Shown here: in pieces, positions 1 to 64,000 of the stretch | Numbering within the stretch: position 1 is the first letter of the stretch | Layout: each line of letters starts with the position of its first letter | Assembly (NCBI RefSeq): GCF_001316265.1 | Contig: NZ_BBDN01000003.1 | Coordinates: 1-64,000, forward strand | Source: Vulcanisaeta sp. JCM 16159 | GTDB lineage: Archaea; Thermoproteota; Thermoprotei; Thermoproteales; Thermocladiaceae | Length of the DNA: 64,000 nt | Reading direction: 5' to 3' | Translations under genes and position numbers: made by a program | Notes under the pieces: generated by a model | The model's database searches: none | The model's input: the letters and a program-made list of their open reading frames with translations, nothing else | Told to the model about the DNA's origin: nothing

Positions 1-1
1 C

Positions 2-73
2 ACGGTCAGAATAAACAAGGTGGATAACGCGTACATAAGCATTGCAAGGCCCTATGATCAAGCAATACCATAG
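2..73 (+). CDS. C-terminal tail of an upstream gene, partial
   Basis: An open frame enters from the left edge and ends at TAG after about 23 residues (ending ...RPYDQAIP). It is too short to identify. It could be the end of a real gene or chance; only the lack of stops and the archaeal-looking codon use support it. The next 134 bases to the AbrB-like gene are AT-rich and contain a plausible TATA box (about 194-202). Confidence 0.3.
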   Translation, partial: TVRINKVDNAYISIARPYDQAIP

Positions 74-207
74 TATAAGCCTAGCCTATTCTTTGAATGT
101 AATGTTCAGTACTTTATCGTTTATTTTGCAGGTTTTAATTTTTATTTTATCAATAATAATCAATCCTTCTTTGTTAACTCAATGGATTAATTTTTATTTA
201 AAACTGA

Positions 208-555
208 ATGAGAAATAATAAAATGCCCACTCCAAAACCCATTGATGAACTACCCTACAAGATTAAGGTCTACATAAATAACCAAGTCCTAATACCAGCT
301 AAACTCGTTAAAGCCTTAGGCCTTGAACAGGCTAAGTACGTAGATATAATAATGAGATACGATGAAAAAGGGGTAATTGAACTAAGGAACGTTAGATTAT
401 TAAGGGCCAAAAACACGGCATCAAGACAATTTACCATACCTAGGGATATTAGAATAAAGTATGGAATAAAACCCCTGGATTCCATTGAAATATTAACCAT
501 CATACCAAAACAAGTAAAAGAGGAATTAAAGTCGGGATATAAACATGAGGGCTAA
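208..555 (+). CDS. AbrB/SpoVT-like swapped-hairpin DNA-binding protein
   Basis: 115 residues, intact. Two similar segments can be seen: residues about 18-60 (KVYINNQVLIPAKLVKALGL...) and about 70-105 (ASRQFTIPRDIRIKYGI...). Both have the pattern of AbrB-type beta-hairpin domains, in which a conserved 'IP' precedes a short helix. Such proteins are archaeal transcription regulators or antitoxins. The TATA-like stretch TTATTTAAAA (about 194-202) lies about 25 nt upstream of a second ATG at 223, so the leaderless start may be 223 and not 208. No toxin gene follows; the next gene is convergent hisI 8 nt away. The target is unknown. Confidence 0.6.
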   Translation: MRNNKMPTPKPIDELPYKIKVYINNQVLIPAKLVKALGLEQAKYVDIIMRYDEKGVIELRNVRLLRAKNTASRQFTIPRDIRIKYGIKPLDSIEILTIIPKQVKEELKSGYKHEG

Positions 556-562
556 GGTTGGA

Positions 563-1048
563 TTAAATATTGCGGAATTCGGTTGAGGCATCCTCAACCT
601 CATTACGACGCAGGCGTAGGCTTGTTATGTCGCCTAGGTCGAAGCATGAACGGGTACCCAAGTGGCATGCATTGCCAACCTGATAAACAAGTAGGAGTAC
701 GGCATCTCCATCGCAGTCAACCCTGAAGCTCACCAAATATTGGTAATGGCCGCTGGTCTCACCCTTAAGCCAAAGCTTTTTCCTGCTCAATGACCAGTAG
801 TGAACCATGCCTGTGGTCAGTGTTTTTATGACCGCCTCCCTATTCATACTCGCGACCATTAATACGTCCTTTGTCTCGTAGTCCTGGGTCACGGCTATCA
901 CGGTATTGTCAGCGTGCCTATACCACAGGGAATCAGCAATTCTCCTGGCCTCCTCTTCACTGAGCCTAAGCACTTTAATGTTACCTGGCGGATTAATCAT
1001 CACTCTTACCGAGGCACCCTGACTATTTAGTTTTTCTGTATGGGGCAT
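563..1048 (-). CDS. hisI: Phosphoribosyl-AMP cyclohydrolase HisI
   Basis: Hydrolyses the purine ring of PR-AMP, the third step of histidine synthesis, in the cytoplasm. 161 residues, intact. Family signatures are visible in the second half: WSLSRKKLW, GETSGHYQ, the metal-binding DCDGDAVLLLV, and the Zn cysteines in NACHLGTRSCF. The N-terminal 30 residues are a poorly conserved extension. The gene is divergent from hisE, 31 nt away, so HisI and HisE (often fused in bacteria) are separate but share one promoter region. Confidence 0.95.
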   Translation of the reverse strand: MPHTEKLNSQGASVRVMINPPGNIKVLRLSEEEARRIADSLWYRHADNTVIAVTQDYETKDVLMVASMNREAVIKTLTTGMVHYWSLSRKKLWLKGETSGHYQYLVSFRVDCDGDAVLLLVYQVGNACHLGTRSCFDLGDITSLRLRRNEVEDASTEFRNI

Positions 1049-1079
1049 AATTAATATAAAACATATATAGACTTAAGCA
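1049..1079. promoter_or_regulatory. Shared divergent promoter hisI/hisE
   Basis: Only 31 nt separate the two start codons. TAATATAAAA (1052-1061) is placed about 20-28 nt before the hisE ATG. On the other strand CTATATATG (1062-1070) is placed about 15-22 nt before the hisI ATG. Both transcripts must be leaderless or nearly so. The two TATA boxes are adjacent, so the two promoters probably compete for TBP. Confidence 0.5.
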
Positions 1080-1388
1080 ATGATGGTTTGCCAATTCCTA
1101 GATGAGCTGCAGAGTATAATTGATGATAGGATTAAGCATGGGGACTCCAGTAGCTACACCCGTAGGCTGGCCAGTGGTGGTGTGGATTTGATCAGTAAGA
1201 AGGTTGGTGAGGAGGCTGTGGAGGTCGTGGTGGCCGCCATGAGGGGCGATAGGGACTGGGTGGTTAGGGAAACGGCGGACCTAATGTATCACTTGCTCGT
1301 CCTTCTCAGGTTCATGGGTATTAAATTCGATGATGTGTGCGAGGAGTTAACCAATAGGCACATGGCGAGGGTTGGTTCCAATGGTTAG
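1080..1388 (+). CDS. hisE: Phosphoribosyl-ATP pyrophosphohydrolase HisE
   Basis: Second step of histidine synthesis: cleaves PR-ATP to PR-AMP and PPi. 102 residues, typical length. Visible signatures are SYTRRL, the metal-binding KKVGEEAVEVVVAA and ETADLMYHLLVLL (all-alpha MazG-like fold). ATG at 1080 or 1083. The stop overlaps the hisH ATG at 1381, so hisE-hisH are one transcription unit. Confidence 0.95.
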   Translation: MMVCQFLDELQSIIDDRIKHGDSSSYTRRLASGGVDLISKKVGEEAVEVVVAAMRGDRDWVVRETADLMYHLLVLLRFMGIKFDDVCEELTNRHMARVGSNG

Positions 1389-1982
1389 GGTCGGCATTAT
1401 AAACTACGGCGTAAGTAACCTGGGCAGCCTAATCAATGCGTTTAGGAGAGTTGGTTCTGAGCCTGTAATTGTTAATGAACCTGGCGAGATTATGAACGTG
1501 AACGCTATAGTGCTCCCGGGCGTTGGTTCCTTTGATGCTGCCATGTCTAGGCTTGATAAATTTAAGGATGCGCTGACGGGGGTTAGGGGTTCAACTCCAA
1601 TACTTGGTATTTGCCTTGGGCTTCAGGTAATGTTTGAGGGCAGTGACGAGGCTCATTGAGCGGCTTATCATGGTATCCAGGACGGGTCAGTAGACTTAGG
1701 GGCCCTAGGGTACCGCACATTGGTTGGGACCTTGTGAAAGCAGTGAAACCCTGCGAATTACTTAACGATGATGGGTACTTCTACTTCATGCATAGTTACG
1801 CCGTAATTAACCCAGGCAATGAAGTACCGTACTCAGGAATCACGCATTACGGAGGCGATAACATACTCAGCGTGCTGTGCGATGAGGGGGCCTTGACGTT
1901 TGGTGTTCAATTCCACCCAGAAAAGAGTTCCAGGAATGGTCTGGGGGTATTACGACGATTTATCGAGCTCACCCGTAAGTAG
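1381..1982 (+). CDS. hisH: Imidazole glycerol phosphate synthase glutaminase subunit HisH (one frameshift)
   Basis: Supplies ammonia from glutamine to HisF. Class I glutamine amidotransferase: PGVGSFDAAM near residue 45, nucleophile Cys in GICLGLQ, HIGWD, and the His/Glu pair in QFHPEKSS. The frame is broken by -1 near 1655, between EGSDEAH and GLSWYPGRV; on both sides the protein matches the family without overlap. ATG 1381 overlaps the hisE stop. The 3' end overlaps the convergent hisD by 33 nt. hisF is not in the window. Confidence 0.9.
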
Positions 1983-3176
1983 CCACTCCGTTATCGACCT
2001 AGCATGATTATTAAAGCCCTCTCGTACCGCCAACGAGGCGCCATGCCTAGCCAAGTCGCTTACCAAGTCCCTATTGATGGCTTTAACGTAGACCACGGGC
2101 TTCAGGAAATCATAAACCGAGAGGGTGCCCCTCCACCTGGCAGAGGATTCCGTGGGCAATACATGGCTTGGGCCGGCAATGTAATCAATCATTGCGGAGG
2201 GTGTCGAAATCGATACAGCACCCGCATTCCTAATGCCATTAACTAGGTTCTCCAAACCCCACAGTGTCACATGCTCAGGCGCCAACTCATTGATTAAGTC
2301 CACGCAATCTCTAGGCCCATCAACAAGTGTTGATAGGTAATTCAGACCGCTGAGCCTTGACTCAATGGCATCTAGGTACTTCTCATCCCAAGTGATTATC
2401 ACGGCAATCGCCGAGCCATGCTCAAGCTGGGCCATGACATCCAGGGCGATGATGTCTGGGTCAATCGATGGTTCTGCACAGACCACAAGCTCGGTCGGGC
2501 CCTCAATACCGTCGATACCCACGTACTGTGAGACCAGGTATTTAGCTGCCTGCACATAAGCATTGCCAGGGCCAACAATCTTGTCGACCTTTGGTATTGA
2601 CCTCGTCCCAAAGGCCATGGCAGCAATGGCCTGCGGACCACCTACCCTGAACACCCTGGCATTTAGCTTAAGCGCCACGTAGGCTATCTCCGGGCTTACA
2701 CTACCGTCCTTATTTGGCGGTGTTGTTACTACCAGCTCCTCCACACCCGCCACCCTGGCTATGACACCCGTCATTATGAGCGTCGAGAAGTAACCCCTAG
2801 GCACGTAAATCCCAACCCTCCTAATCGGCACCCACTTAACCCCCCTAATTAATCCGCAGCACTTCTCCTCGAAATCACTTGGCATTAACCTACGGTTAAA
2901 GTCCTCCACCGACCTGTAAGCCGCATCTATGGCCTTCGCAATATCCTTATCAACCCCTAACGCAAACCCCCTTAATTCATTTACGTCGACCTCGATGCCC
3001 GCAAGCATAACGCCATCGAACCTCTCAGTATACGCAATCACGGCCTCATCACCCTGCCTTAACGTCCTCCACAATGCCTTAACGGCATTTATGTACCTAT
3101 CCAAGGTTCTCATCTTCCTAAACTCACTGAGGAGCAACTCCCTACTTAACCTCAGGGAAGACACCCCCATAATCAC
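1950..3176 (-). CDS. hisD: Histidinol dehydrogenase HisD
   Basis: Catalyses the last two steps of histidine synthesis, histidinol to histidine with NAD. 408 residues, intact, family length. Motifs: YVPRGYFSTLIMTGVIA, KVDKIVGPGNAYVQAAK, GIEGPTELVV, the Zn-binding HGSAIAVIIT region, NELAPEHVTLW and the C-terminal GPSHVLPT. Starts at 3176 (ATG) or two codons later. Divergent from pantoate kinase. Confidence 0.97.
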   Translation of the reverse strand: MIMGVSSLRLSRELLLSEFRKMRTLDRYINAVKALWRTLRQGDEAVIAYTERFDGVMLAGIEVDVNELRGFALGVDKDIAKAIDAAYRSVEDFNRRLMPSDFEEKCCGLIRGVKWVPIRRVGIYVPRGYFSTLIMTGVIARVAGVEELVVTTPPNKDGSVSPEIAYVALKLNARVFRVGGPQAIAAMAFGTRSIPKVDKIVGPGNAYVQAAKYLVSQYVGIDGIEGPTELVVCAEPSIDPDIIALDVMAQLEHGSAIAVIITWDEKYLDAIESRLSGLNYLSTLVDGPRDCVDLINELAPEHVTLWGLENLVNGIRNAGAVSISTPSAMIDYIAGPSHVLPTESSARWRGTLSVYDFLKPVVYVKAINRDLVSDLARHGASLAVREGFNNHARSITEWLLTGELDKSS

Positions 3177-3182
3177 TTAAAT

Positions 3183-3200
3183 ACATGCTTTTAAGCATGT
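3183..3200. repeat. Inverted repeat in hisD/pantoate kinase promoter region
   Basis: ACATGCTT-TT-AAGCATGT, perfect 8-bp arms around 2 nt, lies in the short gap between divergent hisD and the pantoate kinase gene. If the kinase starts at ATG 3209, this places the element between a TATA-like CTTAAATAC (3176-3184) and the start, an operator position. It could also be chance. Confidence 0.35.
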
Positions 3201-4053
3201 CAGTGGCCATGATAATCATTGACGTACCACTTCACATTACGAGTATTTGGTTGCCAATGTACGGGAATGACCCAATGAGTACGGGCTCGCTGGGCTGCGG
3301 CGTTGTCATAAGACCTGGGGTGAGACTTACAGTTAAGCCAGCGGCCAGCCCTATTAAGTACGGCATTGACCACGTGGATTTAGCGCTTAGGGAGTTAGGC
3401 GTTAATGCGGAGATTAATTATTCATCACCCGTACAGCTGGGCGTTGGTTATGGAATGAGCGCTGCACTTGCACTAGGTACAGCCCTGGGCGCTGCCGTAG
3501 TTGCACGCAAGCCGTTAATAAAGGCAGCCCAGGTTGCTCATGTAATTGAGGTGAAACTTGGTACTGGGCTTGGCGACGTAATCACTGAGTACTACGGAGG
3601 AGGCATTGAGCTTAGGCTAAGGCTGGCGCCCCTGGTATTGGAGTCGTCGATAAGATCCCATACCCACGGGATTTAACTATCGTCACCACTGACCTGGGTA
3701 AATACTCAACGAGTGAAATGCTTCGTGAATTGAGGGATAGATTGGCAATACTGGGTGATAAATACATGAGTGAATTAATTAACGAGCCGACTTATGAAAA
3801 GTTCATGGAATTAAGCACGGCATTCTCCAAGGAGGTCGGCTTCCTAACTAGGGGCCTTGAGGATAAGGTGAAGCCGTGTATGCGCTACGCCGATGCTTAC
3901 TATGTTAAGAAGAGGGTTTTGGTATTCCTAACGCGTAGGGACGAGACTGAGACCTTAATTAATTGCTTAAGGACCGTTGGTTATGAGCCGAGGATTTTTG
4001 AGCCATCGAATGAGGGCATTAGGGTGGTAATCGATGAGGGTAATATGCCATAA
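3185..4053 (+). CDS. Pantoate kinase, GHMP family (one frameshift)
   Basis: ATP-dependent phosphorylation of pantoate to 4-phosphopantoate, the first step of the archaeal CoA branch. GHMP kinase features: VPLHITSIW near the start, STGSLGCGVV, and the ATP loop PVQLGVGYGMSAALALG. A -1 break lies in the CCCC run at 3629-3632; the correct frame continues APGIGVVDKIPYPRD into the C-terminal part (TAFSKEVGFLTRG...). ATG 3209 (MIIIDVPLHIT) fits the family better than 3185. Its partner, phosphopantoate--beta-alanine ligase, is at 7432-8238. Confidence 0.88.
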
Positions 4054-4101
4054 AGATATATTAAGTAGTGCGGTGAAAAGGTATACCGTTATTGACCTGT
4101 A

Positions 4102-4562
4102 ATGATTAATGAGCTGTTGGTTTCGATGCTTGGATTAATAATTACTATAATAGGTATGTTAGGTGCTGCGTTGTATTGGCTTGGTGGTAAGTTCAGGGAC
4201 ATTGACATGAGGTTTCAGTAAATTGATAGAAGTTTGAGGAGGTCGATAGGAGGTTTGGGGAAATTGAGAGGAGAATTGCAAACTTTGCTGACTCCGTTAA
4301 GTCGGCCACCGTGGTCATGAACTCCGTGGTCATTGAGTTCCTAGGCGTTAAGGGATTGATAAGCCCTGGTGAGGTGTCATTTCTAATGAACGAGGTTGCT
4401 GGGTTATTCCAGTCAATGAGGCTTAACCTGGTCATTAAGGAGGAGCTTGAGTACATAAGGTCTGTTTTCTCTAAGGGTGATACTGATAAGATAGGCGTTG
4501 AGGAACTTAAGAAGTTGCGGAGATTGCTAAGCATTGGTGGTGGGAGGACAGCTCGGAGGTAG
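4102..4562 (+). CDS. Membrane-anchored coiled-coil protein (disrupted)
   Basis: Starts with a hydrophobic helix (MINELLVSMLGLIITIIGML..., residues 1-27), then a charged heptad repeat of the form RRFEEVDRRFGEIERR, then a helical domain ending IGGGRTARR. An in-frame TAA at 4219-4221 (where the repeat predicts CAA, Gln) and a shift just after it interrupt the reading frame. N-terminal anchors with short coiled coils of this kind are common unnamed proteins in Thermoproteales. Function unknown. Confidence 0.5.
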
Positions 4563-4653
4563 CCTATAAGATGTTTCTCTACACATGGACGTTGAGGGCA
4601 TTTAAACTATATGTGAAGAGGGGTGGATGATGAGGCAGCGCTAAAATCCTTAA

Positions 4654-6167
4654 TTACTCAGGTGGTATTTCCATATACGTTAGGGTTAGTGGTACCCCCT
4701 CCCTCCTCCTAATGTATGAGACTACCGTGAATATCGTTAGGCCTATTACGAATATTGCCGATGACTCGGCAAGCAACTGAAGTGGGTTACCAGTGATTAA
4801 TAGGTAGTACTGTGATTGCGTTAGCCAGTAGTAGGCGAATATTGATAGGACAGCTAGGTATATAACGTCTAGAGTAACTAAGGCTCTTCTATTCACGTTC
4901 AATTTCGTGACACCCCTGGCATGCATTACCAATGCCAGTAGCATTGATGCCATGAAGGTGAACACCAACAACACCAGCGCATCTAGGTTTATTGCGTATA
5001 GTAACGCCGTGCTTAACGGCGTTAGGATGAGTATGTACATTAGGGTCACGGTAATTACCAAGTCGACTAGGTGAGCCACGACTGGCGAGTGCGTCCTCAG
5101 GCTCACGTAGGAGAACACCCTTGGGAGAACCCTATCCATGGAGAAGGCAAGTAGGTACCTCGATATTTGAATAATGACACCGGTCACAGGCGCTATATAC
5201 CAAAGGACTGATGAGTACGCCAATACAATGGCTATTGGCGTGTGTATCAGGGCTAGGTCAGCGCCGGGGTTAACAAGTACGTAACCGTTATCCACCCCGT
5301 AGGCACTCATGTAGCTCGCACCAATGAAGAACCTCAAGCCAAAGCCCTTGAGAAATGCCGTAATAAATAACGCGAAGAATGAACCACCGAGCGCGAACAT
5401 GCCAATAACACCAAGAAGTGCTGTTAACCTATCTCTCTTAATCTCGCCACCTATGGTCACCGGGTAATTCACGTAGGCCCAGACGGCCGTGGTGAAGGCG
5501 GCCATACCGAACAAACCGTATAGTCCACCAGTTACTGACGCCTTATTAGCCTCATTCAAGGCCTTTAGATATTCAATACCAAGTGAACTCTCGATTATGC
5601 CCCGCGGTAGTAATAATACATAGACCGCAGATGCTACGAATGTTGCCAGGGCAGCCAGGGACATGACCGCGAACATTGTTAACCCAGCCCTAGCTGAAAC
5701 TACATTAACCATAATTAATACAATGATTAGAATTACGGCCAGTATGAACTCATTCCTCGGATTAAGCACCACACTCGCCAATGGGTTATTCAACGCCTGC
5801 ATTACAGTGCCCAACTGAACTATGGCGAAGTATACGAGACTGCGTCATAGAGCATTTCACCCACGGTGAAGTTGAACCAAGCCGCAAAGCCAATGGGTGG
5901 GTTTAGCCTTGAGAAGTACACGTAGTCACCCGCAGTCCTTGGGTACTGCCTGGTTATGTAGTACCATATCAATGCCCCAGGTATGAACATTAGCCATGAA
6001 ACCACCAAGGCTATGTAAGCTATGGCTCCTGCACCGTATAGGTAAAGCCCAGCAAGGTAGATGAACGGTATAGTGAGAAAGCCATTATAACCTATACTCA
6101 TTAACAACAGCCTAAATGACCCAACTTCCCTGACAAGGCCTGTGCTCTCCCTAACGAAGACACTCAT
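4654..6167 (-). CDS. APC-superfamily amino acid permease (one frameshift)
   Basis: About 500 residues with roughly twelve hydrophobic segments. The N-terminal part has GSFRLLLMSIGYNGF and RTAGDYVYFSR, matching the TM1 region and the G-D-Y signature of amino acid/polyamine permeases (AspT/YveA/LysP-like). The break is near 5818. The start overlaps the end of the upstream class V aminotransferase (ATGGCTTAG), so the two are co-transcribed. Substrate not predictable. Confidence 0.82.
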
Positions 6168-7317
6168 GGCTTAGCACCACTTAGGAATGCCTCCACTGCA
6201 TCACCCATCCTAACCCTGTGGCCAAGCTCGTTTAAGGCCTTGGCCAGTGCTATGATGGCATTCGCCATTATGTTTAAGGATGCCGTGTACCCCATGTGCC
6301 CAATCCTAAGCACCTTACCCTTCAGTGGCCCCCATGAGCCGGCTATGAAGACTCCGTACTTCCTCGCCGTTTCTATAACCTTAATGTCACTTAAGCCGTT
6401 AGGTACGTAGAATGCCGTGACGGTTGGACTCGAGAAAACCTCCGACTCAGGGACCAACCTTAGGTTCATGGCCTCGACAGCCCTAACCACGCCTTGAGCC
6501 ACGGCCCTATGCCTCATATAGACGTTGTTCAAGCCCTCCTCATGAATCATCTTAAGTGACTCAAGCAAGCCATTGATCAACGGCTCACTGTGGGTGTATG
6601 GAAACTCCATCTTCTCCACCACATTCCTCCACAATCTAATGTTTAAGTAGAACCCCCTGTAATTGACCCTCTCCATGGCTTCCCAAGCTCATCACTAACG
6701 GCAAGTATTGTTAGGCCGGACGGCAGGTTAAGCACCTTCTGACTACCGCCAATGAGTATATCCACACCCCATTTAACATCAATCTCCATACCGCCAATTG
6801 ATGAAACCGCATCAACGATTAGGAGCTTACCCTCGGACTTAACGGCCCTCGCCAACTCCTTAAGGCCGTTCAATGTTCCACTCGGTGTCTCGCAGTGAAC
6901 CATCGTGACAACCCTCGCATCCCTGGCCTCACCCCTGAGGAATGATATGACCTTATCTGGATCAAGTACCTTTGTATACTCAACCCTATGGATGATGGGG
7001 ACCCCACCATATGCCGTGACTAAATCCGCAAAGGCGTCGCCGAATATGCCGTTACTCAGTACGGCGACCTTATCACCACTTCTCACTAGGTTTGCTATGG
7101 CTGCCTCGAGACCACTCATCGCCTCGCCAACCCAAATAATAATATTGTTCCTTTTAGTGCCAAGCATTTCCGCAAGCATTGACCTAGCCTCGTCATAACG
7201 TCTAAAGAATTCTGGGTCTAGGTCGGGGTTCGTGGTTCGCCTAGCCATGGCGAGTAGTATTCGGTGAGGTATCTCCGTAGGTCCTGGCGTCACTATTAAT
7301 GTGTCCGTTGCGAGCAT
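6164..7317 (-). CDS. Class V aminotransferase, alanine-glyoxylate/serine-pyruvate type (one frameshift)
   Basis: PLP enzyme of fold type I. Motifs: TPGPTEIP at the N-terminus, ANLVRSGDKVAVLSNGIFG, HCETPSGTLN, the PLP Asp in LLIVDAVSSIGGMEID, the Schiff-base Lys in GGSQKVLNLPSGL, and C-terminal LRIGHMG. Length 383 when the -1 break (about 6660) is repaired. Likely interconverts glyoxylate/glycine or serine/pyruvate. First gene of an operon with the permease. Its promoter carries the palindrome TTAAACGTTTAA just upstream of the TATA box. Confidence 0.88.
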
Positions 7318-7340
7318 TATCTAGCCTTGTTCAGAGCAGA

Positions 7341-7367
7341 TTATATACTTAGTTAAACGTTTAATAG
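7341..7367 (-). promoter_or_regulatory. Aminotransferase promoter: TATA box plus TTAAACGTTTAA palindrome
   Basis: On the minus strand the palindrome TTAAACGTTTAA (7353-7364, flanked ATTAAACGTTTAACT) is followed at once by the TATA box AGTATATAATC (about 7341-7351), and the ATG lies about 25-30 nt further on. The same palindrome has the same place before pdxS. An activator or repressor site is likely. Confidence 0.55.
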
Positions 7368-7431
7368 TTAATTGGTTCGGAGAGATTAGGAAAGGAGGAA
7401 GCCCCTTGCATATTCACTAACTAGGTGTTTC

Positions 7432-8238
7432 CTAGACCTTATGGAACTCGAGCGTGATACCCTTATTGATCAATTCCGTGAGCCTATCCCTAATGAACAT
7501 TAACGCCGCCCTTAGGTTTTCCTCGTTATTGAAGCCCTTAACAATGCTGATTAACTCATCCCTAGACATAGTCCTCATTTCATCAGCGAATCTGACCATG
7601 TTTGGTATTGCCCTAACAACGTTGTCAACGATTGTTATACTCGCAGCCCTGGAGGTCCTCGAGAGTGGGTTCAAGTCAATGGCTATTACCGTCTTCCCCA
7701 TCCTCCTGAGGGCCTCCGTCCTATCACCATCCTCAAGCGGCACCAGGACCACATCCGCAGTGTATATGCCTCTGCAGGAAACCCTACGCCTCTCACTGAA
7801 TAGCTCAGGTATTACGCAGGACGCATCGTCACCAACACCGAGAACCTCCTCAGCGCCGCTCTCCTTGAGCACCCTAACTATCAACTCCTCCCTCTCCCTA
7901 GTCCTATAGAACAGGTTGACCTCGAGCTTGGCATTAACAAGCCTAGCCAGCTCAACGATTTGCTTCGGCACGAGAGCTGCCGTATTCCCATTAACCGAAA
8001 TAACCGGGTGCTTAGCCGTTAATAACGCGGCCACCGCGACCCTCTCCGCAGTAAGTGCTGAGGATATTGACGATTCGCCAATTAGGTAATCAAAGCACTC
8101 ACCACGGCCATGCGCGATCAAACCCTGGGCCGCCACGTAGCCCTCCTCAAATCCATCAACTAGTCTCTCCCTAATTAGTAATGACTCCTTCCTCGGGTGG
8201 TTAGGCGGTATCCAGGATGTGTGGGAATCCCTAACCAT
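7432..8238 (-). CDS. 4-phosphopantoate--beta-alanine ligase (PPS)
   Basis: ATP-dependent condensation of 4-phosphopantoate with beta-alanine to phosphopantothenate in archaeal CoA synthesis. 268 residues, intact. Signatures: [51 protein letters not shown], and [13 protein letters not shown]. Divergent from panB with a 62-nt gap. Together with pantoate kinase it replaces bacterial PanC/PanK. Confidence 0.93.
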
Positions 8239-8300
8239 TATCGCCCAATATCATGCACACTCTTAAAACTTTAATTCAAGAATAAACAAGGCCTATTAAT

Positions 8301-9104
8301 ATGGAAAGGAGAAAGGTCACGGTACAAACAATAATGGGCATGAAGGGTAAGCAGAGAATCGCCATGATAACGGCCTATGACTACCCGATGGCGAGGCTCG
8401 TGGATCAGGCAGGCATTGACGGTATATTAGTCGGAGATTCCATGGGAATGGCCGTACTGGGTTTTGAAAATACTCTAAAGGTAACCCTCAGGGACATGCT
8501 CATACACGTGGCCGCCGTGGCCAGGGCAAAGCCCAAGGCCCTGCTAATAGCTGACATGCCCTTCATGACGTATGAAACCGGCGTCAGGGATGCTCTGAGG
8601 AATGCCTCGAGCTCATCAGGCGGGCGCCGAGCTGTAAAGCCCGAGGGTGGCCAGGAAATATTTGATGTCGTGAATAACTTGGTCAAGTTCGGGATACCCG
8701 TGATGGGGCACATTGGGCTCAACCCACAGAGGGTCCTCTCGCTCGGTGGGTTTAGAATGATTGGAAAGACTGAGGAGCAGGCAAAGAAATTGATTGAGGA
8801 TGCAAAGGCACTTCAGGAGGCTGGGGCCTTCGCGATAGTCATAGAGATGGTCCCAGCTAGCGTGGCCAAGGCGGTGACGGAGAGCGTTAAGATACCGACA
8901 ATATGCATTGGCGCTGGTCCTCACTGTGATGGGCAAATACTCGTTATTCACGATATCCTAGGTCTCACGGAGAGGCCACCAAGCTTTGCCAAGAAGTACG
9001 TGGACCTAGCCTCCATCATAAGGGATGCGGTGACTAAGTACGTGAGTGAGGTTAGGGGTGGTGAATTCCCGAGCACCGAGTACTATAAAGATATCAAGTC
9101 CTGA
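8301..9104 (+). CDS. panB: Ketopantoate hydroxymethyltransferase PanB (scrambled internal segment)
   Basis: Makes ketopantoate from 2-oxoisovalerate and methylene-tetrahydrofolate/methanopterin. Motifs: ITAYDYPMARLVDQAG, VGDSMGM, MTYETGV, PVMGHIGLNPQ, IVIEMVP, CIGAGPHCDGQILV. The reading frame is open throughout, but residues about 100-107 read SSSSGGRR where the family has a helix of the type LELIRRA(G)AE before AVKPEGG. The overlapping frame encodes LELIRRA, so at least three dropped bases (8600-8640) probably cancel out. Confidence 0.93.
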   Translation: MERRKVTVQTIMGMKGKQRIAMITAYDYPMARLVDQAGIDGILVGDSMGMAVLGFENTLKVTLRDMLIHVAAVARAKPKALLIADMPFMTYETGVRDALRNASSSSGGRRAVKPEGGQEIFDVVNNLVKFGIPVMGHIGLNPQRVLSLGGFRMIGKTEEQAKKLIEDAKALQEAGAFAIVIEMVPASVAKAVTESVKIPTICIGAGPHCDGQILVIHDILGLTERPPSFAKKYVDLASIIRDAVTKYVSEVRGGEFPSTEYYKDIKS

Positions 9105-9164
9105 AGCTGTGCGTACTCATCAATGTCTTCAACATTTAAAATTAGCTAATCATGCCATGACCAC

Positions 9165-10252
9165 TCACGTAGTATTACCCATACTCCTTAGCAATTCCTC
9201 ATAATCACTAAGTATAACCCCCTGCAACTGACTGATTGAGTAACCCCTGGAGATTGCCGCAATGGACACACCACCGGCGCCAACCCCCTCCTTCACAAAG
9301 CCACCCTCATAAGCCTTTAAGCCCTCATAGGGCATGTTACCGAAGTCCAGGTTTACGGAGGCCACGGCACATGCGCAATCTCCCTAACAAGGCCTATTAG
9401 GTCCGCAGTCCTATCATTAACTAACCACTTGGTTGTCCCAATGGCCACATTGCTGAGCACATCCTTATACATGTGCTTTATGAACGCGAGGACAGCAGCC
9501 ATTTGGGTACCACCTGCCAGGAGAACCTTGGCGCCTTGCTTTGTAGCGCCAATAGTTATCGCACCAATAGCCAAAATCACTGGGTCGCCAATCCTAGACA
9601 CGGCCTCCAACGGGTCCTCTAACGGCCTATTAATGCCTGCGTTCTTCAAAGCTTCCCTAACAACGGTTATCTTCAAGTCCCTCGGGTTAATAGGCGATGC
9701 GCTGGACATCCTATTCCACGCGTCGTATCCCATGGCCACTAGGAACGCCATTGCCGTGGTAGTCCCCGCGGGTATTGACTCGCCAATAATAATTGCCTTG
9801 CTTATCCTGGCCAAGTTCTCGCCTAGGATTGCGCCATTTTCGAAGACCCTATCAACAACACTGCGATTAATGGCTAGCCCAGTCCTAATGTCCCTACCAG
9901 GCTCGCCCTGCAGGTCAATAATGGGTATGTTCGGCCTAACCCTAGCCCCAGCATTGACGACAAGAACGCCCGCGCCCGTTAGTTTGATTGCGGCCCTGGT
10001 GATCAATGCCGGTGTTGGCTTGCCATCGGGGGTCATGGGTACTATGGGTATTACACGGCACCTACCAAGCAATAGGTATTCGGCATCGGCCGCCGGCGTG
10101 TAGTGGGTTAGCTCGGGTTTGGCCCCGGCGATGGTTATTCCCGGTATTAGGCTCGTGTCTGTGGTACCTATGACTAGGGTGAAGAGGAAGCCCTTACTTA
10201 ACTGCTGCATGTGCTGTGAAATATCGCCTAGATGAACTATCACAGGGTCCAT
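9165..10252 (-). CDS. CobT-like TIGR00303 family protein (one frameshift)
   Basis: Related to nicotinate-nucleotide--dimethylbenzimidazole phosphoribosyltransferase. Glycine-rich family segments are visible: LVIGTTDTSLIPGITIAGA, ESIPAGTTTAMAFLVAMGY, KVLLAGGTQMAAVLAFIKH, and the C-terminal FVKEGVGAGGVSIAA. A -1 break near 9357 separates the last 65 residues. It lies 21 nt downstream of the ketopantoate reductase on the same strand. Precise substrate unproven; cobamide lower-ligand activation is the usual prediction. Confidence 0.8.
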
Positions 10253-10272
10253 AACGAGTTAGGATAAGAATC

Positions 10273-11106
10273 CTACTTATAAGAACTAACCTCCAATGCC
10301 TTGACCAACAACCAAAGCACGTAATTAACAGGAGTATTAACACCAACCTCCCTACCTTAATCACTATGGCTCCGTTTATGTAATCAACCTCAGTCCTCCG
10401 GCGATTCAGCACATCCTGCAACATGGATGATTTATTATCCCTAGTGGTCTCAGCAACCCTTAAGGTCTCGACCAATGGATCACTGGGCAGCCTAATGTCC
10501 AGCCTATTAACGACTTCAACGCCCTCCCTAACCACGGCCTCCGCCAGCGCCCTCGCATTGGAATCCTCGAGAATTACGCCATTTCTAGCCCTCAGAATGG
10601 CCGTTACTGGGTTAATGGCTGCGTTAACAAGCACCTTCAACCACCTGTAGGCTCAACATCATTAACCACCCTGACATTAGCGCCCCCGGCCTTTAGGCGT
10701 CGGCAACCTCACTCACGGAACTCGGCAGTATTACCTCACCAACGCCCCTGACCTCAACCGTCCCTTCACTCCTCGTAACACCATACGTGATAACTGCACC
10801 ATAACCAACGCCAAGCCTCTCCCTGATTAATTCAACGCCACCAATTCCGTTTTGAAATACCACGGGGGTATTAACCACCTTATCGATTATGGACTCCGTA
10901 TCGTAAGCCTTAACGGCAATTAGGGTATACTTAACATCACTGGGTAATTTATCGACAAGCCTCACCCTGATCTCATGCTCTCCACCGAATTTAATAAGGT
11001 AACGACTATAGCGGGTCCTCGTCACGACATACGGCACGTAACCAGCATTGTTGAGGAAGTGGGCGAGGAGCATCCCCACACCGCCAAGTCCAATTATTCC
11101 AAACAT
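10273..11106 (-). CDS. panE: Ketopantoate reductase PanE/ApbA (three frameshifts)
   Basis: NAD(P)H-dependent reduction of ketopantoate to pantoate. N-terminal Rossmann loop GIIGLGGVGMLLAHFL, then LIAVKAYDTE, VFQNGIGG. The C-terminal domain has WLKVLVNAAINPVTA with the conserved Lys and Asn. I can join the frames at about 10697 (ADA to KAGGANVRVVND), 10650 (DVE to YRWLK) and 10350 (VGR to EVGVNTPVNY), ending at TAG 10273. The ATG is preceded by GTG at 11109. Leads the operon with the TIGR00303 gene. Confidence 0.88.
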
Positions 11107-11157
11107 CACTAATTCGCGGTTAACCCTTAAAAATAAACGTTATACACGCGATAGTTC

Positions 11158-11809
11158 GTGAGGGTTATCGAGATATTTAGGTCCTGGCAGGGCGAGGGCC
11201 CCAATGCGGGTAAGGAGCCGTCTTCCTAAGACTGGCCTTTTGCAACCTAAGGTGTTCGTGGTGTGACACTAAATATTCGTGGCTTGGTGGAACCGAAATG
11301 AGTATTCACGACGTATATGATGCCCTGATGAAGACCGCCGGTGATGTAAGGCACTTGGTGGTGACCGGTGGTGAACCGCTTTTATGGCGTCGAGAATTAC
11401 TTCCACTGTTGAGCCTTGTTAAGGCCCGAGACTTCTTTGTGGAGGTTGAGACGAATGGCACGCTTAGGCCTAGTGAGCTCGTTAAATACGTCGATGAGTT
11501 TAACGTGTCACCTAAGCTATCTAACTCAGGCGTTTCAGTAAGGCTTAGGATTAATGAGTTGGCCATTAGGGATTTCGTGACCAGCGGCAAGGCTGTCTTT
11601 AAGTTCGTTGTTGATAAGTCCGGGGATATTAATGAGGTCCTTTGGTTTATTAATAAATTCGATATACCACGTGATAAGGTCTACTTAATGAGTCAGTGTA
11701 CGACCCGTGAGGAGTGCATTGCCAAGGATGAGGTATTACCAAGCCCATGGCCATAAAGCTCGGCGTTAATTACACACCGAGACTCCACATTTTAGCGGGG
11801 TTTAGGTGA
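11158..11809 (+). CDS. queE: 7-carboxy-7-deazaguanine synthase QueE (two frameshifts)
   Basis: Radical SAM enzyme of 7-deazaguanine (archaeosine) synthesis. GTG start: VRVIEIFRSWQGEGPNAGKE; after a break near 11218 follows FLRLAFCNLRCSWCDTKYSW with the CX3CX2C cluster motif. Then VTGGEPLLW, VEVETNGTL, NVSPKLSNSG, FKFVVD. A second break near 11737 leads to the family C-terminus KLGVNYTPRLHILAGFR. Upstream of GAT-queC in the same pathway. Confidence 0.92.
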
Positions 11810-11888
11810 AGGGTTCTGATACATAAATGTAATCAAAAACTGACAAAAGCAACTAAGGCTTAAATATACATGCAGAGCCCAGGTCAGG

Positions 11889-13377
11889 ATGTGCACCATC
11901 GGTGGGGTGCTAATCTTTGGCGATGAGTTAGATAGGGATAGGGCTAGTAGGATTGAGGAGGTTTTGAGGATGATCATTGTTAAGGGCGAGGAGAGAGGTC
12001 GTGATAGCTTCGGTATTGTTGCCTTGGATAAAAACGGCGAATTAAGTGTGTTCAAGAGCAGGGATAGACCGAGCATTGCCGTGAATAAAATGCCCAGAAT
12101 TATCAATGAGAATACCGTGGCCGCAATATTCAACAGCAGGGCCGAGCCAACGACGGAGTATGTAAAGGCCAAGATAGAGGATGACATACAGCCAATGATT
12201 GGTGAGCACGTGGTAGTGGCGCATAACGGTACGATAGCCAACGACAAGGACCTGGAGACTAGGTTCAACCTGACCCGTAGGTCTAGGATCGATACGGCAA
12301 TACTACCGCCATTACTTGAGAGGTTTTGGGATGGGTCACTGAATGGGCTTAGGGATGTGTTGATTAACTACGTCATTGGCAGTTACGCACTGGCGATAAT
12401 GGATACCCGTAGGCCCAGCAAGGTTTGGCTCGCCACAAACTTCAAGCCGCTTTACATGGCCTGGTACAGCGACTTGAAGGCTCTATTCTTCGCGAGCCTA
12501 GATGATTACTTAATTGATAGCCAAAATAGGCCCATTTGGGACATGCCGGTCATAAAGCGTGTCGAGCCTTATACGGCTATGGAGATTGGGGTTGACGGTA
12601 CTTGGTCCACGGTTTCGCTGAGGAGGGAGGAGCAGGTAGAAGAAGGAGGGTTCTTGTGATAGCTAGTGGAGGCCTTGACTCAACCACAGCGGCGACGCAC
12701 TTGCTTAAGCAGGGCTACGATGTTGCATTACTGCACTTTAACTATGGGCATAGGGCTGAGACCCAGGAGGACAAAGCCATTAAGAGGATTGCGGAGTTCC
12801 TTGGCGTTCCATTGCTCGAGGTGAACATGGACTTCTTCAAGGTGGTTAGGCACTCGCCACTCCTTGGTGATGGAGAGATTAATAGGGTTGATGAGGGCAG
12901 GGAGGGCGCGGAATTCGCGCATGAGTGGGTTCCCGCCAGGAACTTCGTATTCATTGCCCTAGCCACGGCCATAGCGGAGGCCTACGGCTACGACTACATA
13001 GCCACGGGCATTAACCTAGAGGAGGCCGGCGCTATCCTGACAATGAGATGGAATTCATAAGGCTTCTCAATAAGGTGATGCCCTATGCCGTTGGCCCCAA
13101 TAAGCACGTGGAGTTATTAATGCCCGTGGGGCACTTAGTTAAGCATGAAATCGTTAAGCTAGGCCTCGAGATCGGCGCGCCGCTTCATCTGACCTGGAGT
13201 TGCTATGACAATGGGGAAAGGCACTGCGGCAGGTGTGGGCCGTGTTACATGAGGAGGTGGGCGTTCAGGATAAATGGCATTAAAGACCCCGTGGAGTACG
13301 ACTTACCGAGCGAGGTTGAGGAGGAGTTTTGGAGGGGTACGAAGCCGTATGAAATCCCTAAAAGGCCAAGTGATTAG
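11889..13377 (+). CDS. GAT-QueC fusion, archaeosine synthesis (two frameshifts)
   Basis: Residues 1-250 are a class II glutamine amidotransferase with the nucleophile Cys2 ([11 protein letters not shown]) and AHNGTIAND. Residues about 255-490 are QueC: P-loop [27 protein letters not shown], and Zn ligands [15 protein letters not shown]. Breaks near 12640 (domain junction, REEQVEE to RRVLVIAS) and 13045. GAT-QueC fusions are known in Crenarchaeota as an alternative archaeosine-forming enzyme replacing ArcS, amidating preQ0 in tRNA. The two halves are one gene, since the junction needs only one base. Confidence 0.9.
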
Positions 13378-13421
13378 TGCGTTGTGTCTGGTTTTAAACC
13401 TAGTGCTGGAAAATTAAGTTA

Positions 13422-13904
13422 ATGAGTGTTAAGGTTGGTAGAATTAAGTATGGGAGTTTCGCCTATGTTGGTAGGATAGGGGTGAGGTTGGGTGGCCGTG
13501 AGGTTGAGGATAAGGGTGGGGAACAAGGCGATGGAGGAGGTGGCGCTACTCAATAGTGTTTTTAAGGCGCCCACGCCACAATTACTAATACCAATAAGTA
13601 CTGCGAAGACCCTTGGTCTCTGGCCACCCACTGAGGATGCCAGGGAGGTTAGGGTTGACACGGCTGGCGGGCCATTAAACGCGTGGTTTTACCCGAGAAT
13701 AGCAACCGTTAAGGTTATTGCAGGCGACGCTGAGTCTAGGGAGGTATTAGTCGTCGACGCCTTAGTTTCGTCATTAGCTGATGAGCCATTAAATGAACGA
13801 CTTACTTGCTGATGAGTTAGAGATGGTCGTTGAATCCTTCGGTAGAGGATTGTAGGGTCAGAAGCGATCCATCGGGTAAGTTAAGGTTCTCGGAAATAAG
13901 GCGG
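13422..13904 (+). CDS. Small beta-rich protein, retropepsin-like at best (three or more frameshifts)
   Basis: Reconstructed from MSVKVGRIKYGSFAYVG through RLRIRVGNKAMEEVALLNSVFKAPTPQLLIP, RVDTAGGPLNAWFYPRIATVKVI, EVLVVDALV and, after breaks near 13790 and 13850, NDLLADELEMVVESFGRGL and WRVRSDPSGKLRFSEIRR. Strand pattern and spacing resemble the small archaeal clan AA (retropepsin-like) proteins, but the catalytic DTG is replaced by LNS. Function unknown; follows GAT-queC by 44 nt. Confidence 0.45.
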
Positions 13905-14112
13905 TAATTTCACCAGCGCCTTTTCATAGCCATGGCCGTGGCTAACCATATCATTGATTACCCGGCTCATCATCCTTGCCCATAAATATGGAAATTAACC
14001 AGGTACGGCGTGGCGGCAAGCTCCATATTCCTAGTCGCAGTTACGTTGGTGAATTGATGCAGTATTTTATCGTTATATTATTATATTGTATTAATAACGA
14101 TTCTATTACATT
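13905..14112. other. Convergent intergenic region with AT-rich hairpin
   Basis: Between two convergent genes (orphan protein and purK). No convincing gene. ATCGTTAT (14069-14076) and ATAACGAT (14094-14101) form an 8-bp inverted repeat in an AT-rich setting next to the purK stop. It may act as a transcription end for either side, with low certainty. Confidence 0.3.
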
Positions 14113-15236
14113 TTACGCGGAGTCCCACGGTGGGACGTATTTATCTACTTCATTACCATACACAATACCCAGCACCTCATTGACCCTTTTCCTCAACTCG
14201 CTGGTGTTGTCGGCCACTATGTTTGCGTGGCCCATCTTACGCCTTGGCCTAACTCCGGCTTTACCATACCACCAGACGCTGGTTCCGGGTACCGCCAGTA
14301 CCCTTTTGATAATCTCCTCACTATAAGGTACGCCTAGCATGTTTACTATGCCTGATGGCTTTAGCAGCGTAGTGGGCCCCAGCGGCATGTCCAGGACCGC
14401 CCTCACGTGATTCTCGAATTGACTCACCGCCGCGCCCATTAATGTCCAATGCCCTGAGTTATGGACACGGGGTGCAAATTCGTTAATCAACACCTCCCCA
14501 CTCCTCGTTATGAAGAACTCAACCGTGAGAGCCCCAACGTGATTTAAGGCTTCGGCGAGCTTTATGGCTATTTCCCTAATCTTACTTGCAACCTCCTCAT
14601 TTATCTCCGCAGGGGCTATGCTATATAGGAGGATTCCATTGTAGTGGTAATTCTCGGTTACGGGGTATGTGAGGACCTCACCGCCGCTAGATCTAACAAG
14701 CACTATCGAAACCTCTTTATGAATATTCACAAACTCCTCGGCCAATAATGGGAACTTCCTGGGCACTTTACTTAAGTTATCCCTACCCATCACGTAGTAC
14801 TGGCCCTTTCCATCATAGGCACCCTGGGGTTCCTTGAAAACTACCCTCCCAAACTGCTCAAAGGCCCTATCCACGTCCTCAGGGCTATTAATTATCATGA
14901 AATGAGGCACTGGGAATCCGTGATCCCTAAGGAATGTCTTCTCGCGAATCTTGTCCTGCTTTAGCCATATCGTTAGCGAATTAGGCTTAACTTGCCGAGT
15001 GATTCGGCAGTACTTACCGCGAGAGGGTTCACGTGCTCGAATTCGAAAGTGACTACGTCGGATTTATCCACTAGCTCCTTCCATGAACCACTGAAGTACT
15101 TACCATCAGCCACGCCTAGTGCAGGTGCATCCGGGTTTTCGTCATGTACGAGGAATTTAATGCCTAGTTTCTTACTCTCTAAAATCATCATCAAGCCCAG
15201 TTGTCCACCACCTAGGATACCTAATACCCTACTCAT
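14113..15236 (-). CDS. purK: N5-carboxyaminoimidazole ribonucleotide synthetase PurK (one frameshift)
   Basis: ATP-grasp enzyme converting AIR, bicarbonate and ATP to N5-CAIR. N-terminus [38 protein letters not shown] (ATP-binding lysine and glycine loop); [32 protein letters not shown]. Break near 14960. Downstream of purE on the same strand with a 4-nt overlap, so the pair CAIR synthetase/mutase is coupled. Confidence 0.93.
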
Positions 15237-15718
15237 AGGTTAAGCACCGTGTTCAGCACATCATTCTTCATGGATTCCATTAATTCAATCACCCTGGCCC
15301 TGACGCTTGGGTATTTAATACCAAGTATCCTCGCGGCCAGCAATGCGGCGTTCTTGGCACTACCTATGGCAACGGTAGCCACTGGAGTGCCAAAGGGCAT
15401 CTGTACTATTGATAGTAATGAGTCAAGCCCATTCAAGTGCTTGCTTGGTATTGGTACGCCAATTACTGGCAAGGGCGTCAGTGATGCAGTCATACCCGGT
15501 AGGTGAGCTGCGCCGCCGGCGCCGGCTATTATTACCTCTAAGCCTCTGTCGGGTGCCGTCTTTGCGTATTCGAACATGAGTTCCGGCGTTCTATGGGCCG
15601 AGACCACCCTGGCCTCGTTGGGTATGCCTAATTGATCGAGCAATTCCACGGCCTCCCTCATCACGTCCCAGTCATTTTTACTGCCCATTATCACCCCAAC
15701 CAGCGGTTTTGTGTTCAT
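15233..15718 (-). CDS. purE: N5-CAIR mutase PurE
   Basis: Class I PurE converting N5-CAIR to CAIR. 161 residues, intact. Signatures [82 protein letters not shown]. First gene of purE-purK, divergent from purL across an 88-nt region with two ATTGTTTAA sites. Confidence 0.97.
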
Positions 15719-15806
15719 TATGATTAATTGTTTAAAGAAAATTTTAAAAGTCTTTTTTTCATTATTAACCTAGTATGTCCGTGTATTGTTTAAATAAAAA
15801 AATTAA
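15719..15806. promoter_or_regulatory. purE/purL divergent control region, two ATTGTTTAA sites
   Basis: Exact ATTGTTTAA at 15727-15735 (close to the purE start) and 15785-15793 (close to the purL start). Each is followed by an A/T-rich TATA-like stretch. The same 9-mer, or its reverse complement, is in the purC/purD and purS control regions. Probable purine-pathway operator. The CTTTTTTTC run at 15751-15759 lies between them. Confidence 0.6.
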
Positions 15807-17999
15807 ATGGTGACCGACACCATGCCCCTTAACGATAATGAGAAGTCAATAATTAGGAGGTTCCTAGGGAGAGAGCCAACTCAGGCTGAGTGGCTTGTGT
15901 TTGAGGCTGAGTGGAGCGAGCATTGCTCATACAAAAGCAGTAGGAGGTTCCTCAAGTTACTGCCCAGTAAGGCACCGCATGTGATTAGGGGGCCTGGGCT
16001 TGATGCGCCGCTAATTCGCGTGGGAAACCTAGTGGTTAGTTTCAAGATAGAGAGCCATAACCACCCATCCGCCGTGGACCCTTACAACGGCGCTGCAACG
16101 GGCGTTGGCGGCATTGTGAGAGATATACTAACCACGGGCTTAAGGCCTATAGTATTAATGGACAACCTACACTTCGGCCTATTTAATAATCCTCACTCCC
16201 AGTGGTTAATGAGGAATGTTGTTAGGGGCATCTCAGATTATGGGAATAGGATTGGGGTACCCGTGGTCGCCGGTGAGGCGTGGTTTGATGAGTCGTTCAC
16301 CACGAACCCGATAGTCCTAGTAACGTGTGTTGGCGTAGGCAGACTGGAGGACGCAATACTCGGTGAGGCAAGCCCTGGCGACTTAGTCCTGGTCATAGGC
16401 AATGACGTGGGTAGGGATGGGATGCTTGGCAGCTCTTTTGCATCTAAGGTCCTGGACAGGGATAGAGATGAAATAGGCGCTGTGCAGGTCGGTAACCCAT
16501 TGCTTGAGAAGCTGCTGATCGATGTTGTGATCGAGTTAAGAAGCCGTAGGTTAATTAAGGCGATAAAGGACGTGGGCGGTGGAGGATTAGCCACAGCACT
16601 CAGTGAGCTAGCTGATCAATTCGGACTTGGTATTGAGATTCACCTGGATAGAATTAGGACTAGGGAGGCCATGACACCCGAGGAGATCCTGGTCTCAGAG
16701 TCCCAGGAGAGGTTGGTGATCGTGGTAAGTAGAGACGCCCTTAATGAAGTCGAAGATGTATTGAGGAGGTACGGTGTCGGTTATGACATAGTAGGTACGT
16801 TGACGGACAATGACGGGTTTACGGCTATTACGGTAATGACAAAATCATCGACTTACCCATCAAGTTCATCACCCATGCACCAGAGACTAATTATGACGCA
16901 AAGGAGCCACAGTACCTAAGCAAATTAAGGATAATGCCAGAGTTACCCGAGACGCCACTTGATAAGGCATTAACTAAGATACTAAGTAGCCCAAACATTG
17001 CGTCTAAGGAGCCCATATTCAGCCTTTACGATTACGAGGTCGGCGTTAGGACCGTGATTAAGCCAGGCAGGGCCGGCGCGGCGGTGCTTAGGTTCCTTGA
17101 TATTAATGGGGGTGATGGTAAGTTGGGGATTGCGGTGAAGGCCGACGCTAACCCAAGGCATTCACTCCTTGACCCGTTCATTGGGGCCGCCAATTCCTTG
17201 GCCAAGGCCTATAGGAACGTGGTAGCCGTCAGTGCGGAGCCCCTGGCTGCTGTCGATTCGATAAACGTAGGCAATCCCGAGAAACCTGATAGGTACTGGT
17301 ACTTCGTGAACTCAGTACTGGGGCTTTCCTGGATGGCGCGGGAGCTAGGCGTGCCAATAGTTGGTGGTAAGGTCAGCTTCTATAACGAGGACGTTAATGG
17401 AAACGTGATCAAGCCCGTGGTAGCCGTTGCCGTGTTGGGCCAGGTGAATGATGTTGATAAGGTTGTCGATGGCGGGCTCATCGGTGGTGGGTCAATAATA
17501 ATCATAGGTAATACATCGGCTGAAATGGGTGGGTCTGAGTACCTATATGCAGTTCACGGCATAGTCAGGGGCATACCACCAAGCCAAGGCCGAGAGATGA
17601 AGTTAAAAACTCGAGGACGATCCTTAAACTAGTCCAAGAAGGCTTGGTGAACGCCTCGATGGATGTTGGCGTTGGTGGATTATTAACCACATTAAGTAAG
17701 ATGGCCCTAATTAACGGGGTTGGCTTCAACATCGACTATCCAGGGTACCAACCGATGAATGCGGTATTGACCCAACGGTGCTGGCGTTCTCCGAGACCAA
17801 CGCGAGGTATATTGTTGAGGTTAGAAATGAGGATATTGATAAGGCAACGAGCATTCTCACCAACCTAGGCGTGCTATTTTCAGTAATAGGCAGTTCAGGT
17901 GGTGACTACGTAATAGTCCGCTGGGGCGACCATAAATTAATGACCCTAAAATTAGATGACTTGAAGGCCGCGTACAACTCATTATGGGGTGCGTCATGA
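15807..17999 (+). CDS. purL: Phosphoribosylformylglycinamidine synthase large subunit PurL (three frameshifts)
   Basis: ATP-dependent amidation of FGAR to FGAM, with PurS and PurQ. Motifs: FEAEWSEHCSYKSSRRFLK, FKIESHNHPSAVDPYNGAATGVGG split over the first 100 residues, KDVGGGGLATALSELA, ISESQERL-like VSESQERLV, KADANPRHSLLDPF, GGKVSFYNE. Breaks near 16890, 17610 and 17790. About 730 residues, the short archaeal/Gram-positive form. Its TGA overlaps the purF ATG. First gene of purL-purF-purF2-purM. Confidence 0.94.
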
Positions 18000-19319
18000 T
18001 GTGCGGCATATGGGCATTCCTAGGCCTAATGCGGGTAGTTACGTGGTTAAGGTGTCGCCATGGCTAATTCATAGGGGTCAGGAGGGAGTGTCATTCGTAT
18101 GCCGTATAAATGGATCGCTTATTAAGCTAAGTAATCCCTTAACAACAGATTCAACACTATGCCTTGGACATGCCAGGTATAGTACGAGCGGTCCCTATGG
18201 TGTTGAGCTTCAGCCTATCGTGCTTGGTAATGACTTTGCCCTGGTATTTAATGGCACAATAAGTAACTACATCGAATTAGTCAAGAGACTGAGGGATCTC
18301 GGTGTCGATGTTAGGACGAATTATGATGCCTTGGTTTTGGCCCATTACATGAGGGAATTACTTACTAGGCGGGGTATTGATGGCGGTGTTAATGAGCTTT
18401 TCCACACATTACGTGGTGGCTACTCCATAATAACTATTTGGAAGGATTCCCTAATAGTGGTTAGGGATCCCTGGGGCATTAGGCCTCTTGCTATTGGTAG
18501 TGATGGCAATGGCATAGCCATAGCGTCGGAGACGGCGGCGCTCGAGGCGTTGGGTATGAGCTGGCGTGAGGTGGAGCCTGGGAAGGCCCTTGTGCTACGT
18601 GGGTCTGGTAGGGAGTACTGGATCGAGGGTCCTAGGGTTAGGAGAGCCCATTGCGCGCTTGAGTATATTTACTTCCTAAGGCCCGACTCCTACTTCAACG
18701 GTATTAACGTCTATGAGACCAGGCGTAGACTCGGCATGGCGCTAGCCTGTAAGGAGACCACTCACGACGTCGACTTTGTATCACCAATACCCGAGACCGC
18801 TAGAGTTGCGGCGGAGGCCTACGCAAGTGGTATTGGTAAGCCGATTCATGATGTCGTAATTAAGAATAGGTACGTTGGGCGTGGCTTCATTAAGCCGCTA
18901 GGGAAAGGTCTGCGGACATGTATAGCGTGGTTAAGGATGCGGCCAGGGGTGCATCTATAGCCTTGGTTGACGACTCGATCATAAGGGGCGATACCCTTAG
19001 GAAGGTCCTGCCCAAGCTCAGGGCTTCAGGTGCGAGGGCTATCCACGTTAGGGTCTCCTCACCGCCAATTAGGTACCCATGCTTCATGGGCATGGACTTC
19101 CCAACCAGGCGTGAGTTGGTGGCTCACGGTAGGTCAATAGACGAGGTTAGGAAGTACCTCGGTGCAGACTCCCTAATTTACCTAACGGTTGACGAGCTCA
19201 CGAATGCCATTGGAACCACTGAGCTATGTACTGCCTGCTTCACGGGTAATTATCCATTCACGATAAATATTGACGAGACCGAGATAGCATTCGCAAGTGA
19301 TAGGTTATGGGAGCCGTAG
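17999..19319 (+). CDS. purF: Amidophosphoribosyltransferase PurF (two frameshifts)
   Basis: Commits PRPP to purine synthesis. ATG 17999 gives MCGIWAFLG, placing the N-terminal nucleophile Cys directly after Met; the stop of purL overlaps it. Other motifs: LIHRGQEG, CLGHARYSTSG, FNGTISNY, VRDPWGIRPLAIG, the PRPP loop ALVDDSIIRGDT, and TTELCTACFTGNYP. Breaks near 18030 and 18905. About 440 residues. A second, altered copy follows directly. Confidence 0.95.
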
Positions 19320-19321
19320 GG

Positions 19322-20530
19322 ATGGTTGGCGTGATGTCCTTCCACGATGGTTGGGATGTGAGTGAATTACTGAAATACGCAGTACCGGTGCTTAGACATA
19401 GGGGTAATGATGGCTGGGCCGCAATATTCAGTAAAGGTAGTGGACTAACCACGTTTCAGGTTAAGGAGGGAGACAACGCCTTAAGTGGCGAGGCCGGCCT
19501 ATTGTGCCTTAGCACAAACAGTAATTCCAGAGGTGTGGTAAGGTGTGGTGATGCAGATGTTGGGTATTGTCTCGAAGGCCTCGTAATAAGGCCTGGGGAC
19601 GTGTGTAAGCTGATTGGTGGCGAGATCAAGGCCCTCCCTTACACGTCATTGATTGCCTTAACGAGTAACGGCGAATTGATTGCGTACAGACCCATCACTG
19701 GGTTAAGGAACTTGGTTCTCGGCGCGTACGGCTTCGACCTGGCCATGATAACCAACGAGAGCTCAGCCATAGGTGCACTAGGCGGTGATGTGAGGGCGTT
19801 CATAAGGCCTGGATCAATCATTAGAGTCGATAGGTTGAGTCTCTCGATAATAGAGAACCTCAATAATTCCAGGAGTAAGCTATGTGCCGTGGAGTTCATA
19901 TACTATCAAGGCCTGATTCGGAGGTCGATGGTTACTCCGTCTATGAATTCAGGAGGGTATTAGCGAGTAAGTTGGCTAGGAGACTAATGGATGGAATGAA
20001 CAATTTCGATGTTGTTATTGGCATGCCGGAGACGGGCGTGATCTACGGCCTTAAGGTTGCCGAGGCGTTAAGAAAGCCCTTTGAGTACGCCCTCATGAAC
20101 ATCGAGAGGCGCAGGTCAGCCTTGAGAAAGGACCTTATTGATAAGTTATCTTCCATTCATCTAAAGCTCAGCCCAGTCACCAGTGCGGTTAGGGGTAGGA
20201 GAGTCCTTTTAATCGATGATTCGCTACTTACTGGACTATCCATTAAGGAGCATCCCAAGTCCTTAGGCATAGGGCGGGCGTGAGTGAGGTCACGTGGCCA
20301 TAGCTAGCCCAAGGATAGTTAGGTCATGCCCCTACGGCGTCGACATGCCGCCTAATAATCAATTACTCACCAATACTTTCAATGATGAGGATGCCCAGAG
20401 GGTGCTTGAGGTCGATTCATTAACGTGGTTAAGTCTCGAGGACCTATACGAGGCAGCTGACGAGGTGGGTATCGGCAGGGATGGCATATGCACATACTGC
20501 ATGGGTGGTGAGCGTGGGCTGGACCTATGA
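19322..20530 (+). CDS. PurF paralogue lacking the catalytic cysteine (frameshifted)
   Basis: Tandem copy of PurF, starting MVGVMSFHDG where active PurF has MCG. The GATase domain keeps LRHRGNDGWAAIF but has lost the RYSTSG and NGTISNY segments. The phosphoribosyltransferase domain keeps MPETGVIYGLKVAEAL and the PRPP loop LLIDDSLLTGLS, then CPYGVDMPP and CTYCMGGE. Breaks near 19905 and two near 20250. No single dropped base restores Cys2, so the loss looks real. It may be a regulatory or ammonia-using partner of PurF. Its 3' end overlaps purM. Confidence 0.85.
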
Positions 20531-21514
20531 AAAGGCTGGGGTAAGCTTAGCCAGGCATTGGGAGATGCACTCGGTAGCCCGTGAAGTAATTCATGAACTT
20601 GCCGATGAACTTGGCGTCAGGTTGATGGAGGGTGGCTTTACGAGGTCTATAAACCTGGGCAATTACGAAATAACACTGCACACAGATGGTGTTGGTACCA
20701 AGTCAATGATTGCTTGGTCCACAGGCGGGCTCGAGGTGATTGGCTGGGACTGCGTCGTCGGTAACGTTAACGACATGGCATGCGATGGCTTCGTACCGAT
20801 TGCAGCCACGGACTACATAGCCATATCCAATAATGATGCCGATGCCGTGGGTAAGGTCCTTAAGGGCATTAAGGACGCGGCCGCCAGGGCTGGCGCAGTG
20901 TTGCTAGGTGGTGAGACAGCTATAATGCCTGACCTGGTCAATGGTGTCGACGTCTCCTGTACCGTACTTGGGATTAGAAAAGTCAGGGCAGTGGGTAAGG
21001 CCGAGGTTGGTGATGTGGCCATAGGCATTGAGTCCAGCGGCCTTCACATGAATGGTTACACCCTAGCCCGTAAAGCCCTGTTAGTAGGTACGACTTAAAT
21101 GCTGAGGTCTGTGGCGATGAATTAGCCAATTGGTTATTGAAACCAACGGCCTACTACGGGGACTTGTTGATTGAGCTTTATAGCCGTGGGTTAATCAAGG
21201 CTGCAGTCCACGTGACAGGTGGGGGATTTACTAAGTTGAGGCGCGTTATTGGTGATTTAGGCGTTGAGCTCGAGGTCCCTGAACCGCCATGCATCTTTAA
21301 AGTAATTAAGGACTCAGGCAATATTGAGTGGAGTGAAATGTATAGAGTATTTAACATGGGCGTTGGACTCGTGGTTTTGACGAGTGAGGAATACGCGAAG
21401 GAAGTTGTCAGGGTGATTGAGACGCTGGGCCTTAACCATTGGGTCCTTGGTAGGGTCATTAATGGTGGTGGTATTGATATTTTAATACCAGGCGGCCCTA
21501 GGGTGAGGCTTTAG
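20514..21514 (+). CDS. purM: AIR synthetase PurM (one frameshift)
   Basis: ATP-dependent ring closure of FGAM to AIR. The family start (TYEKAGVSL) needs a GTG at 20505, 20508 or 20514; I prefer 20514. Motifs: LHTDGVGTKSMIA, WDCVVGNVNDMACDGFVPI, GAVLLGGETAIMPDLV, GIESSGLHMNGYTLAR, and HVTGGGFTKLRRV in the second half. Break near 21085 inside the ...GYTLARKAL segment. Overlaps the PurF paralogue, so translation is probably coupled. Confidence 0.94.
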
Positions 21515-21560
21515 GATATGCCGAGTAGCCTATTCATCTCTTCATAGGCTCTGACCACGT

Positions 21561-22229
21561 CTAGGCTGAGGCGCCCCTCCTAAATAATTCCTTATCCAAG
21601 TGCCTGCCGTTGATTAGTATCCTCATGGTATCACCGCTCATCTCATCAGCGAGAACCAAGTTACCTGATTTATCAAAGCCAAACTCCAGTTTAAAATCTA
21701 CGAGTGTTAATCCCCTACTCACCATGTAGTTGCTCAAAATCTCATTAATCCTTAACGCAATGCCCATTATCTCATTCAACTGCTCCTGCCTCGTTAGGCC
21801 AGCCTCTATTATATCGTCAGTGGTTATTAATGGGTCGTGAAGCTCGTCACTCTTCAGGTGAAACTCAACGAGGGGCTTGCTGAACCTCGTCATTGGCTTT
21901 ACTAGAGGCATTCTCTTTAGGAATGAACCGTATGCATAATTCCTTACAATAACCTCTATTGGTATCATCCTAAGGCCCCTCACCAATATTTTCCTATCGC
22001 CATCCCAATCAACCAAGTGATTTCTAATACCGTATTTACTCAGTAATCTCATGAGGAATACTGTCTGGGCCGCGGCTAACCTACCCTTACCAGGCGCTCG
22101 CTCCTTCCTGGCGCCGTCGAATGCCGTGACTTCATCCTTAAATTCCATGATGAGAAGCTCATCATTAACCCTGTAAACCCTCTTGGCCTTACCCTCATAT
22201 ATCAACTCCCCAACCCAATTACTAGCCAT
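21561..22229 (-). CDS. purC: SAICAR synthetase PurC
   Basis: Ligates aspartate to CAIR. 222 residues, intact. Motifs: LIYEGKAKRVYRV, FKDEVTAFDGARKE, GKGRLAA, PIEVIVRNYAYGSFLKR, LKSDELHDPLI, LVDFKLEFGFD, LADEMSGDTMRI. Convergent with purM and divergent from purD across a 184-nt region carrying two operator-like elements. Confidence 0.97.
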   Translation of the reverse strand: MASNWVGELIYEGKAKRVYRVNDELLIMEFKDEVTAFDGARKERAPGKGRLAAAQTVFLMRLLSKYGIRNHLVDWDGDRKILVRGLRMIPIEVIVRNYAYGSFLKRMPLVKPMTRFSKPLVEFHLKSDELHDPLITTDDIIEAGLTRQEQLNEIMGIALRINEILSNYMVSRGLTLVDFKLEFGFDKSGNLVLADEMSGDTMRILINGRHLDKELFRRGASA

Positions 22230-22316
22230 ACATAATCTAAATCTGGCACCGGTTATTTAAGGTTTACTTAATTGATTAAATAAATACCTAGGCTAATACC
22301 GTGATTAACCACCTTT

Positions 22317-22367
22317 ATTGTTTAACTAATTATTTTAACAATATGTTTAATTATTTGATTAAACAAT
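22317..22367. promoter_or_regulatory. purC/purD control region, two TTGTTTAA inverted-repeat elements
   Basis: Element A (22317-22342) runs ATTGTTTAACT...TTTTAACAAT, an imperfect dyad. Element B has perfect 8-bp arms TGTTTAAT (22344-22351) and ATTAAACA (22358-22365) with a 6-nt spacer; the right end reads ATTAAACAAT. They lie about midway between the two starts, in very AT-rich DNA. The same sequence is found in the purE/purL and purS promoters. Confidence 0.6.
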
Positions 22368-22413
22368 TTAAGAATAACAATTATTAAGGGGTACGCAATT
22401 AATTTAATTAATT

Positions 22414-23836
22414 ATGATAAGGAGCAAGGTCCTAATCGTGGGTGATGGCGCGAGGGAACATGCCCTGGCCGCAAGGCTTAGTTCGAGCGTTCACGAGCTA
22501 GGATAAGCGCGTTGGTAATGCATGAAAATCCTGGAATCAAAAGGATCGCGGAGAAAACGGGCGGTGAGTTAATTAAGTCTAGGCTAGATCCAAGTGGCTT
22601 GATCGATACCGTTAATAGGGTTAATCCCGACATCGTGGTTATAGGGCCCGAGGAACCACAGTTCGCCGGCGTTGCCGATAAGGCTATCGAGCTTGGCATA
22701 CCCACCTTCGGGGTTCCTAAGTTGCTAGCATGATAGAACAGAGCAAGGCCTTTGCGAGGAATCTAATGTGGAAGTATAGGATACCGGGTAGGATAGCCTT
22801 TAGGGCGTTTAGGGACATTAACGAGGCATTGCAATACGTATCCAGTGCAGGTTCCGTCGCGATAAAGCCGGCCAGACAAAGCGGTGGTAAGGGCGTTAGG
22901 GTATTCTGGGATAGGCAGGCCTACCTTAGGGACAGCCTCAATAAGGCTAAGGCTACCCAGGTAATTGCAGCGTCAAGCGATGTTAAGGCATACGGCGATA
23001 TCGATGATTTAATAGTCATCGAAGAGGCAGTGAGTGGAGTTGAGTACACGATTCAAGTGATCACCGACGGTAAATCCATCATAGCCCTACCACCAATCCA
23101 AGACCACCCACATGTGTTTGACCATGACATAGGCCCCGAGTGTGGTGGGATGGGGACCATAGTCGGTCCAGGACCCACACTGCCATTTTTAACTCAGGAA
23201 GAGTATGGGGAGAGCATAGAAATAATGAGGAGAACTTTGGACGCGTTACAACGTGAGATTGGCCTTAGGTACACTGGTGTATTGAGTGGCCAATTCATGC
23301 TCACGACGTACGGGCCAACACTCATCGAGTACTACAGTAGGTTTGGTGACCCAGAGGTCCTCAATGCATTGGCAATGCTTAACGGTGACTTACTTGAAAT
23401 CATCGAGGCTGCGGTGAATGGTAGGTTATCAAGCGTCAAGTACTCATTTAGGGAGGGCGTTGTCGCGATCTCGAAGGCCGTGGTGCCCCTGGGCTACCCG
23501 CACAGTAGGGAATTGGCACGTGGAAGAACAATAACCATGGACATGGATAAAATAAGGAAGTTGGGTTGTGAGGTTTACTTTGGCTCAGTAGTTGAGGAGG
23601 GTGGGCTTTACAAAACCCTGGGTTCTAGAGCCGTCGAGGTACTCGTCGTGGGCAGAACGTATGAGGAGGCCTATGAAAGAATCGAGAATTGCGTAGACAG
23701 TATCAAGTCACCTGATTGGCAATTAATACATAGGCGGGATATAGGGGGTAGGGAATTAATTGAGAAGAGGATCAGGGATGCCGAGCGCGTCAGGGCGGTC
23801 TATAGATGGAGAAGAGAACGTGGGTTGGCAGGGTGA
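22414..23836 (+). CDS. purD: Phosphoribosylamine--glycine ligase PurD (two frameshifts)
   Basis: ATP-grasp ligase making GAR. N-terminal VLIVGDGAREHALAARL, then after a break near 22500 NPDIVVIGPEEPQFAGVADKA. A second break near 22725 leads to SKAFARNLMWKYRIPG, KPARQSGGKGVRVF, IEEAVSGVEYTIQVITDGK, GPECGGMGTI, LIEYYSRFGDPE and PLGYPHSRELARG. About 474 residues, somewhat longer than bacterial PurD. ATG 22414 gives a leaderless start just after an A/T-rich tract. Confidence 0.93.
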
Positions 23837-24070
23837 GGATTGATTGGGTACCTGGCGGTGAAATCACCATATACGACTATGCATAAGCGCGCCATTGAAT
23901 AGAGACATGCCGCAGTACGTTAAGCACCATGCGGAGGTGTAATAGGCAAACCATCGCTGAACAACAAGTAGGTGCCAAGCCCCGTACTTGACTGGCAACA
24001 AACCATCATAAATACTTATTCACATAATTCTGCACAACTGTTTTTACCCACAATAATTTATCCTCAGGCC
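23837..24070. other. Intergenic stretch after purD, no recognisable gene
   Basis: Two short open stretches on the plus strand could be gene remnants: about 17 codons after GTG 23835 ending IYDYA, and one ending MPQYVKHHAEV near 23940. Neither is recognisable. The rest to 24070 is AT-rich with no gene I can support. Confidence 0.25.
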
Positions 24071-24280
24071 CTAGCCCCTCGTTTCGAACATCAAGGCCAA
24101 GGTCAGCACGGCGCCTATTACCGAAGCCATACCAAGGAATAGGTAGACCGTGTATGAACCGATAACGAAGAACGTTGGGAATATAAAAGTCGTTACTAGG
24201 ACGCCGGTCCTACCACCAATTACATTGATTACAGGCCCAATACCTCTAATTTTTGTTGGGAGAGAAACAAAGGTATATCG
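24071..24280 (-). pseudogene. C-terminal remnant of an MFS sugar-porter-like transporter
   Basis: On the minus strand an open frame reads LPTKIRGIGPVINVIGG, then a hydrophobic helix with FIFPTFFVIGSYTVYLFLG and ends MFETRG followed by TAG. PTKIRG before TM11 and ETRG after TM12 are typical of MFS sugar/organic acid porters. Nothing N-terminal is found upstream (24281-24356 is too short before purT), so this is a true truncation and not merely a frameshift. Confidence 0.65.
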
Positions 24281-24356
24281 TCAAAGCTCTCAGGGGATCT
24301 CTTAAAATAATGAATATTAGTTTTATTCTTCAAAATATTCGAACCTGATTTATCCT

Positions 24357-25552
24357 TTACCTAACCTTAATTAGTGACGCCGCTAATCTAGCCTTCTCCC
24401 TGGCCTCTTGTACTGTACTTCCCGTGGCTAGCACGATACCCATCCTCCTATGCCTATATGTGAAGGGCTTCCCGAATAACCTAACCTGGACCCCGGGTAT
24501 CCTCAGCGCCTCCTCAAGCCCTACGACCCTAGGCGCCCAGGTCTCGGTATTCGCGAGCACTACGTGGGCCGCAGCCGGCGTTACTAACTTAACCTCAGGC
24601 GTTGGTAGCCCAAGGGCGCTTCTCACGTGTATCTGAAACTCGTTTATATCCGTGCTGACTAACGTGACGAGGCCAGTGTCGTGGGGCCTCGGCGCCGCCT
24701 CGCTGAATAGTACCCTGCCATCCCTAGTTATGAGTATTTCCACACCGTATATCCCAAGCCCTCCCAACTCATTGACGAGCCTAATGGCGTAATCCCTAGC
24801 CTCCTCATTATTTCCTCACTCACCGTGGTTGGGTGCCAGGACTCAACGTAGTAATAAACACCCTCAGGCCTCTGATGCTCTATAGGTAATACCGTGTTAG
24901 TCACCACATTATTGCCCAGCAGGTACCTATAGGTTAGTACTGTTAACTCTCTATCAATCTTCACGTACTCCTCAACCACAACCTTACTACCACTACCCCT
25001 CGCATGGGCAAGGGCCTCCTTGAAGCCTCGCTCGACATCATCATACTTATTGATGAGCACGTGCCCATGCCCGCTGGAACTCATTTCCGGCTTTAGTAGG
25101 CATGGGAAGCCCAAGTCCTTGCACGCCCTCTTCACATCCTCAACACTCTCCGCAAAGAAATACCTAGTGGTTGGTAATTGAAGCTTCTCCGCAGCCAGTC
25201 TCCTCAACTCAATCCTATCCATGCAGATCTTAACGGCCCTGGCGTTGGGCACAACTCTAAAGCCCTCCTCCTCCAGTTCCACGATAGCGTCGGTGTTTAC
25301 TGCCTCTATCTCGGCAATAATCGCATCGGGGCCCTCCCTATGCACCAACGCCTTAATGGCGTTTTTATCGAGCATATTAATCACGTACTTCCTATGAGCA
25401 ACGTGCATTGCCGGGGCCATGTCATATCTATCGATAACGATAACCTCGGCACCCATTCGCTGTGCCTCAATAGCCATCTCCTTACCCAACTCACCACTAC
25501 CCAACAGCATTATCTTCTTGGAACCCATAAGTAGTGGTGGACCAATCTCCAT
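24357..25552 (-). CDS. purT: Formate-dependent GAR transformylase PurT (one frameshift)
   Basis: ATP-grasp enzyme that formylates GAR with free formate, in place of PurN. Motifs: [22 protein letters not shown] in the first 30 residues, [46 protein letters not shown], and after a break near 24818 [26 protein letters not shown]. The ATG (25552-25550) overlaps the purQ TGA, so it is the last gene of purS-purQ-purT. Confidence 0.95.
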
Positions 25553-26231
25553 CACCAACCACCCACGAGACTATCCTTAAGACTAAGCCAAAGCTTTAAC
25601 CCACCAGGCACGAAGCCCCTTGGGGTTAGTACGGCTTCCGCCGACCTCTCTGGGTGCGGCATGAGACCGAGGACGTTGCCTCGTAATTAACCACACCGGC
25701 TATCGAGGCCACTGAGCCGTTTGGATTCTCGCCGTAGTACGTGAAAGCCACCCTGACCTCGTCGACGCTATCTATGAAATATCTACCTTCGCCGTGGGCT
25801 ATGGGCATTGAAACCACCTCATCAAGTGAGTATAACTTAGTAAAGGGTGTCTTAATGTCGTTGACCTTGACCCAAACCCACTTGGCTATGAACCTGGGCG
25901 GATCGTTGGGTAGTAATGCCCCAGGTAGTAATCCGGCCTCGACGAGTGTTTGAAAGCCATTACATATGCCAAGTACGGGTACACCATCCTCCGCATCCAT
26001 GATTATTTCCTTCATCGCCCTTGACCTGGCAGCGATTGCGCCAGCCCTTAGCCAATCCCCATAGCTAAAGCCTCCAGGTATTATAACGGCATCATATATG
26101 CCGTGTCTAAAATCTTCATGCCAAACCAGCTCGGCGTTGATGTGAACCACGTTCTTAAGAATGTGAATTACGTCTAGGTCACCATTAGTACCTGGAAACT
26201 TAATAACAGCCGCCCTAGGCATTCTCAACAC
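25552..26231 (-). CDS. purQ: FGAM synthase glutaminase subunit PurQ (one frameshift)
   Basis: Provides ammonia to PurL. Class I GATase: [17 protein letters not shown], nucleophile Cys in [27 protein letters not shown]. The frame breaks near 25680; the correct frame continues [17 protein letters not shown] with the His/Glu pair and ends GGW-TGA at 25552. The gene starts at 26231 or at the internal ATG 26222, overlapping purS by up to 17 nt. Confidence 0.94.
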
Positions 26232-26487
26232 CCAGTATTAGCAATCTATGGACCGTTGGGTTAAATATCCTAGCCTTCTCACAAACTTCCCTAACGTAGT
26301 CTACGGCCTCCGCACCATCCTTCGCATCAACAATGAAGCCAAGGTACTTACCGCTGATGACCTTATTAACATTACTAAAACCACTGATTGAAACAAGGTC
26401 CTTAAGTATGGTCTCGCCCTCAGGGTCTCGAACGCCCTTAAGTACAATAGCCGTATGAACCAAGTACTTATTCGATACGTTACTCAT
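26215..26487 (-). CDS. purS: FGAM synthase subunit PurS
   Basis: Small subunit that bridges PurL and PurQ. 90 residues, intact. Pattern of the family: HTAIVLKGVRDPEGETI at the N-terminus, KYLGFIVDAKDGAEAVDYVREVCEK in two pieces, and NPTVHRLLIL at the end. Heads the purS-purQ-purT operon; its promoter carries the best copy of the pur inverted repeat. Confidence 0.93.
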   Translation of the reverse strand: MSNVSNKYLVHTAIVLKGVRDPEGETILKDLVSISGFSNVNKVISGKYLGFIVDAKDGAEAVDYVREVCEKARIFNPTVHRLLILGVENA

Positions 26488-26540
26488 TGATTAATTAAAT
26501 GATTAAAAATATTTAAAGATTTCCCTTGAAGAATACCGGT

Positions 26541-26568
26541 TATTGTTTAATTAATTATTTAAACAATA
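26541..26568. promoter_or_regulatory. purS operon operator, 10-bp inverted repeat
   Basis: TATTGTTTAA (26541-26550) and TTAAACAATA (26559-26568) are perfect 10-bp arms around an 8-nt A/T spacer, about 54 nt upstream of the purS ATG. A TATA-like AAAATATTTAAAG (about 26506-26518) lies between it and the start, so the dyad is just upstream of the core promoter. Strongest copy of the motif shared by all pur units. Confidence 0.65.
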
Positions 26569-26661
26569 ATTGAGAGCCGATGCACCATTAAATTTGTTAA
26601 AAACATCATTATTAATGAAATTGAAAATTTAGACGATGGCGCTTTAATTTATTACACTGAC

Positions 26662-27274
26662 TCAATGCTTACCCAACGCCAATTCGAGTAAGTACTTATG
26701 TACCGCCGTTGTCGTTAGTTCTGGGTGGAAGGCTGTCGCCAGCATGTGGTCTTCCTGGGCCGCAGCAATGACGCTACCCAGCCTTGGGTGCCTAACGCTA
26801 GCCAACGCCCTTGCATTGCCCCAAACCCTCACTATGGCTGGCGCCTAATGAAGACTGCCCTTACCGTGCCAACACCTTCAATAGTTACGTCCGTCTCAAA
26901 GGAGTCCCCCTGCCTACCGAAGGCGTTCCTAACCACGGCTATATCCATGACACCGAGTATTGGCTGACCAGTCTCACCAACCACGGAGTCCCTGACCTCC
27001 CTGGCCATGAATATGCGCCGGCGCACGTGCCCAGCATCGGTAGTCCATTGATTGTTAAGCCCCTAAGCCTATCAAGAAGGCCGTTGCGCCTGGCCAATGA
27101 GCCTATTGTGGTTGACTCACCGCCTGGTATCACTAGGGCGTTTAGGCCGTTTAGGTGCTCGGCCTTCTTAACCCTAACGACATCAACGTTGATCTTTAAC
27201 TCATCAGCCGCCCTCCTAATGGCATACTCGTGCTCCTCAACATCACCCTGCAATGCGAGTACGCCGACCTTCAC
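26662..27274 (-). CDS. pdxT: PLP synthase glutaminase subunit PdxT (two frameshifts)
   Basis: Glutaminase delivering ammonia to PdxS for pyridoxal 5'-phosphate. Motifs: [28 protein letters not shown], nucleophile Cys in PMLGTCAGA; after a break near 27020 [30 protein letters not shown] second break near 26845 leads to [17 protein letters not shown] with the catalytic His/Glu, ending LGKH. Starts 2 nt after the pdxS stop. Confidence 0.93.
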
Positions 27275-27276
27275 GC

Positions 27277-28303
27277 CTAAACACCCCTTACCTGAAGTAA
27301 TTCCTCGGGCTTCAGGGACTTAACGTCTATGCCCATCATTGATGCCTTCTCACTAACCATCCTCTGGGCATCAATCACCGTTTCGGGATCGTCCCAATGT
27401 GCGGTGGCTAACACAATGGCCTCAGCCTCTCCCTTGGGTCCTGGCTCTTGAAGATGCCCGAGCCTACGAAGACGCCGTCGGCGCCAAGCCACATCATTAA
27501 TGCCGCATCGGCCGACGTGGCTATACCGCCCGCGGCGAACGTTATCACCGGTAACCTACCCATCCTAGCCGTTAAGGTCACCAACTCAATGGATACCTGG
27601 CACTGCCTGGCGAAGTCCTCAACTTCTCCTCATCACCATCCCTATAGGCTGCGTATAACTCATTAATTGCCTTGTAGAGAACCTTGAAGTGCTTAACAGC
27701 CTCACTGACGTTTCCCGTGCCCGCCTCGCCCTTGGACCTAATCATTGACGCACCCTCGCTAATCCTTCTAAGTGCCTCGCATAACTCGCGGCATCCGTTG
27801 ACGAAGGGTACCGCGAACAACCACTTATTGATGTGGTGTTGTTCGTCGACTGGTGTTAATACCTCGGACTCATCTATTAAGTCAACGCCTATTTGTTCAA
27901 GTATGAAGGCCTCGTAGTAATGACCAATCCTCACCTTCGCAGATACCGGGATCGTTATATGCCTCATTACGTCCTCAATAACCTTAACATCAGCCATCCT
28001 AGCCACACCACCCGCCCTACGAACATCGTAAGGCAGTTTATCGAGAACCATCACGCCGACGGCGCCCGCCTCCTCGGCAATCTGAGCCTGCTCTACATTG
28101 GTTACGTCCATTATGACGCCATTCCTGAGCATTGATGGGAAGCCTACCTTGACCTTCACCGTGCCGGTAACGATGCCATCCATCTCATAAGGCCTAGGCC
28201 AGTTAAAGCCCCTCTCCCTGAGCCTATCCCTCAATTCCAACATACCGTAGAAGAAGTCTCTGAGCTTCTCGAGGTACTCGAAGGAGGGTGATACCGACAT
28301 CAA
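27277..28303 (-). CDS. pdxS: PLP synthase lyase subunit PdxS (two frameshifts)
   Basis: (beta/alpha)8 enzyme that builds PLP from ribose 5-phosphate, glyceraldehyde 3-phosphate and ammonia. Motifs: GGVIMDV-like [82 protein letters not shown]. Breaks near 27595 and 27440 hide [16 protein letters not shown] and [10 protein letters not shown]. About 335 residues after repair. The N-terminal 25 residues are longer than in most homologues. Confidence 0.94.
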
Positions 28304-28321
28304 AACTGGGCTTGTTCGGGG

Positions 28322-28351
28322 TTATTTATAGATTATTAAACGTTTAATAAT
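28322..28351 (-). promoter_or_regulatory. pdxS promoter: TATA box plus 20-bp perfect palindrome
   Basis: ATTATTAAACGTTTAATAAT (28332-28351) is a perfect 20-bp palindrome. On the minus strand it is followed directly by the TATA box CTATAAATAACC (about 28320-28331), and the pdxS ATG is about 20 nt after that. The core TTAAACGTTTAA is identical to the one before the class V aminotransferase at 7353-7364 and holds the same position against the TATA box. Confidence 0.6.
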
Positions 28352-28375
28352 GCGGTAGGCAATGCATCGTCAACG

Positions 28376-28786
28376 TTATTTTAACAAATCCTTCGTCATG
28401 AAGTTATGGTAGAAGTTTACGTGCAAACGCTCGGCGGCTCCGAAGTAAAGTAGTAATTCCCCATCATTAGTCTCCCTAAATAATCTATTGATTATTACGT
28501 CGTAGTCCCTGTGGCTGTAGTGTTCCCAGCCCCTTGACTCGTCTATGGCGTTGAGCAGTGCCGTAACCGCGCCCCAGTACTTCTCGCCGGCCTGGGCAAG
28601 GTCGCCCTTATTATACAATTCCTCAGCAGCCCTGAGGTAATCTTCGTGAAGCCTCAGGTACAACTCAACCCTACGTTGAGTATCAAGCCTCTCGGCCACT
28701 AAATCGGCTATAAACTCCTCAACATCCCTGCCGTTAGCCAACTCCCTAAGTAGCTCCATTATAGTGGGTGGGAGTGTTAATGACAC
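28376..28786 (-). CDS. PaREP1 family protein, intact
   Basis: 136 residues, all-helical, with the family core RVELYLRLHEDYLRAAEELYNKGDLAQAGEKYWGAVTALLNA (residues about 38-80) and a C-terminal HVNFYHNFM. PaREP1 proteins are a repeated family first seen in Pyrobaculum aerophilum and are related to HEPN folds. An antitoxin-like or RNA-binding role is possible but unproven. Related, damaged copies lie at 30528, 32739 and 48542. Confidence 0.8.
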   Translation of the reverse strand: MSLTLPPTIMELLRELANGRDVEEFIADLVAERLDTQRRVELYLRLHEDYLRAAEELYNKGDLAQAGEKYWGAVTALLNAIDESRGWEHYSHRDYDVIINRLFRETNDGELLLYFGAAERLHVNFYHNFMTKDLLK

Positions 28787-29204
28787 TTACCAAGTGTCTG
28801 TACCTGGTTTAAAAACCTAAATGCACTATATTGATTATTAATGTGAGTACTGTTTTAAACCCCCTTAAATCAACTTAACCCGTGTCTTCAATCTTCATAT
28901 TTAACCTGGCCATTAGGTCGCGGTCGCCGATTATTCCTACCGACTTTACAAACTTAGTGATTAGCTACGTCTATCAAAGGTCCCTAAGTCCATTCCAGTA
29001 AACATGATGTTTGGTTACTTGTTTGGTGGGGGCGTCCTGTCGCAAGGACTAGATACCCCGCTAAGGTGGTATAAACTATAGTGTGTAAGGGATGATTCAA
29101 CATATTGATATATTATATTTGTGGAATTGTATACATATGGTGGTTATCGTATATACTTAACTGCGTTACAGCAGTATCTATATGGTTATGGGGTTTATTC
29201 ATTT
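28787..29204. other. Accessory intergenic region, possible gene remnant and hairpin
   Basis: On the minus strand near 28880-28960 a short open frame reads KSVGIIGDRDLMARLNMKIEDTG and stops, similar to the start of a CBS-type motif, but too short to assign. A G/C-rich stretch at 29027-29060 can fold (GTCCT...AGGAC inside GGGG...CCCC). The last 100 nt are A/T-rich with no gene. Nothing else is convincing. Confidence 0.25.
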
Positions 29205-30310
29205 TTAATGCCTGATACTATATAATATCTGGTGGTTATCTTGGTTTTCACCATTATCTATTTGGTTAGGTTCATGAAGTTCATGTTCTAGGATGGGGTC
29301 TATTATCCTATATATGCCTTCGCTATGCTTTTCAACTAGGTTGAATCTGATTAATGCTGTTAATGCATTATCTAGGGTTCTGTCGTCGATTTCATGCCCG
29401 ATTAGGAAGGATGCGTATGCCTTTATATCGCGCCACCTATTGACGTGTTTAAGGGCCTCTAGGATGGCTAGGTATAGCCTCTTGTTCGCCCTGCCTTTCA
29501 GGAAGTTGTCGAGTTCGTTAAGCATTATTTTGGAACCCTCCTCAATCACTTTACTTAATGCGTCATCTAGGGATAGCCCTCTTATGCCGTGTAGGTTGCC
29601 GAATAGTGTTAACCAGCCCACTATGCCGTCGAGTAGGTTGACTACCTTATCGTATTCGTTGAAGCTCATCCCTAGTTCACTAAACCCCCTCATTAGGAAT
29701 GCCTTGGATTGATCGTGGGTGAATGGCCTTAACCTAACCTCCACAGGGAGCCTGCCGTATAGGGGTGATGTTGGCGAAGGCTCCAGTAGCGCCCTTACTA
29801 AGCCTACGTAGGATCCCGTTAATATGAAGCGGATTCTAGGGTTTGATGAATGGGCGTTACCCAGTATTTTAAGTAATTGCGGTGATGCGGACGCCAGGTC
29901 CTGAACCTCATCCAGCGCTATGACGGTATCCTTCCTCATTGATAATAGGAATTCAAGCAGTGTCGGCATGGGCCTCGCCCCCTTCCTTACAGTTATGCCA
30001 AGGGGCCCTATGTTCAGGTTTACCGAGGCGTCGATATCCCTGAATAATGAGCTTCTATTAGCCTCATTAACCATGATTTTAAGCAATGTTTTAAGGGAAT
30101 TAACACCCTGGAGATTTATGTACATGGTCCTGAACCCTCTGAGGCTAACTCATTTAACACAACCTTAACAACGCTGGTCTTGCCAATCATCCTCTGCCCC
30201 GTGATAACTACCCAATTACCTGCATGGATCTGTCTCTTAATATAATCAATAACATCATCCCTACTGAATAACTCCCTCCTCGACTCCTTAGGATATAACT
30301 CAAATAACAT
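29205..30310 (-). CDS. Archaeal ATPase (ATPase_2 / P-loop STAND-like), one frameshift
   Basis: About 368 residues. Walker A GQRMIGKTSVVK at residues about 38-50, Walker B TVIALDEVQDL, sensor-like FILTGSYVGLV, then a winged-helix C-terminus (NALTALIRFNLVEKHSEGIYRIIDP). This family is expanded in hyperthermophilic archaea and is often near PaREP or mobile regions. Break near 30135. The start codon is the edge of a 29-bp inverted repeat. Role unknown; DNA transactions or defence are guesses. Confidence 0.8.
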
Positions 30311-30418
30311 AACCCTATTCAGTAACTGAATACCCTATTATAAATTAATTGCGCATAAATGCATTAAACATCAACGATTAATGTACGTGAGGGTATTCAG
30401 TTACTGAATAGGGTTATG
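30308..30418. repeat. 29-bp perfect inverted repeat with internal TATTCAGTAACTGAATA dyads
   Basis: Arm 1 is 30308-30336 and arm 2 is 30390-30418; they are exact reverse complements, separated by 53 nt. Each arm contains a 17-nt near-palindrome TATTCAGT-A/T-ACTGAATA. Arm 1 ends in the ATPase start codon (CAT on the plus strand); arm 2 ends in an ATG opening only a 5-codon frame (MKLAP). The arms therefore look like a duplicated, inverted start region, or paired operators. The spacer has a TATA-like TATAAATTAA. Confidence 0.85.
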
Positions 30419-30527
30419 AAGCTTGCTCCCTAAATGCTTAATGAGACGGTTGTAGGTATTAAAAATTAAGACTTCGTTATTAAATCTTTCAACTTCCCTT
30501 AACCTTAATGCAGCCCTCCTATGTAGG

Positions 30528-30844
30528 TCAAAGGTATATTTTACCCATGAAATTGTAGTATAAGTTTGCATGGAAATTCTTTATACAGGTTCTCTACGAT
30601 TATGTCGTAGTCCCTGCTGCGGCACCCCCAACCCCTTAATTCACTAATTGCATTGAGTAACGTTGTCGTGGCTCCAATATTTTCCGCCTGCCTGAACTAA
30701 GTCGCCCTTGGTATACTCATCACCACTATGACTAAGTAATTCCTCATGAATCTTCAGGTATACGTCAACCCTATCCCTAGGATCAAGCCTCTGGGCCGCC
30801 TCTCTTTCTATCTCCTCATTGATTAACTTAGGCGGTTCCTCCAC
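30528..30844 (-). pseudogene. Second PaREP1 copy, multiply disrupted
   Basis: Starts MEEPPKLINEEIEREAAQRLDPRDRVDVYLKIHEELL, then TKGDLVQAGGKYW; other frames continue ATTTLLNAISELRGW, SRDYDIIVENLYKE and finally HANLYYNFMGKIYL. These match the intact PaREP1 at 28376 along its length, with at least three shifts. Some shifts may be read errors, but the copy is more damaged than the metabolic genes. Divergent from thiC. Confidence 0.65.
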
Positions 30845-30922
30845 GTAGCTAATTATTGCGTAATTGCCTTAAAAGGGTTTGTAGGGTATGTTCAATAAAA
30901 GCTTAATAATAGGATAATAAGT

Positions 30923-32234
30923 ATGTTATTAATGGCTAAGACGGTAATCGAGGAGGTTAGGGAGGGTAGGGTCTCCGATGAGGTCAAGGATGTGGCTAGG
31001 CGTGAGGGTGTTGATGAGGGCAAGCTGGCTAGGAGGATAGCGAGCGGTAGGGCAATACTTATTAGGAACGTTAAGTTACCCGATAAAGTTAGTGCGGTTG
31101 GTCTTGGGTTAACGACTAAGGTTAATGTTAATATAGGCACGTCAAGCGAGGTCGTGAGTCTTGAGGCCGAGCTTGAGAAGGTTAGGATTGCCAATAAGTG
31201 GGGTGACACATTAATGGACCTATCAACGGGTGGGGATTTAGACGAGATACGCAGGGCAATCATTAGGGAGTCAAAGCTACCGGTTGGTACCGTGCCAACT
31301 TACCAAGCATTCATAGACTCATTCAAGAAGAAGGGCGGTGGGGCCTACTTTACGGAGGATGAGCTCTTTGATATGGTTGAGAGACATTTAAGGGATGGGG
31401 TTGCCTTCATGACGATACATGCAGCCGTTACTAGAGAATTGGCAATTAAGGCCCTTAAAGGCGATAGGGTCATACCCATCATCTCCAGAGGTGGCGATAT
31501 GCTGATTGGGTGGATGCTCCACAACAATGCCGAGAACCCATTTTACACCAGGTGGGACTACGTTCTTGAGCTCTTCAGGGAGTACGATGCGGCCATCTCA
31601 ATAGGTGATGCCCTACGCCCGGGCGCCACGGCGGATAGCCACGACGAATTTCACGTAGCGGAACTAATCGAGGCCTCGAGACTCGTGAAAAGGGCTAGAA
31701 AGGCGGGGGTTCAGGTAATGGTTGAAGGCCCTGGCACGTGCCATTAAACGAGATCGTATGGGATGTTAAGTTAATGAAAAGGCTCACCGATGGTGCGCCA
31801 TATTACGTCTTAGGTCCATTACCTACCGATGTGGCTGCTCCCTATGACCACATCGCTGGCGCTATTGGCGCAGCAATTGCGGGGCGGCTGGCGCGGACTT
31901 ACTATGCTACCTAACGCCTGCTGAGCACCTGGGCTTACCAACGCCAAGGCAGGTTGAGGATGGTGCGATAGCCTTTAAGGTGGCGGCCCACGTGGCGGAC
32001 ACAATAAAGCTTGGCAGGAGGGCCAGGGCCTGGGATGATGAGGTCAGTAGGTTCAGAGGTAAGCTTATGTGGAGGGAAATGATATCCAAATTAATAGATC
32101 CGGATAGGGCCTGGGCCGTGTATACGCAGTACGGAGAGCCCAGGGTTAAGGGTTGCACGATGTGTGGTGGTTACTGCCCAATGCTCATGGTGATGCAGCA
32201 GGTGAAGAAGATCAGAGGTGAAGTTGATGAGTGA
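30923..32234 (+). CDS. thiC: Phosphomethylpyrimidine synthase ThiC (two frameshifts)
   Basis: Radical SAM conversion of AIR to HMP-phosphate in thiamine synthesis, which draws on the purine intermediate made by the cluster at 14-26 kb. Motifs: [94 protein letters not shown]; breaks near 31745 and 31895; C-terminal cluster motif [10 protein letters not shown]. About 434 residues. Start 30923 or, more likely, ATG 30932. No TPP riboswitch is visible upstream. Confidence 0.95.
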
Positions 32235-32733
32235 GGCTTGGTTATGGAGCACGTGGGTTAAGGCAAGCAGGTTAAGAGACGCTGATGTTGCCATAATCGC
32301 CGCTTGCCTACCCTTCGTAAACCCGAAACTCTATCAAGAGATTTCGAGGGATAAGGTGGTGCTGCTCGCCTGCCCTGAGCGTGAGCACCCAGCGCTCTAT
32401 GGCAAGATGGCGAGCATGATTCGGTCATCAAGGCCAAGGTTAATAACTGTGGTCTCAATAGATGGAAGCCCACACTGCGCACTGCTTCATGCATCGGTCA
32501 ACGAGGCTGAGTACATACTTAATGAGGACATACCCAGAAGGCACTACGTGGTACTTGACGGCGAAGAACTTAGGGAAATATCGCCGAATGCCGTGAGAGT
32601 CGCTAGATACTTATCGATCGTTGAGGAGTTGGTCAGGAAAAACCCCGAGGCACTCGAGGAGTTGGCAAAACATAGCCTTGAATATAGGAGTAGCCTCGCC
32701 AGGGCTGGTAAAGGCGATGCACCAAGGACCTAG
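32218..32733 (+). CDS. Uncharacterised protein coupled to thiC
   Basis: 171 residues, intact, not recognised. The start (GTG 32218 or ATG 32227) lies inside the end of thiC, so translation is coupled. N-terminal part: [31 protein letters not shown], alternating strands and helices as in a Rossmann-like half; then [26 protein letters not shown] and a helical C-terminus. Cysteines occur in AACLPF, LACPE and PHC. A role in thiamine or Fe-S/sulfur supply is suggested only by position. Confidence 0.6.
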
Positions 32734-32738
32734 TGGTG

Positions 32739-33193
32739 CTATTTCACAATACTTCTTGCAAGTTTTACTAAGTCCTCCACGTATCCTACATCCTCCCTAA
32801 TCTGCCTCGGCTTCAACCTTGCCTCATGGAATCCCTCTATATGCAGAAACCACACCCTACTCCACCAAAGCCTAACCCCCTATTGGGCTTGCTACTTATT
32901 GAGCTCACGGCGTCGAATAGCAACGTTGTTGTTTACCTCCCTGGGCCTAGGCTATGGCCATTGCTTAATGGCCTCCTCAGCGGCCTTGTAGAGCTTCCCA
33001 CCGATCTGCACGGGGTCCCTACTGACCAATTCAACGCCCTACCTCAGGAACCTCTCGGCAAGTTCAAGGTGAACCTTAGATCGCTCACTTCTAGGTTTAA
33101 TACCTTATGATATTATGTCAATTCAATTATGTCAATACCCCTCTTCATGGTCTCATTAATTAAGCTCTTAGGTATTGACGTTGTCGAAATCAC
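32739..33193 (-). pseudogene. PaREP1-like (HEPN-type) gene, heavily disrupted
   Basis: Read in several frames on the minus strand: TSIPKSLINETMKRGIDIIEL, SKVHLELAERFL, GVELVSRDPVQIGGKLYKAAEEAIK, and a tail WWSRVWFLHIEGFHEARLKP...EDLVKLARSIVK ending at TAG 32739. The order AERFL..G.EL..RDPVQ..EKLYKAAEEAIK then LH..GFHEARL is that of a common Thermoproteales PaREP1-type family. At least four frame changes and an internal stop. Convergent with the thiC-linked gene. Confidence 0.6.
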
Positions 33194-33273
33194 TCTACAC
33201 TCAGTATAAAGCCTTAACTTAAAAAGTGGTTTGTGCTTTAATTAGTGCTAAACGGGATAGAGTGGAACATGCT

Positions 33274-34322
33274 CTAGTGCGGTTGTTTCGGGGAAGCTAG
33301 GGCCACGTTCATTGCCTGCACTGCTTGTCCCGACGCGCCCTTCATTAGGTTGTCTATTGCGGCTAGGATCACAAGCCTGTTTAGCCTATTGTCTATTTCG
33401 AAACCTATGTCAACTAGGTTCGACCCTATCACGTACTTAACGTCTGGATACCTCTGAAAGCCTGCTCTATCCTTAACAATCCTGATGAATGGTTCATTAC
33501 TGTACATGGTCCTAATGACCTTCCACACGTCGGGTTCCTGCACGGGCTTTATTAACCACGTGTGTGCCGTGGTTAGTATCCCCCTGACTAGGTCTACGGC
33601 GTGTGGGGTGAATGCCACGCGTACCTGCTTATTAATTAGTAGGCTCAGTTCCTGCTCTATCTCTGCCGTGTGCCTGTGGTGAACAACCTCGTAGGGCCTA
33701 ATCACGTATGTCCTGAAGGGGTGTAGGTCGAGCCTAGGCGCGTGCGCGCCGGCGCCTGAGCTCGATATCTTCGCGTCAACCACAATCCTCTCTGTATCCA
33801 CGAGGCTTGCCTTCACCATAGGTGCTAGGGATATTATGGCTGCGGTTGCCATGCATCCAGGCACGGCTATTAACTTGGCGTTTCTCAACTCCTCCCTATG
33901 TAACTCGGGAAGCCCATAAACGGCCTTCTTAAGCAGGTCTGGGTATGGGTGTGGCTTCTCCCACCCGTACCACTCAACGTAGGCGTTTGGGTCCTTAAGT
34001 CTGTAGTCCGCGGATAGGTCAATTACGGTTAGTCCAACCTCATAGAGCTTTGGAACCCACTCAACACTCTGCCATGCGGCAGCGCCAGGAATACCACGTC
34101 AGCCTCCTTTTTGAACACAACATCAATCGCGGAGTCGCTGAAAGTTAGGTTTGTCCTGCCCCTAAGGTTTGGGTGAACCCTAAATATGTACTCGCCCTTA
34201 AACTCCCTCGAGGTTGCGCAGGCAAGTTCAATACCCGGGTGGTTAAGCAATAACCTAAGTAACTCACCGCCGGTGACCCCGCTGGCCCCTACGACGCATG
34301 CCTTGTACTTACCACTCACCAT
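33274..34322 (-). CDS. lysY: [LysW]-acyl-phosphate reductase LysY/ArgC (two or more frameshifts)
   Basis: NADPH-dependent reduction of LysW-bound aminoadipyl/glutamyl phosphate to the semialdehyde. N-terminal CVVGASGVTGGELLRLLL, then VFLALPHG. Breaks between 34060 and 33890 hide VIDLSADYRLKDP and HPYPDLLKKAVYGLPELHRE. The C-terminal part has the nucleophile Cys in AVPGCMATAA, SSSGAGA and DNLMKGASGQAVQAMN. Overlaps the end of the LysX-like gene by 14 nt. Confidence 0.92.
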
Positions 34323-35051
34323 TGAACCACCTCACTATTGTGTTCACCACGTTATTCACGACGCCCATTGTTAATTCAATCCTGGGTTCTACACCAAGGA
34401 TTAGGTGCTCATTACCGTAGGCGCCTATTGTGTACGTACACATAATGCACCCGATGTCCCTTGAAAGCTTCAAAACCCAGGGCTTTAGGTCGCCACAACC
34501 AATACACTCATCACCGATGACTTGAACGTCGATGATTTTGTCTGGCGCCTTAATAACCATGTTAATTCTGGCCAGTGGATTAGCCATGTACATCCTATGC
34601 TCAGCCACTGATTTACCACCTTCCCACGTGGTTACTAAACCATCGAGATTTAACGCCGGTGATGGCGTAGCCAGATAAGCCCTGCCAAGCCCCTAATTAC
34701 CTTACCAACCACGTTGGGATTTAACGCAACACTTAACTCGGGTGTTGGGTAACCCAGCCTGGAGAGTTCCCTAAACAGTGCGGCTCTGTCAATAGCTAAT
34801 ACGTAGGCGCCACGTGGATTTAACGTATCCTCAAACAAACTGGATATTACGAGGGCCTCAAAGGTATCATCGAGGAGCAGCACGGCCTTGCTATTCCTAC
34901 ACCTCACTTCATCATCTCTAGTATTTATTATGGTAACCCTGAAGCCCCTATTTACTAGATCATTGTGTATTTTCTGCTCTACTGGACCGTACTTACTGAG
35001 TACAAGCGTGACGTCTTGGTTGACCGTGGTTCCTGCTTCAATGACCACCAC
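34309..35051 (-). CDS. Degenerate LysX/ArgX-like protein (one frameshift)
   Basis: About 247 residues. The N-terminal part resembles the LysX pre-ATP-grasp domain (RNSKAVLLLDDTFEALVISSLFED, DRAALFRELSRLGYPTPELSVAL). After a break near 34665 it continues LATPSPALNLDGL...RINMVIKAPDKIIDVQVIGDECIGC, DIGCIMCTYTIGAYGNEH and GVEPRIEL...VVNTIVRWF, which lines up with the end of LysX. The KPVHGSWGR loop and the EVN metal ligands are absent, while a CIGC and a CIMC pair are present. Probably a non-catalytic partner in the LysW system. Operon with lysY. Confidence 0.6.
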
Positions 35052-35174
35052 CCGTGCTTACCGTAGCAATGAGGCTTTTAAATATTTTCTTTACTATTTC
35101 AGGGGTTATAAACGTGTTATTGTTAGTAAAGGAAATGTTTATATAGTGTATTTAGTGGGTAACCTGTGGGAGTG
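35052..35174. promoter_or_regulatory. Divergent promoter of lysX and the LysX-like gene
   Basis: TATA candidates: GTTTATATAG (about 35137-35146) before lysX, and on the minus strand AAAATATTTAAAAG (about 35076-35089) before the LysX-like gene. CTTTACTA (35089-35096) and TAGTAAAG (35124-35131) form an 8-bp inverted repeat 27 nt apart between them; a regulator of both units is possible. Confidence 0.35.
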
Positions 35175-36009
35175 ATGGAACGGTTTCCATACTTTATGAC
35201 ACAATGAGAATTGAGGAAAGGCTAATACTTAAGGAGCTTAGGGACTTGGCACCAACGTTGCTTTAGTGAATATTGATAACATATCTCTTAACCTTAATGA
35301 TGGGGGTGGTGACCTCGGCACAGTCCTCGTGAGGTCCATGAGCCATACAAAGGCAGGTTTAATTGCCCGTATTCTAAACATCCAAGGTGTTAAGACTATT
35401 AATAAGGGACTGGCCATAGAGAATTCATGGAATAAGGCCATTGCCATCTCAACACTGGCTAAGGCAGGTATACCCACCGTCCCAACAAGGCTCTTACTAT
35501 CGGTGGGTACGCAGTGCGATGGTGTTAATTATCCGGCCATTGTTAAGCCTGTCCACGGTTCCTGGGGAAGACTCGTAAGCCTAGTGGGCAATCACGATGA
35601 GTTAGTACTGTTGCTTAAGCATAAGGCCGTGGGTGATGCCTACTCAAAGATTGCCATGATTCAGCCATTCATTGGCGATGGTACTGACTACAGAGTCTTT
35701 ATAATTGGTGATGAGGTGGTTGCGTCGATGGTTAGGAAACCAAGCCCAGGTGATTGGAGAAGCAACGTTGCCAGGGGTGGGGTTGCTCACGCACTCAAGC
35801 TTAGTGCAGACGCTTACGAAATTGCCATTAAGGCCGTGAAGGCCCTTGACCTTGATTACGCAGGCGTCGACCTACTATACAGCAATGAGACTGGTTACAT
35901 GGTTAATGAGGTCAACGCAATACCCGAGTTTAAGGGTCTCATGAGTGTCTCGGGCATTAATATTGCGCGTAAAATAGCTGAGTATGTGATAAATACTGCC
36001 AGGAGGTGA
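35175..36009 (+). CDS. LysW-amino acid ligase, LysX/ArgX copy 1 (two frameshifts)
   Basis: ATP-grasp ligase attaching the amino group of aminoadipate or glutamate to the LysW C-terminal Glu. Reconstructed start TVSILYDTMRIEERLILKELRDLG..NVALVNIDN (breaks near 35182 and 35250). Then the ATP-grasp core IVKPVHGSWGRLVSLV, DYRVFIIGDEVVAS, GVDLLY and NEVNAIPEFKGL with metal ligands. About 278 residues. Followed 7 nt later by lysJ. Which of the two copies makes lysine and which arginine cannot be settled here. Confidence 0.9.
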
Positions 36010-36016
36010 TCACTCA

Positions 36017-37193
36017 ATGAGCAATGACCTACTTAGGTTTGAGGATGAGTACTTGGCTAGGTACTACAGCAAGAAGCCCATAAACATTGTCAAGGGCTAC
36101 ATGCAGTATGTTTGGGACTCAAACAATAATAAGTACCTGGACATGCACACAGGCTTTGGCGTTGCATTCCTCGGTCATAGGAATCCAAGGATCATAAACG
36201 CCATCAAGGACCAACTTGATAAAATAATCACAGTATCACTGACCTTCTATAACGAGACGAGGGCCGAGTTCATTAGGGAGTTCATGAGGGTCGTACCGAG
36301 TAGTTTCGGCAAGGTATTCCTACAGAATAGCGGTACTGAGGCCGTGGAGGTCGCCCTTAAGATAGCGAGAAAAATTACTAAAAAGGCTGAGTTCTTGGCA
36401 TTCCTGAATTCATTCCACGGCAGGACTATGGTTCCCTCTCGGTAACCGGTAATGAGAAGTATAGGAAGGCCTTCGAACCAATGCCATATAAGGTCAGGTT
36501 CGCGCCATTCAACGCGGTTGACCAAGTGGATAAGCTAGTGACTGAGGACTTAGCAGCTGTGATTGCTGAGCCAATACAGGGCGAGGGCGGTGTTAACCCA
36601 GCGAAGCCTGAGTTCCTAAGGGCCTTAGGCAAGTGACGAGGGAGAGGAATGTATTGCTTATATTTGATGAGGTCCAGACCGGGTTTGGCAGGACTGGGCG
36701 TGCTTGGGCCTTTGAGAACTACGGCATAGAGCCTGACATATTCACGGCGGGTAAGTCAATAGCTGGTGGTTTACCAATTGGGGTGGCAGTTGTTAGGAGA
36801 GAGTTCGGTGACGTCTTCGAACCTGGGGAGCACGGTAGTACCTTCGCAGGTAATCCACTTGTTATGGCTGCGGCTAGGGCAGGGGTTGAGGTCCTGGTTA
36901 ATGAGGGTGTGCCTGATAGGGCGAGGGCTATTGGTGATAAGTTAATGAGGATACTTGAGGATGAACTTAATGGCTTGAAAACAGTCTTGAGAATTAAGGG
37001 CATGGGACTTATGATGGGTATTGAACTTAAGAAGAGGGCTGACCCATACATTGATAAATTAATGAATGCTGGACTACTGGCAAGTGTTGCTGGTGGGACT
37101 ACCGTGAGGTTACTACCACCTTACTGCATAACTGATGAGGATTTAGAGACAGCAGTTAGGGCTCTTAGGTCTGTCCTGTCAGACTCATCATGA
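36017..37193 (+). CDS. lysJ: [LysW]-aminoadipate/ornithine aminotransferase LysJ (two frameshifts)
   Basis: Class III PLP aminotransferase converting the LysW-bound semialdehyde to the amine. Motifs: [42 protein letters not shown]; after a break near 36430 [10 protein letters not shown] and [11 protein letters not shown]; after a second near 36630 [14 protein letters not shown], the Schiff-base Lys in [23 protein letters not shown]. About 390 residues. Convergent with the homocitrate synthase-like gene, overlapping by 29 nt. Confidence 0.93.
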
Positions 37194-38542
37194 TGTCATT
37201 AAGTATGTTATTCAATTCCTCATCACCTAACGGCTCCCTCCTTAAGCCATTATCGTAAAGATGCATGATCCTCTTATAGACTGCATCGATGAGTTGCGGT
37301 GTTGGTTCTATACCACGCTTCTTTAGCCAGTACTCTATCGATGACCTGCCTGAGTACGGCCCAACCAATATATTCGCCTCGCGACCAATTACGGTGGGAT
37401 CCATTGATAGATACGTCATTGGATTCTTCAATTGAGCATCGACGTGTATACCCGCTGCTGTTGTAAAGGCATTCTCGCCAACCAATGGTTGATACCTCGG
37501 CACTGGGTAATTGAGACTTCGGAATTCCTCGGCTATCTTACTAATCACCCTGGGATTCATTCCATCGAAGGAACCCCTAAGCCTGGCATACCAAATTACC
37601 AAGGCCTCTATGGCACATTACCAGCCCTTTCTCCGATGCCCAATAGCGTTCCATTGTTTATGGACGCACCGTAAAGCCAAGCAGCGACTGCGTTGGATAC
37701 TGCCATGTAATAATCACCGTGGCCATGAAACTCCAGGGACTCGCTGGGTATTCCCAACACCTTCCTAATCACCCACACGAGCTTTGGTATGCTATAGGCA
37801 GTGGCGCGAATGGGTAGGGTACGCCAACGCCCGTCGTGTCTGGAAGCTTTATCGTGGTCTCAACACCATATCTCTCCCCAAGCTTAAGTAGCTTCTCCAC
37901 AAAGGGTATTACAAAGCCGACCACGTCAGACCTGGTCACGTCCTCAAGGGAACACCTAAGCCTAATACCCTCCTTCAAAGCATACTCCGCAACCTCTAGG
38001 TACTTAGCCACGACTCTATCCCTCGTGGAATTGAACTTATACCTAATGTGTATGTCAGATATCGACATAAGCATGACCATTTCGTCAAGGCCTGCCTCCT
38101 TAACGAGCCTCACATCCTCAACCCTAGCCCTGCCCCAACCAATCACCCTAGGCCACTCAAGGCCTAAGTCCCTAACCGCCTTAACAAGCTCCCTATCCCT
38201 ACCAGTGTACAGGAAGAACTCACTCCTAGTTATTTTGCCGCTTCCATTATCTAAATCAGCCAATAACCTAAACAATCTAACAGCATCATTTATTGAGTAA
38301 TAAACGTAGAAGGCTTGTTGCCCATCCCTAAACGTTGTGTCGGTTATGAACAAGCGCTCAGGTGGTTCTGGATCGATATTAATCCCATCAGTTATTAACC
38401 TAGGCGGTAGGGGCCATTGATCAAGATCAACATACTCCAACTCCTTGTACTCAATACCCTCGTGCTTCAATAGTCGTATTAACAACTCATTATTTTCCCG
38501 GGCTAGTGAACCCTGGTTATTAAGCGCTTCAATTAGAACCAC
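37165..38542 (-). CDS. Homocitrate synthase-like, Re-type LeuA superfamily (two frameshifts)
   Basis: HMGL-fold acyl-CoA condensing enzyme. An N-terminal extension of about 60 residues is followed by LFITDTTFRDGQQAFYVYY, RSEFFLYTGRDRE, VMLMSISDIHIRYKF, RCSLEDVTRSDVVGFVIPF, IKLPDTTGVGVPYPFA; then, across breaks near 37800 and 37610, LEFHGHGDYYMAVSNAVAAW, GTLLGIGERAGNVPLEALV and AGIHVDAQ. The DTTFRDGQQA/SEFFLY pattern is that of the Re-citrate synthase-like branch, not of typical HCS. Its place beside lysK/lysW argues for homocitrate synthesis in the aminoadipate pathway. Confidence 0.8.
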
Positions 38543-38610
38543 CCAGTTTTTCGTAAAATAAATAATTTATAAATTTTACCCCCAATAATAAATATGGCTT
38601 AAAAATAATA

Positions 38611-39689
38611 CTATTTATAAATATTCATAAATTCAACTATCGCCTGCTTATATATATCTATGGCCCTAAGGTAATCATCAACAAATATGTATTCCTCAAA
38701 CGAGTGTGAGTACGCTCCATCGCCAGGCCCATACGCAACCATGTTCTTTGTCAGTAATGCCAGGTCATTCATATCACTTGTACCCCATTTCCTGGCCGGG
38801 ATGGGTCCCTTACCTAATACCTTAATTATTGCCCTGGACACCGCCCTAGCGCTTGTATTATTGATTGAAACCTCGACGGGTTCGGTGCACCACCTCATGC
38901 TTATGGTGATTAATCCTCCATACTTACCCCGTAACTCATTAATTGCCGCCTCAACATCCTTACATGATTTCCCAGGTGGTATTCTAACGTCGAGTATCAG
39001 CCTGCAGTTACTTGGTATCACGTTCTCGGCCTCGCCACAGTTCATTATTGTTGGCGTCACGAGAAAGTTCTCGTAGGATGTACCAGCCATTAACGTATTC
39101 CACAAATCCCTGTACACATTCATTGCAATGAGTATGGAGTTAGAGCCCAGGTCTGGATTTGACGCGTGGCCGCCCCTAGTCCTCACATTAACCTCAAGCC
39201 TAGTACCGCCCCTGTACTTGACAACCACCTTATCAATCCCCGTAGGCTCACCAACAATAATACCCGTGGGCCTCGCACGTGATTACCACTTATCAAATAC
39301 CTAGTGCCTAGGCTATCACCCTCCTCGTGTACGACGGCCGTAAATACGAGAGTTCCTCTACTCGATTCACTCTCCATGAATGCCAGTAACATGGCCATTA
39401 ACGGGCCCTTATCATCGCTGGCCCCCCTACCAATGATTTTATTACCCTCACGCCTAACCTCTATGAAGCCAGGCACCGTATCCATGTGAGCATGAAGCCA
39501 TAGGACGGGCTCTCCATCACCCTTAATGGCGATTACATTACCAACTTCGTCAATTCTAGCCTCAAAACCATTCATAATTAGTAATTCCGTAAGAAATTCC
39601 GCCAACTCATGCTCGTCACCTGTGGGTGAGTAAATACTCAATGCCTCCATGAGTAATTTTAACTTGGCCTCGTCACTGAACATTGTCAA
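38611..39689 (-). CDS. lysK: [LysW]-lysine/ornithine hydrolase LysK (one frameshift)
   Basis: M20-family metallopeptidase releasing lysine or ornithine from LysW. Metal motif LWLHAHMDTVPG, GRGASDDKGPLMAML, catalytic Glu in VVHEEGDSLGT; after a break near 39250 LEVNVRTRGGHASNPDLG, NCGEAENVIPSNCRLILDVRIPPG, WGTSDMNDLAL, YGPGDGAYSHSFEEYI. About 360 residues. The GTG/ATG start overlaps the upstream ligase by 4 nt. Confidence 0.93.
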
Positions 39690-40542
39690 CCCCTCTTAAC
39701 AACGCCCATTACCAACTCAGCTATTCGCCTAGCCACATTAACACCCGTCACCCTCTGCACATTCTTGAACTCAGGCACTGTGTTAACCTCCAGGACCTTA
39801 TAACCTCCGTCAGACTCAACAACATCAACACCCGCGTAATAAGCACCAACGGCCCTAGTAGCCTTGACGCTTATGTCCTCAAGCTCTGGGTCAATCCTCA
39901 CGGCCTCCGCCTTACCACCCTCGCAGTGTTCGTCCTCCAATCATCATTAACCGCATACCTATAAATCGCTGCCACCGCCTCGTCACCAACCACAGTCACC
40001 CTAATGTCCCTACCGGGCTTCCTAATGAACTCCTGAACTAGATATGTCTCATATTGGGGATTCTCCATGGAACTTCTATGCCTTGCAAGGAGCATTAGAT
40101 CCTCCGTACTACCCACTAGGCTTACGAGTCTTCCCCAGGAACCGTGGACAGGCTTAACAATGGCCGGGGACCCAACAACGCCTAGGGCCTTCATCGCGGA
40201 CTCACTGGATAAGGCCACTATAGTGTTTGGTATTGGAACACCAAATCGATTGAGTATAGCCAGCGTGACCGCCTTGTTATTGCCGATCATTATTGATATG
40301 TAGGGATTTATTGACCTACCACCAATGACTTCATACAATTGCGATAATAATTGAGTCCTGTGCTGACTGACAGTCCTTATAAATGCTGTGGCAACCTCAT
40401 TAGCTCCAGGAAACTCAAAGGTTAAGTCCTCAGCACTCACAAGCCTGTAATTAATGCCTAAATTATCGAACTCCCTAATGAGCAGCTTCTCGTCAAGCCT
40501 TATGGCATCGTAGAGGAAGTGTACGACTTCAATCAGAACCAC
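39686..40542 (-). CDS. LysW-amino acid ligase, LysX/ArgX copy 2 (one frameshift)
   Basis: Second full-length ATP-grasp LysX-type ligase. FLYDAIRLDEKLLIREFDNLGINYRLV, AIVKPVHGSWGRLVSLVGS, DIRVTVVGDEAVAAIYRY, and after a break near 39925 GVDVVESDGGYKVLEVNTVPEFKNVQRVTGVNVA. The EFKN tail, as I remember it from Thermus LysX, would favour aminoadipate; this is a weak argument. Sits directly after lysW and before lysK. Confidence 0.9.
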
Positions 40543-40552
40543 CCCTCAGCAA

Positions 40553-40729
40553 TTATTCGCCCCAATCCTCCTCCTCAACCTTAATCAGCTTCAGCTGTAT
40601 TAAGCCATTCTGAATAACCACCTGGTACTTCTGACCACAACTTGGACAACTGACCAACTCACCATCAAGTACATCATCTGGTATTTCTATGTCCGCCCCA
40701 CAGACCTGGCAGGAAACCTTTGTTGGCAT
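40553..40729 (-). CDS. lysW: Amino-group carrier protein LysW
   Basis: 58 residues, intact: a small zinc-ribbon with CQVCG near residue 7 and CPSCG near residue 28, and the C-terminal EEEDWGE whose terminal Glu is the attachment site for aminoadipate or glutamate. ATG 40729; 10 nt before the second ligase. Carrier for both lysine and arginine branches in Thermoproteota. Confidence 0.96.
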   Translation of the reverse strand: MPTKVSCQVCGADIEIPDDVLDGELVSCPSCGQKYQVVIQNGLIQLKLIKVEEEDWGE

Positions 40730-40813
40730 TGAGATACTACGTGAATATAGCCTATTTAAGCATTGCGGCTAATAGCAGGAGGTTTTATAAGTCAATGGAC
40801 AGGATATATATTC

Positions 40814-41635
40814 TCAGGAATTACCTGTTGGGATCACGTGAGTACCAACACCATTAATAGCAGACATAATTGGCTTATCGATCACACCATTGGAGATTAT
40901 CGCGTATACGCCCTTACTGGCCAATTGAGCCGCCGTGTAGACCTTCCTCTTCATACCACCCCTAACCTCCGGGTTCTTAAACAACTCCTGCGCCTCAGCA
41001 GCGCTTACCCTGTTAATGACCTTTCCATTTATGAGAACACCATCAACATCCGTAAGAATTACCGCGTATTTAGGCATTAAGAAGAGTGAGAGTATCTCGA
41101 GTGCTTGGTCTCCATCAACATTTAATGGACCACCAGTCTTATTATCCATGGCTATTGGCGCTATCACCGGCGTGAAACCATCATTGAGTAGTTTCATTAT
41201 GAAGTCCTTATTCGCACTTTCTATCTTACCTGTGTAACCACCATCAACAACCCTCTCCCTACCCCTCTCATCAATTATGACCATGGACTCCCTCCTCCTA
41301 GCCCTCAGTAGGCCACCGTCAACTCCAGAAAGCCCGATGGCATTAACCCCAACACCCTGTAACCTACTCACCAAGTCCTTATTTAGGTACATCATACCCA
41401 TGACGTAGGCACGCAAAGTCTCTTGATCTGTGTACCTGCTCGTAACCCCGCTGGGGCTTGTTACGAACTTGGGCTTAAGCCCCATTCTCTCCATTAACTC
41501 ATTTATAAAGTAACCACCACCATGAATTAGAATCACCCTATGGCCATTATTGATTAAACCAGGTACTTCTTTAACGAGGTTATCAACCCCCTTCCTTATT
41601 ACAGATCCGCCCACCTTCACTATTATTAGCATCAT
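40814..41635 (-). CDS. lysZ: [LysW]-aminoadipate/glutamate kinase LysZ
   Basis: Amino acid kinase phosphorylating the LysW-bound side chain, substrate for LysY. Intact. LIIVKVGGSVIRKG, ILIHGGGYFINELM, GLSGVDGGLLRARRR, VIAPIAMDNKTGGPLNVDGDQA in two parts, VILTDVDGVLI, GGMKRKV. The frame is open to 41671 but the family start MLIIVKVGG fits ATG 41632 or 41635. Downstream of the aminotransferase at 41706. Confidence 0.93.
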   Translation of the reverse strand: MMLIIVKVGGSVIRKGVDNLVKEVPGLINNGHRVILIHGGGYFINELMERMGLKPKFVTSPSGVTSRYTDQETLRAYVMGMMYLNKDLVSRLQGVGVNAIGLSGVDGGLLRARRRESMVIIDERGRERVVDGGYTGKIESANKDFIMKLLNDGFTPVIAPIAMDNKTGGPLNVDGDQALEILSLFLMPKYAVILTDVDGVLINGKVINRVSAAEAQELFKNPEVRGGMKRKVYTAAQLASKGVYAIISNGVIDKPIMSAINGVGTHVIPTGNS

Positions 41636-41705
41636 TAAGTGGCTGGTTATCAATATTATAAATATTGCCATAATGAAGACATCGGTTTAATATTTAGAAG
41701 CGAAG

Positions 41706-42901
41706 CTACAACAAGCCTCTCAATTCATTAGCGGCCTTACTAATCCTCTCAATGCCCATGCGTATTCTCTCAATGCTCTCTACCACGAAGGATATCCTAA
41801 TCGCTGATCTATAAATGTCACTGAAGTACGTGCCTGGTATCACGGTTACACCATACTTCTCAAGAAGCAACTCGGCAAATTTCTCGGAATCCCTGATATA
41901 CCTCGATAAATCAACGAAGATGAACATGGAGCCCTTTGGAACAATAAACCTGGACTCGGGCAAGTACTCCCTCAAAGCCCCAACTGCGGCGTCCCTCCTT
42001 GACCTATACTCCTCGATTATGTACTTAAGGTGCTTCATCCTGGCCTCGGACCTGAGGTACGCGGCCACGAACTTCTGGGCAATAACGGGTGGGCAGTACG
42101 TCATCTCCTCAGCGGCTAGCTTCAACTTGGGTATTGCATCGCTTGGTCCATAGATGAAACCCAACCTCCAACCTGGTATTCCTGGATCCTTCGAGAATGT
42201 ATTTATTGAGATTACGTGGTCAGGCGCATATTTATACATGTATACGTGTTCACCTTCGTAAATTAACGTCCTATATGCCTCATCGGACACTATCCAGAAG
42301 TCCCTATCCATGGCTAGATCGGCTATGGCCTTGGCGGTGTTTTTATCGATAATATTACCCGTTGGATTGTCTGGAGACACTATTACCAAAGCCTTCGTCT
42401 TATTGGTTACTAACTCCTTAAGTTTCTCAATATCAATCTTAAATTCGTCATCTATACTCAAACCAATCCTTTTTACCCTACCACCGAAGTACTCAATAAT
42501 TGGTTTGTAACCGAAGTACGTGGGTCCAGGAGAACAACTTCATCACCTGGATTTAGGATCATCATGAACGTTGCAAACATGCCCTCCTGACCACCCGCTA
42601 TGATCACTACATTATCTGGACTCACATCAATGCTACCAAGTCTTCTTAAATCCTCAGAAACGGCTTCCCTTAACTCAATAATACCCTGGCTCGGTGTGTA
42701 TCCGTAAAGTTCCATGCTGTTATCCTCAACCAGTTGCTTAGCCAGTAAGGACCTTATCTCAATTGGTGGCGGTAGACCCGGTTGACCGGCGGATAGGTTT
42801 ATGATATCCCTTCTCTCTCGCTTTAGTCTCTCCCTGATAGCGTCGATTCTCCTCGTGGGGCTCTCCCTTAGGAAGGTTATTGATTGGGAAAAACCGCGCA
42901 T
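41706..42901 (-). CDS. Class I/II aminotransferase, LysN or aspartate type (one frameshift)
   Basis: Fold type I PLP enzyme of about 398 residues. IINLSAGQPGLPPP, YGYTPSQGIIELREAV, IAGGQEGMFATFMMILNPGDEVVLLDP; after a break near 42525 VSPDNPTGNII, VSDEAYRTLIYEG, Schiff-base Lys in NTFSKDPGIPGWRLGFI, SAIRISFV. In this cluster the reaction 2-oxoadipate to aminoadipate (LysN) is likely, though aspartate or aromatic transaminases look alike. Confidence 0.85.
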
Positions 42902-43015
42902 TGAAGTCTTGTTTTGAGCAAGTATATATACATTATGTATCCAATACGGTGCTGTAAATGTCTTAAGGGCAAAGCTTATAAAATATTTATAACAAACTCG
43001 TGTGAATGATTCGGT

Positions 43016-44081
43016 TTGAGGAGGTACCTCGTACTTCAGGATGGGAGCGTGTACCGTGGCTATGCCTTTGGCGCTAATAACGATGCTGTTGGCGAGGTAG
43101 TGTTTACAACAGCTAATGTTGGTTATCCCGAGTCTCTAACGGACCCATCATATAGAGGGCAAATACTCGTGTTCACAAGCCCATTAATAGGTAATTACGG
43201 CACATCGCCAGACCAGTGGGAGAGCGACTCAATTCAGGTGAGCGGCGCTGTTATTTTTGACTTAACAATGCCCAGTCACTACACGTCGATCATGAGCCTT
43301 AATGAGTGGTTTAGGAAGGAGGGTATACCAGGCATTTATAGGATTGATACCAGGGCGTTAACGGTTAAGCTAAGGGAGGTTGGCGTAATGATGGGTGCAA
43401 TAGCCGATGATGTAAATAAGGCCGTAAAGCTTCTTAGGGATGCGCCTAGGTATGATGATGTTGATTTCACGAGATTAGTCTCGCCAAGTACGCCGATTAA
43501 GTATGGCGATGATGATAAGCTGTATTGGGATTATTGATTGCGGCGTTAAGATGAGCATTGTGAGGAACCTGCTGAACAGAGGCTTTAGGGTCGTTAGGTA
43601 CCCATGCCACATGTGGAAGAACGCCTTAAGTGACTGTGATGGAATCCTCCTTAGTAATGGCCCTGGCAACCCAAACCTACTGACTTATTTAAGCGATGTT
43701 GTTACCGACGTGATTAGGGATAGAAAACCAACCCTAGGGATATGCCTAGGACACCAGGTAATTGCCCTAGGCATTGGGGCTAGGATCTACAAGATGAGGT
43801 ATGGACATAGGGCAATCAATAAACCAGTACTGGACCTAATTAGGAATAGGGTCTACATAACGACCCACAACCATGGATATGCCATTGACCCACAGAGCAT
43901 AAAGGGCACAGGGTTCAGGGTATGGGCTATACAGCCTGATGATAATACGGTGGAGGGACTGATTCATGATAGATTGCCAATACTAACAACGCAGTTCCAC
44001 CCCGAGTCCAAGCCCGGCCCCTTAGATGCTAATTGGGTCTTTGACGAGTTCGCGAGGATGGTGATCAACCATGGACGTTAG
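43016..44081 (+). CDS. carA: Carbamoyl phosphate synthase small subunit CarA (frameshifted)
   Basis: Glutaminase subunit of CPSase, feeding arginine and pyrimidines. TTG start (43016) gives [62 protein letters not shown]. After a shift near 43530 (+1, or two lost bases in AAGCTGTATTGG) [24 protein letters not shown], nucleophile Cys in [27 protein letters not shown]. Overlaps carB by 11 nt. Confidence 0.93.
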
Positions 44082-47000
44082 GAAGGTCCTAGTGATTGGT
44101 AGCGGCCCCATTAAGATTGCGGAGGCTGCGGAATTCGATTACTCGGGGATACAGGCGCTTAAGGCGTATAAGGAGGAGGGCTTAACTACGGTCCTCGTTA
44201 ATCCGAATGTTGCCACAGTACAAACAACGCGTGTATTTGCAGATAGGGTTTACCTGGTGCCCATAAAGCCTGAGTTCCTGGAAATGGTTATTGAGAAGGA
44301 AAGACCTGATGCAATTGCCTGCGGCTTCGGTGGCCAAACAGCGTTGTCGGCGTGCATAAGTCTCAACGATTTGGGAATTCTTAGGAAGTACGGCATTAAG
44401 GTTCTGGGAACGCCAATAGATGGCGTTAGGTCAGCCTGAGTAGGCAATTGTTTAAAGACCTAATGAGTAAGTATGGGATACCGGTACTACCATCAAAGAC
44501 GACGTACTCACTCGAGGAGGCCCTATCAGCGGCCAGGGGGTTGGGCTACCCAGTTCTTGCCAGGGTATCCTTTAACCTAGGTGGTGCTGGTGCCTTCGTT
44601 GCACATGGTGATGATGAGTTAGTTAATAAGTATCATAAGGCATTGGCCATGAGCGAGATTAAGGAGGTTCTCGTTGAGAAGTACATAGGTGGTTGGAAGG
44701 AGATCGAGTTCGAGGTCATGAGGGATCAATATGGGGAGTCGGTGGCCGTGGTTTGTATGGAGAACATAGACCCCATGGGCGTGCACACGGGTGACTCGGT
44801 GGTTGTCGCGCCCTGCCTAACATTAACAAATGACGAATACCAAAGGGCCAGGTTAATATCCATAGGCGTCGCAAACGCGATAAACCTAGTCGGTGAGTGC
44901 AACGTGCAGGTTGCGATTAATCCCAGGGCCCGAGATGTACGTCATAGAGACAAACCCAAGAATGAGTAGATCAAGCGCCCTGGCTAGCAAGGCCTCGGGG
45001 TACCCACTGGCGTACATAGCGGCTAAGCTGACGCTTGGTTATAGGCTAAGTGAGTTGATTAATAAGGTGACCGGCAAGACCGTGGCCGCCTTTGAACCAA
45101 GTCTTGACTACATAGTAGTTAAGATACCGAGGTGGGAGAGCGATAGGTTTGGCATTGATGAGTCCCTGGGCCCCGAAATGATGAGTATTGGCGAGGTCAT
45201 GGGCATAGGGAGGACGCTTGAGGAGGCTTGGCAGAAGGCGGTGAGAATGCTTGACATTGGTGAGCCAGGCCTCGTGGGTGGTAGGATATACCATGAGGCA
45301 AGCATTGAAGAGGCTGTGAAAATGGTTAAGGAGAGGAAGCCCTACTGGTTCCTGTACGCGGCTGTGCTTCTTAGAGAGGGTTTCTCCGTTGATGATATTA
45401 ATGAGTGGACCGGAGTTGATAAGTTCTTCCTTTACGCGATTAAGAGGGTTGTGGATTTCTACGAGGGGTTAAGGAGGGGCGAGCCATTACCGCTTGAGGA
45501 AGCCTACATACTCGGTTTTAGCGAGGAACAGCTAAGGAATGCTCTTGGCGATGAACCGGAGAAAAAAAATTACCCGTGATTAAACAAATCGATACCTTAG
45601 CCGGGGAGTGGCCTGCGGCCACGAACTACCTATACTTAACGCATGGTGGTGAGGTTGATGATGATACAGGGCCTGGCGTTGATGTCGTGGTCGCGGGCGC
45701 CGGTGTCTTTAGGATTGGCGTTAGTGTTGAGTTTGATTGGTCCGTGGTTAATACAGTACTCATGCTTAAGAGACTTGGCTACAGGGTTGGGGTGTTGAAT
45801 TACAACCCAGAGACCGTATCCACGGACTGGGACTTCGCGGATAAACTCTTCTTCGACCAATTAACCCCAGAAACCCTAAGGAACATACTAATTAAGGAGA
45901 GACTCAAGTTAGTGGTTTTATGGCTGGGGGCCAGATTGGGCAGAGGCTTTATGGTAAGGCTAGGTCCTGGCTAATTGAGAATGTCAGGATACTGGGCACG
46001 AGACCGGAGTCCGTGGACCTGGCAGAGGATAGGTCTAAGTTCTCGAAACTACTCGATGAATTGGGCCTTGACCAACCACCCTGGGCCTACGCATCAACTA
46101 TTGAGGAGTTGATAGGCTTGTGGAGAGGTGGCTTGATTACCCAGTAATTGTTAGGCCCAGTTATGTGCTTGGTGGTACGTACATGGGCATAGCCAGGAAT
46201 AGGCAGGAACTACTCAATTACGTTAACAAGGCAGCTAGGATAAGCCTGAGCACCCCGTGGTTGTGTCCAAATTCATCGGTGATGGTATTGAGACTGAGGT
46301 TGATGGTGTTAGTGATGGTAATTCCGTGATCGTGGTGCCCGTGGAACACATAGAACCACCTGGCGTTCACTCCGGCGATAGTACCATGGTAATACCACCG
46401 AGGGGTATTGATTATAGGTTAGATGACAATTGGAGAATTAGAATGGCCGAGGCCTCATTAAGGATAGCCGAGGCACTAAACATTGTTGGACCGTTTAACA
46501 TACAGTTCATTGCCAGGGATAAGCTATACGTGATTGAGGCTAACGTGAGGGCCAGTAGGTCAATGCCCTTCACCAGCAAGGCCACTGGTGTTAACCTAAT
46601 GAATTTGTCCGTAAAGGCTGCATTAAGTGGCCTGGGCATGGATAGGGAATTCATGGTGCTTAGGCCAAGGCGCTGGTGGGTTAAGGCAAGTCAATTCGCC
46701 TGGAGTAGGGTTAGGGGTTCATACCCAAGGCTTGGCCCTGTGATGTATAGTACGGGTGAGGTGGCATCGAGCGGTAAGGCCTTTGAGGAGGCATTACTTA
46801 AGGCCTGGTTATCAACCACGCCATCGAGGATCCCAAGGAAAAAACGCCCTGGTTTACACATATGATGAGCAATACGTTAAGGCAATCGACGAAATAAGAA
46901 AACGCCTGAGCAGATGGCTCACGGTTTTAGATGATACTGGGGAGGTTAGGGCCATGCTTAAACAAGGCTCCGTGGATATACTCATGACTGGGGGCGATAC

Positions 47001-47160
47001 TATGAACAAGGACTATGCCACACGTAGACTGGCTGCGGATACTGCAACACCAATAATACTACACCCAAGCCTCGGGCTTGAGCTAACGAGAGCCTTTGAG
47101 TGGTTGAGAGGTGGTGGTAAATACGTGATCGAGGAATTGCTTGAGACCGAAATTAGCTAG
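44071..47160 (+). CDS. carB: Carbamoyl phosphate synthase large subunit CarB (about seven frameshifts)
   Basis: Two ATP-grasp halves of one protein of about 1030 residues: [107 protein letters not shown]; second half [86 protein letters not shown]; then an MGS-like allosteric domain (46856-47160). One break is in the A8 run at 45561-45568. Ends 4 nt inside convergent argH. Confidence 0.94.
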
Positions 47161-48509
47161 TGACCAAGTAGTTTATTCTCAATTTCATTAAGCCTACCCA
47201 TTATTGAATTAACCCTAGCCATTAACTCCCTGACCTCACCAAGCCTGGCCTTAGTATTCTCAATAACCGAACGTGGATTTGATGAACCATGTACAGGCTT
47301 CATTAGTGACTCAATAACATCAAGGCCAACCTTAATGCCGCTCCTCAACTCCCTAGCGACCTCACTATACACGTCCCTAAACGGCCTACCCTCCCTCATC
47401 GACACGGTCTCTGCATACTCAGCAGCCGTAACCACGTACTTACCCAGCGACTCCTTAACACCCTCCTCATTAACCTTAATGCTATTGATAAAATCCATGA
47501 ATATCGAGAGGCCCTCAAGGGCTATTTTAATAATAAGCCATAGGTGCCTAGTCAATTCCTGCAGGTCAAGCTGATAGCCAGATTCTACGGGCCTAAGTAT
47601 CGAGTACATGGCCATCAAATGCCCCACAGCTTCCCCAATCCTAGCCCTAAAAACCTCCAGGGTGGCTGGGTTCCTCTTATGCGGCATGATACTACTCGTG
47701 GCAAGGTGACTCGGATCTGCGCTCAAATAACTTAGCTGGGGCATCAACCACATCTCAAGGTTATTAATGAACCTGCCAACCTCCACCAGGTAATTAACTA
47801 CCACCGAGGCCGCGGATATTACGAAGTACCTGGAGCCCGTCGCATATATTGTGTTATCAACAACACCGTCAAAGCCCAACTCAGCGGCCTCCCTAAACCT
47901 ATCAATACTAACCATGGTACCGGCAAGCGGACCAGAGCCCAGTGGCGACCTATTGATTAATTCGTAGACGTGCATTAACTCGCTGAGGAAGTCCCTGGAT
48001 AGGTCGTCTAGGTAAAGCATGTAGTGACCAAGCGTCGTTACCTGGGCTGGCTGCCTATGGGTTGAGCCTATTATCACCTTATCATACTCCTCAACGGCCT
48101 TACTCAGGACGACCTCCCTGAGCTTAAGCGTGGTGAGTATTAAGTCGAGTAAAGCCCTCCTAAGCCTAAGCCTAATTGCAGTTGCCACGTGGTCATTCCT
48201 AGACCTACCAATGCCGACCCAACCACCTATGCTGCCCAATCTCCTGATTAATTCTGCCTCGATGTACTCATGCACATCCTCATAACCAACAAGCCTACCT
48301 GGTTCATAACCACTACGCCAAATATCCCTGAGGGCATCCCTAATCCTCTCAGCCACATCATTATTAATAACGCCAACCCTCTCAAGCTCGTTAACATGCA
48401 CAATGAGAGTAATTATCACGTACTTAAAAATCTCAGAATCATCAATGATCGATGACGTATAACTAATCTTATCAATACTTCCAGCTCCAAGTAACTCCCT
48501 GCGATACAC
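47157..48509 (-). CDS. argH: Argininosuccinate lyase ArgH
   Basis: Splits argininosuccinate into arginine and fumarate. 450 residues, intact. DVHEYIEAELIRRLG, WVGIGRSRNDHVATAIRLRLR, STHRQPAQVTTLGHYML, RSPLGSGPLAG, and the superfamily signature TSSIMPHKRNPATLE with the catalytic loop. Its mate argG lies at 50261; metE-like and a PaREP1-like gene separate them. Confidence 0.97.
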   Translation of the reverse strand: MYRRELLGAGSIDKISYTSSIIDDSEIFKYVIITLIVHVNELERVGVINNDVAERIRDALRDIWRSGYEPGRLVGYEDVHEYIEAELIRRLGSIGGWVGIGRSRNDHVATAIRLRLRRALLDLILTTLKLREVVLSKAVEEYDKVIIGSTHRQPAQVTTLGHYMLYLDDLSRDFLSELMHVYELINRSPLGSGPLAGTMVSIDRFREAAELGFDGVVDNTIYATGSRYFVISAASVVVNYLVEVGRFINNLEMWLMPQLSYLSADPSHLATSSIMPHKRNPATLEVFRARIGEAVGHLMAMYSILRPVESGYQLDLQELTRHLWLIIKIALEGLSIFMDFINSIKVNEEGVKESLGKYVVTAAEYAETVSMREGRPFRDVYSEVARELRSGIKVGLDVIESLMKPVHGSSNPRSVIENTKARLGEVRELMARVNSIMGRLNEIENKLLGH

Positions 48510-48541
48510 AGGGTTAAGTTAGAAATCACGTTTTAAGTATT

Positions 48542-49020
48542 TCATTGACCAATGCTACGTAGAATGTCCTCCATCTCCCTAATTAATGTCTCAATATCTC
48601 TCCTAGCAGAATCATCATCTCCGTAAGGCTAAGGACCCTTTCAGGGTCAGGCCCATTATACTGGTACTGATAGATCCATAAGGCCTTATCCGTGAGTAGA
48701 TCAATCTTACCGCCGATGATCATTGCCACATCCTTCAGGTAACTCGTCGTCATAACCGCTATTACCCAATCAACCCTATCAACACGCTCTCTCCTACCCC
48801 TCAACCTAACCTTACCACTAAAGACCTTGCTCAACTCATCCCTCCTGTCAACAGCCAATGCGGCCACTAGGGCCTTCCACGCCTGAAACGCCTTGCCAGC
48901 AGCGTTTCTGATCAATCCCTCGCTAAGGAATCTCTTAGCAAGTTCTAACTCAATCTTGGCCTCATCAATCCTAATCCTTTTGTACTCCTTAAGGTCGTAC
49001 CACGGCTTCGCTAATTGCAT
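48542..49020 (-). CDS. PaREP1-like/HEPN-type helical protein (one frameshift)
   Basis: About 158 residues when the break near 48600 is repaired (tail RRDIETLIREMEDILRSIGQ). KPWYDLKEYKRIRIDEAKIELELAKRFLSEGLIRNAAGKAFQAWKALVAALA in the first 60 residues is the pattern of the PaREP1/HEPN-like nucleic-acid-linked family repeated in Thermoproteales genomes. It separates argH from metE and is not part of arginine synthesis. Function unknown. Confidence 0.65.
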
Positions 49021-49110
49021 ATGAAATTCCCTCCTAGGTAGTGGAAATCTAGGCAGGTATTTAATTTATCTTAAACGGGAATATAGTAAGTTTATCCTGA
49101 GTATATTAAG

Positions 49111-50218
49111 TCATTGGGAACCCTTTACCGCGAGCACCGTGTTCCTCAACTTTCGCCTTGCGGATTCAAGGGTTTGTACGGGGTTTGTTGCACTTGAGGC
49201 AAAACCACATCCTGGAGCTACGATTAACTTACCCGGGTCACCACTGACGACGTCCAACGCTGCTTCGTACCTCCTCCTAATGACCTCCACTGGCTCCGCA
49301 TTCCTTGACTTAACACTGACGATTTCCAACGCCAACTCCTTATCCCTTGGCACCGCATACTGTTTGAAGTACTTTAGTTCCTCGAAATCCCTAATACCAT
49401 CAAATACCTAGAAGGGTCCGAGAACACCCACCTTTAGATCGTAGAGCTCGGGCAACGCATCATCATAATGACCAAGTGTATTGAACTGGGAGTTATTAAA
49501 ATTTCCCCAGCAGGAGTGGACCTCGAGATGCTCAGCAGGTAATTTAGAGAGGACCTCGTTATTCAATTCCACAGCCCTCCTAACACGCTCCTTAGCCTTA
49601 CTCTTATCGGGGTTATACTCGCCATACACGTCGAACTGGAGTATGTCTGGCGCATCGAATTGGACAACATCAGCACCAGCATTAAGTGCTGCCCTAACCT
49701 CGTTAATTATTATTTTCTTGACATCATCAAGATACTCATCAATTGATGAATAGTACTGCCTAACCTGCTGGCGATACTTATTAATTAACTCCTTAGGCCT
49801 TGCAGGCATCCAGTCAGGGGTCTGGGTAGACCCTGGCCATGAAGCTTGGTGCAAGTATCGTCACCTTAATCCTCCTCCTAACTCCCAATTTATCCAAGGC
49901 CCTCTTAATGCCCTCGACCTCCCTAGCTAGTATTGGCTTACTTGGGTCATACGCTATGCTTCTCAATATGACCGGTATGAACCTCCTATCACCTGCTGAG
50001 TTTTCCCAGTATAATTCCGTGACCTCAAATCCAGGTAATTCAGTTAAGTCGCTAATGAATGATTGACGCCTGTACTCCCCATCATTGATTTCGTCAAGCC
50101 CAATCTCGACCTGCATCCTAACCACATCCTCAATGGCCTTATCCAGGTTTTGAAGAGATAGGTTAGGTGGTCTTGGCAAACTACCCACGTGGGTTGTCCT
50201 AACCTTTTCCAAATCCAT
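49111..50218 (-). CDS. Cobalamin-independent methionine synthase family, MetE C-domain type (disrupted)
   Basis: Archaeal MetE-core enzyme of about 369 residues, transferring methyl to homocysteine via Zn. TTHVGSLPRPPNL, GLDEINDGEYRRQSF; two shifts near 49840; AGADVVQFDAPDILQF, LEVHSCWGNFN (Zn His/Cys), then an in-frame TAG at 49410-49408 (PF-stop-VFDGIRDFEEL), and VAPGCGFAS with the third Zn ligand Cys. The stop replaces an expected sense codon (probably Lys), a substitution and not a lost base. Confidence 0.85.
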
Positions 50219-50260
50219 ATATTGATTTAACTTAAGGAGGTATTTTTAACAATAGTCTCT

Positions 50261-51473
50261 TTACGCTCTATGCCTAACTCTATAGGCCGTTAATGAATGC
50301 AGCACGTGCATCTTTATGAAGCCCCTCGCCTCCTCCTCACTTGGGTACCAACCACTCACGTAATCTACGAGGTCCTTACTATAGCTTGCGTATGGACTCT
50401 CCCTACCAAGTATTGTTAATCCACCGAAGACCTTAACCTTAACAACACCGCTAACCCACTTATTCATGGCTTTAATGAGGCCTTCAAGCTCCTCACGCAG
50501 TGGCTCATGCCATAGACCACCATAGACCAGGTCCGTCCAGGCCTGGTCAACAATCTTCTTAAACCTGTACTCAAGCGGTGTATAGACAAGCTTCTCCAGG
50601 TCCCTATGGACCTCGATTAGGGTTAATGCAGCTGGGGCCTCATAGACCTCCCTTGATTTAAATCCAATAACCCTATTCTCGATATGATCAACCCTACCGA
50701 AGCCATGGGCACCAACAACCTTATTAAGCAATGATATTATGCCAACCATGCCCATCCTCTCACCGTTAACCGCCACGGGTAGGCCCTCCCTGAACTCAAC
50801 CTCAAGGATCAGCGGCTCGCTGACCTTCTCAGGCGGTACCGTCCACTTAAAGGCATCCTCAGGAACCTCGACACCAGGGTCGTCAGTCTCACGGCCCTCT
50901 ATACTCCTCGACCATAGATTATCATCAATACTAAACCTACCGTGTATGTTAGGTATTGGTATGCCATACTTCCTCGCGTACTCAACCTCCTCAGCCCTAT
51001 TCATGCCCCAAATCTTCGCTGGCTCGATTATCATGAGATCGGGTGCCAGGGCCATCAATGCCTCGTTAAACCTGACTTGGTCATTACCCTTGGAGGTTGA
51101 TCCATGGGCAACCGCGTCACAGCCCTCCTTCTTAGCTACCTCAACAACCTTCTCGGCAATTAAGGGCCTGGCCAATGCCGTACCCAATGGGTACCTGTCC
51201 TCATAGAGTGCGTTGGCCATTATTGCCATTGCAACGGGGCCCTCGGCAAAATCCCTCTTGGCATCTATCGTGTAATGCTTAGTGGCGCCAGCCTATACGC
51301 CCTTTCCTCAATGTCCCTGAAATCATCGTCTTGCCCAACATCAACTGTGACCGTTATAACCTCCGCATTAAACCTCTCCCTAAGCCAATGAATGGCTACT
51401 GTGGTATCGAGACCCCCCGAGTAGGCAAGTGCGATTTTACTGGGTTTCCTGGTCGCCGGTTTAGGGAATTCAC
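50261..51473 (-). CDS. argG: Argininosuccinate synthase ArgG (two frameshifts)
   Basis: Condenses citrulline and aspartate. Upstream of the long open part the frame gives [20 protein letters not shown] (PP-loop), [11 protein letters not shown], and, after a break near 51275, [74 protein letters not shown]-like [29 protein letters not shown] 51473 is the likely start, with another lost base near 51445. About 400 residues. Confidence 0.93.
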
Positions 51474-51527
51474 GCCCTTCCTAAACCCTATGTATTAATA
51501 AGCCTTATCCCAATAACCTATATAACT

Positions 51528-52641
51528 TTAACCAACCACCGCAATGACAGGTTTCGAAAGACTCCTTAATTCCCTTGAAATATCCACAGGACTCAACCTA
51601 CTTATATAATTAATGAACCTCTCGTAATAATCAGTTGGCAAGCCGTAGGTTGGTATCACTGAATGGAGCATCGCCATGCCCTCCGGCGATTCGCCAGTAA
51701 CCTTAAGCCTACCAACCCTATTCCTAATAGCCATCCTTAGCTCCTCCTCTGAAACGACGGAGTCGCCCATAGTGCTGAGCATGACGTTAAGGGCATCCTT
51801 AAGGCTTCCCTACGCACACCAGCCATTACAATAAGGACTCCTGAGCTACCCAACGGCCAGTACATGGAGTAGGCATAGTAGGCCAATCCCCTCTTTACCC
51901 TAACCTCCCTGTAGAGCCTCGATACTAAGCCCATGCCTCCGAGTATCGTATTCATCACCGTAACCCTGAAGGAGCCCTCAAGGTCCATAATGTCATAACT
52001 TGGGTATGCAATGGCCACCGTGGTCTGCACCTTACCCTCAAGCCTAATATCGACATCACCGCTCCCAAATCTGTCAATGGGTACCTTAACGTAGTTTGTA
52101 AATGGCAGGTTAATCTCTAAATAATCCTCTGGAGCCACGACAGTTAATGATAATACCCTCAATGCATCAATGGCATCTTTAATGTGGCCCTTAGTCATAT
52201 CAATAAATTTATAATCATAAGCAATTGGGTGCCTTGAGTATGGGTGATCATTAAATAATACCTTCAATGCCTCCGCCACAGACCTAACGGCCGTATCCTC
52301 TCTGTTAATGCTTATGCTCGTTCTCGCCTGTCTAATGGCATCATCAATCCTATCAATGACTGGGCTCAGTAGCATATCCTCAATGAGCTTCACAGCTTTA
52401 TCAACAATAGGGTATCTAGCCTTAACCCTTAGGTTAGTGCGTCAAACCCTTTCTCAAAGGAGAATGATACTCCAATCCTCTCAAGTTCCTTAGCGTAACT
52501 GCTCATTCTCCACAGTGGTATCAACACATTCGCAATCCCAGGGCGAGATTCCTGCAGCGAGCCTAGGTTTAATTTAATGTCGAGTACAGCCACGTCCTTA
52601 ACGGGAGACCTAATGAATAGTTTATTCGCCGTACCCATCAC
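51528..52641 (-). CDS. M16 peptidase-like subunit without zinc motif (frameshifted)
   Basis: About 370 residues. MMGTANKLFIRSPVKDVAVLDIKLNLGSLQE followed by IANVLIPLWRMSSYAKELERIG where active subunits have HXXEH, so it cannot bind Zn there. Later parts, VAPEDYLEINLPFTNYV, GGMGLVSRLYREVRVKRGLAYYAYS and ELRMAIRNRVGRLKV, match the C-terminal M16 domain. Overlaps the end of the catalytic subunit gene (ATGA), as in paired alpha/beta M16 proteases. Breaks near 52440 and 51790. Confidence 0.82.
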
Positions 52642-53903
52642 CTATAAATTATTGATATTGACCTATCTAATAATTTATCCACGAAATCCACGTACTCGGT
52701 GGTGCCCACTTTCGTGGCGTCCTCAATTATCGAAATTAACCTACCTGGGTCATTCATAAGTAGCTGCGACAAACCATAAATCTGACCTAACTTACTCGGT
52801 GAGTCCATGGAGAAGGCCAACCTGGCCCTTATCCTCTCCCTAGCGAAGCTTAGCTCATCCTCACTAGGTCTCTCCATAATTAATTCCCCAATCCTTGCGA
52901 TTACCCTGTCGGTCCTTAACATTATAAATAATTATTGAGTATAGGTTATTCATGTACGTCACCTCATAATAACTATAAACAGCGTCTCCAAGGCCCTCCT
53001 CAACAAGCCTATAGAGCCTTGATGACCTTGGAACAGCCATGGGCTCCCTACTCGTTAGGCCATATGCAAAGGCCCTATCGCCCGAAACTACGAAATCCAT
53101 GAGGATAAGCCTTCTCAAGCCATCAATGTCATGCGTCCCAGGAACCTTGAAGGTTATTAGTAACCTGGGTATTTCACCACTTGATGCCTTTAACTCAACC
53201 CTGACCTTACCCTGCAATCCATCATCCCAGGCTTAACGGCCCTGATTCACCACTAGACCCTATATTGCCGAAGTGCTATTGGCTAGTTCCGTGGCTTTAT
53301 CCTCACTTAACCCACCGACCACGACCAATACGGCATTATCGGGGTTGTAATAACGCCTATAATACCTAAACAACTCATCCCTGGACACCCTATTTAGGTC
53401 ATCCCTCAAGCCAATGACTGAGTACCTATACGGGTGTGTGTCCCAGGCAATCATCGAGGCCCTGTACATGAGTCTGAAGTCTGGGTCGTTCTCATTCATA
53501 TCAAATTCACTAAGCACAATCTTCCTCTCCAGTTCGAATTCGCTTGGGTCAAAAGCCGCATTTACCATTCTCTTACTCTCAATTTCAAAACCCAACTCGG
53601 CGTATTCCGTGGGCAGCACCTCTACGTAGCTGTGTAGTCGTAGTTCGTAAAGCCATTAAAATAACCACCAACCCCCTCAATGAGTTCGTCCACGCTACCC
53701 TTTATTCCCTCAATCCTCCTGAAGAGCATGTGCTCGACTAAGTGCGAGCCCCCGAATATACCTGGGTACTCATTCTTGGCGCCCACGTTGTAAAACATGT
53801 AAATTGCAATAACATCAATGGGCATGTAGTGAGTAATTACTGTTAGTCCATTACCCAACCTGGAGATATGCACCATACAAAAGGGTAATAAGGCGGTGGC
53901 CAT
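52638..53903 (-). CDS. M16 zinc peptidase, catalytic subunit (frameshifted)
   Basis: Pitrilysin-like protease. ISRLGNGLTVITHYMP, VGAKNEYPGIFGGSHLVEHMLFRR with the inverse zinc motif HLVEH, FNGFTNYDYT; next frame ELERKIVLSEFDMNENDPD supplies the distal Glu; YRRYYNPDNAVLVVVGG; then VPRSSRLYRLVEEGLGDAVYSYYEV and FARERIRARLAF. Four pieces joined near 53620, 53245 and 52920. A start at ATG 53876 (MVHISRLGNG) suits the family. Likely cytosolic; no signal peptide. First gene of the pair. Confidence 0.85.
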
Positions 53904-54151
53904 AAAAGGATTGCGAATGATGAGTCGCGAAATGATGAATAACCAGTTCTATACCGAAGCAATAATTCCTCTTAATTAAGACAGGGATAAGGCTTTTTAC
54001 CTTTAATTCATGGTTAATTTAAGTGACGAGTTTAGAGCCCACTGATTAATGCCTGTAAAGGGTGATGAGTGGCTGAGTGCTGATTAATAATTTATTGAGA
54101 AATAATAATTTAATGAAATTTTAGAAAAAGTGAAATGGATAAGAAGAGAAA

Positions 54152-54462
54152 CTAGTCCACAAGTTCTATCTCGATTTTTATGTTCTCAGGCACCCTCATC
54201 CTCATTAACTGCCTAATGGCCCTCTCATCAGCGTCCATGTCTATTAATCGCTTATAGATCCTCATTTCCCAATGGTCATACGTGTGGTATCCCTGCCCAC
54301 TCGGTGCCCTCCTAACCGTGACCAGCAACCTCTTCCTGGGTAATGGTATTGGCCCTGAAACCTTAACGCCGAGTTTCTTGCTATGCCCACTATTTCACTG
54401 GCTAGGTTATCAACCTGCTTACTATCTGTTCCCCAAATGCGTATTCGCGCCTTTCTCGGCAT
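54152..54462 (-). CDS. rpsJ: Ribosomal protein S10, archaeal (frameshifted)
   Basis: 30S head protein. About 102 residues after repair: [29 protein letters not shown], then [49 protein letters not shown] and [13 protein letters not shown], ending at TAG 54152. At least three frame changes. Follows tuf by 6 nt, the conserved archaeal tuf-rpsJ pair. As an essential gene its breaks point to sequence error. Confidence 0.94.
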
Positions 54463-54468
54463 TAATCA

Positions 54469-55809
54469 TCACGCCTTAATTTCAACCTTCTTCGGCTTGA
54501 TCTCGATTATCTGGCCTGCGGCTATTGTCCTACCCATGTCCCTTAGGGCGAACCTACCAAGCCTGGGAAGTCACTGTACTTCTCAACAACCACATCCTTA
54601 AGCGGCTTAAGCCTAACAACGGCCACATCACCCTGCTTAATGAACTGAGGCTTCTGCTCCACGGTCTGTCCGGTCCTTGGGTCCAGCCTAGCGATTATCT
54701 CGATTATCTGTGCCGGCACGGTTGCTGTGTGCACATGTAGCACTGGTGTGTATCCAGGGCCTATTGCCGTTGGATGCCATAGCACTGCCAGTCTCGCCAC
54801 AATTTCCTCAGCAACCGTCGGTGGGTTGGCTAGATGACCCATCACGTCACCCCTCTTTACGTCCTCCTTCTCAATACCCCTAACGTTAATACCAACGTTG
54901 TCTCCTGGTTGTGCTTGCTCTAGCTTCATGTGGTGGGTCTCAATGCTCCTGACATCGCCGACCTTTGCGGGTGGCATAACGACAACCCTATCACCAACCT
55001 TCAACACGCCGGTTTCGATTCTGCCGACAACCACCGTACCAGCTCCAGTTATTGTGTAAACGTCCTGTATTGGTAACCTGAATGGCTTGTCAACGGGTCT
55101 CGGTGGCGGCTGTATTGCGTCCAGGGCCTCTATTAGGTTGGTCCGTTGTACCATGGCATGTTCTGGCTCTTCTCCTTGATATTATCGCCCTTCAGGCGCT
55201 GACGGGTATGAAGGGCACCTTCGATGGGTCATAGCCGAGAAGCTTCATGAACTTGCTAACCTCGGCCTTGATTTGCTCATACCTCTTCTGGTCATAATTA
55301 ACAACGTCCATCTTATTAACAACCACTATTATCTGCCTAATACCCAACGTAGCGGCTAGGAATAGGTGCTCCCTGGTCTGCCCCTGTGGGCCAATGCCCG
55401 TCTCGAACTCACCAGGCCTTGCAGATACAACGAGCATGGCAGCATCCGCCTGGCTTGCACCGACTATCATGTTCTTTATGAAGTCCCTGTGGCCTGGCAG
55501 GTCTATGATTGTTATGAAGTACTTGGGAGTCTCGAAGCCTACGTGCATTGCCTCAATCGTGACACCCCTCTCCCTCTCCTCCTTCAGCCTGTCCGTTACC
55601 CAGGCATAGACGAAGTCTTCCTTACCCATCTTCTTGGCTTGTTCCTCAAGCTCCTTGAAGCCCTTCTCATCGACGTAGCCAGTGACCACCAGTAGATGAC
55701 CTACCAATGTTGATTTGCCGTGGTCCACATGCCCTATAACAGCTAGGTTAAGGTGTGGCTTTTGTAAAGCCGACTCCTTAGGCTTCAGTATTAGGCTCAT
55801 ACCTATCAA
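54469..55809 (-). CDS. tuf: Translation elongation factor EF-1alpha (frameshifted)
   Basis: GTPase delivering aminoacyl-t[25 protein letters not shown] (G1), [40 protein letters not shown] (G3), [12 protein letters not shown] (G4); after two shifts near 55170 [46 protein letters not shown], and, after a break near 54560, [17 protein letters not shown]. About 445 residues. Likely start ATG 55800 (MSLILKPK). Essential. Confidence 0.96.
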
Positions 55810-56003
55810 GACGGAGTTGTGAAAATAAAATTAATAAGTTTTTGGGTTTCGGTTATCGACATGAACAAGGTTGAACAACGCCCTTAAGTAAGTATCGCCT
55901 ATAGTGATTTTAACTTCTCCTGGAGAGGAATAATGGTTGTGATCAAATTAGTGGATCCTCTTGGTGGAGATTTAAGTGCTGTTTATTGGATTGTTTCGAC
56001 GTC

Positions 56004-57617
56004 TCATTGTATGGAGATTGTTAATGAGGAGTTACGGAGGTAACTTGGGCAAGTATGCGGCCATTCCTCTGTGGATGCGAGTCTTATTATGGCTTTAATT
56101 ATTTCCATCCTTTTCCTCTCACTCTTCGTTTTCTCAAGTTTTCTGCATAGCACCTCAATGACCTGAGCTTTAATATCGCTGTATCTCTCGATGAACCTCG
56201 CCGATATTTTGACGGCCAGGTACTTACCATGCTTGTTTATGCGGGCGTGTAACTCATAGCCATACTTCTTTAACGTATTAATAACTTTATCAGCTTCAGC
56301 TTTATCCTTCACCGGACGAACTAATTCAAATGTACCTTTAAGAATATTTACCGTGAACTTATAACTAGCCACGATAACTTGGGATCCACCTCCTCGCCAA
56401 TTCATCTCTATCTTAGCGATTCTCGTTATTTCGTTCCATTTTTCAAAGTTTAATGCGTCGAGAATGTCGTGTAATATGAGAGATAAGACGCTGATCATAG
56501 CCCTGGCCAAGTCAATGACATAACCACTTAAGAACATTACATGAATAATATTTACATTAGGATATCTATGCCATTTGAATCCCATGTCCCACAGCCTATC
56601 GAGTATTGGCTTCCAATTGCTGAACTTATCACTAGACATGGTTATTATGATCATTGCTTCGTCATAAGTATGACCATTAACAATGATCCTTTGAATATCC
56701 GCACTTCTGTCGCCCAATACGGTGGTGAACATAAACGCTAGTAACTCCTCCATGCTGAGCTTATTGGCATTGCTGAGAAATTAGCCTTTTAAGTGGCTCA
56801 TGACTAGACCTTAATCGCCACTCGATCGCTACGTCACCCTCATTAATATTAACGGCATTTATACGCATGTGAACCTTGCTGGATAAAGCAGCGTCCAAAC
56901 AATTGCTTGCCAAACCTACGTCGTCCCCATGGTAGCCTTACCCCTCTCATTAAAACCATCGGTCTCATCAAATCCGCCCCTCAACGCCCTGAGTACCCCA
57001 TTAACGAACTTAGCATACTCCTCCCTACTCATCGTCTTCATGAACACATCAAGCACTTCAATGATTACGCTCTCAAACCCCTTAAGTTTCAACTGAACCA
57101 TTATGCTGTCATTACTTGCCTTATCTACGCTAAGTGTTATGTATTTTCCATGTACGCTAATTCCCGATATATCATTGCCTCTGATTATAACCTCAGCCCT
57201 TCCACTCACTAAATCTTCGATTAGCCTCTTGACCTCATTGCTAACATCATGCCAGTATTTCCATAACCTCTCATTATAGCTTATGAATTCGTCAACTAAC
57301 CTCAGTATATTGTTGATAACTTCCTCACCATACTTACCTCTCAACCATACTTCTACATTGTTATATATTATCAACAATTTATCCATCCACTCCTCAACCC
57401 ACCACAAGTCCCAAACACGCCAATGCCATATACGTCTAATAGCCTCGATAATCAATTCAACGACATTATTAATAATGTTAGGTTCATCAACCTCACTGCT
57501 ACACACGTACCTCTTGCTCCTTCTCTTACCCATGCAGAAGTGGTTCTTCCTTAATAATTCCGTGTTAAATACCGTAGATTGACCTAGAGCGCTAGACATA
57601 TTATTAATGAAATTCAT
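56004..57617 (-). CDS. PaREP2b-type protein (in-frame stop and frameshifts)
   Basis: Two long open parts belong together: N-terminal 233 residues (VDEPNIINNVVELIIEAIRRIW...KTMSREEYAKFVNGVLRALRGGFDETDG) and C-terminal 249 residues (MEELLAFMFTTVLGD...QVIEVLCRKLEKTKSERKR). Between them TAG 56918-56916 interrupts TT-stop-VWQAIVWTLLYP, and other frames carry KVHMRINAVNINEGDVAIEWRLRSSHEP. This is the order seen in Pyrobaculum PaREP2b proteins. Function unknown; typical of Thermoproteales accessory regions. Confidence 0.7.
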
Positions 57618-57624
57618 AAAACAA

Positions 57625-57960
57625 TTAATAAGGCACTACAGGCATTAAGCCACACACCACAAGCATGTAGTCCAGGTTAAATTCCCCAAGCCATTTGACA
57701 CTAGACTCGGAAGTAGCTTTATGCCCGGTTTTGAACGGTCAATGATGAAGATAACACTCAGCTTCAGGTAACCGTAATCAATTACGAACCTAACATTAAC
57801 CAGGAAGACCTAGGATCCTTAACGCTGGGTCAATCAGTAAGTAAACGTAAAATACCATTCACGAGGTCATATAACGAATCACGGCAATCTCGAATTAATA
57901 TTAAAATCGAATTTAAGGGAATCTGTACCTTAGCATTACTTAGGTGAGTGTAACGAGAAA
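57625..57960 (-). pseudogene. Degenerate open stretch upstream of the PaREP2b gene
   Basis: Minus-strand frames in succession give AKVQIPLNSILILIRDCRDSL, then NVRFVIDYGYLKLSVIFIIDRSKPG, then HKATSESSVKWLGEF and LDYMLVVCGLMPVVPY ending at TAA 57625, 8 nt before the PaREP2b ATG. The parts look coding-like but I do not recognise them; they may be an earlier part of the same element. From 57961 to 58010 nothing is seen. Confidence 0.35.
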
Positions 57961-58010
57961 TAAGTCAATGCCCAACTCATTGAGAGAGTTTTAGTTAACC
58001 ATATAAGTCA

Positions 58011-58455
58011 TCACGAGAGTCTCTGCCTTAACTTCTCCACGCTGTCCTGGACTATTTTCTGAGCCACCGGGTCCAGCACCCTGCGCCCATAGAACCTATT
58101 AAGCCGCCCACGTTTCCATCGAAGTACCAATTAACCCTAGTCCTACCTGGCTCGGTTCTTCAAGTTTGAAGCCAATCTCGAAGTCCATGGTGCTCTGCAT
58201 GCCTGTGCCCCTACCAATAACCCTGGCGCTCTCTGGCGGCTTTTTCTCGGTGAATTTGGCGGTTATGTTTATCGTACCCTTAATAGCCCCAACACCCATG
58301 CTAGCCTTAACCCTGAAGTTGTCGGGGTCAACCACGTCAACAGACTCAACGCCTGGTATTATAGAGGCTATGTTCCTCGGGTCAACGAGGAAGTTATAAA
58401 CCACATCCCTAGGCTTATTAACCTCAAAGGAACCATCATAGTGAACCCTCGCCAT
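58011..58455 (-). CDS. CoxG/SRPBCC family protein (frameshifted)
   Basis: CO-dehydrogenase subunit G-like protein, a lipid/hydrophobic-binding START-type fold that assists Mo-hydroxylase assembly or membrane docking. VHYDGSFEVNKPRDVVYNFLVDPRNIASIIPGVESVDVVD, FRVKASMGVGAIKGTINITAKFTEK, RVIGRGTGMQSTMDFEIGF; after shifts near 58130 and 58080 WYFDGNVGGLIGSMG and VLDPVAQKIVQDSVEKLRQRLS. Start ATG 58455 (MARVHYDG). About 148 residues. Belongs with coxSML at 61.5-64 kb. Confidence 0.85.
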
Positions 58456-58502
58456 ACAGCAGGTCAATGCTGAACTCATTTTTAAGTAATTCTACACGGT
58501 AC

Positions 58503-59603
58503 TTAAATCAATAGGATGATTATCGAGATCACGCAGGACGTGATTAGTGATGCGGGTATGGTTATGAACCAGCGTTGAGGCCGTACACCGATATTAATAT
58601 TGACATTAAGTAGTTAATTAGGCCACCTAATGAACTAGCTATGTGGTATGACACGCCTGAACTAACATGCCTAATATCGCTCCTAAATAGTGATACCAGA
58701 TATAGTGATTGGGGCGTATAGGCTAATGCATCGGCTATACCAAATAAGATAAATAGTAATAATGGCTGCACCCTAAACATTAACGCATTTATTAATGCGA
58801 AAATTACGTACCCAAGCACCAACACCTTAACAGGCCCTGCCCGAGTCATTACGGCCGACGTTATTAACGTGAATATTAATAGAGAGATTGTGGCTGCGAT
58901 TACTAGGTTTGAAATCCCATACTCATTAAAATATATTAGGAGTACGGAGGTGTATACGTAGAAGCTGGAGCTTTCACCGAACTTAACGCCAATCGCCCTT
59001 ATGATCTTCCAGGCATCCTCAATACGGAAGGTGGGCCTCCAATTAATGGGTTTTGGCGCCCTTGGCAAGTGCCAGGATTATTATGGCTGATGAAAGGCTT
59101 AGTAGTGACCCCATCAACAATGCCAAACGCCATTGAATAATGGCGAGGGCAGCCAATAGCATACCCAATGGCACGCCGAGCTGTATTAAACTCGTTAGGA
59201 ACCTGCCAACACTACCTCTCACGGATTCGTAGGTCAGTATCGAGGCCGAGGCCCACTCACCGCCTATGGAGAGTCCCTGGGCGATCCTTAGGACCATTAA
59301 TTCATACGCAGTGTACCATGTTCTTTCAATGATAGAGATTAATAATGTCGAGACGCCCATGACAATGAGGGTCAGCACCGGTGATGTCTTGCTTGAGAAT
59401 TTATCACCGATTATGCCGAATACGTACGCACCTATGGGTCTCGCAATGAATGCTACAAATATTGTCATGAAGGATAGTAATATGCCTAAATGTAGTGCTG
59501 ACTTCGTTAGTATTATTGATGCAATGACATTGTAGGCTAGGAAGTTATACCATATAGATACCGTGCTCACCACACTGAATAATGCCACTACCAAATTCCT
59601 CAT
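58503..59603 (-). CDS. MFS metabolite/H+ symporter-type transporter (frameshifted)
   Basis: About 365 residues with hydrophobic segments throughout. N-terminal half: SIWYNFLAYNVIASI, ARPIGAYVFGIIGDKFSSKTSPVLTL (loop 2-3 motif), LRIAQGLSIGGEWASASIL (TM4-5 motif of the MHS/ShiA group). C-terminal half after a break near 59055: SSSFYVYTSVLLIYFNEYG, YTPQSLYLVSLF, RHVSSGVSYHIASSLGG, ending ASLITSCVISIIILLI. Shorter than usual (about 430). Substrate unknown; the neighbourhood suggests an organic acid or aldehyde precursor for the Mo-hydroxylase. Confidence 0.8.
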
Positions 59604-59650
59604 GCGTCTAATCCTAAATCTGGGTTCTTGAATATTACGGATTAACCCAC

Positions 59651-60081
59651 CTACGGATTAATTATTATCAATAGCGTGGTTAGTAGTAGGATTATGTCCG
59701 TGGTTAAGCAATACATACAATAAGCCCTGTAGTTCACCTGTAGGTATATTCCGTAAACACCAATTAGTAAGCCAATCATTGATAGGAGCAATGCAATCAT
59801 TAGTATGTTCATTATTATTAGGAGACCTATTAAGAATTTAAGAATAGAACAATGGCAGCCCCAACGGCTAGTAATAACCTAATCCTCCTTGGCACTATGA
59901 AGTTAAACCTATCACAATGAAAAATGCCGGGTAGGCATACATTCACGTACCTGATATTTTCATATGCATAGTAGGTCATTAATCCTGAACCAACCAGTGG
60001 TATTACGACGAGTAGTAGTGTCATTGAAACGCCTAAAGAAACACGTATTAAAATTAGGATTGATTTGTGCAAAATATGCAT
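59651..60081 (-). CDS. VKOR-like disulfide-forming membrane protein (one frameshift)
   Basis: Joined from two parts across a break near 59825. Part 1: two hydrophobic helices with a loop NVCLPGIFHCDRFNFIVP (loop cysteines, residues about 49-57). Part 2: two further helices with YRAYCMYCLTTDIILLL, a CXXC at the start of the last helix. Four helices, a loop Cys pair and a CXXC are the signature of vitamin K epoxide reductase homologues, which reoxidise a thioredoxin-like partner. About 143 residues. No Trx-like partner is adjacent. Confidence 0.7.
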
Positions 60082-60108
60082 TAATCATTTTAAACTAGTG
60101 AATGCCCA

Positions 60109-60648
60109 CTAGGACCTAATTATATAAAGTATGTGAGGTAATTCCTGTAGTATTATTTCAAGTCCTGTCTTAACACCATCCGGCGAGCCGGGTAGGGCCA
60201 CTATTAACTTACCCCTGGCGACACCGGCTGTGGCCCTCGTCATTATCACGCCAGTACCAATCTTCTGGTAACTAACATGCCTAAACAACTCGCCAAAGCC
60301 CTCAAGCTCCTTCTCAAAGAGTGGCCTAAGGGCCTCTATCGTCACGTCACTCCTGGCAAGACCTGTACCACCTGTGAGCACTATCACGTCCACGTCATCA
60401 CGAAGAAGCAATGAGTCGACGAGCGAGCGTATCATGACCAGGTCATCCTTAATCAACTCCCTACCAACAACCCTATGCCCAGCCTGCCTAAGCATTGACT
60501 CAGCCAAATCCCCTGATTCATCGGTGTATGGCTGACCACTCACCTTTGCGTTATAGCGTGATGTGGACACCGTTATCACGAAGAAATTAGCAGTCTTAGG
60601 ACCAGCCTCCCTATGCATTGTTCTCGGCATGCTCATTGAAGAAAGCAT
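60109..60648 (-). CDS. moaB: Molybdenum cofactor biosynthesis protein MoaB/MogA
   Basis: Adenylylates molybdopterin before metal insertion. 179 residues, intact. FFVITVSTSRYNAK, DESGDLAESMLRQAGHRVVGRELIKDD, VDVIVLTGGTGLARSDVTIEAL, TRATAGVARGKLIVALPGSPDGVKTGLEIILQELPH. An internal ATG gives the more usual N-terminus (MSMPRTMHREAGP). Next to the Mo-hydroxylase genes, so functionally linked. Confidence 0.93.
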   Translation of the reverse strand: MLSSMSMPRTMHREAGPKTANFFVITVSTSRYNAKVSGQPYTDESGDLAESMLRQAGHRVVGRELIKDDLVMIRSLVDSLLLRDDVDVIVLTGGTGLARSDVTIEALRPLFEKELEGFGELFRHVSYQKIGTGVIMTRATAGVARGKLIVALPGSPDGVKTGLEIILQELPHILYIIRS

Positions 60649-60743
60649 ATCATGATTTAGTATTTAAGGACTTCATCTGGCTTACGCATAATTATTCATT
60701 AACCGCGTAAAACACTTATTTAGTCCAGCTAATCAACAAGTCG

Positions 60744-61548
60744 ATGTCTTCCTGCGAATTCTTCAAGGCCTTAACTAAGGCTGGTTCAGAGAGTGATAGG
60801 ATGGTTATTGTTAAAATGTTTGTTGGCGATAATGCACTATCTGACATAATAGTTAATGGAAAGTCATTACTCGGCATTACGACCAATAAGGAGGTACTGG
60901 AACTGGCCGGCAAGGCATTGACTGAGGAGAGGACTGTTGAGACCGTGGTAAACGACGTTAAGGTGATTTTAGAACCGGTGGAACCAAGGCCTACGGTCAT
61001 CGTTGTTGGCTCAGGCTTATAGCCAAGGCCCTTGTTGATGTTGGTAATGTCATTGGTTATTACGTGGCCGTTGTAGGGAACGGTGACGTAGATAAGGACC
61101 GCTTTAGCAATGCGCACTTCATAAGTAATGACCTCAGGGACCTCAAGAGGCTCGTTGATGAGAATTCCATCATAATAATAGCAAATGAGGGTGGCAAGCC
61201 GTATGATACCGAGGCCCTCTACATAGCCCTTAAACACAATGCAAAGTTCATAGGCCTACTCGCCAGCCAGAGGAGGGCTGCCGTGATGATTGCGGATATG
61301 GTTAGGAGAGGATTAAGCCTTGACTACGTATTAAGTAAGCTACACTCACCCGTTGGGCTTGACATTGGAGCTAAGACCGCAGGCGAAATAGCCTTAGCAT
61401 ACTCGCCGAGGTTATGATGTTCATGAGAAACGCAAGTGGTAAACCAATGCGTGATATTAAGGATCCGAGGAAGTTCATAAAGGATGCCCTTGAGGGTAGG
61501 ATACAGGAGCAATCATGTTCCTGGAGACCCACTGAATTTAAGTTGTGA
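60744..61548 (+). CDS. XdhC/CoxF-type Mo-hydroxylase maturation factor (two frameshifts)
   Basis: Chaperone that inserts sulfurated molybdopterin cofactor. N-terminal XdhC part with SDIIVNGKSLLG, then a Rossmann domain TVIVVGSG; after a break near 61015 AVVGNGDVDKDRF, IIIANEGGKPYDTEALYIALKHNAKFIGLLASQRRA, SPVGLDIGAKTAGEIAL; after another near 61400 AEVMMFMRNASGKPMRDI and a C-terminal tail to 61548. About 268 residues. Convergent with coxS. Confidence 0.88.
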
Positions 61549-61560
61549 ATTTACTTCGAC

Positions 61561-62081
61561 TTACTGCATCGTTTTCAACTCCCTCAACCTCTGGACAGCC
61601 AATTTAACGGCCTCGATAATGTTCTGGTAGCCAGTACACCTGCATAGGTTTCCCGACAAACCCCTCCTAATCTCCTCCTCGGTTGGGTTGGGGTTCTCAC
61701 TCAATAGCCAGTAGGTCTCCATTATGAAACCAGGTGTGCAGTAACCACATTGAAGGGCGTGCTTCTCCCAAAAGGCCTCCTGTATTGGGTGTAGCTTACC
61801 ATCTTGGCCAAGCCCTCGAGCGTAAGTATCTCAGCGCCATCCGCCTGAACCGCAAGTACTTGGCAGGACTTGACACTAACTCCATTCATTAGGATCGTGC
61901 ACGCACCACAATGCCCAGTATCACAGCCAACATGCACACTAGTGAGCCCAAGATCCTCCCTTAGGAAGTGAACGAGTAGTTTCCTTGGCTCCACCTCCCT
62001 TTCGTACCAGACACCGTTGACCTTAACCCTAATCCTAACCCTCTCCTCAGGCCCAACCTTGAGTGTTGCCGCCATGCCCAT
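61561..62081 (-). CDS. coxS: Mo-hydroxylase [2Fe-2S] small subunit CoxS (one frameshift)
   Basis: Two iron-sulfur domains. Plant-ferredoxin-like: [39 protein letters not shown] in two pieces with [16 protein letters not shown]; then, after a break near 61800, [20 protein letters not shown] and [19 protein letters not shown]. All eight cluster cysteines are present. About 172 residues. Its start overlaps the coxM stop. Confidence 0.93.
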
Positions 62082-62936
62082 CACCTCGACAACGCATTCT
62101 TAATAGCCCTCCTAGTCATTACCTTAACCATAGCCCTCTTATACTCGGCTGAGCCCTAATGTCGCTTATCGGGCTTGATTCCCTCATCGCCCTTTCAGCC
62201 GCGTCCTCAATAATGTCATCCGTTAATTTACGCCCAATCAAGACCTTCTCGGCCTCACGGGCTCTAAAAGGCCTGGGCCCCGCGGCCGTGATTCCAATAC
62301 CTGCGTCCTCCACTGAACCATCAGGGCTAAGCTTAAGCATTACTGCGACACCGACAATCGCGAAGTCACCGGCCTTACGCTCAAGCTTAACATATGAGGA
62401 CTTAACGGTACCGCTTAACCTAGGTATCACGATCTCGCCAAGGACCTCGCCCCTACCTAACACCGTAGTGAATGGACCGGTTATGAAGTCCTCAACAGGC
62501 ACCTCCCTAGTTCCTGAGGGACCAAGCACCTTTACAGAGGACCTAAGCGCTATTAAAGTTGCGGGCCAGTCAGCCGCTGGGTCTGCATGGGCCAGGGAAC
62601 CCGCTATTGTGCCTAGGTTCCTGATTTGAGGATCACCAATCTGTACCGCAGTCTCAGGAAGTGCTGGGTATATTTTCCAGAGGTCACGATTAACCTCCAC
62701 CTGGTGGTGCCTAACCAATGCGCCGATGCGTATCTTATCATTCTCAATGCTTATATACGATAAGTTAGGTACTCTGTTGATGTCAACCAAGTAGGAGGGC
62801 CTAATTAACCTAAGCTTTAGCATGGGCATTAGGCTCTGCCCTCCTGCAAGTATTTTGGCGTTCTCATCAGCTCAAGGACCTTCACAGCCTCCTCCAATGA
62901 GTTAACCCTTATGTAACCAAATTTCGGAGGATACAC
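62081..62936 (-). CDS. coxM: Mo-hydroxylase FAD-binding medium subunit CoxM (two frameshifts)
   Basis: GTG 62936: [22 protein letters not shown], then, after a break near 62870, [28 protein letters not shown] (FAD pyrophosphate loop). [41 protein letters not shown] in two motifs, [28 protein letters not shown]; last break near 62160 then RAIKNALSR. About 284 residues. Transfers electrons from CoxS clusters to an acceptor. Confidence 0.93.
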
Positions 62937-63040
62937 GTTAGTGCGGTTACGATCATACTAATTAAGCATTACTTCAATATTCAGTTAAAGTACTTAAGGC
63001 ATAATTACTTATAAAATATTATTTACTTACACGTTAATTA
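62937..63040. promoter_or_regulatory. Divergent coxM/coxL promoter region
   Basis: 104 nt, A/T-rich, between coxM (minus) and coxL (plus). TTATAAAATATT (about 63009-63020) is a TATA candidate about 25 nt before the coxL ATG, giving a leaderless transcript. No clear operator repeat is visible. Confidence 0.4.
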
Positions 63041-64000
63041 ATGCCTTACATAGGTGCTCGTATTAAGAGGATCGAAGATCCTAAATTCATCACCGGCAGT
63101 GCCAGGTATGTCGATGACATAGCGTATCCAGGTACGCTTTACATGGCGATACTAAGAAGTGCAGTCCCCCATGCGAGGCTTCTTAGGGTTGATTACGAAG
63201 ATGCGTTAAAAATTCCAGGGGTTATTGGCGTCATAACGGGATTAAACATTAATGTTGAGAATAGGCCTAGGAATTTTCCCATGGCTAAGGATGAGATTCT
63301 ATACGTGGGTCAACCAATAGCTGCCGTGGTTGCGGAGGATAGGTATAAGGCCTATGATGCCCTCGATTATATACAGGTTGATTATGAACCATTACCTGCT
63401 GTGGTTAACCCAGAGGAGGCCGTTAAGGATGATGTAAAGGCTGTGGAGGGCATAAGTAATATCGGCTATAGATGGACATATAGGGCTGGAAACCCGGAGG
63501 AGGAATTGGGAAAGAGCGATGTCGTTATTGAGGCAAAACTCGAAATCGGTAGAGTTTACCCAGCCGCGATGGAGCCCAGGGGATTGCTATCGGTGTACCA
63601 GGAGGGAAGGTTGACGGTCTACGCCTCGACGCAGGCGCCGCATTATATGCGTAAGTTCCTCCTTGATGCATTCAAGAGTTATGTCAGTGATATAAGGGTT
63701 GTTCAGGCCGACACCGGTGGTGCCTTTGGCTCGAAGATGTTCCCATACCCCGAGGATTACATAGTCACTTACGCAAGCATTATCTACAGAAGGCCCGTTA
63801 AGTGGGTAGCCACTAGACGCGAGGATTTATTGAGTACATACCATAGCAGGGCTCAGATACATAGGGTTAAGGCTGGGTTTACGAGGAATGGTGAATGGAG
63901 GGCACTGATTGATGAATTGATAATAGACTTGGGTGTGGCAACCCATGGCTATTATCTGGCCGACATAACGTCCACGTTGATAACAGGCCCCTATAAACTC
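63041..64000 (+). CDS. coxL: Mo-hydroxylase large subunit CoxL-like, 5' part (runs off the window)
   Basis: 320 uninterrupted codons from ATG 63041 to the edge. RIEDPKFITGSARYVDDIAYPGTLYMAILRS in two conserved blocks, AHARL-like VPHARLLRVD, YVGQPIAAVVAEDRYKA, LPAVVNPEEAV, AAMEPRGLLSVY, TVYASTQAPHYMRKFLLDAF, VQADTGGAFGSKM, RPVKWVATRREDLLSTYHSRAQ. Xanthine oxidase/CO dehydrogenase/aldehyde oxidoreductase family. The active-site loop that would separate CODH (CSFR) from others lies outside the window, so the substrate is open. Divergent from coxM. Confidence 0.92.
   Translation, partial: MPYIGARIKRIEDPKFITGSARYVDDIAYPGTLYMAILRSAVPHARLLRVDYEDALKIPGVIGVITGLNINVENRPRNFPMAKDEILYVGQPIAAVVAEDRYKAYDALDYIQVDYEPLPAVVNPEEAVKDDVKAVEGISNIGYRWTYRAGNPEEELGKSDVVIEAKLEIGRVYPAAMEPRGLLSVYQEGRLTVYASTQAPHYMRKFLLDAFKSYVSDIRVVQADTGGAFGSKMFPYPEDYIVTYASIIYRRPVKWVATRREDLLSTYHSRAQIHRVKAGFTRNGEWRALIDELIIDLGVATHGYYLADITSTLITGPYKL

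Follow-up and report, generated by a model that had tools for sequence, protein, structure and literature searches.

A predicted purine operator in Vulcanisaeta and an HTH-PRTase protein as its candidate regulator

Comparison across genomes indicates that the 26-bp dyad ATTGTTTAA-N8-TTAAACAAT is very probably the operator of a purine regulon in Vulcanisaeta, and at the strictness applied here the predicted regulon is restricted to this genus. The starting point was 64,000 nt of Vulcanisaeta sp. JCM 16159 (contig NZ_BBDN01000003.1; hereafter the window, with its own genome labelled G000), in which a 9-mer had been noted at the promoters of the purine genes; this 9-mer is one half of the operator unit, each dyad being made of two 9-bp half-sites whose centres are 17 bp apart. 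The original prediction that the purine units share a dyad-symmetric control element stands within the genus, since the element is kept upstream of orthologous pur genes and is concentrated at purine genes genome-wide. The best overall explanation, which we hold to be probable rather than secure, is a Vulcanisaeta purine operator bound by the HTH-PRTase of family NF006328.

The element in the window

NCBIfam models confirm the identities of the PurL, PurF, PurM, PurC, PurD, PurT, PurQ, PurS and PurE pieces (Table 1); for purL, the ATG at 15822 is more likely to be the start than that at 15807. Exact copies of ATTGTTTAA or TTAAACAAT lie at 15727–15735, 15785–15793, 22317–22325, 22359–22367, 26542–26550 and 26559–26567. 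The exact or near-exact copies originally proposed are thus found where they had been placed, the one at 22334–22342 carrying one mismatch, and the sole further exact copy in the window is the stray one at 44447–44455, ascribed at the time to carB coding sequence. When up to one mismatch is allowed, the window holds 38 copies as compared to 18.4 ± 4.3 in shuffled sequence, and 0 of 100 shuffles reach 38.

The dyad is intact at purS and doubled at purC|purD, and each purE|purL site pairs a half-site with a degenerate arm. The arms at purS are perfect, as had been claimed, but are 11 bp long (26540–26550 and 26559–26569) rather than 10, and the purS ATG is 54 bp from the 26-bp dyad core; the second, degenerate purS dyad has two mismatches in G016. 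At the purE proximal site, the degenerate second arm overlaps the inferred TATA box.

Using a scoring matrix trained on 10 sites from promoters non-orthologous to those of the window, we obtained 41.8 bits for the purS dyad and 31.6 and 29.8 bits for the purC|purD dyads; when the window was simulated 60 times with a Markov-3 model, the highest score was 18.3. Under a harsher null, for which a Markov-2 model was fitted to the same AT-rich intergenic sequence (95th percentile 21.5, 99.9th 33.1), purS remains above the 99.9th percentile, purC|purD falls between the 95th and the 99.9th, and purE|purL lies under the mean. As dyads, the purE|purL copies reach just 9.4 and 5.0 bits, so the case for that promoter region is made by the exact half-site, which is conserved in 7 genomes. 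A non-purine position in the window, 57600–57625, is also high-scoring (18.5 bits).

Table 1. Purine genes, dyads and promoter elements in the window
Feature	Position	Strand	Remarks
purE, leading gene of purE-purK	15233–15718	-	NCBIfam
purE proximal site	15727–15752		TTAAACAAT half-site on - strand; 9.4 bits
purL proximal site	15785–15810		ATTGTTTAA half-site joined to inferred TATA TTTAAATA; degenerate second arm; 5.0 bits
purL-purF-purF2-purM stretch	15822–22250, right end approximate	+	split into several frames in this assembly
purC	21561–22229	-	NCBIfam
Degenerate dyad-like block by purC TATA box	22259–22284		20.1 bits; kept in 7 genomes
purC|purD dyad 1	22317–22342		1 mismatch; 31.6 bits
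purC|purD dyad 2	22342–22367		2 mismatches; 29.8 bits; abuts dyad 1, one base shared
purD, in two frames	22415–23836	+	NCBIfam
purS-purQ-purT, purT in two frames	24357–26487	-	NCBIfam
Degenerate second dyad across purS start region	26486–26511		21.3 bits
Inferred purS TATA box TTTAAATA	26512–26519	-	24 bp from dyad in 4 of 4 purS rows measured
Full dyad upstream of purS-purQ-purT	26540–26569		11-bp perfect arms, N8; 41.8 bits

Spacing and genomic distribution of the dyad

The spacing of the two half-sites is fixed: with spacers of 6 to 14 allowed, 12 of 12 exact matches have N8, and with spacers of 0 to 30 and R/Y permitted, 28 of 35 matches have exactly 8 (control, 1). All six G000 sites at ≤2 mismatches fall at five promoters, namely purS, purC|purD (two sites), guaA|APC-A, CYTH|APC-B and a Xan_ur_permease-type gene; for CYTH|APC-B the link to purines is one that we infer. 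Exact 9-mers are more widely scattered in G000, where 13 of 43 lie at purine-linked promoters, 18 inside open frames of ≥70 aa and 12 outside them (the split of these last 30 is approximate owing to frameshifts); lone half-sites therefore also occur at unrelated intergenic places.

Across 12 Vulcanisaeta genomes, there are 56 sites at ≤2 mismatches, as compared to 3 for a reversed-pattern control, and 11 genomes contribute to them (G022 has none). By tblastn assignment of the neighbours, 39 of the 56 sites neighbour pur, guaA, purP/PRTase, purine-type permease or HTH-PRTase genes; CYTH|APC-B accounts for 10 and a metallophosphatase gene for 2, and the other 5 have no neighbour of these kinds. 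The element thus extends beyond the window to guaA, permeases, purP and the HTH-PRTase gene, and within Vulcanisaeta both its conservation upstream of orthologous pur genes and its concentration at purine genes relative to unrelated intergenic regions held. One genome, G019, possesses a non-orthologous pur cluster (37% identity for PurL and 39% for PurC), yet its purT|purC promoter and the region upstream of purE both carry dyads.

The expected reach into Thermoproteales generally did not materialize: 33 non-Vulcanisaeta genomes of the order hold only 10 sites at ≤2 mismatches versus 4 for the control. Caldivirga (G001 and G002) shares the pur synteny, and within the two 19-kb stretches the matrix scores highest near purS and purC|purD, but at only 15–17 bits, which we do not count as conservation; the guaA regions of eight other family genomes contain no strong matrix match (best, 13.3 bits). 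Chance in AT-rich DNA is ruled out for purS and purC|purD by the shuffles, the Markov nulls, the fixed spacer and the reversed-pattern controls. Since the reversed pattern loses the TTTAA core, it is imperfect as a control, and more weight is therefore placed on spacing, targets and the limitation to the genus.

The candidate regulator

The best regulator candidate is an HTH-PRTase protein belonging to NCBIfam family NF006328 (PRK08558, "adenine phosphoribosyltransferase"), which we consider the probable, though by no means assured, binder of the dyad. The candidate scores 244.2 bits against a cut-off of 184, with purR_Bsub second, and two further members of its family score 237.2 and 234.1 bits against that cut-off; since the match to the candidate begins at profile position 2, the model includes the HTH part. 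It is thus a member by the curated cut-off of a family whose name says enzyme, whereas we propose that it may be a transcription regulator. The best PDB match of its PRTase domain is Bacillus PurR (1p4a/1o57, E = 7e-18, residues 82–221 only), and because this is the closest solved relative of that domain, the earlier expectation of a regulator without bacterial PurR relatives is probably wrong if the candidate is right. In 14 of 15 members, the first 75 residues are matched by HTH_3/XRE models at a lax E ≤ 5 (best, 9.8e-5); matches of this part to the PDB are weak (best E = 0.01), and the domain looks to be of the lambda-repressor type (XRE-like). The candidate is matched in 24 of 25 family genomes, and its protein family reaches from Thermoproteales as far as Terraquivivens and Jordarchaeia MAGs.

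Alternatively, the dyad could be a real purine operator that is bound by some other factor, such as a member of the Lrp, TrmB or another HTH family. The HTH-PRTase would then work as an adenine phosphoribosyltransferase or control other genes, and would be no more than a target by virtue of the half-site in its promoter. We regard this as the less probable reading, albeit one to be taken seriously. The enzyme name of NF006328 and the retained PRPP-loop residues (DDI[VM]R[TS]GRT in 18 of 18 aligned orthologs) agree with it, but the HTH-like N-terminus found across the family does not, nor does the fact that PurR is nearest to the PRTase domain among solved structures. The gene lies away from pur genes in 32 loci, where, in flanks of up to 10 kb (some contigs being short), only the neighbouring ssDNA-binding protein was matched among 21 other purine-set queries at E ≤ 1e-8 (in Caldivirga MU80 the gene comes after pyrI-pyrE-pyrD), and it is also present in relatives whose genomes lack the dyad. 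However, 10 of the 11 Vulcanisaeta genomes listed have an exact half-site in the promoter of this gene, as part of an imperfect dyad that is absent among the 16 G000 sites at ≤3 mismatches, and G024, a genome that is 99% complete and has no purC match, retains the HTH-PRTase along with a dyad at a purine-type permease gene.

Promoter geometry, comparison with known systems and proposed mechanism

At 11 promoters, the dyad is located roughly 12–58 bp upstream of a separate inferred TATA box (gaps of 12, 14, 23, 23, 23, 24, 34, 36, 48, 55 and 58 bp), while at purE, purL and the HTH-PRTase gene itself half-sites cover the TATA/start region. This analysis took 36 of 67 rows, leaving out near-identical orthologs, second dyads and the AzgA, metallophosphatase, purL and HTH-PRTase rows. 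Because the hand-set TATA matrix was searched only 22–40 bp upstream of the start, the position relative to the start is partly given by construction. The gaps suggest phasing with a period of 10–11 (p = 0.009 for 11 promoters; p = 0.023 for 10, after one duplicated promoter was dropped), a weak hint that dyad and TATA box are in helical register.

One could also envision dyads that are conserved without operator function, being inherited with the pur cluster through slow divergence or kept for a structural role as a DNA or RNA hairpin. Most copies are indeed orthologous, and further promoter stretches are conserved as well, but the unlinked guaA, permease and purP promoters carry dyads too, as does the G019 pur cluster despite being non-orthologous, and at purS the dyad is conserved across genomes although the stretch separating it from the TATA box varies; we thus find this very improbable, an RNA hairpin being unlikely because the dyad is upstream of the inferred transcription start at most promoters. 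Least credible of all is that the element is merely the TATA/BRE signal of strong promoters, alike through AT-rich composition: TTTAA resembles TATA, the purE, purL and HTH-PRTase copies overlap inferred TATA boxes, and purE|purL are weak as dyads, but the separate TATA-like box at 11 promoters, the predominant spacer of 8, the limitation to the genus (56 sites versus 10 in the 33 other genomes), the coherent target functions and the Markov nulls all contradict it.

Our searches of the open-licence literature of PubMed Central listed no study that deals with a regulon or a regulator for purines in crenarchaea. Escherichia coli PurR, of the LacI family, binds palindromic operators at purine genes; its protein family is unrelated to that of the candidate, and its operator to the Vulcanisaeta dyad. 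Haloarchaeal GfcR (PRK02277) is an archaeal transcription regulator combining an HTH with a PRTase-like domain, and its targets are sugar-degradation genes; the candidate scores 35.5 bits with the GfcR model (NF002620), under the cut-off of 115. Bacillus subtilis PurR has a winged helix as its DNA-binding domain and regulates purine uptake genes in addition to synthesis genes. Like that protein, the candidate carries a PRTase-fold domain, here a predicted effector domain on a predicted DNA-binding protein with a proposed purine synthesis regulon, although with 89.2 bits it is under the TIGR01743 cut-off of 258.7. The PurBoxes of B. subtilis PurR are described as paired inverted-repeat sites just upstream of core promoter elements, with a dimer on each (PMC8789054). 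The Vulcanisaeta sites resemble these 14-bp boxes in layout, but the operator has 26 bp; the promoter is of the archaeal TATA type, and the candidate would have an HTH_3/XRE-like domain instead of the winged helix.

Should the HTH-PRTase be the binder, its PRTase domain quite likely serves in ligand sensing. The geometry of the 26-bp dyad would suit a dimer, in which an XRE-like HTH is joined to a PurR-related purine PRTase domain; the latter would sense PRPP, perhaps with purine nucleotides competing, and purine supply would thereby be coupled to transcription of genes for de novo synthesis, GMP synthesis, purP and uptake. As to the direction of regulation, the upstream position of the dyads would tentatively point mostly to activation of the targets, or else to control that depends on contact with the basal machinery, and the regulator's own gene might be repressed from the site over its TATA box and start. 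We put forward, as a tentative picture, that archaea may have a PurR of their own, an XRE-HTH/PRTase fusion with a PurR-like PRTase on a different DNA-binding domain, which in Vulcanisaeta would read PRPP or purine nucleotides and act via dyads in helical register with the TATA box at synthesis, GMP, purP and uptake genes while limiting its own synthesis.

With a concrete operator, a list of targets and a named candidate protein, crenarchaeal purine control becomes directly testable by one binding assay. In G019, where the pur cluster is non-orthologous, the operators would be an example of a regulon taking in genes that had been replaced. Should the candidate prove correct, proteins now annotated as an enzyme family in several groups of archaea would be regulators, and archaea would possess the PRTase-as-sensor design known from Bacillus PurR, combined with another DNA-binding domain.

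The dyad in the window and in its own genome

All copies of the nine-nucleotide element that the original prediction reported in the window are real and correctly placed, and we found that the unit is a dyad of two such half-sites, ATTGTTTAA, N8, TTAAACAAT, with perfect arms of 11 bp each at purS. At purE|purL, two exact half-sites lie 58 bp apart, and their second arms, which are degenerate, extend into a presumed TATA box or the region of the start. The pur gene identities in the window are borne out by NCBIfam models (run on single-frame pieces); orthologs of the split pur genes (Table) are single frames in the complete relatives G017 and G018, and such splitting probably explains the assembly's stated completeness of 63%. 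Alignment with six relatives makes ATG 15822 (MPLN...) a more likely purL start than ATG 15807.

With one mismatch allowed, the window holds 38 copies of the element, a number reached in none of 100 shuffles (18.4 ± 4.3). A scoring matrix trained on 10 sites from promoters non-orthologous to those of the window, one of them the purE promoter in the non-orthologous cluster of G019, ranks the purS dyad (41.8 bits) and the purC|purD dyads (31.6 and 29.8 bits) as the top three matches in the 64 kb. Seven window positions score at least 15, as compared to 0.05 expected: six belong to pur promoters, and the seventh, at 57600 (18.5 bits), is slightly above the highest score in 60 Markov-3 simulations (18.3). 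Under a null model learned from this AT-rich intergenic DNA itself, the purS dyad exceeds the 99.9th percentile (33.1), the purC|purD dyads fall between the 95th and 99.9th percentiles, and purE|purL, scored as dyads, is unremarkable.

The window's own genome contains 43 exact half-sites, as compared to 10 for the pattern read backwards (control); 13 lie in purine-linked promoters, and the remaining 30 are single half-sites, 18 inside open frames and 12 outside. At up to two mismatches there are six dyads, at purS, purC|purD (two), a Xan_ur_permease-type gene, and two paralogous permease genes, APC-A (divergent from guaA) and APC-B (opposite a CYTH gene); at up to three there are 16 sites versus 5 for the control.

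Coordinates of features (L, fetched locus; G000, the window's own genome; other G numbers, further genomes of the family set)
Feature	Position	Remark
purC|purD dyads	22317-22342, 22342-22367	abutting, one base common to both
Region of split genes	14113-28303	many genes over two or more frames (PurL, PurF, PurM, PurD, PurT, PurK pieces)
Matrix match	57600-57625	at start of open frame 56916-57617 (- strand), no Pfam match
pur cluster, G019	L045 1298-13125
Second PRTase, G014	L046 1835-3501	52% identical to the PRK07322-type one; own dyad; followed by a PurP-like frame (judged by eye)
Metallophosphatase gene dyads	L050 1703, L053 1909, L215 1430	G020, G023, and G021 (3 mismatches); inositol-phosphatase-like neighbour
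Sites without a listed neighbour	G014 C1:992396, G016 C4:159534, G019 C9:3784, G019 C13:41932, G020 C54:2162
HTH-PRTase gene after pyrI-pyrE-pyrD, Caldivirga sp. MU80	L109 7722-10711
Dyad-like match, non-Vulcanisaeta genome	G012 C72:5687-5712	2 mismatches, in HTH-PRTase coding sequence; probably chance
Different perfect palindrome, G019 C13	L210 1433-1458	ATTGTTTCACGAAAACGTGAAACAAT; away from purine genes
Stretch resembling that palindrome, G000	near L177 500	TTTCACG...CGTGAAAC

A genus-wide regulon

Sequence comparison indicates that the element is a genus-level purine operator. Exact dyads number 12 in the 25 family genomes searched, all within Vulcanisaeta (7 of its 12 genomes), and with spacers of 6-14 permitted every one has a spacer of 8, the control giving no match; when the fourth position may be R/Y and the spacer may range from 0 to 30, it is 8 in 28 of 35 matches (control, 1). 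The conservation sought by the original prediction holds in 11 of the 12 Vulcanisaeta genomes (56 sites at up to two mismatches versus 3 for the control, with none in G022) but not in the order at large (10 versus 4 in 33 other genomes), and matrix matches in Caldivirga pur promoters are weak; genus and relatives (Caldivirga and Thermocladium) follow named records.

Sorted by tblastn neighbours, 39 of the 56 sites lie at pur, guaA, purP/PRTase, purine-type permease or candidate-regulator genes, including two mutually overlapping sites at a purine-type permease in G017 and an AzgA-like gene in G020 (C32) without its first 195 residues. Another 10 are at CYTH|APC-B, tallied separately because the Pfam family is amino-acid permease and the presumed purine link comes via paralogy to APC-A. 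Two more lie at a metallophosphatase gene, a possible additional regulon member, and five are without such a neighbour.

The pur genes of G019 are non-orthologous to those of other Vulcanisaeta (PurL 37%, PurC 39%, PurD about 45% identity; PurT 72%) and differ in order, and dyads are nevertheless found there, two between purT and purC and one upstream of purE, on one contig with the APC-B dyad. As judged from sequence, the genes seem to have been replaced and the operator captured, the promoters being not fully independent because two have a duplicated flank in common.

Promoter geometry and a candidate regulator

In alignments of seven genomes, the purS dyad is conserved at a constant distance from a TATA-like box, with variable intervening DNA (both TATA boxes and leaderless starts are predictions). 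In 11 promoters, 12-58 bp separate the dyad from the best TATA-like box, and the gap is 23-24 bp at purS, APC-B and two G019 promoters; its clustering with respect to one helical turn (p 0.009; 0.023 without the duplicated promoter) is only a hint of helical phasing. At purE, purL and the candidate regulator's gene, half-sites overlap the TATA-to-start region.

That candidate, HTH-PRTase, combines a putative helix-turn-helix with a phosphoribosyltransferase domain, and 24 of the 25 family genomes have a match to its gene. NCBIfam assigns it to NF006328 (adenine phosphoribosyltransferase); purR_Bsub is the runner-up, under its own cut-off. Among solved structures the closest is Bacillus PurR, which matches over the PRTase domain only. 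With a permissive threshold, 14 of 15 members show HTH_3/XRE similarity in the N-terminal 75 residues (best E 9.8e-5); a PDB search with the N-terminus gave weak matches (best E 0.01, archaeal MBF). All 18 aligned proteins contain the PRPP-loop stretch DDI[VM]R[TS]GRT. In 10 of the 11 Vulcanisaeta genomes shown, the promoter of this gene includes an exact half-site, G022 having TTAAATAAT in its place, and G024 (99% complete, no purC match) retains both HTH-PRTase and a dyad at a purine-type permease. Named records give 32 matched loci. Thirty are archaeal, with Desulfurococcales, a Sulfolobales MAG, Jordarchaeia and Terraquivivens among them, and the last two are weak bacterial matches. Against the candidate, its own-promoter site is imperfect, the gene is also present where the dyad is absent, it adjoins no purine genes in the fetched loci, and in Caldivirga sp. 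MU80 it directly follows pyrI-pyrE-pyrD, a position also compatible with a broader role linked to nucleotides or PRPP. On good grounds, we infer that HTH-PRTase is the probable regulator acting at the dyad.

Our searches of the open-access literature found no work on crenarchaeal purine regulons. PurR sites in Bacillus lie upstream of the promoter as pairs of 14-bp inverted repeats, with one dimer on each, and PRPP releases the protein (PMC8789054). By analogy, an archaeal dimer would bind the 26-bp dyad, and PRPP or purine nucleotides may set its activity. The upstream sites would fit an activator, or a regulator contacting the basal machinery, and those overlapping the TATA-to-start region would fit repression.
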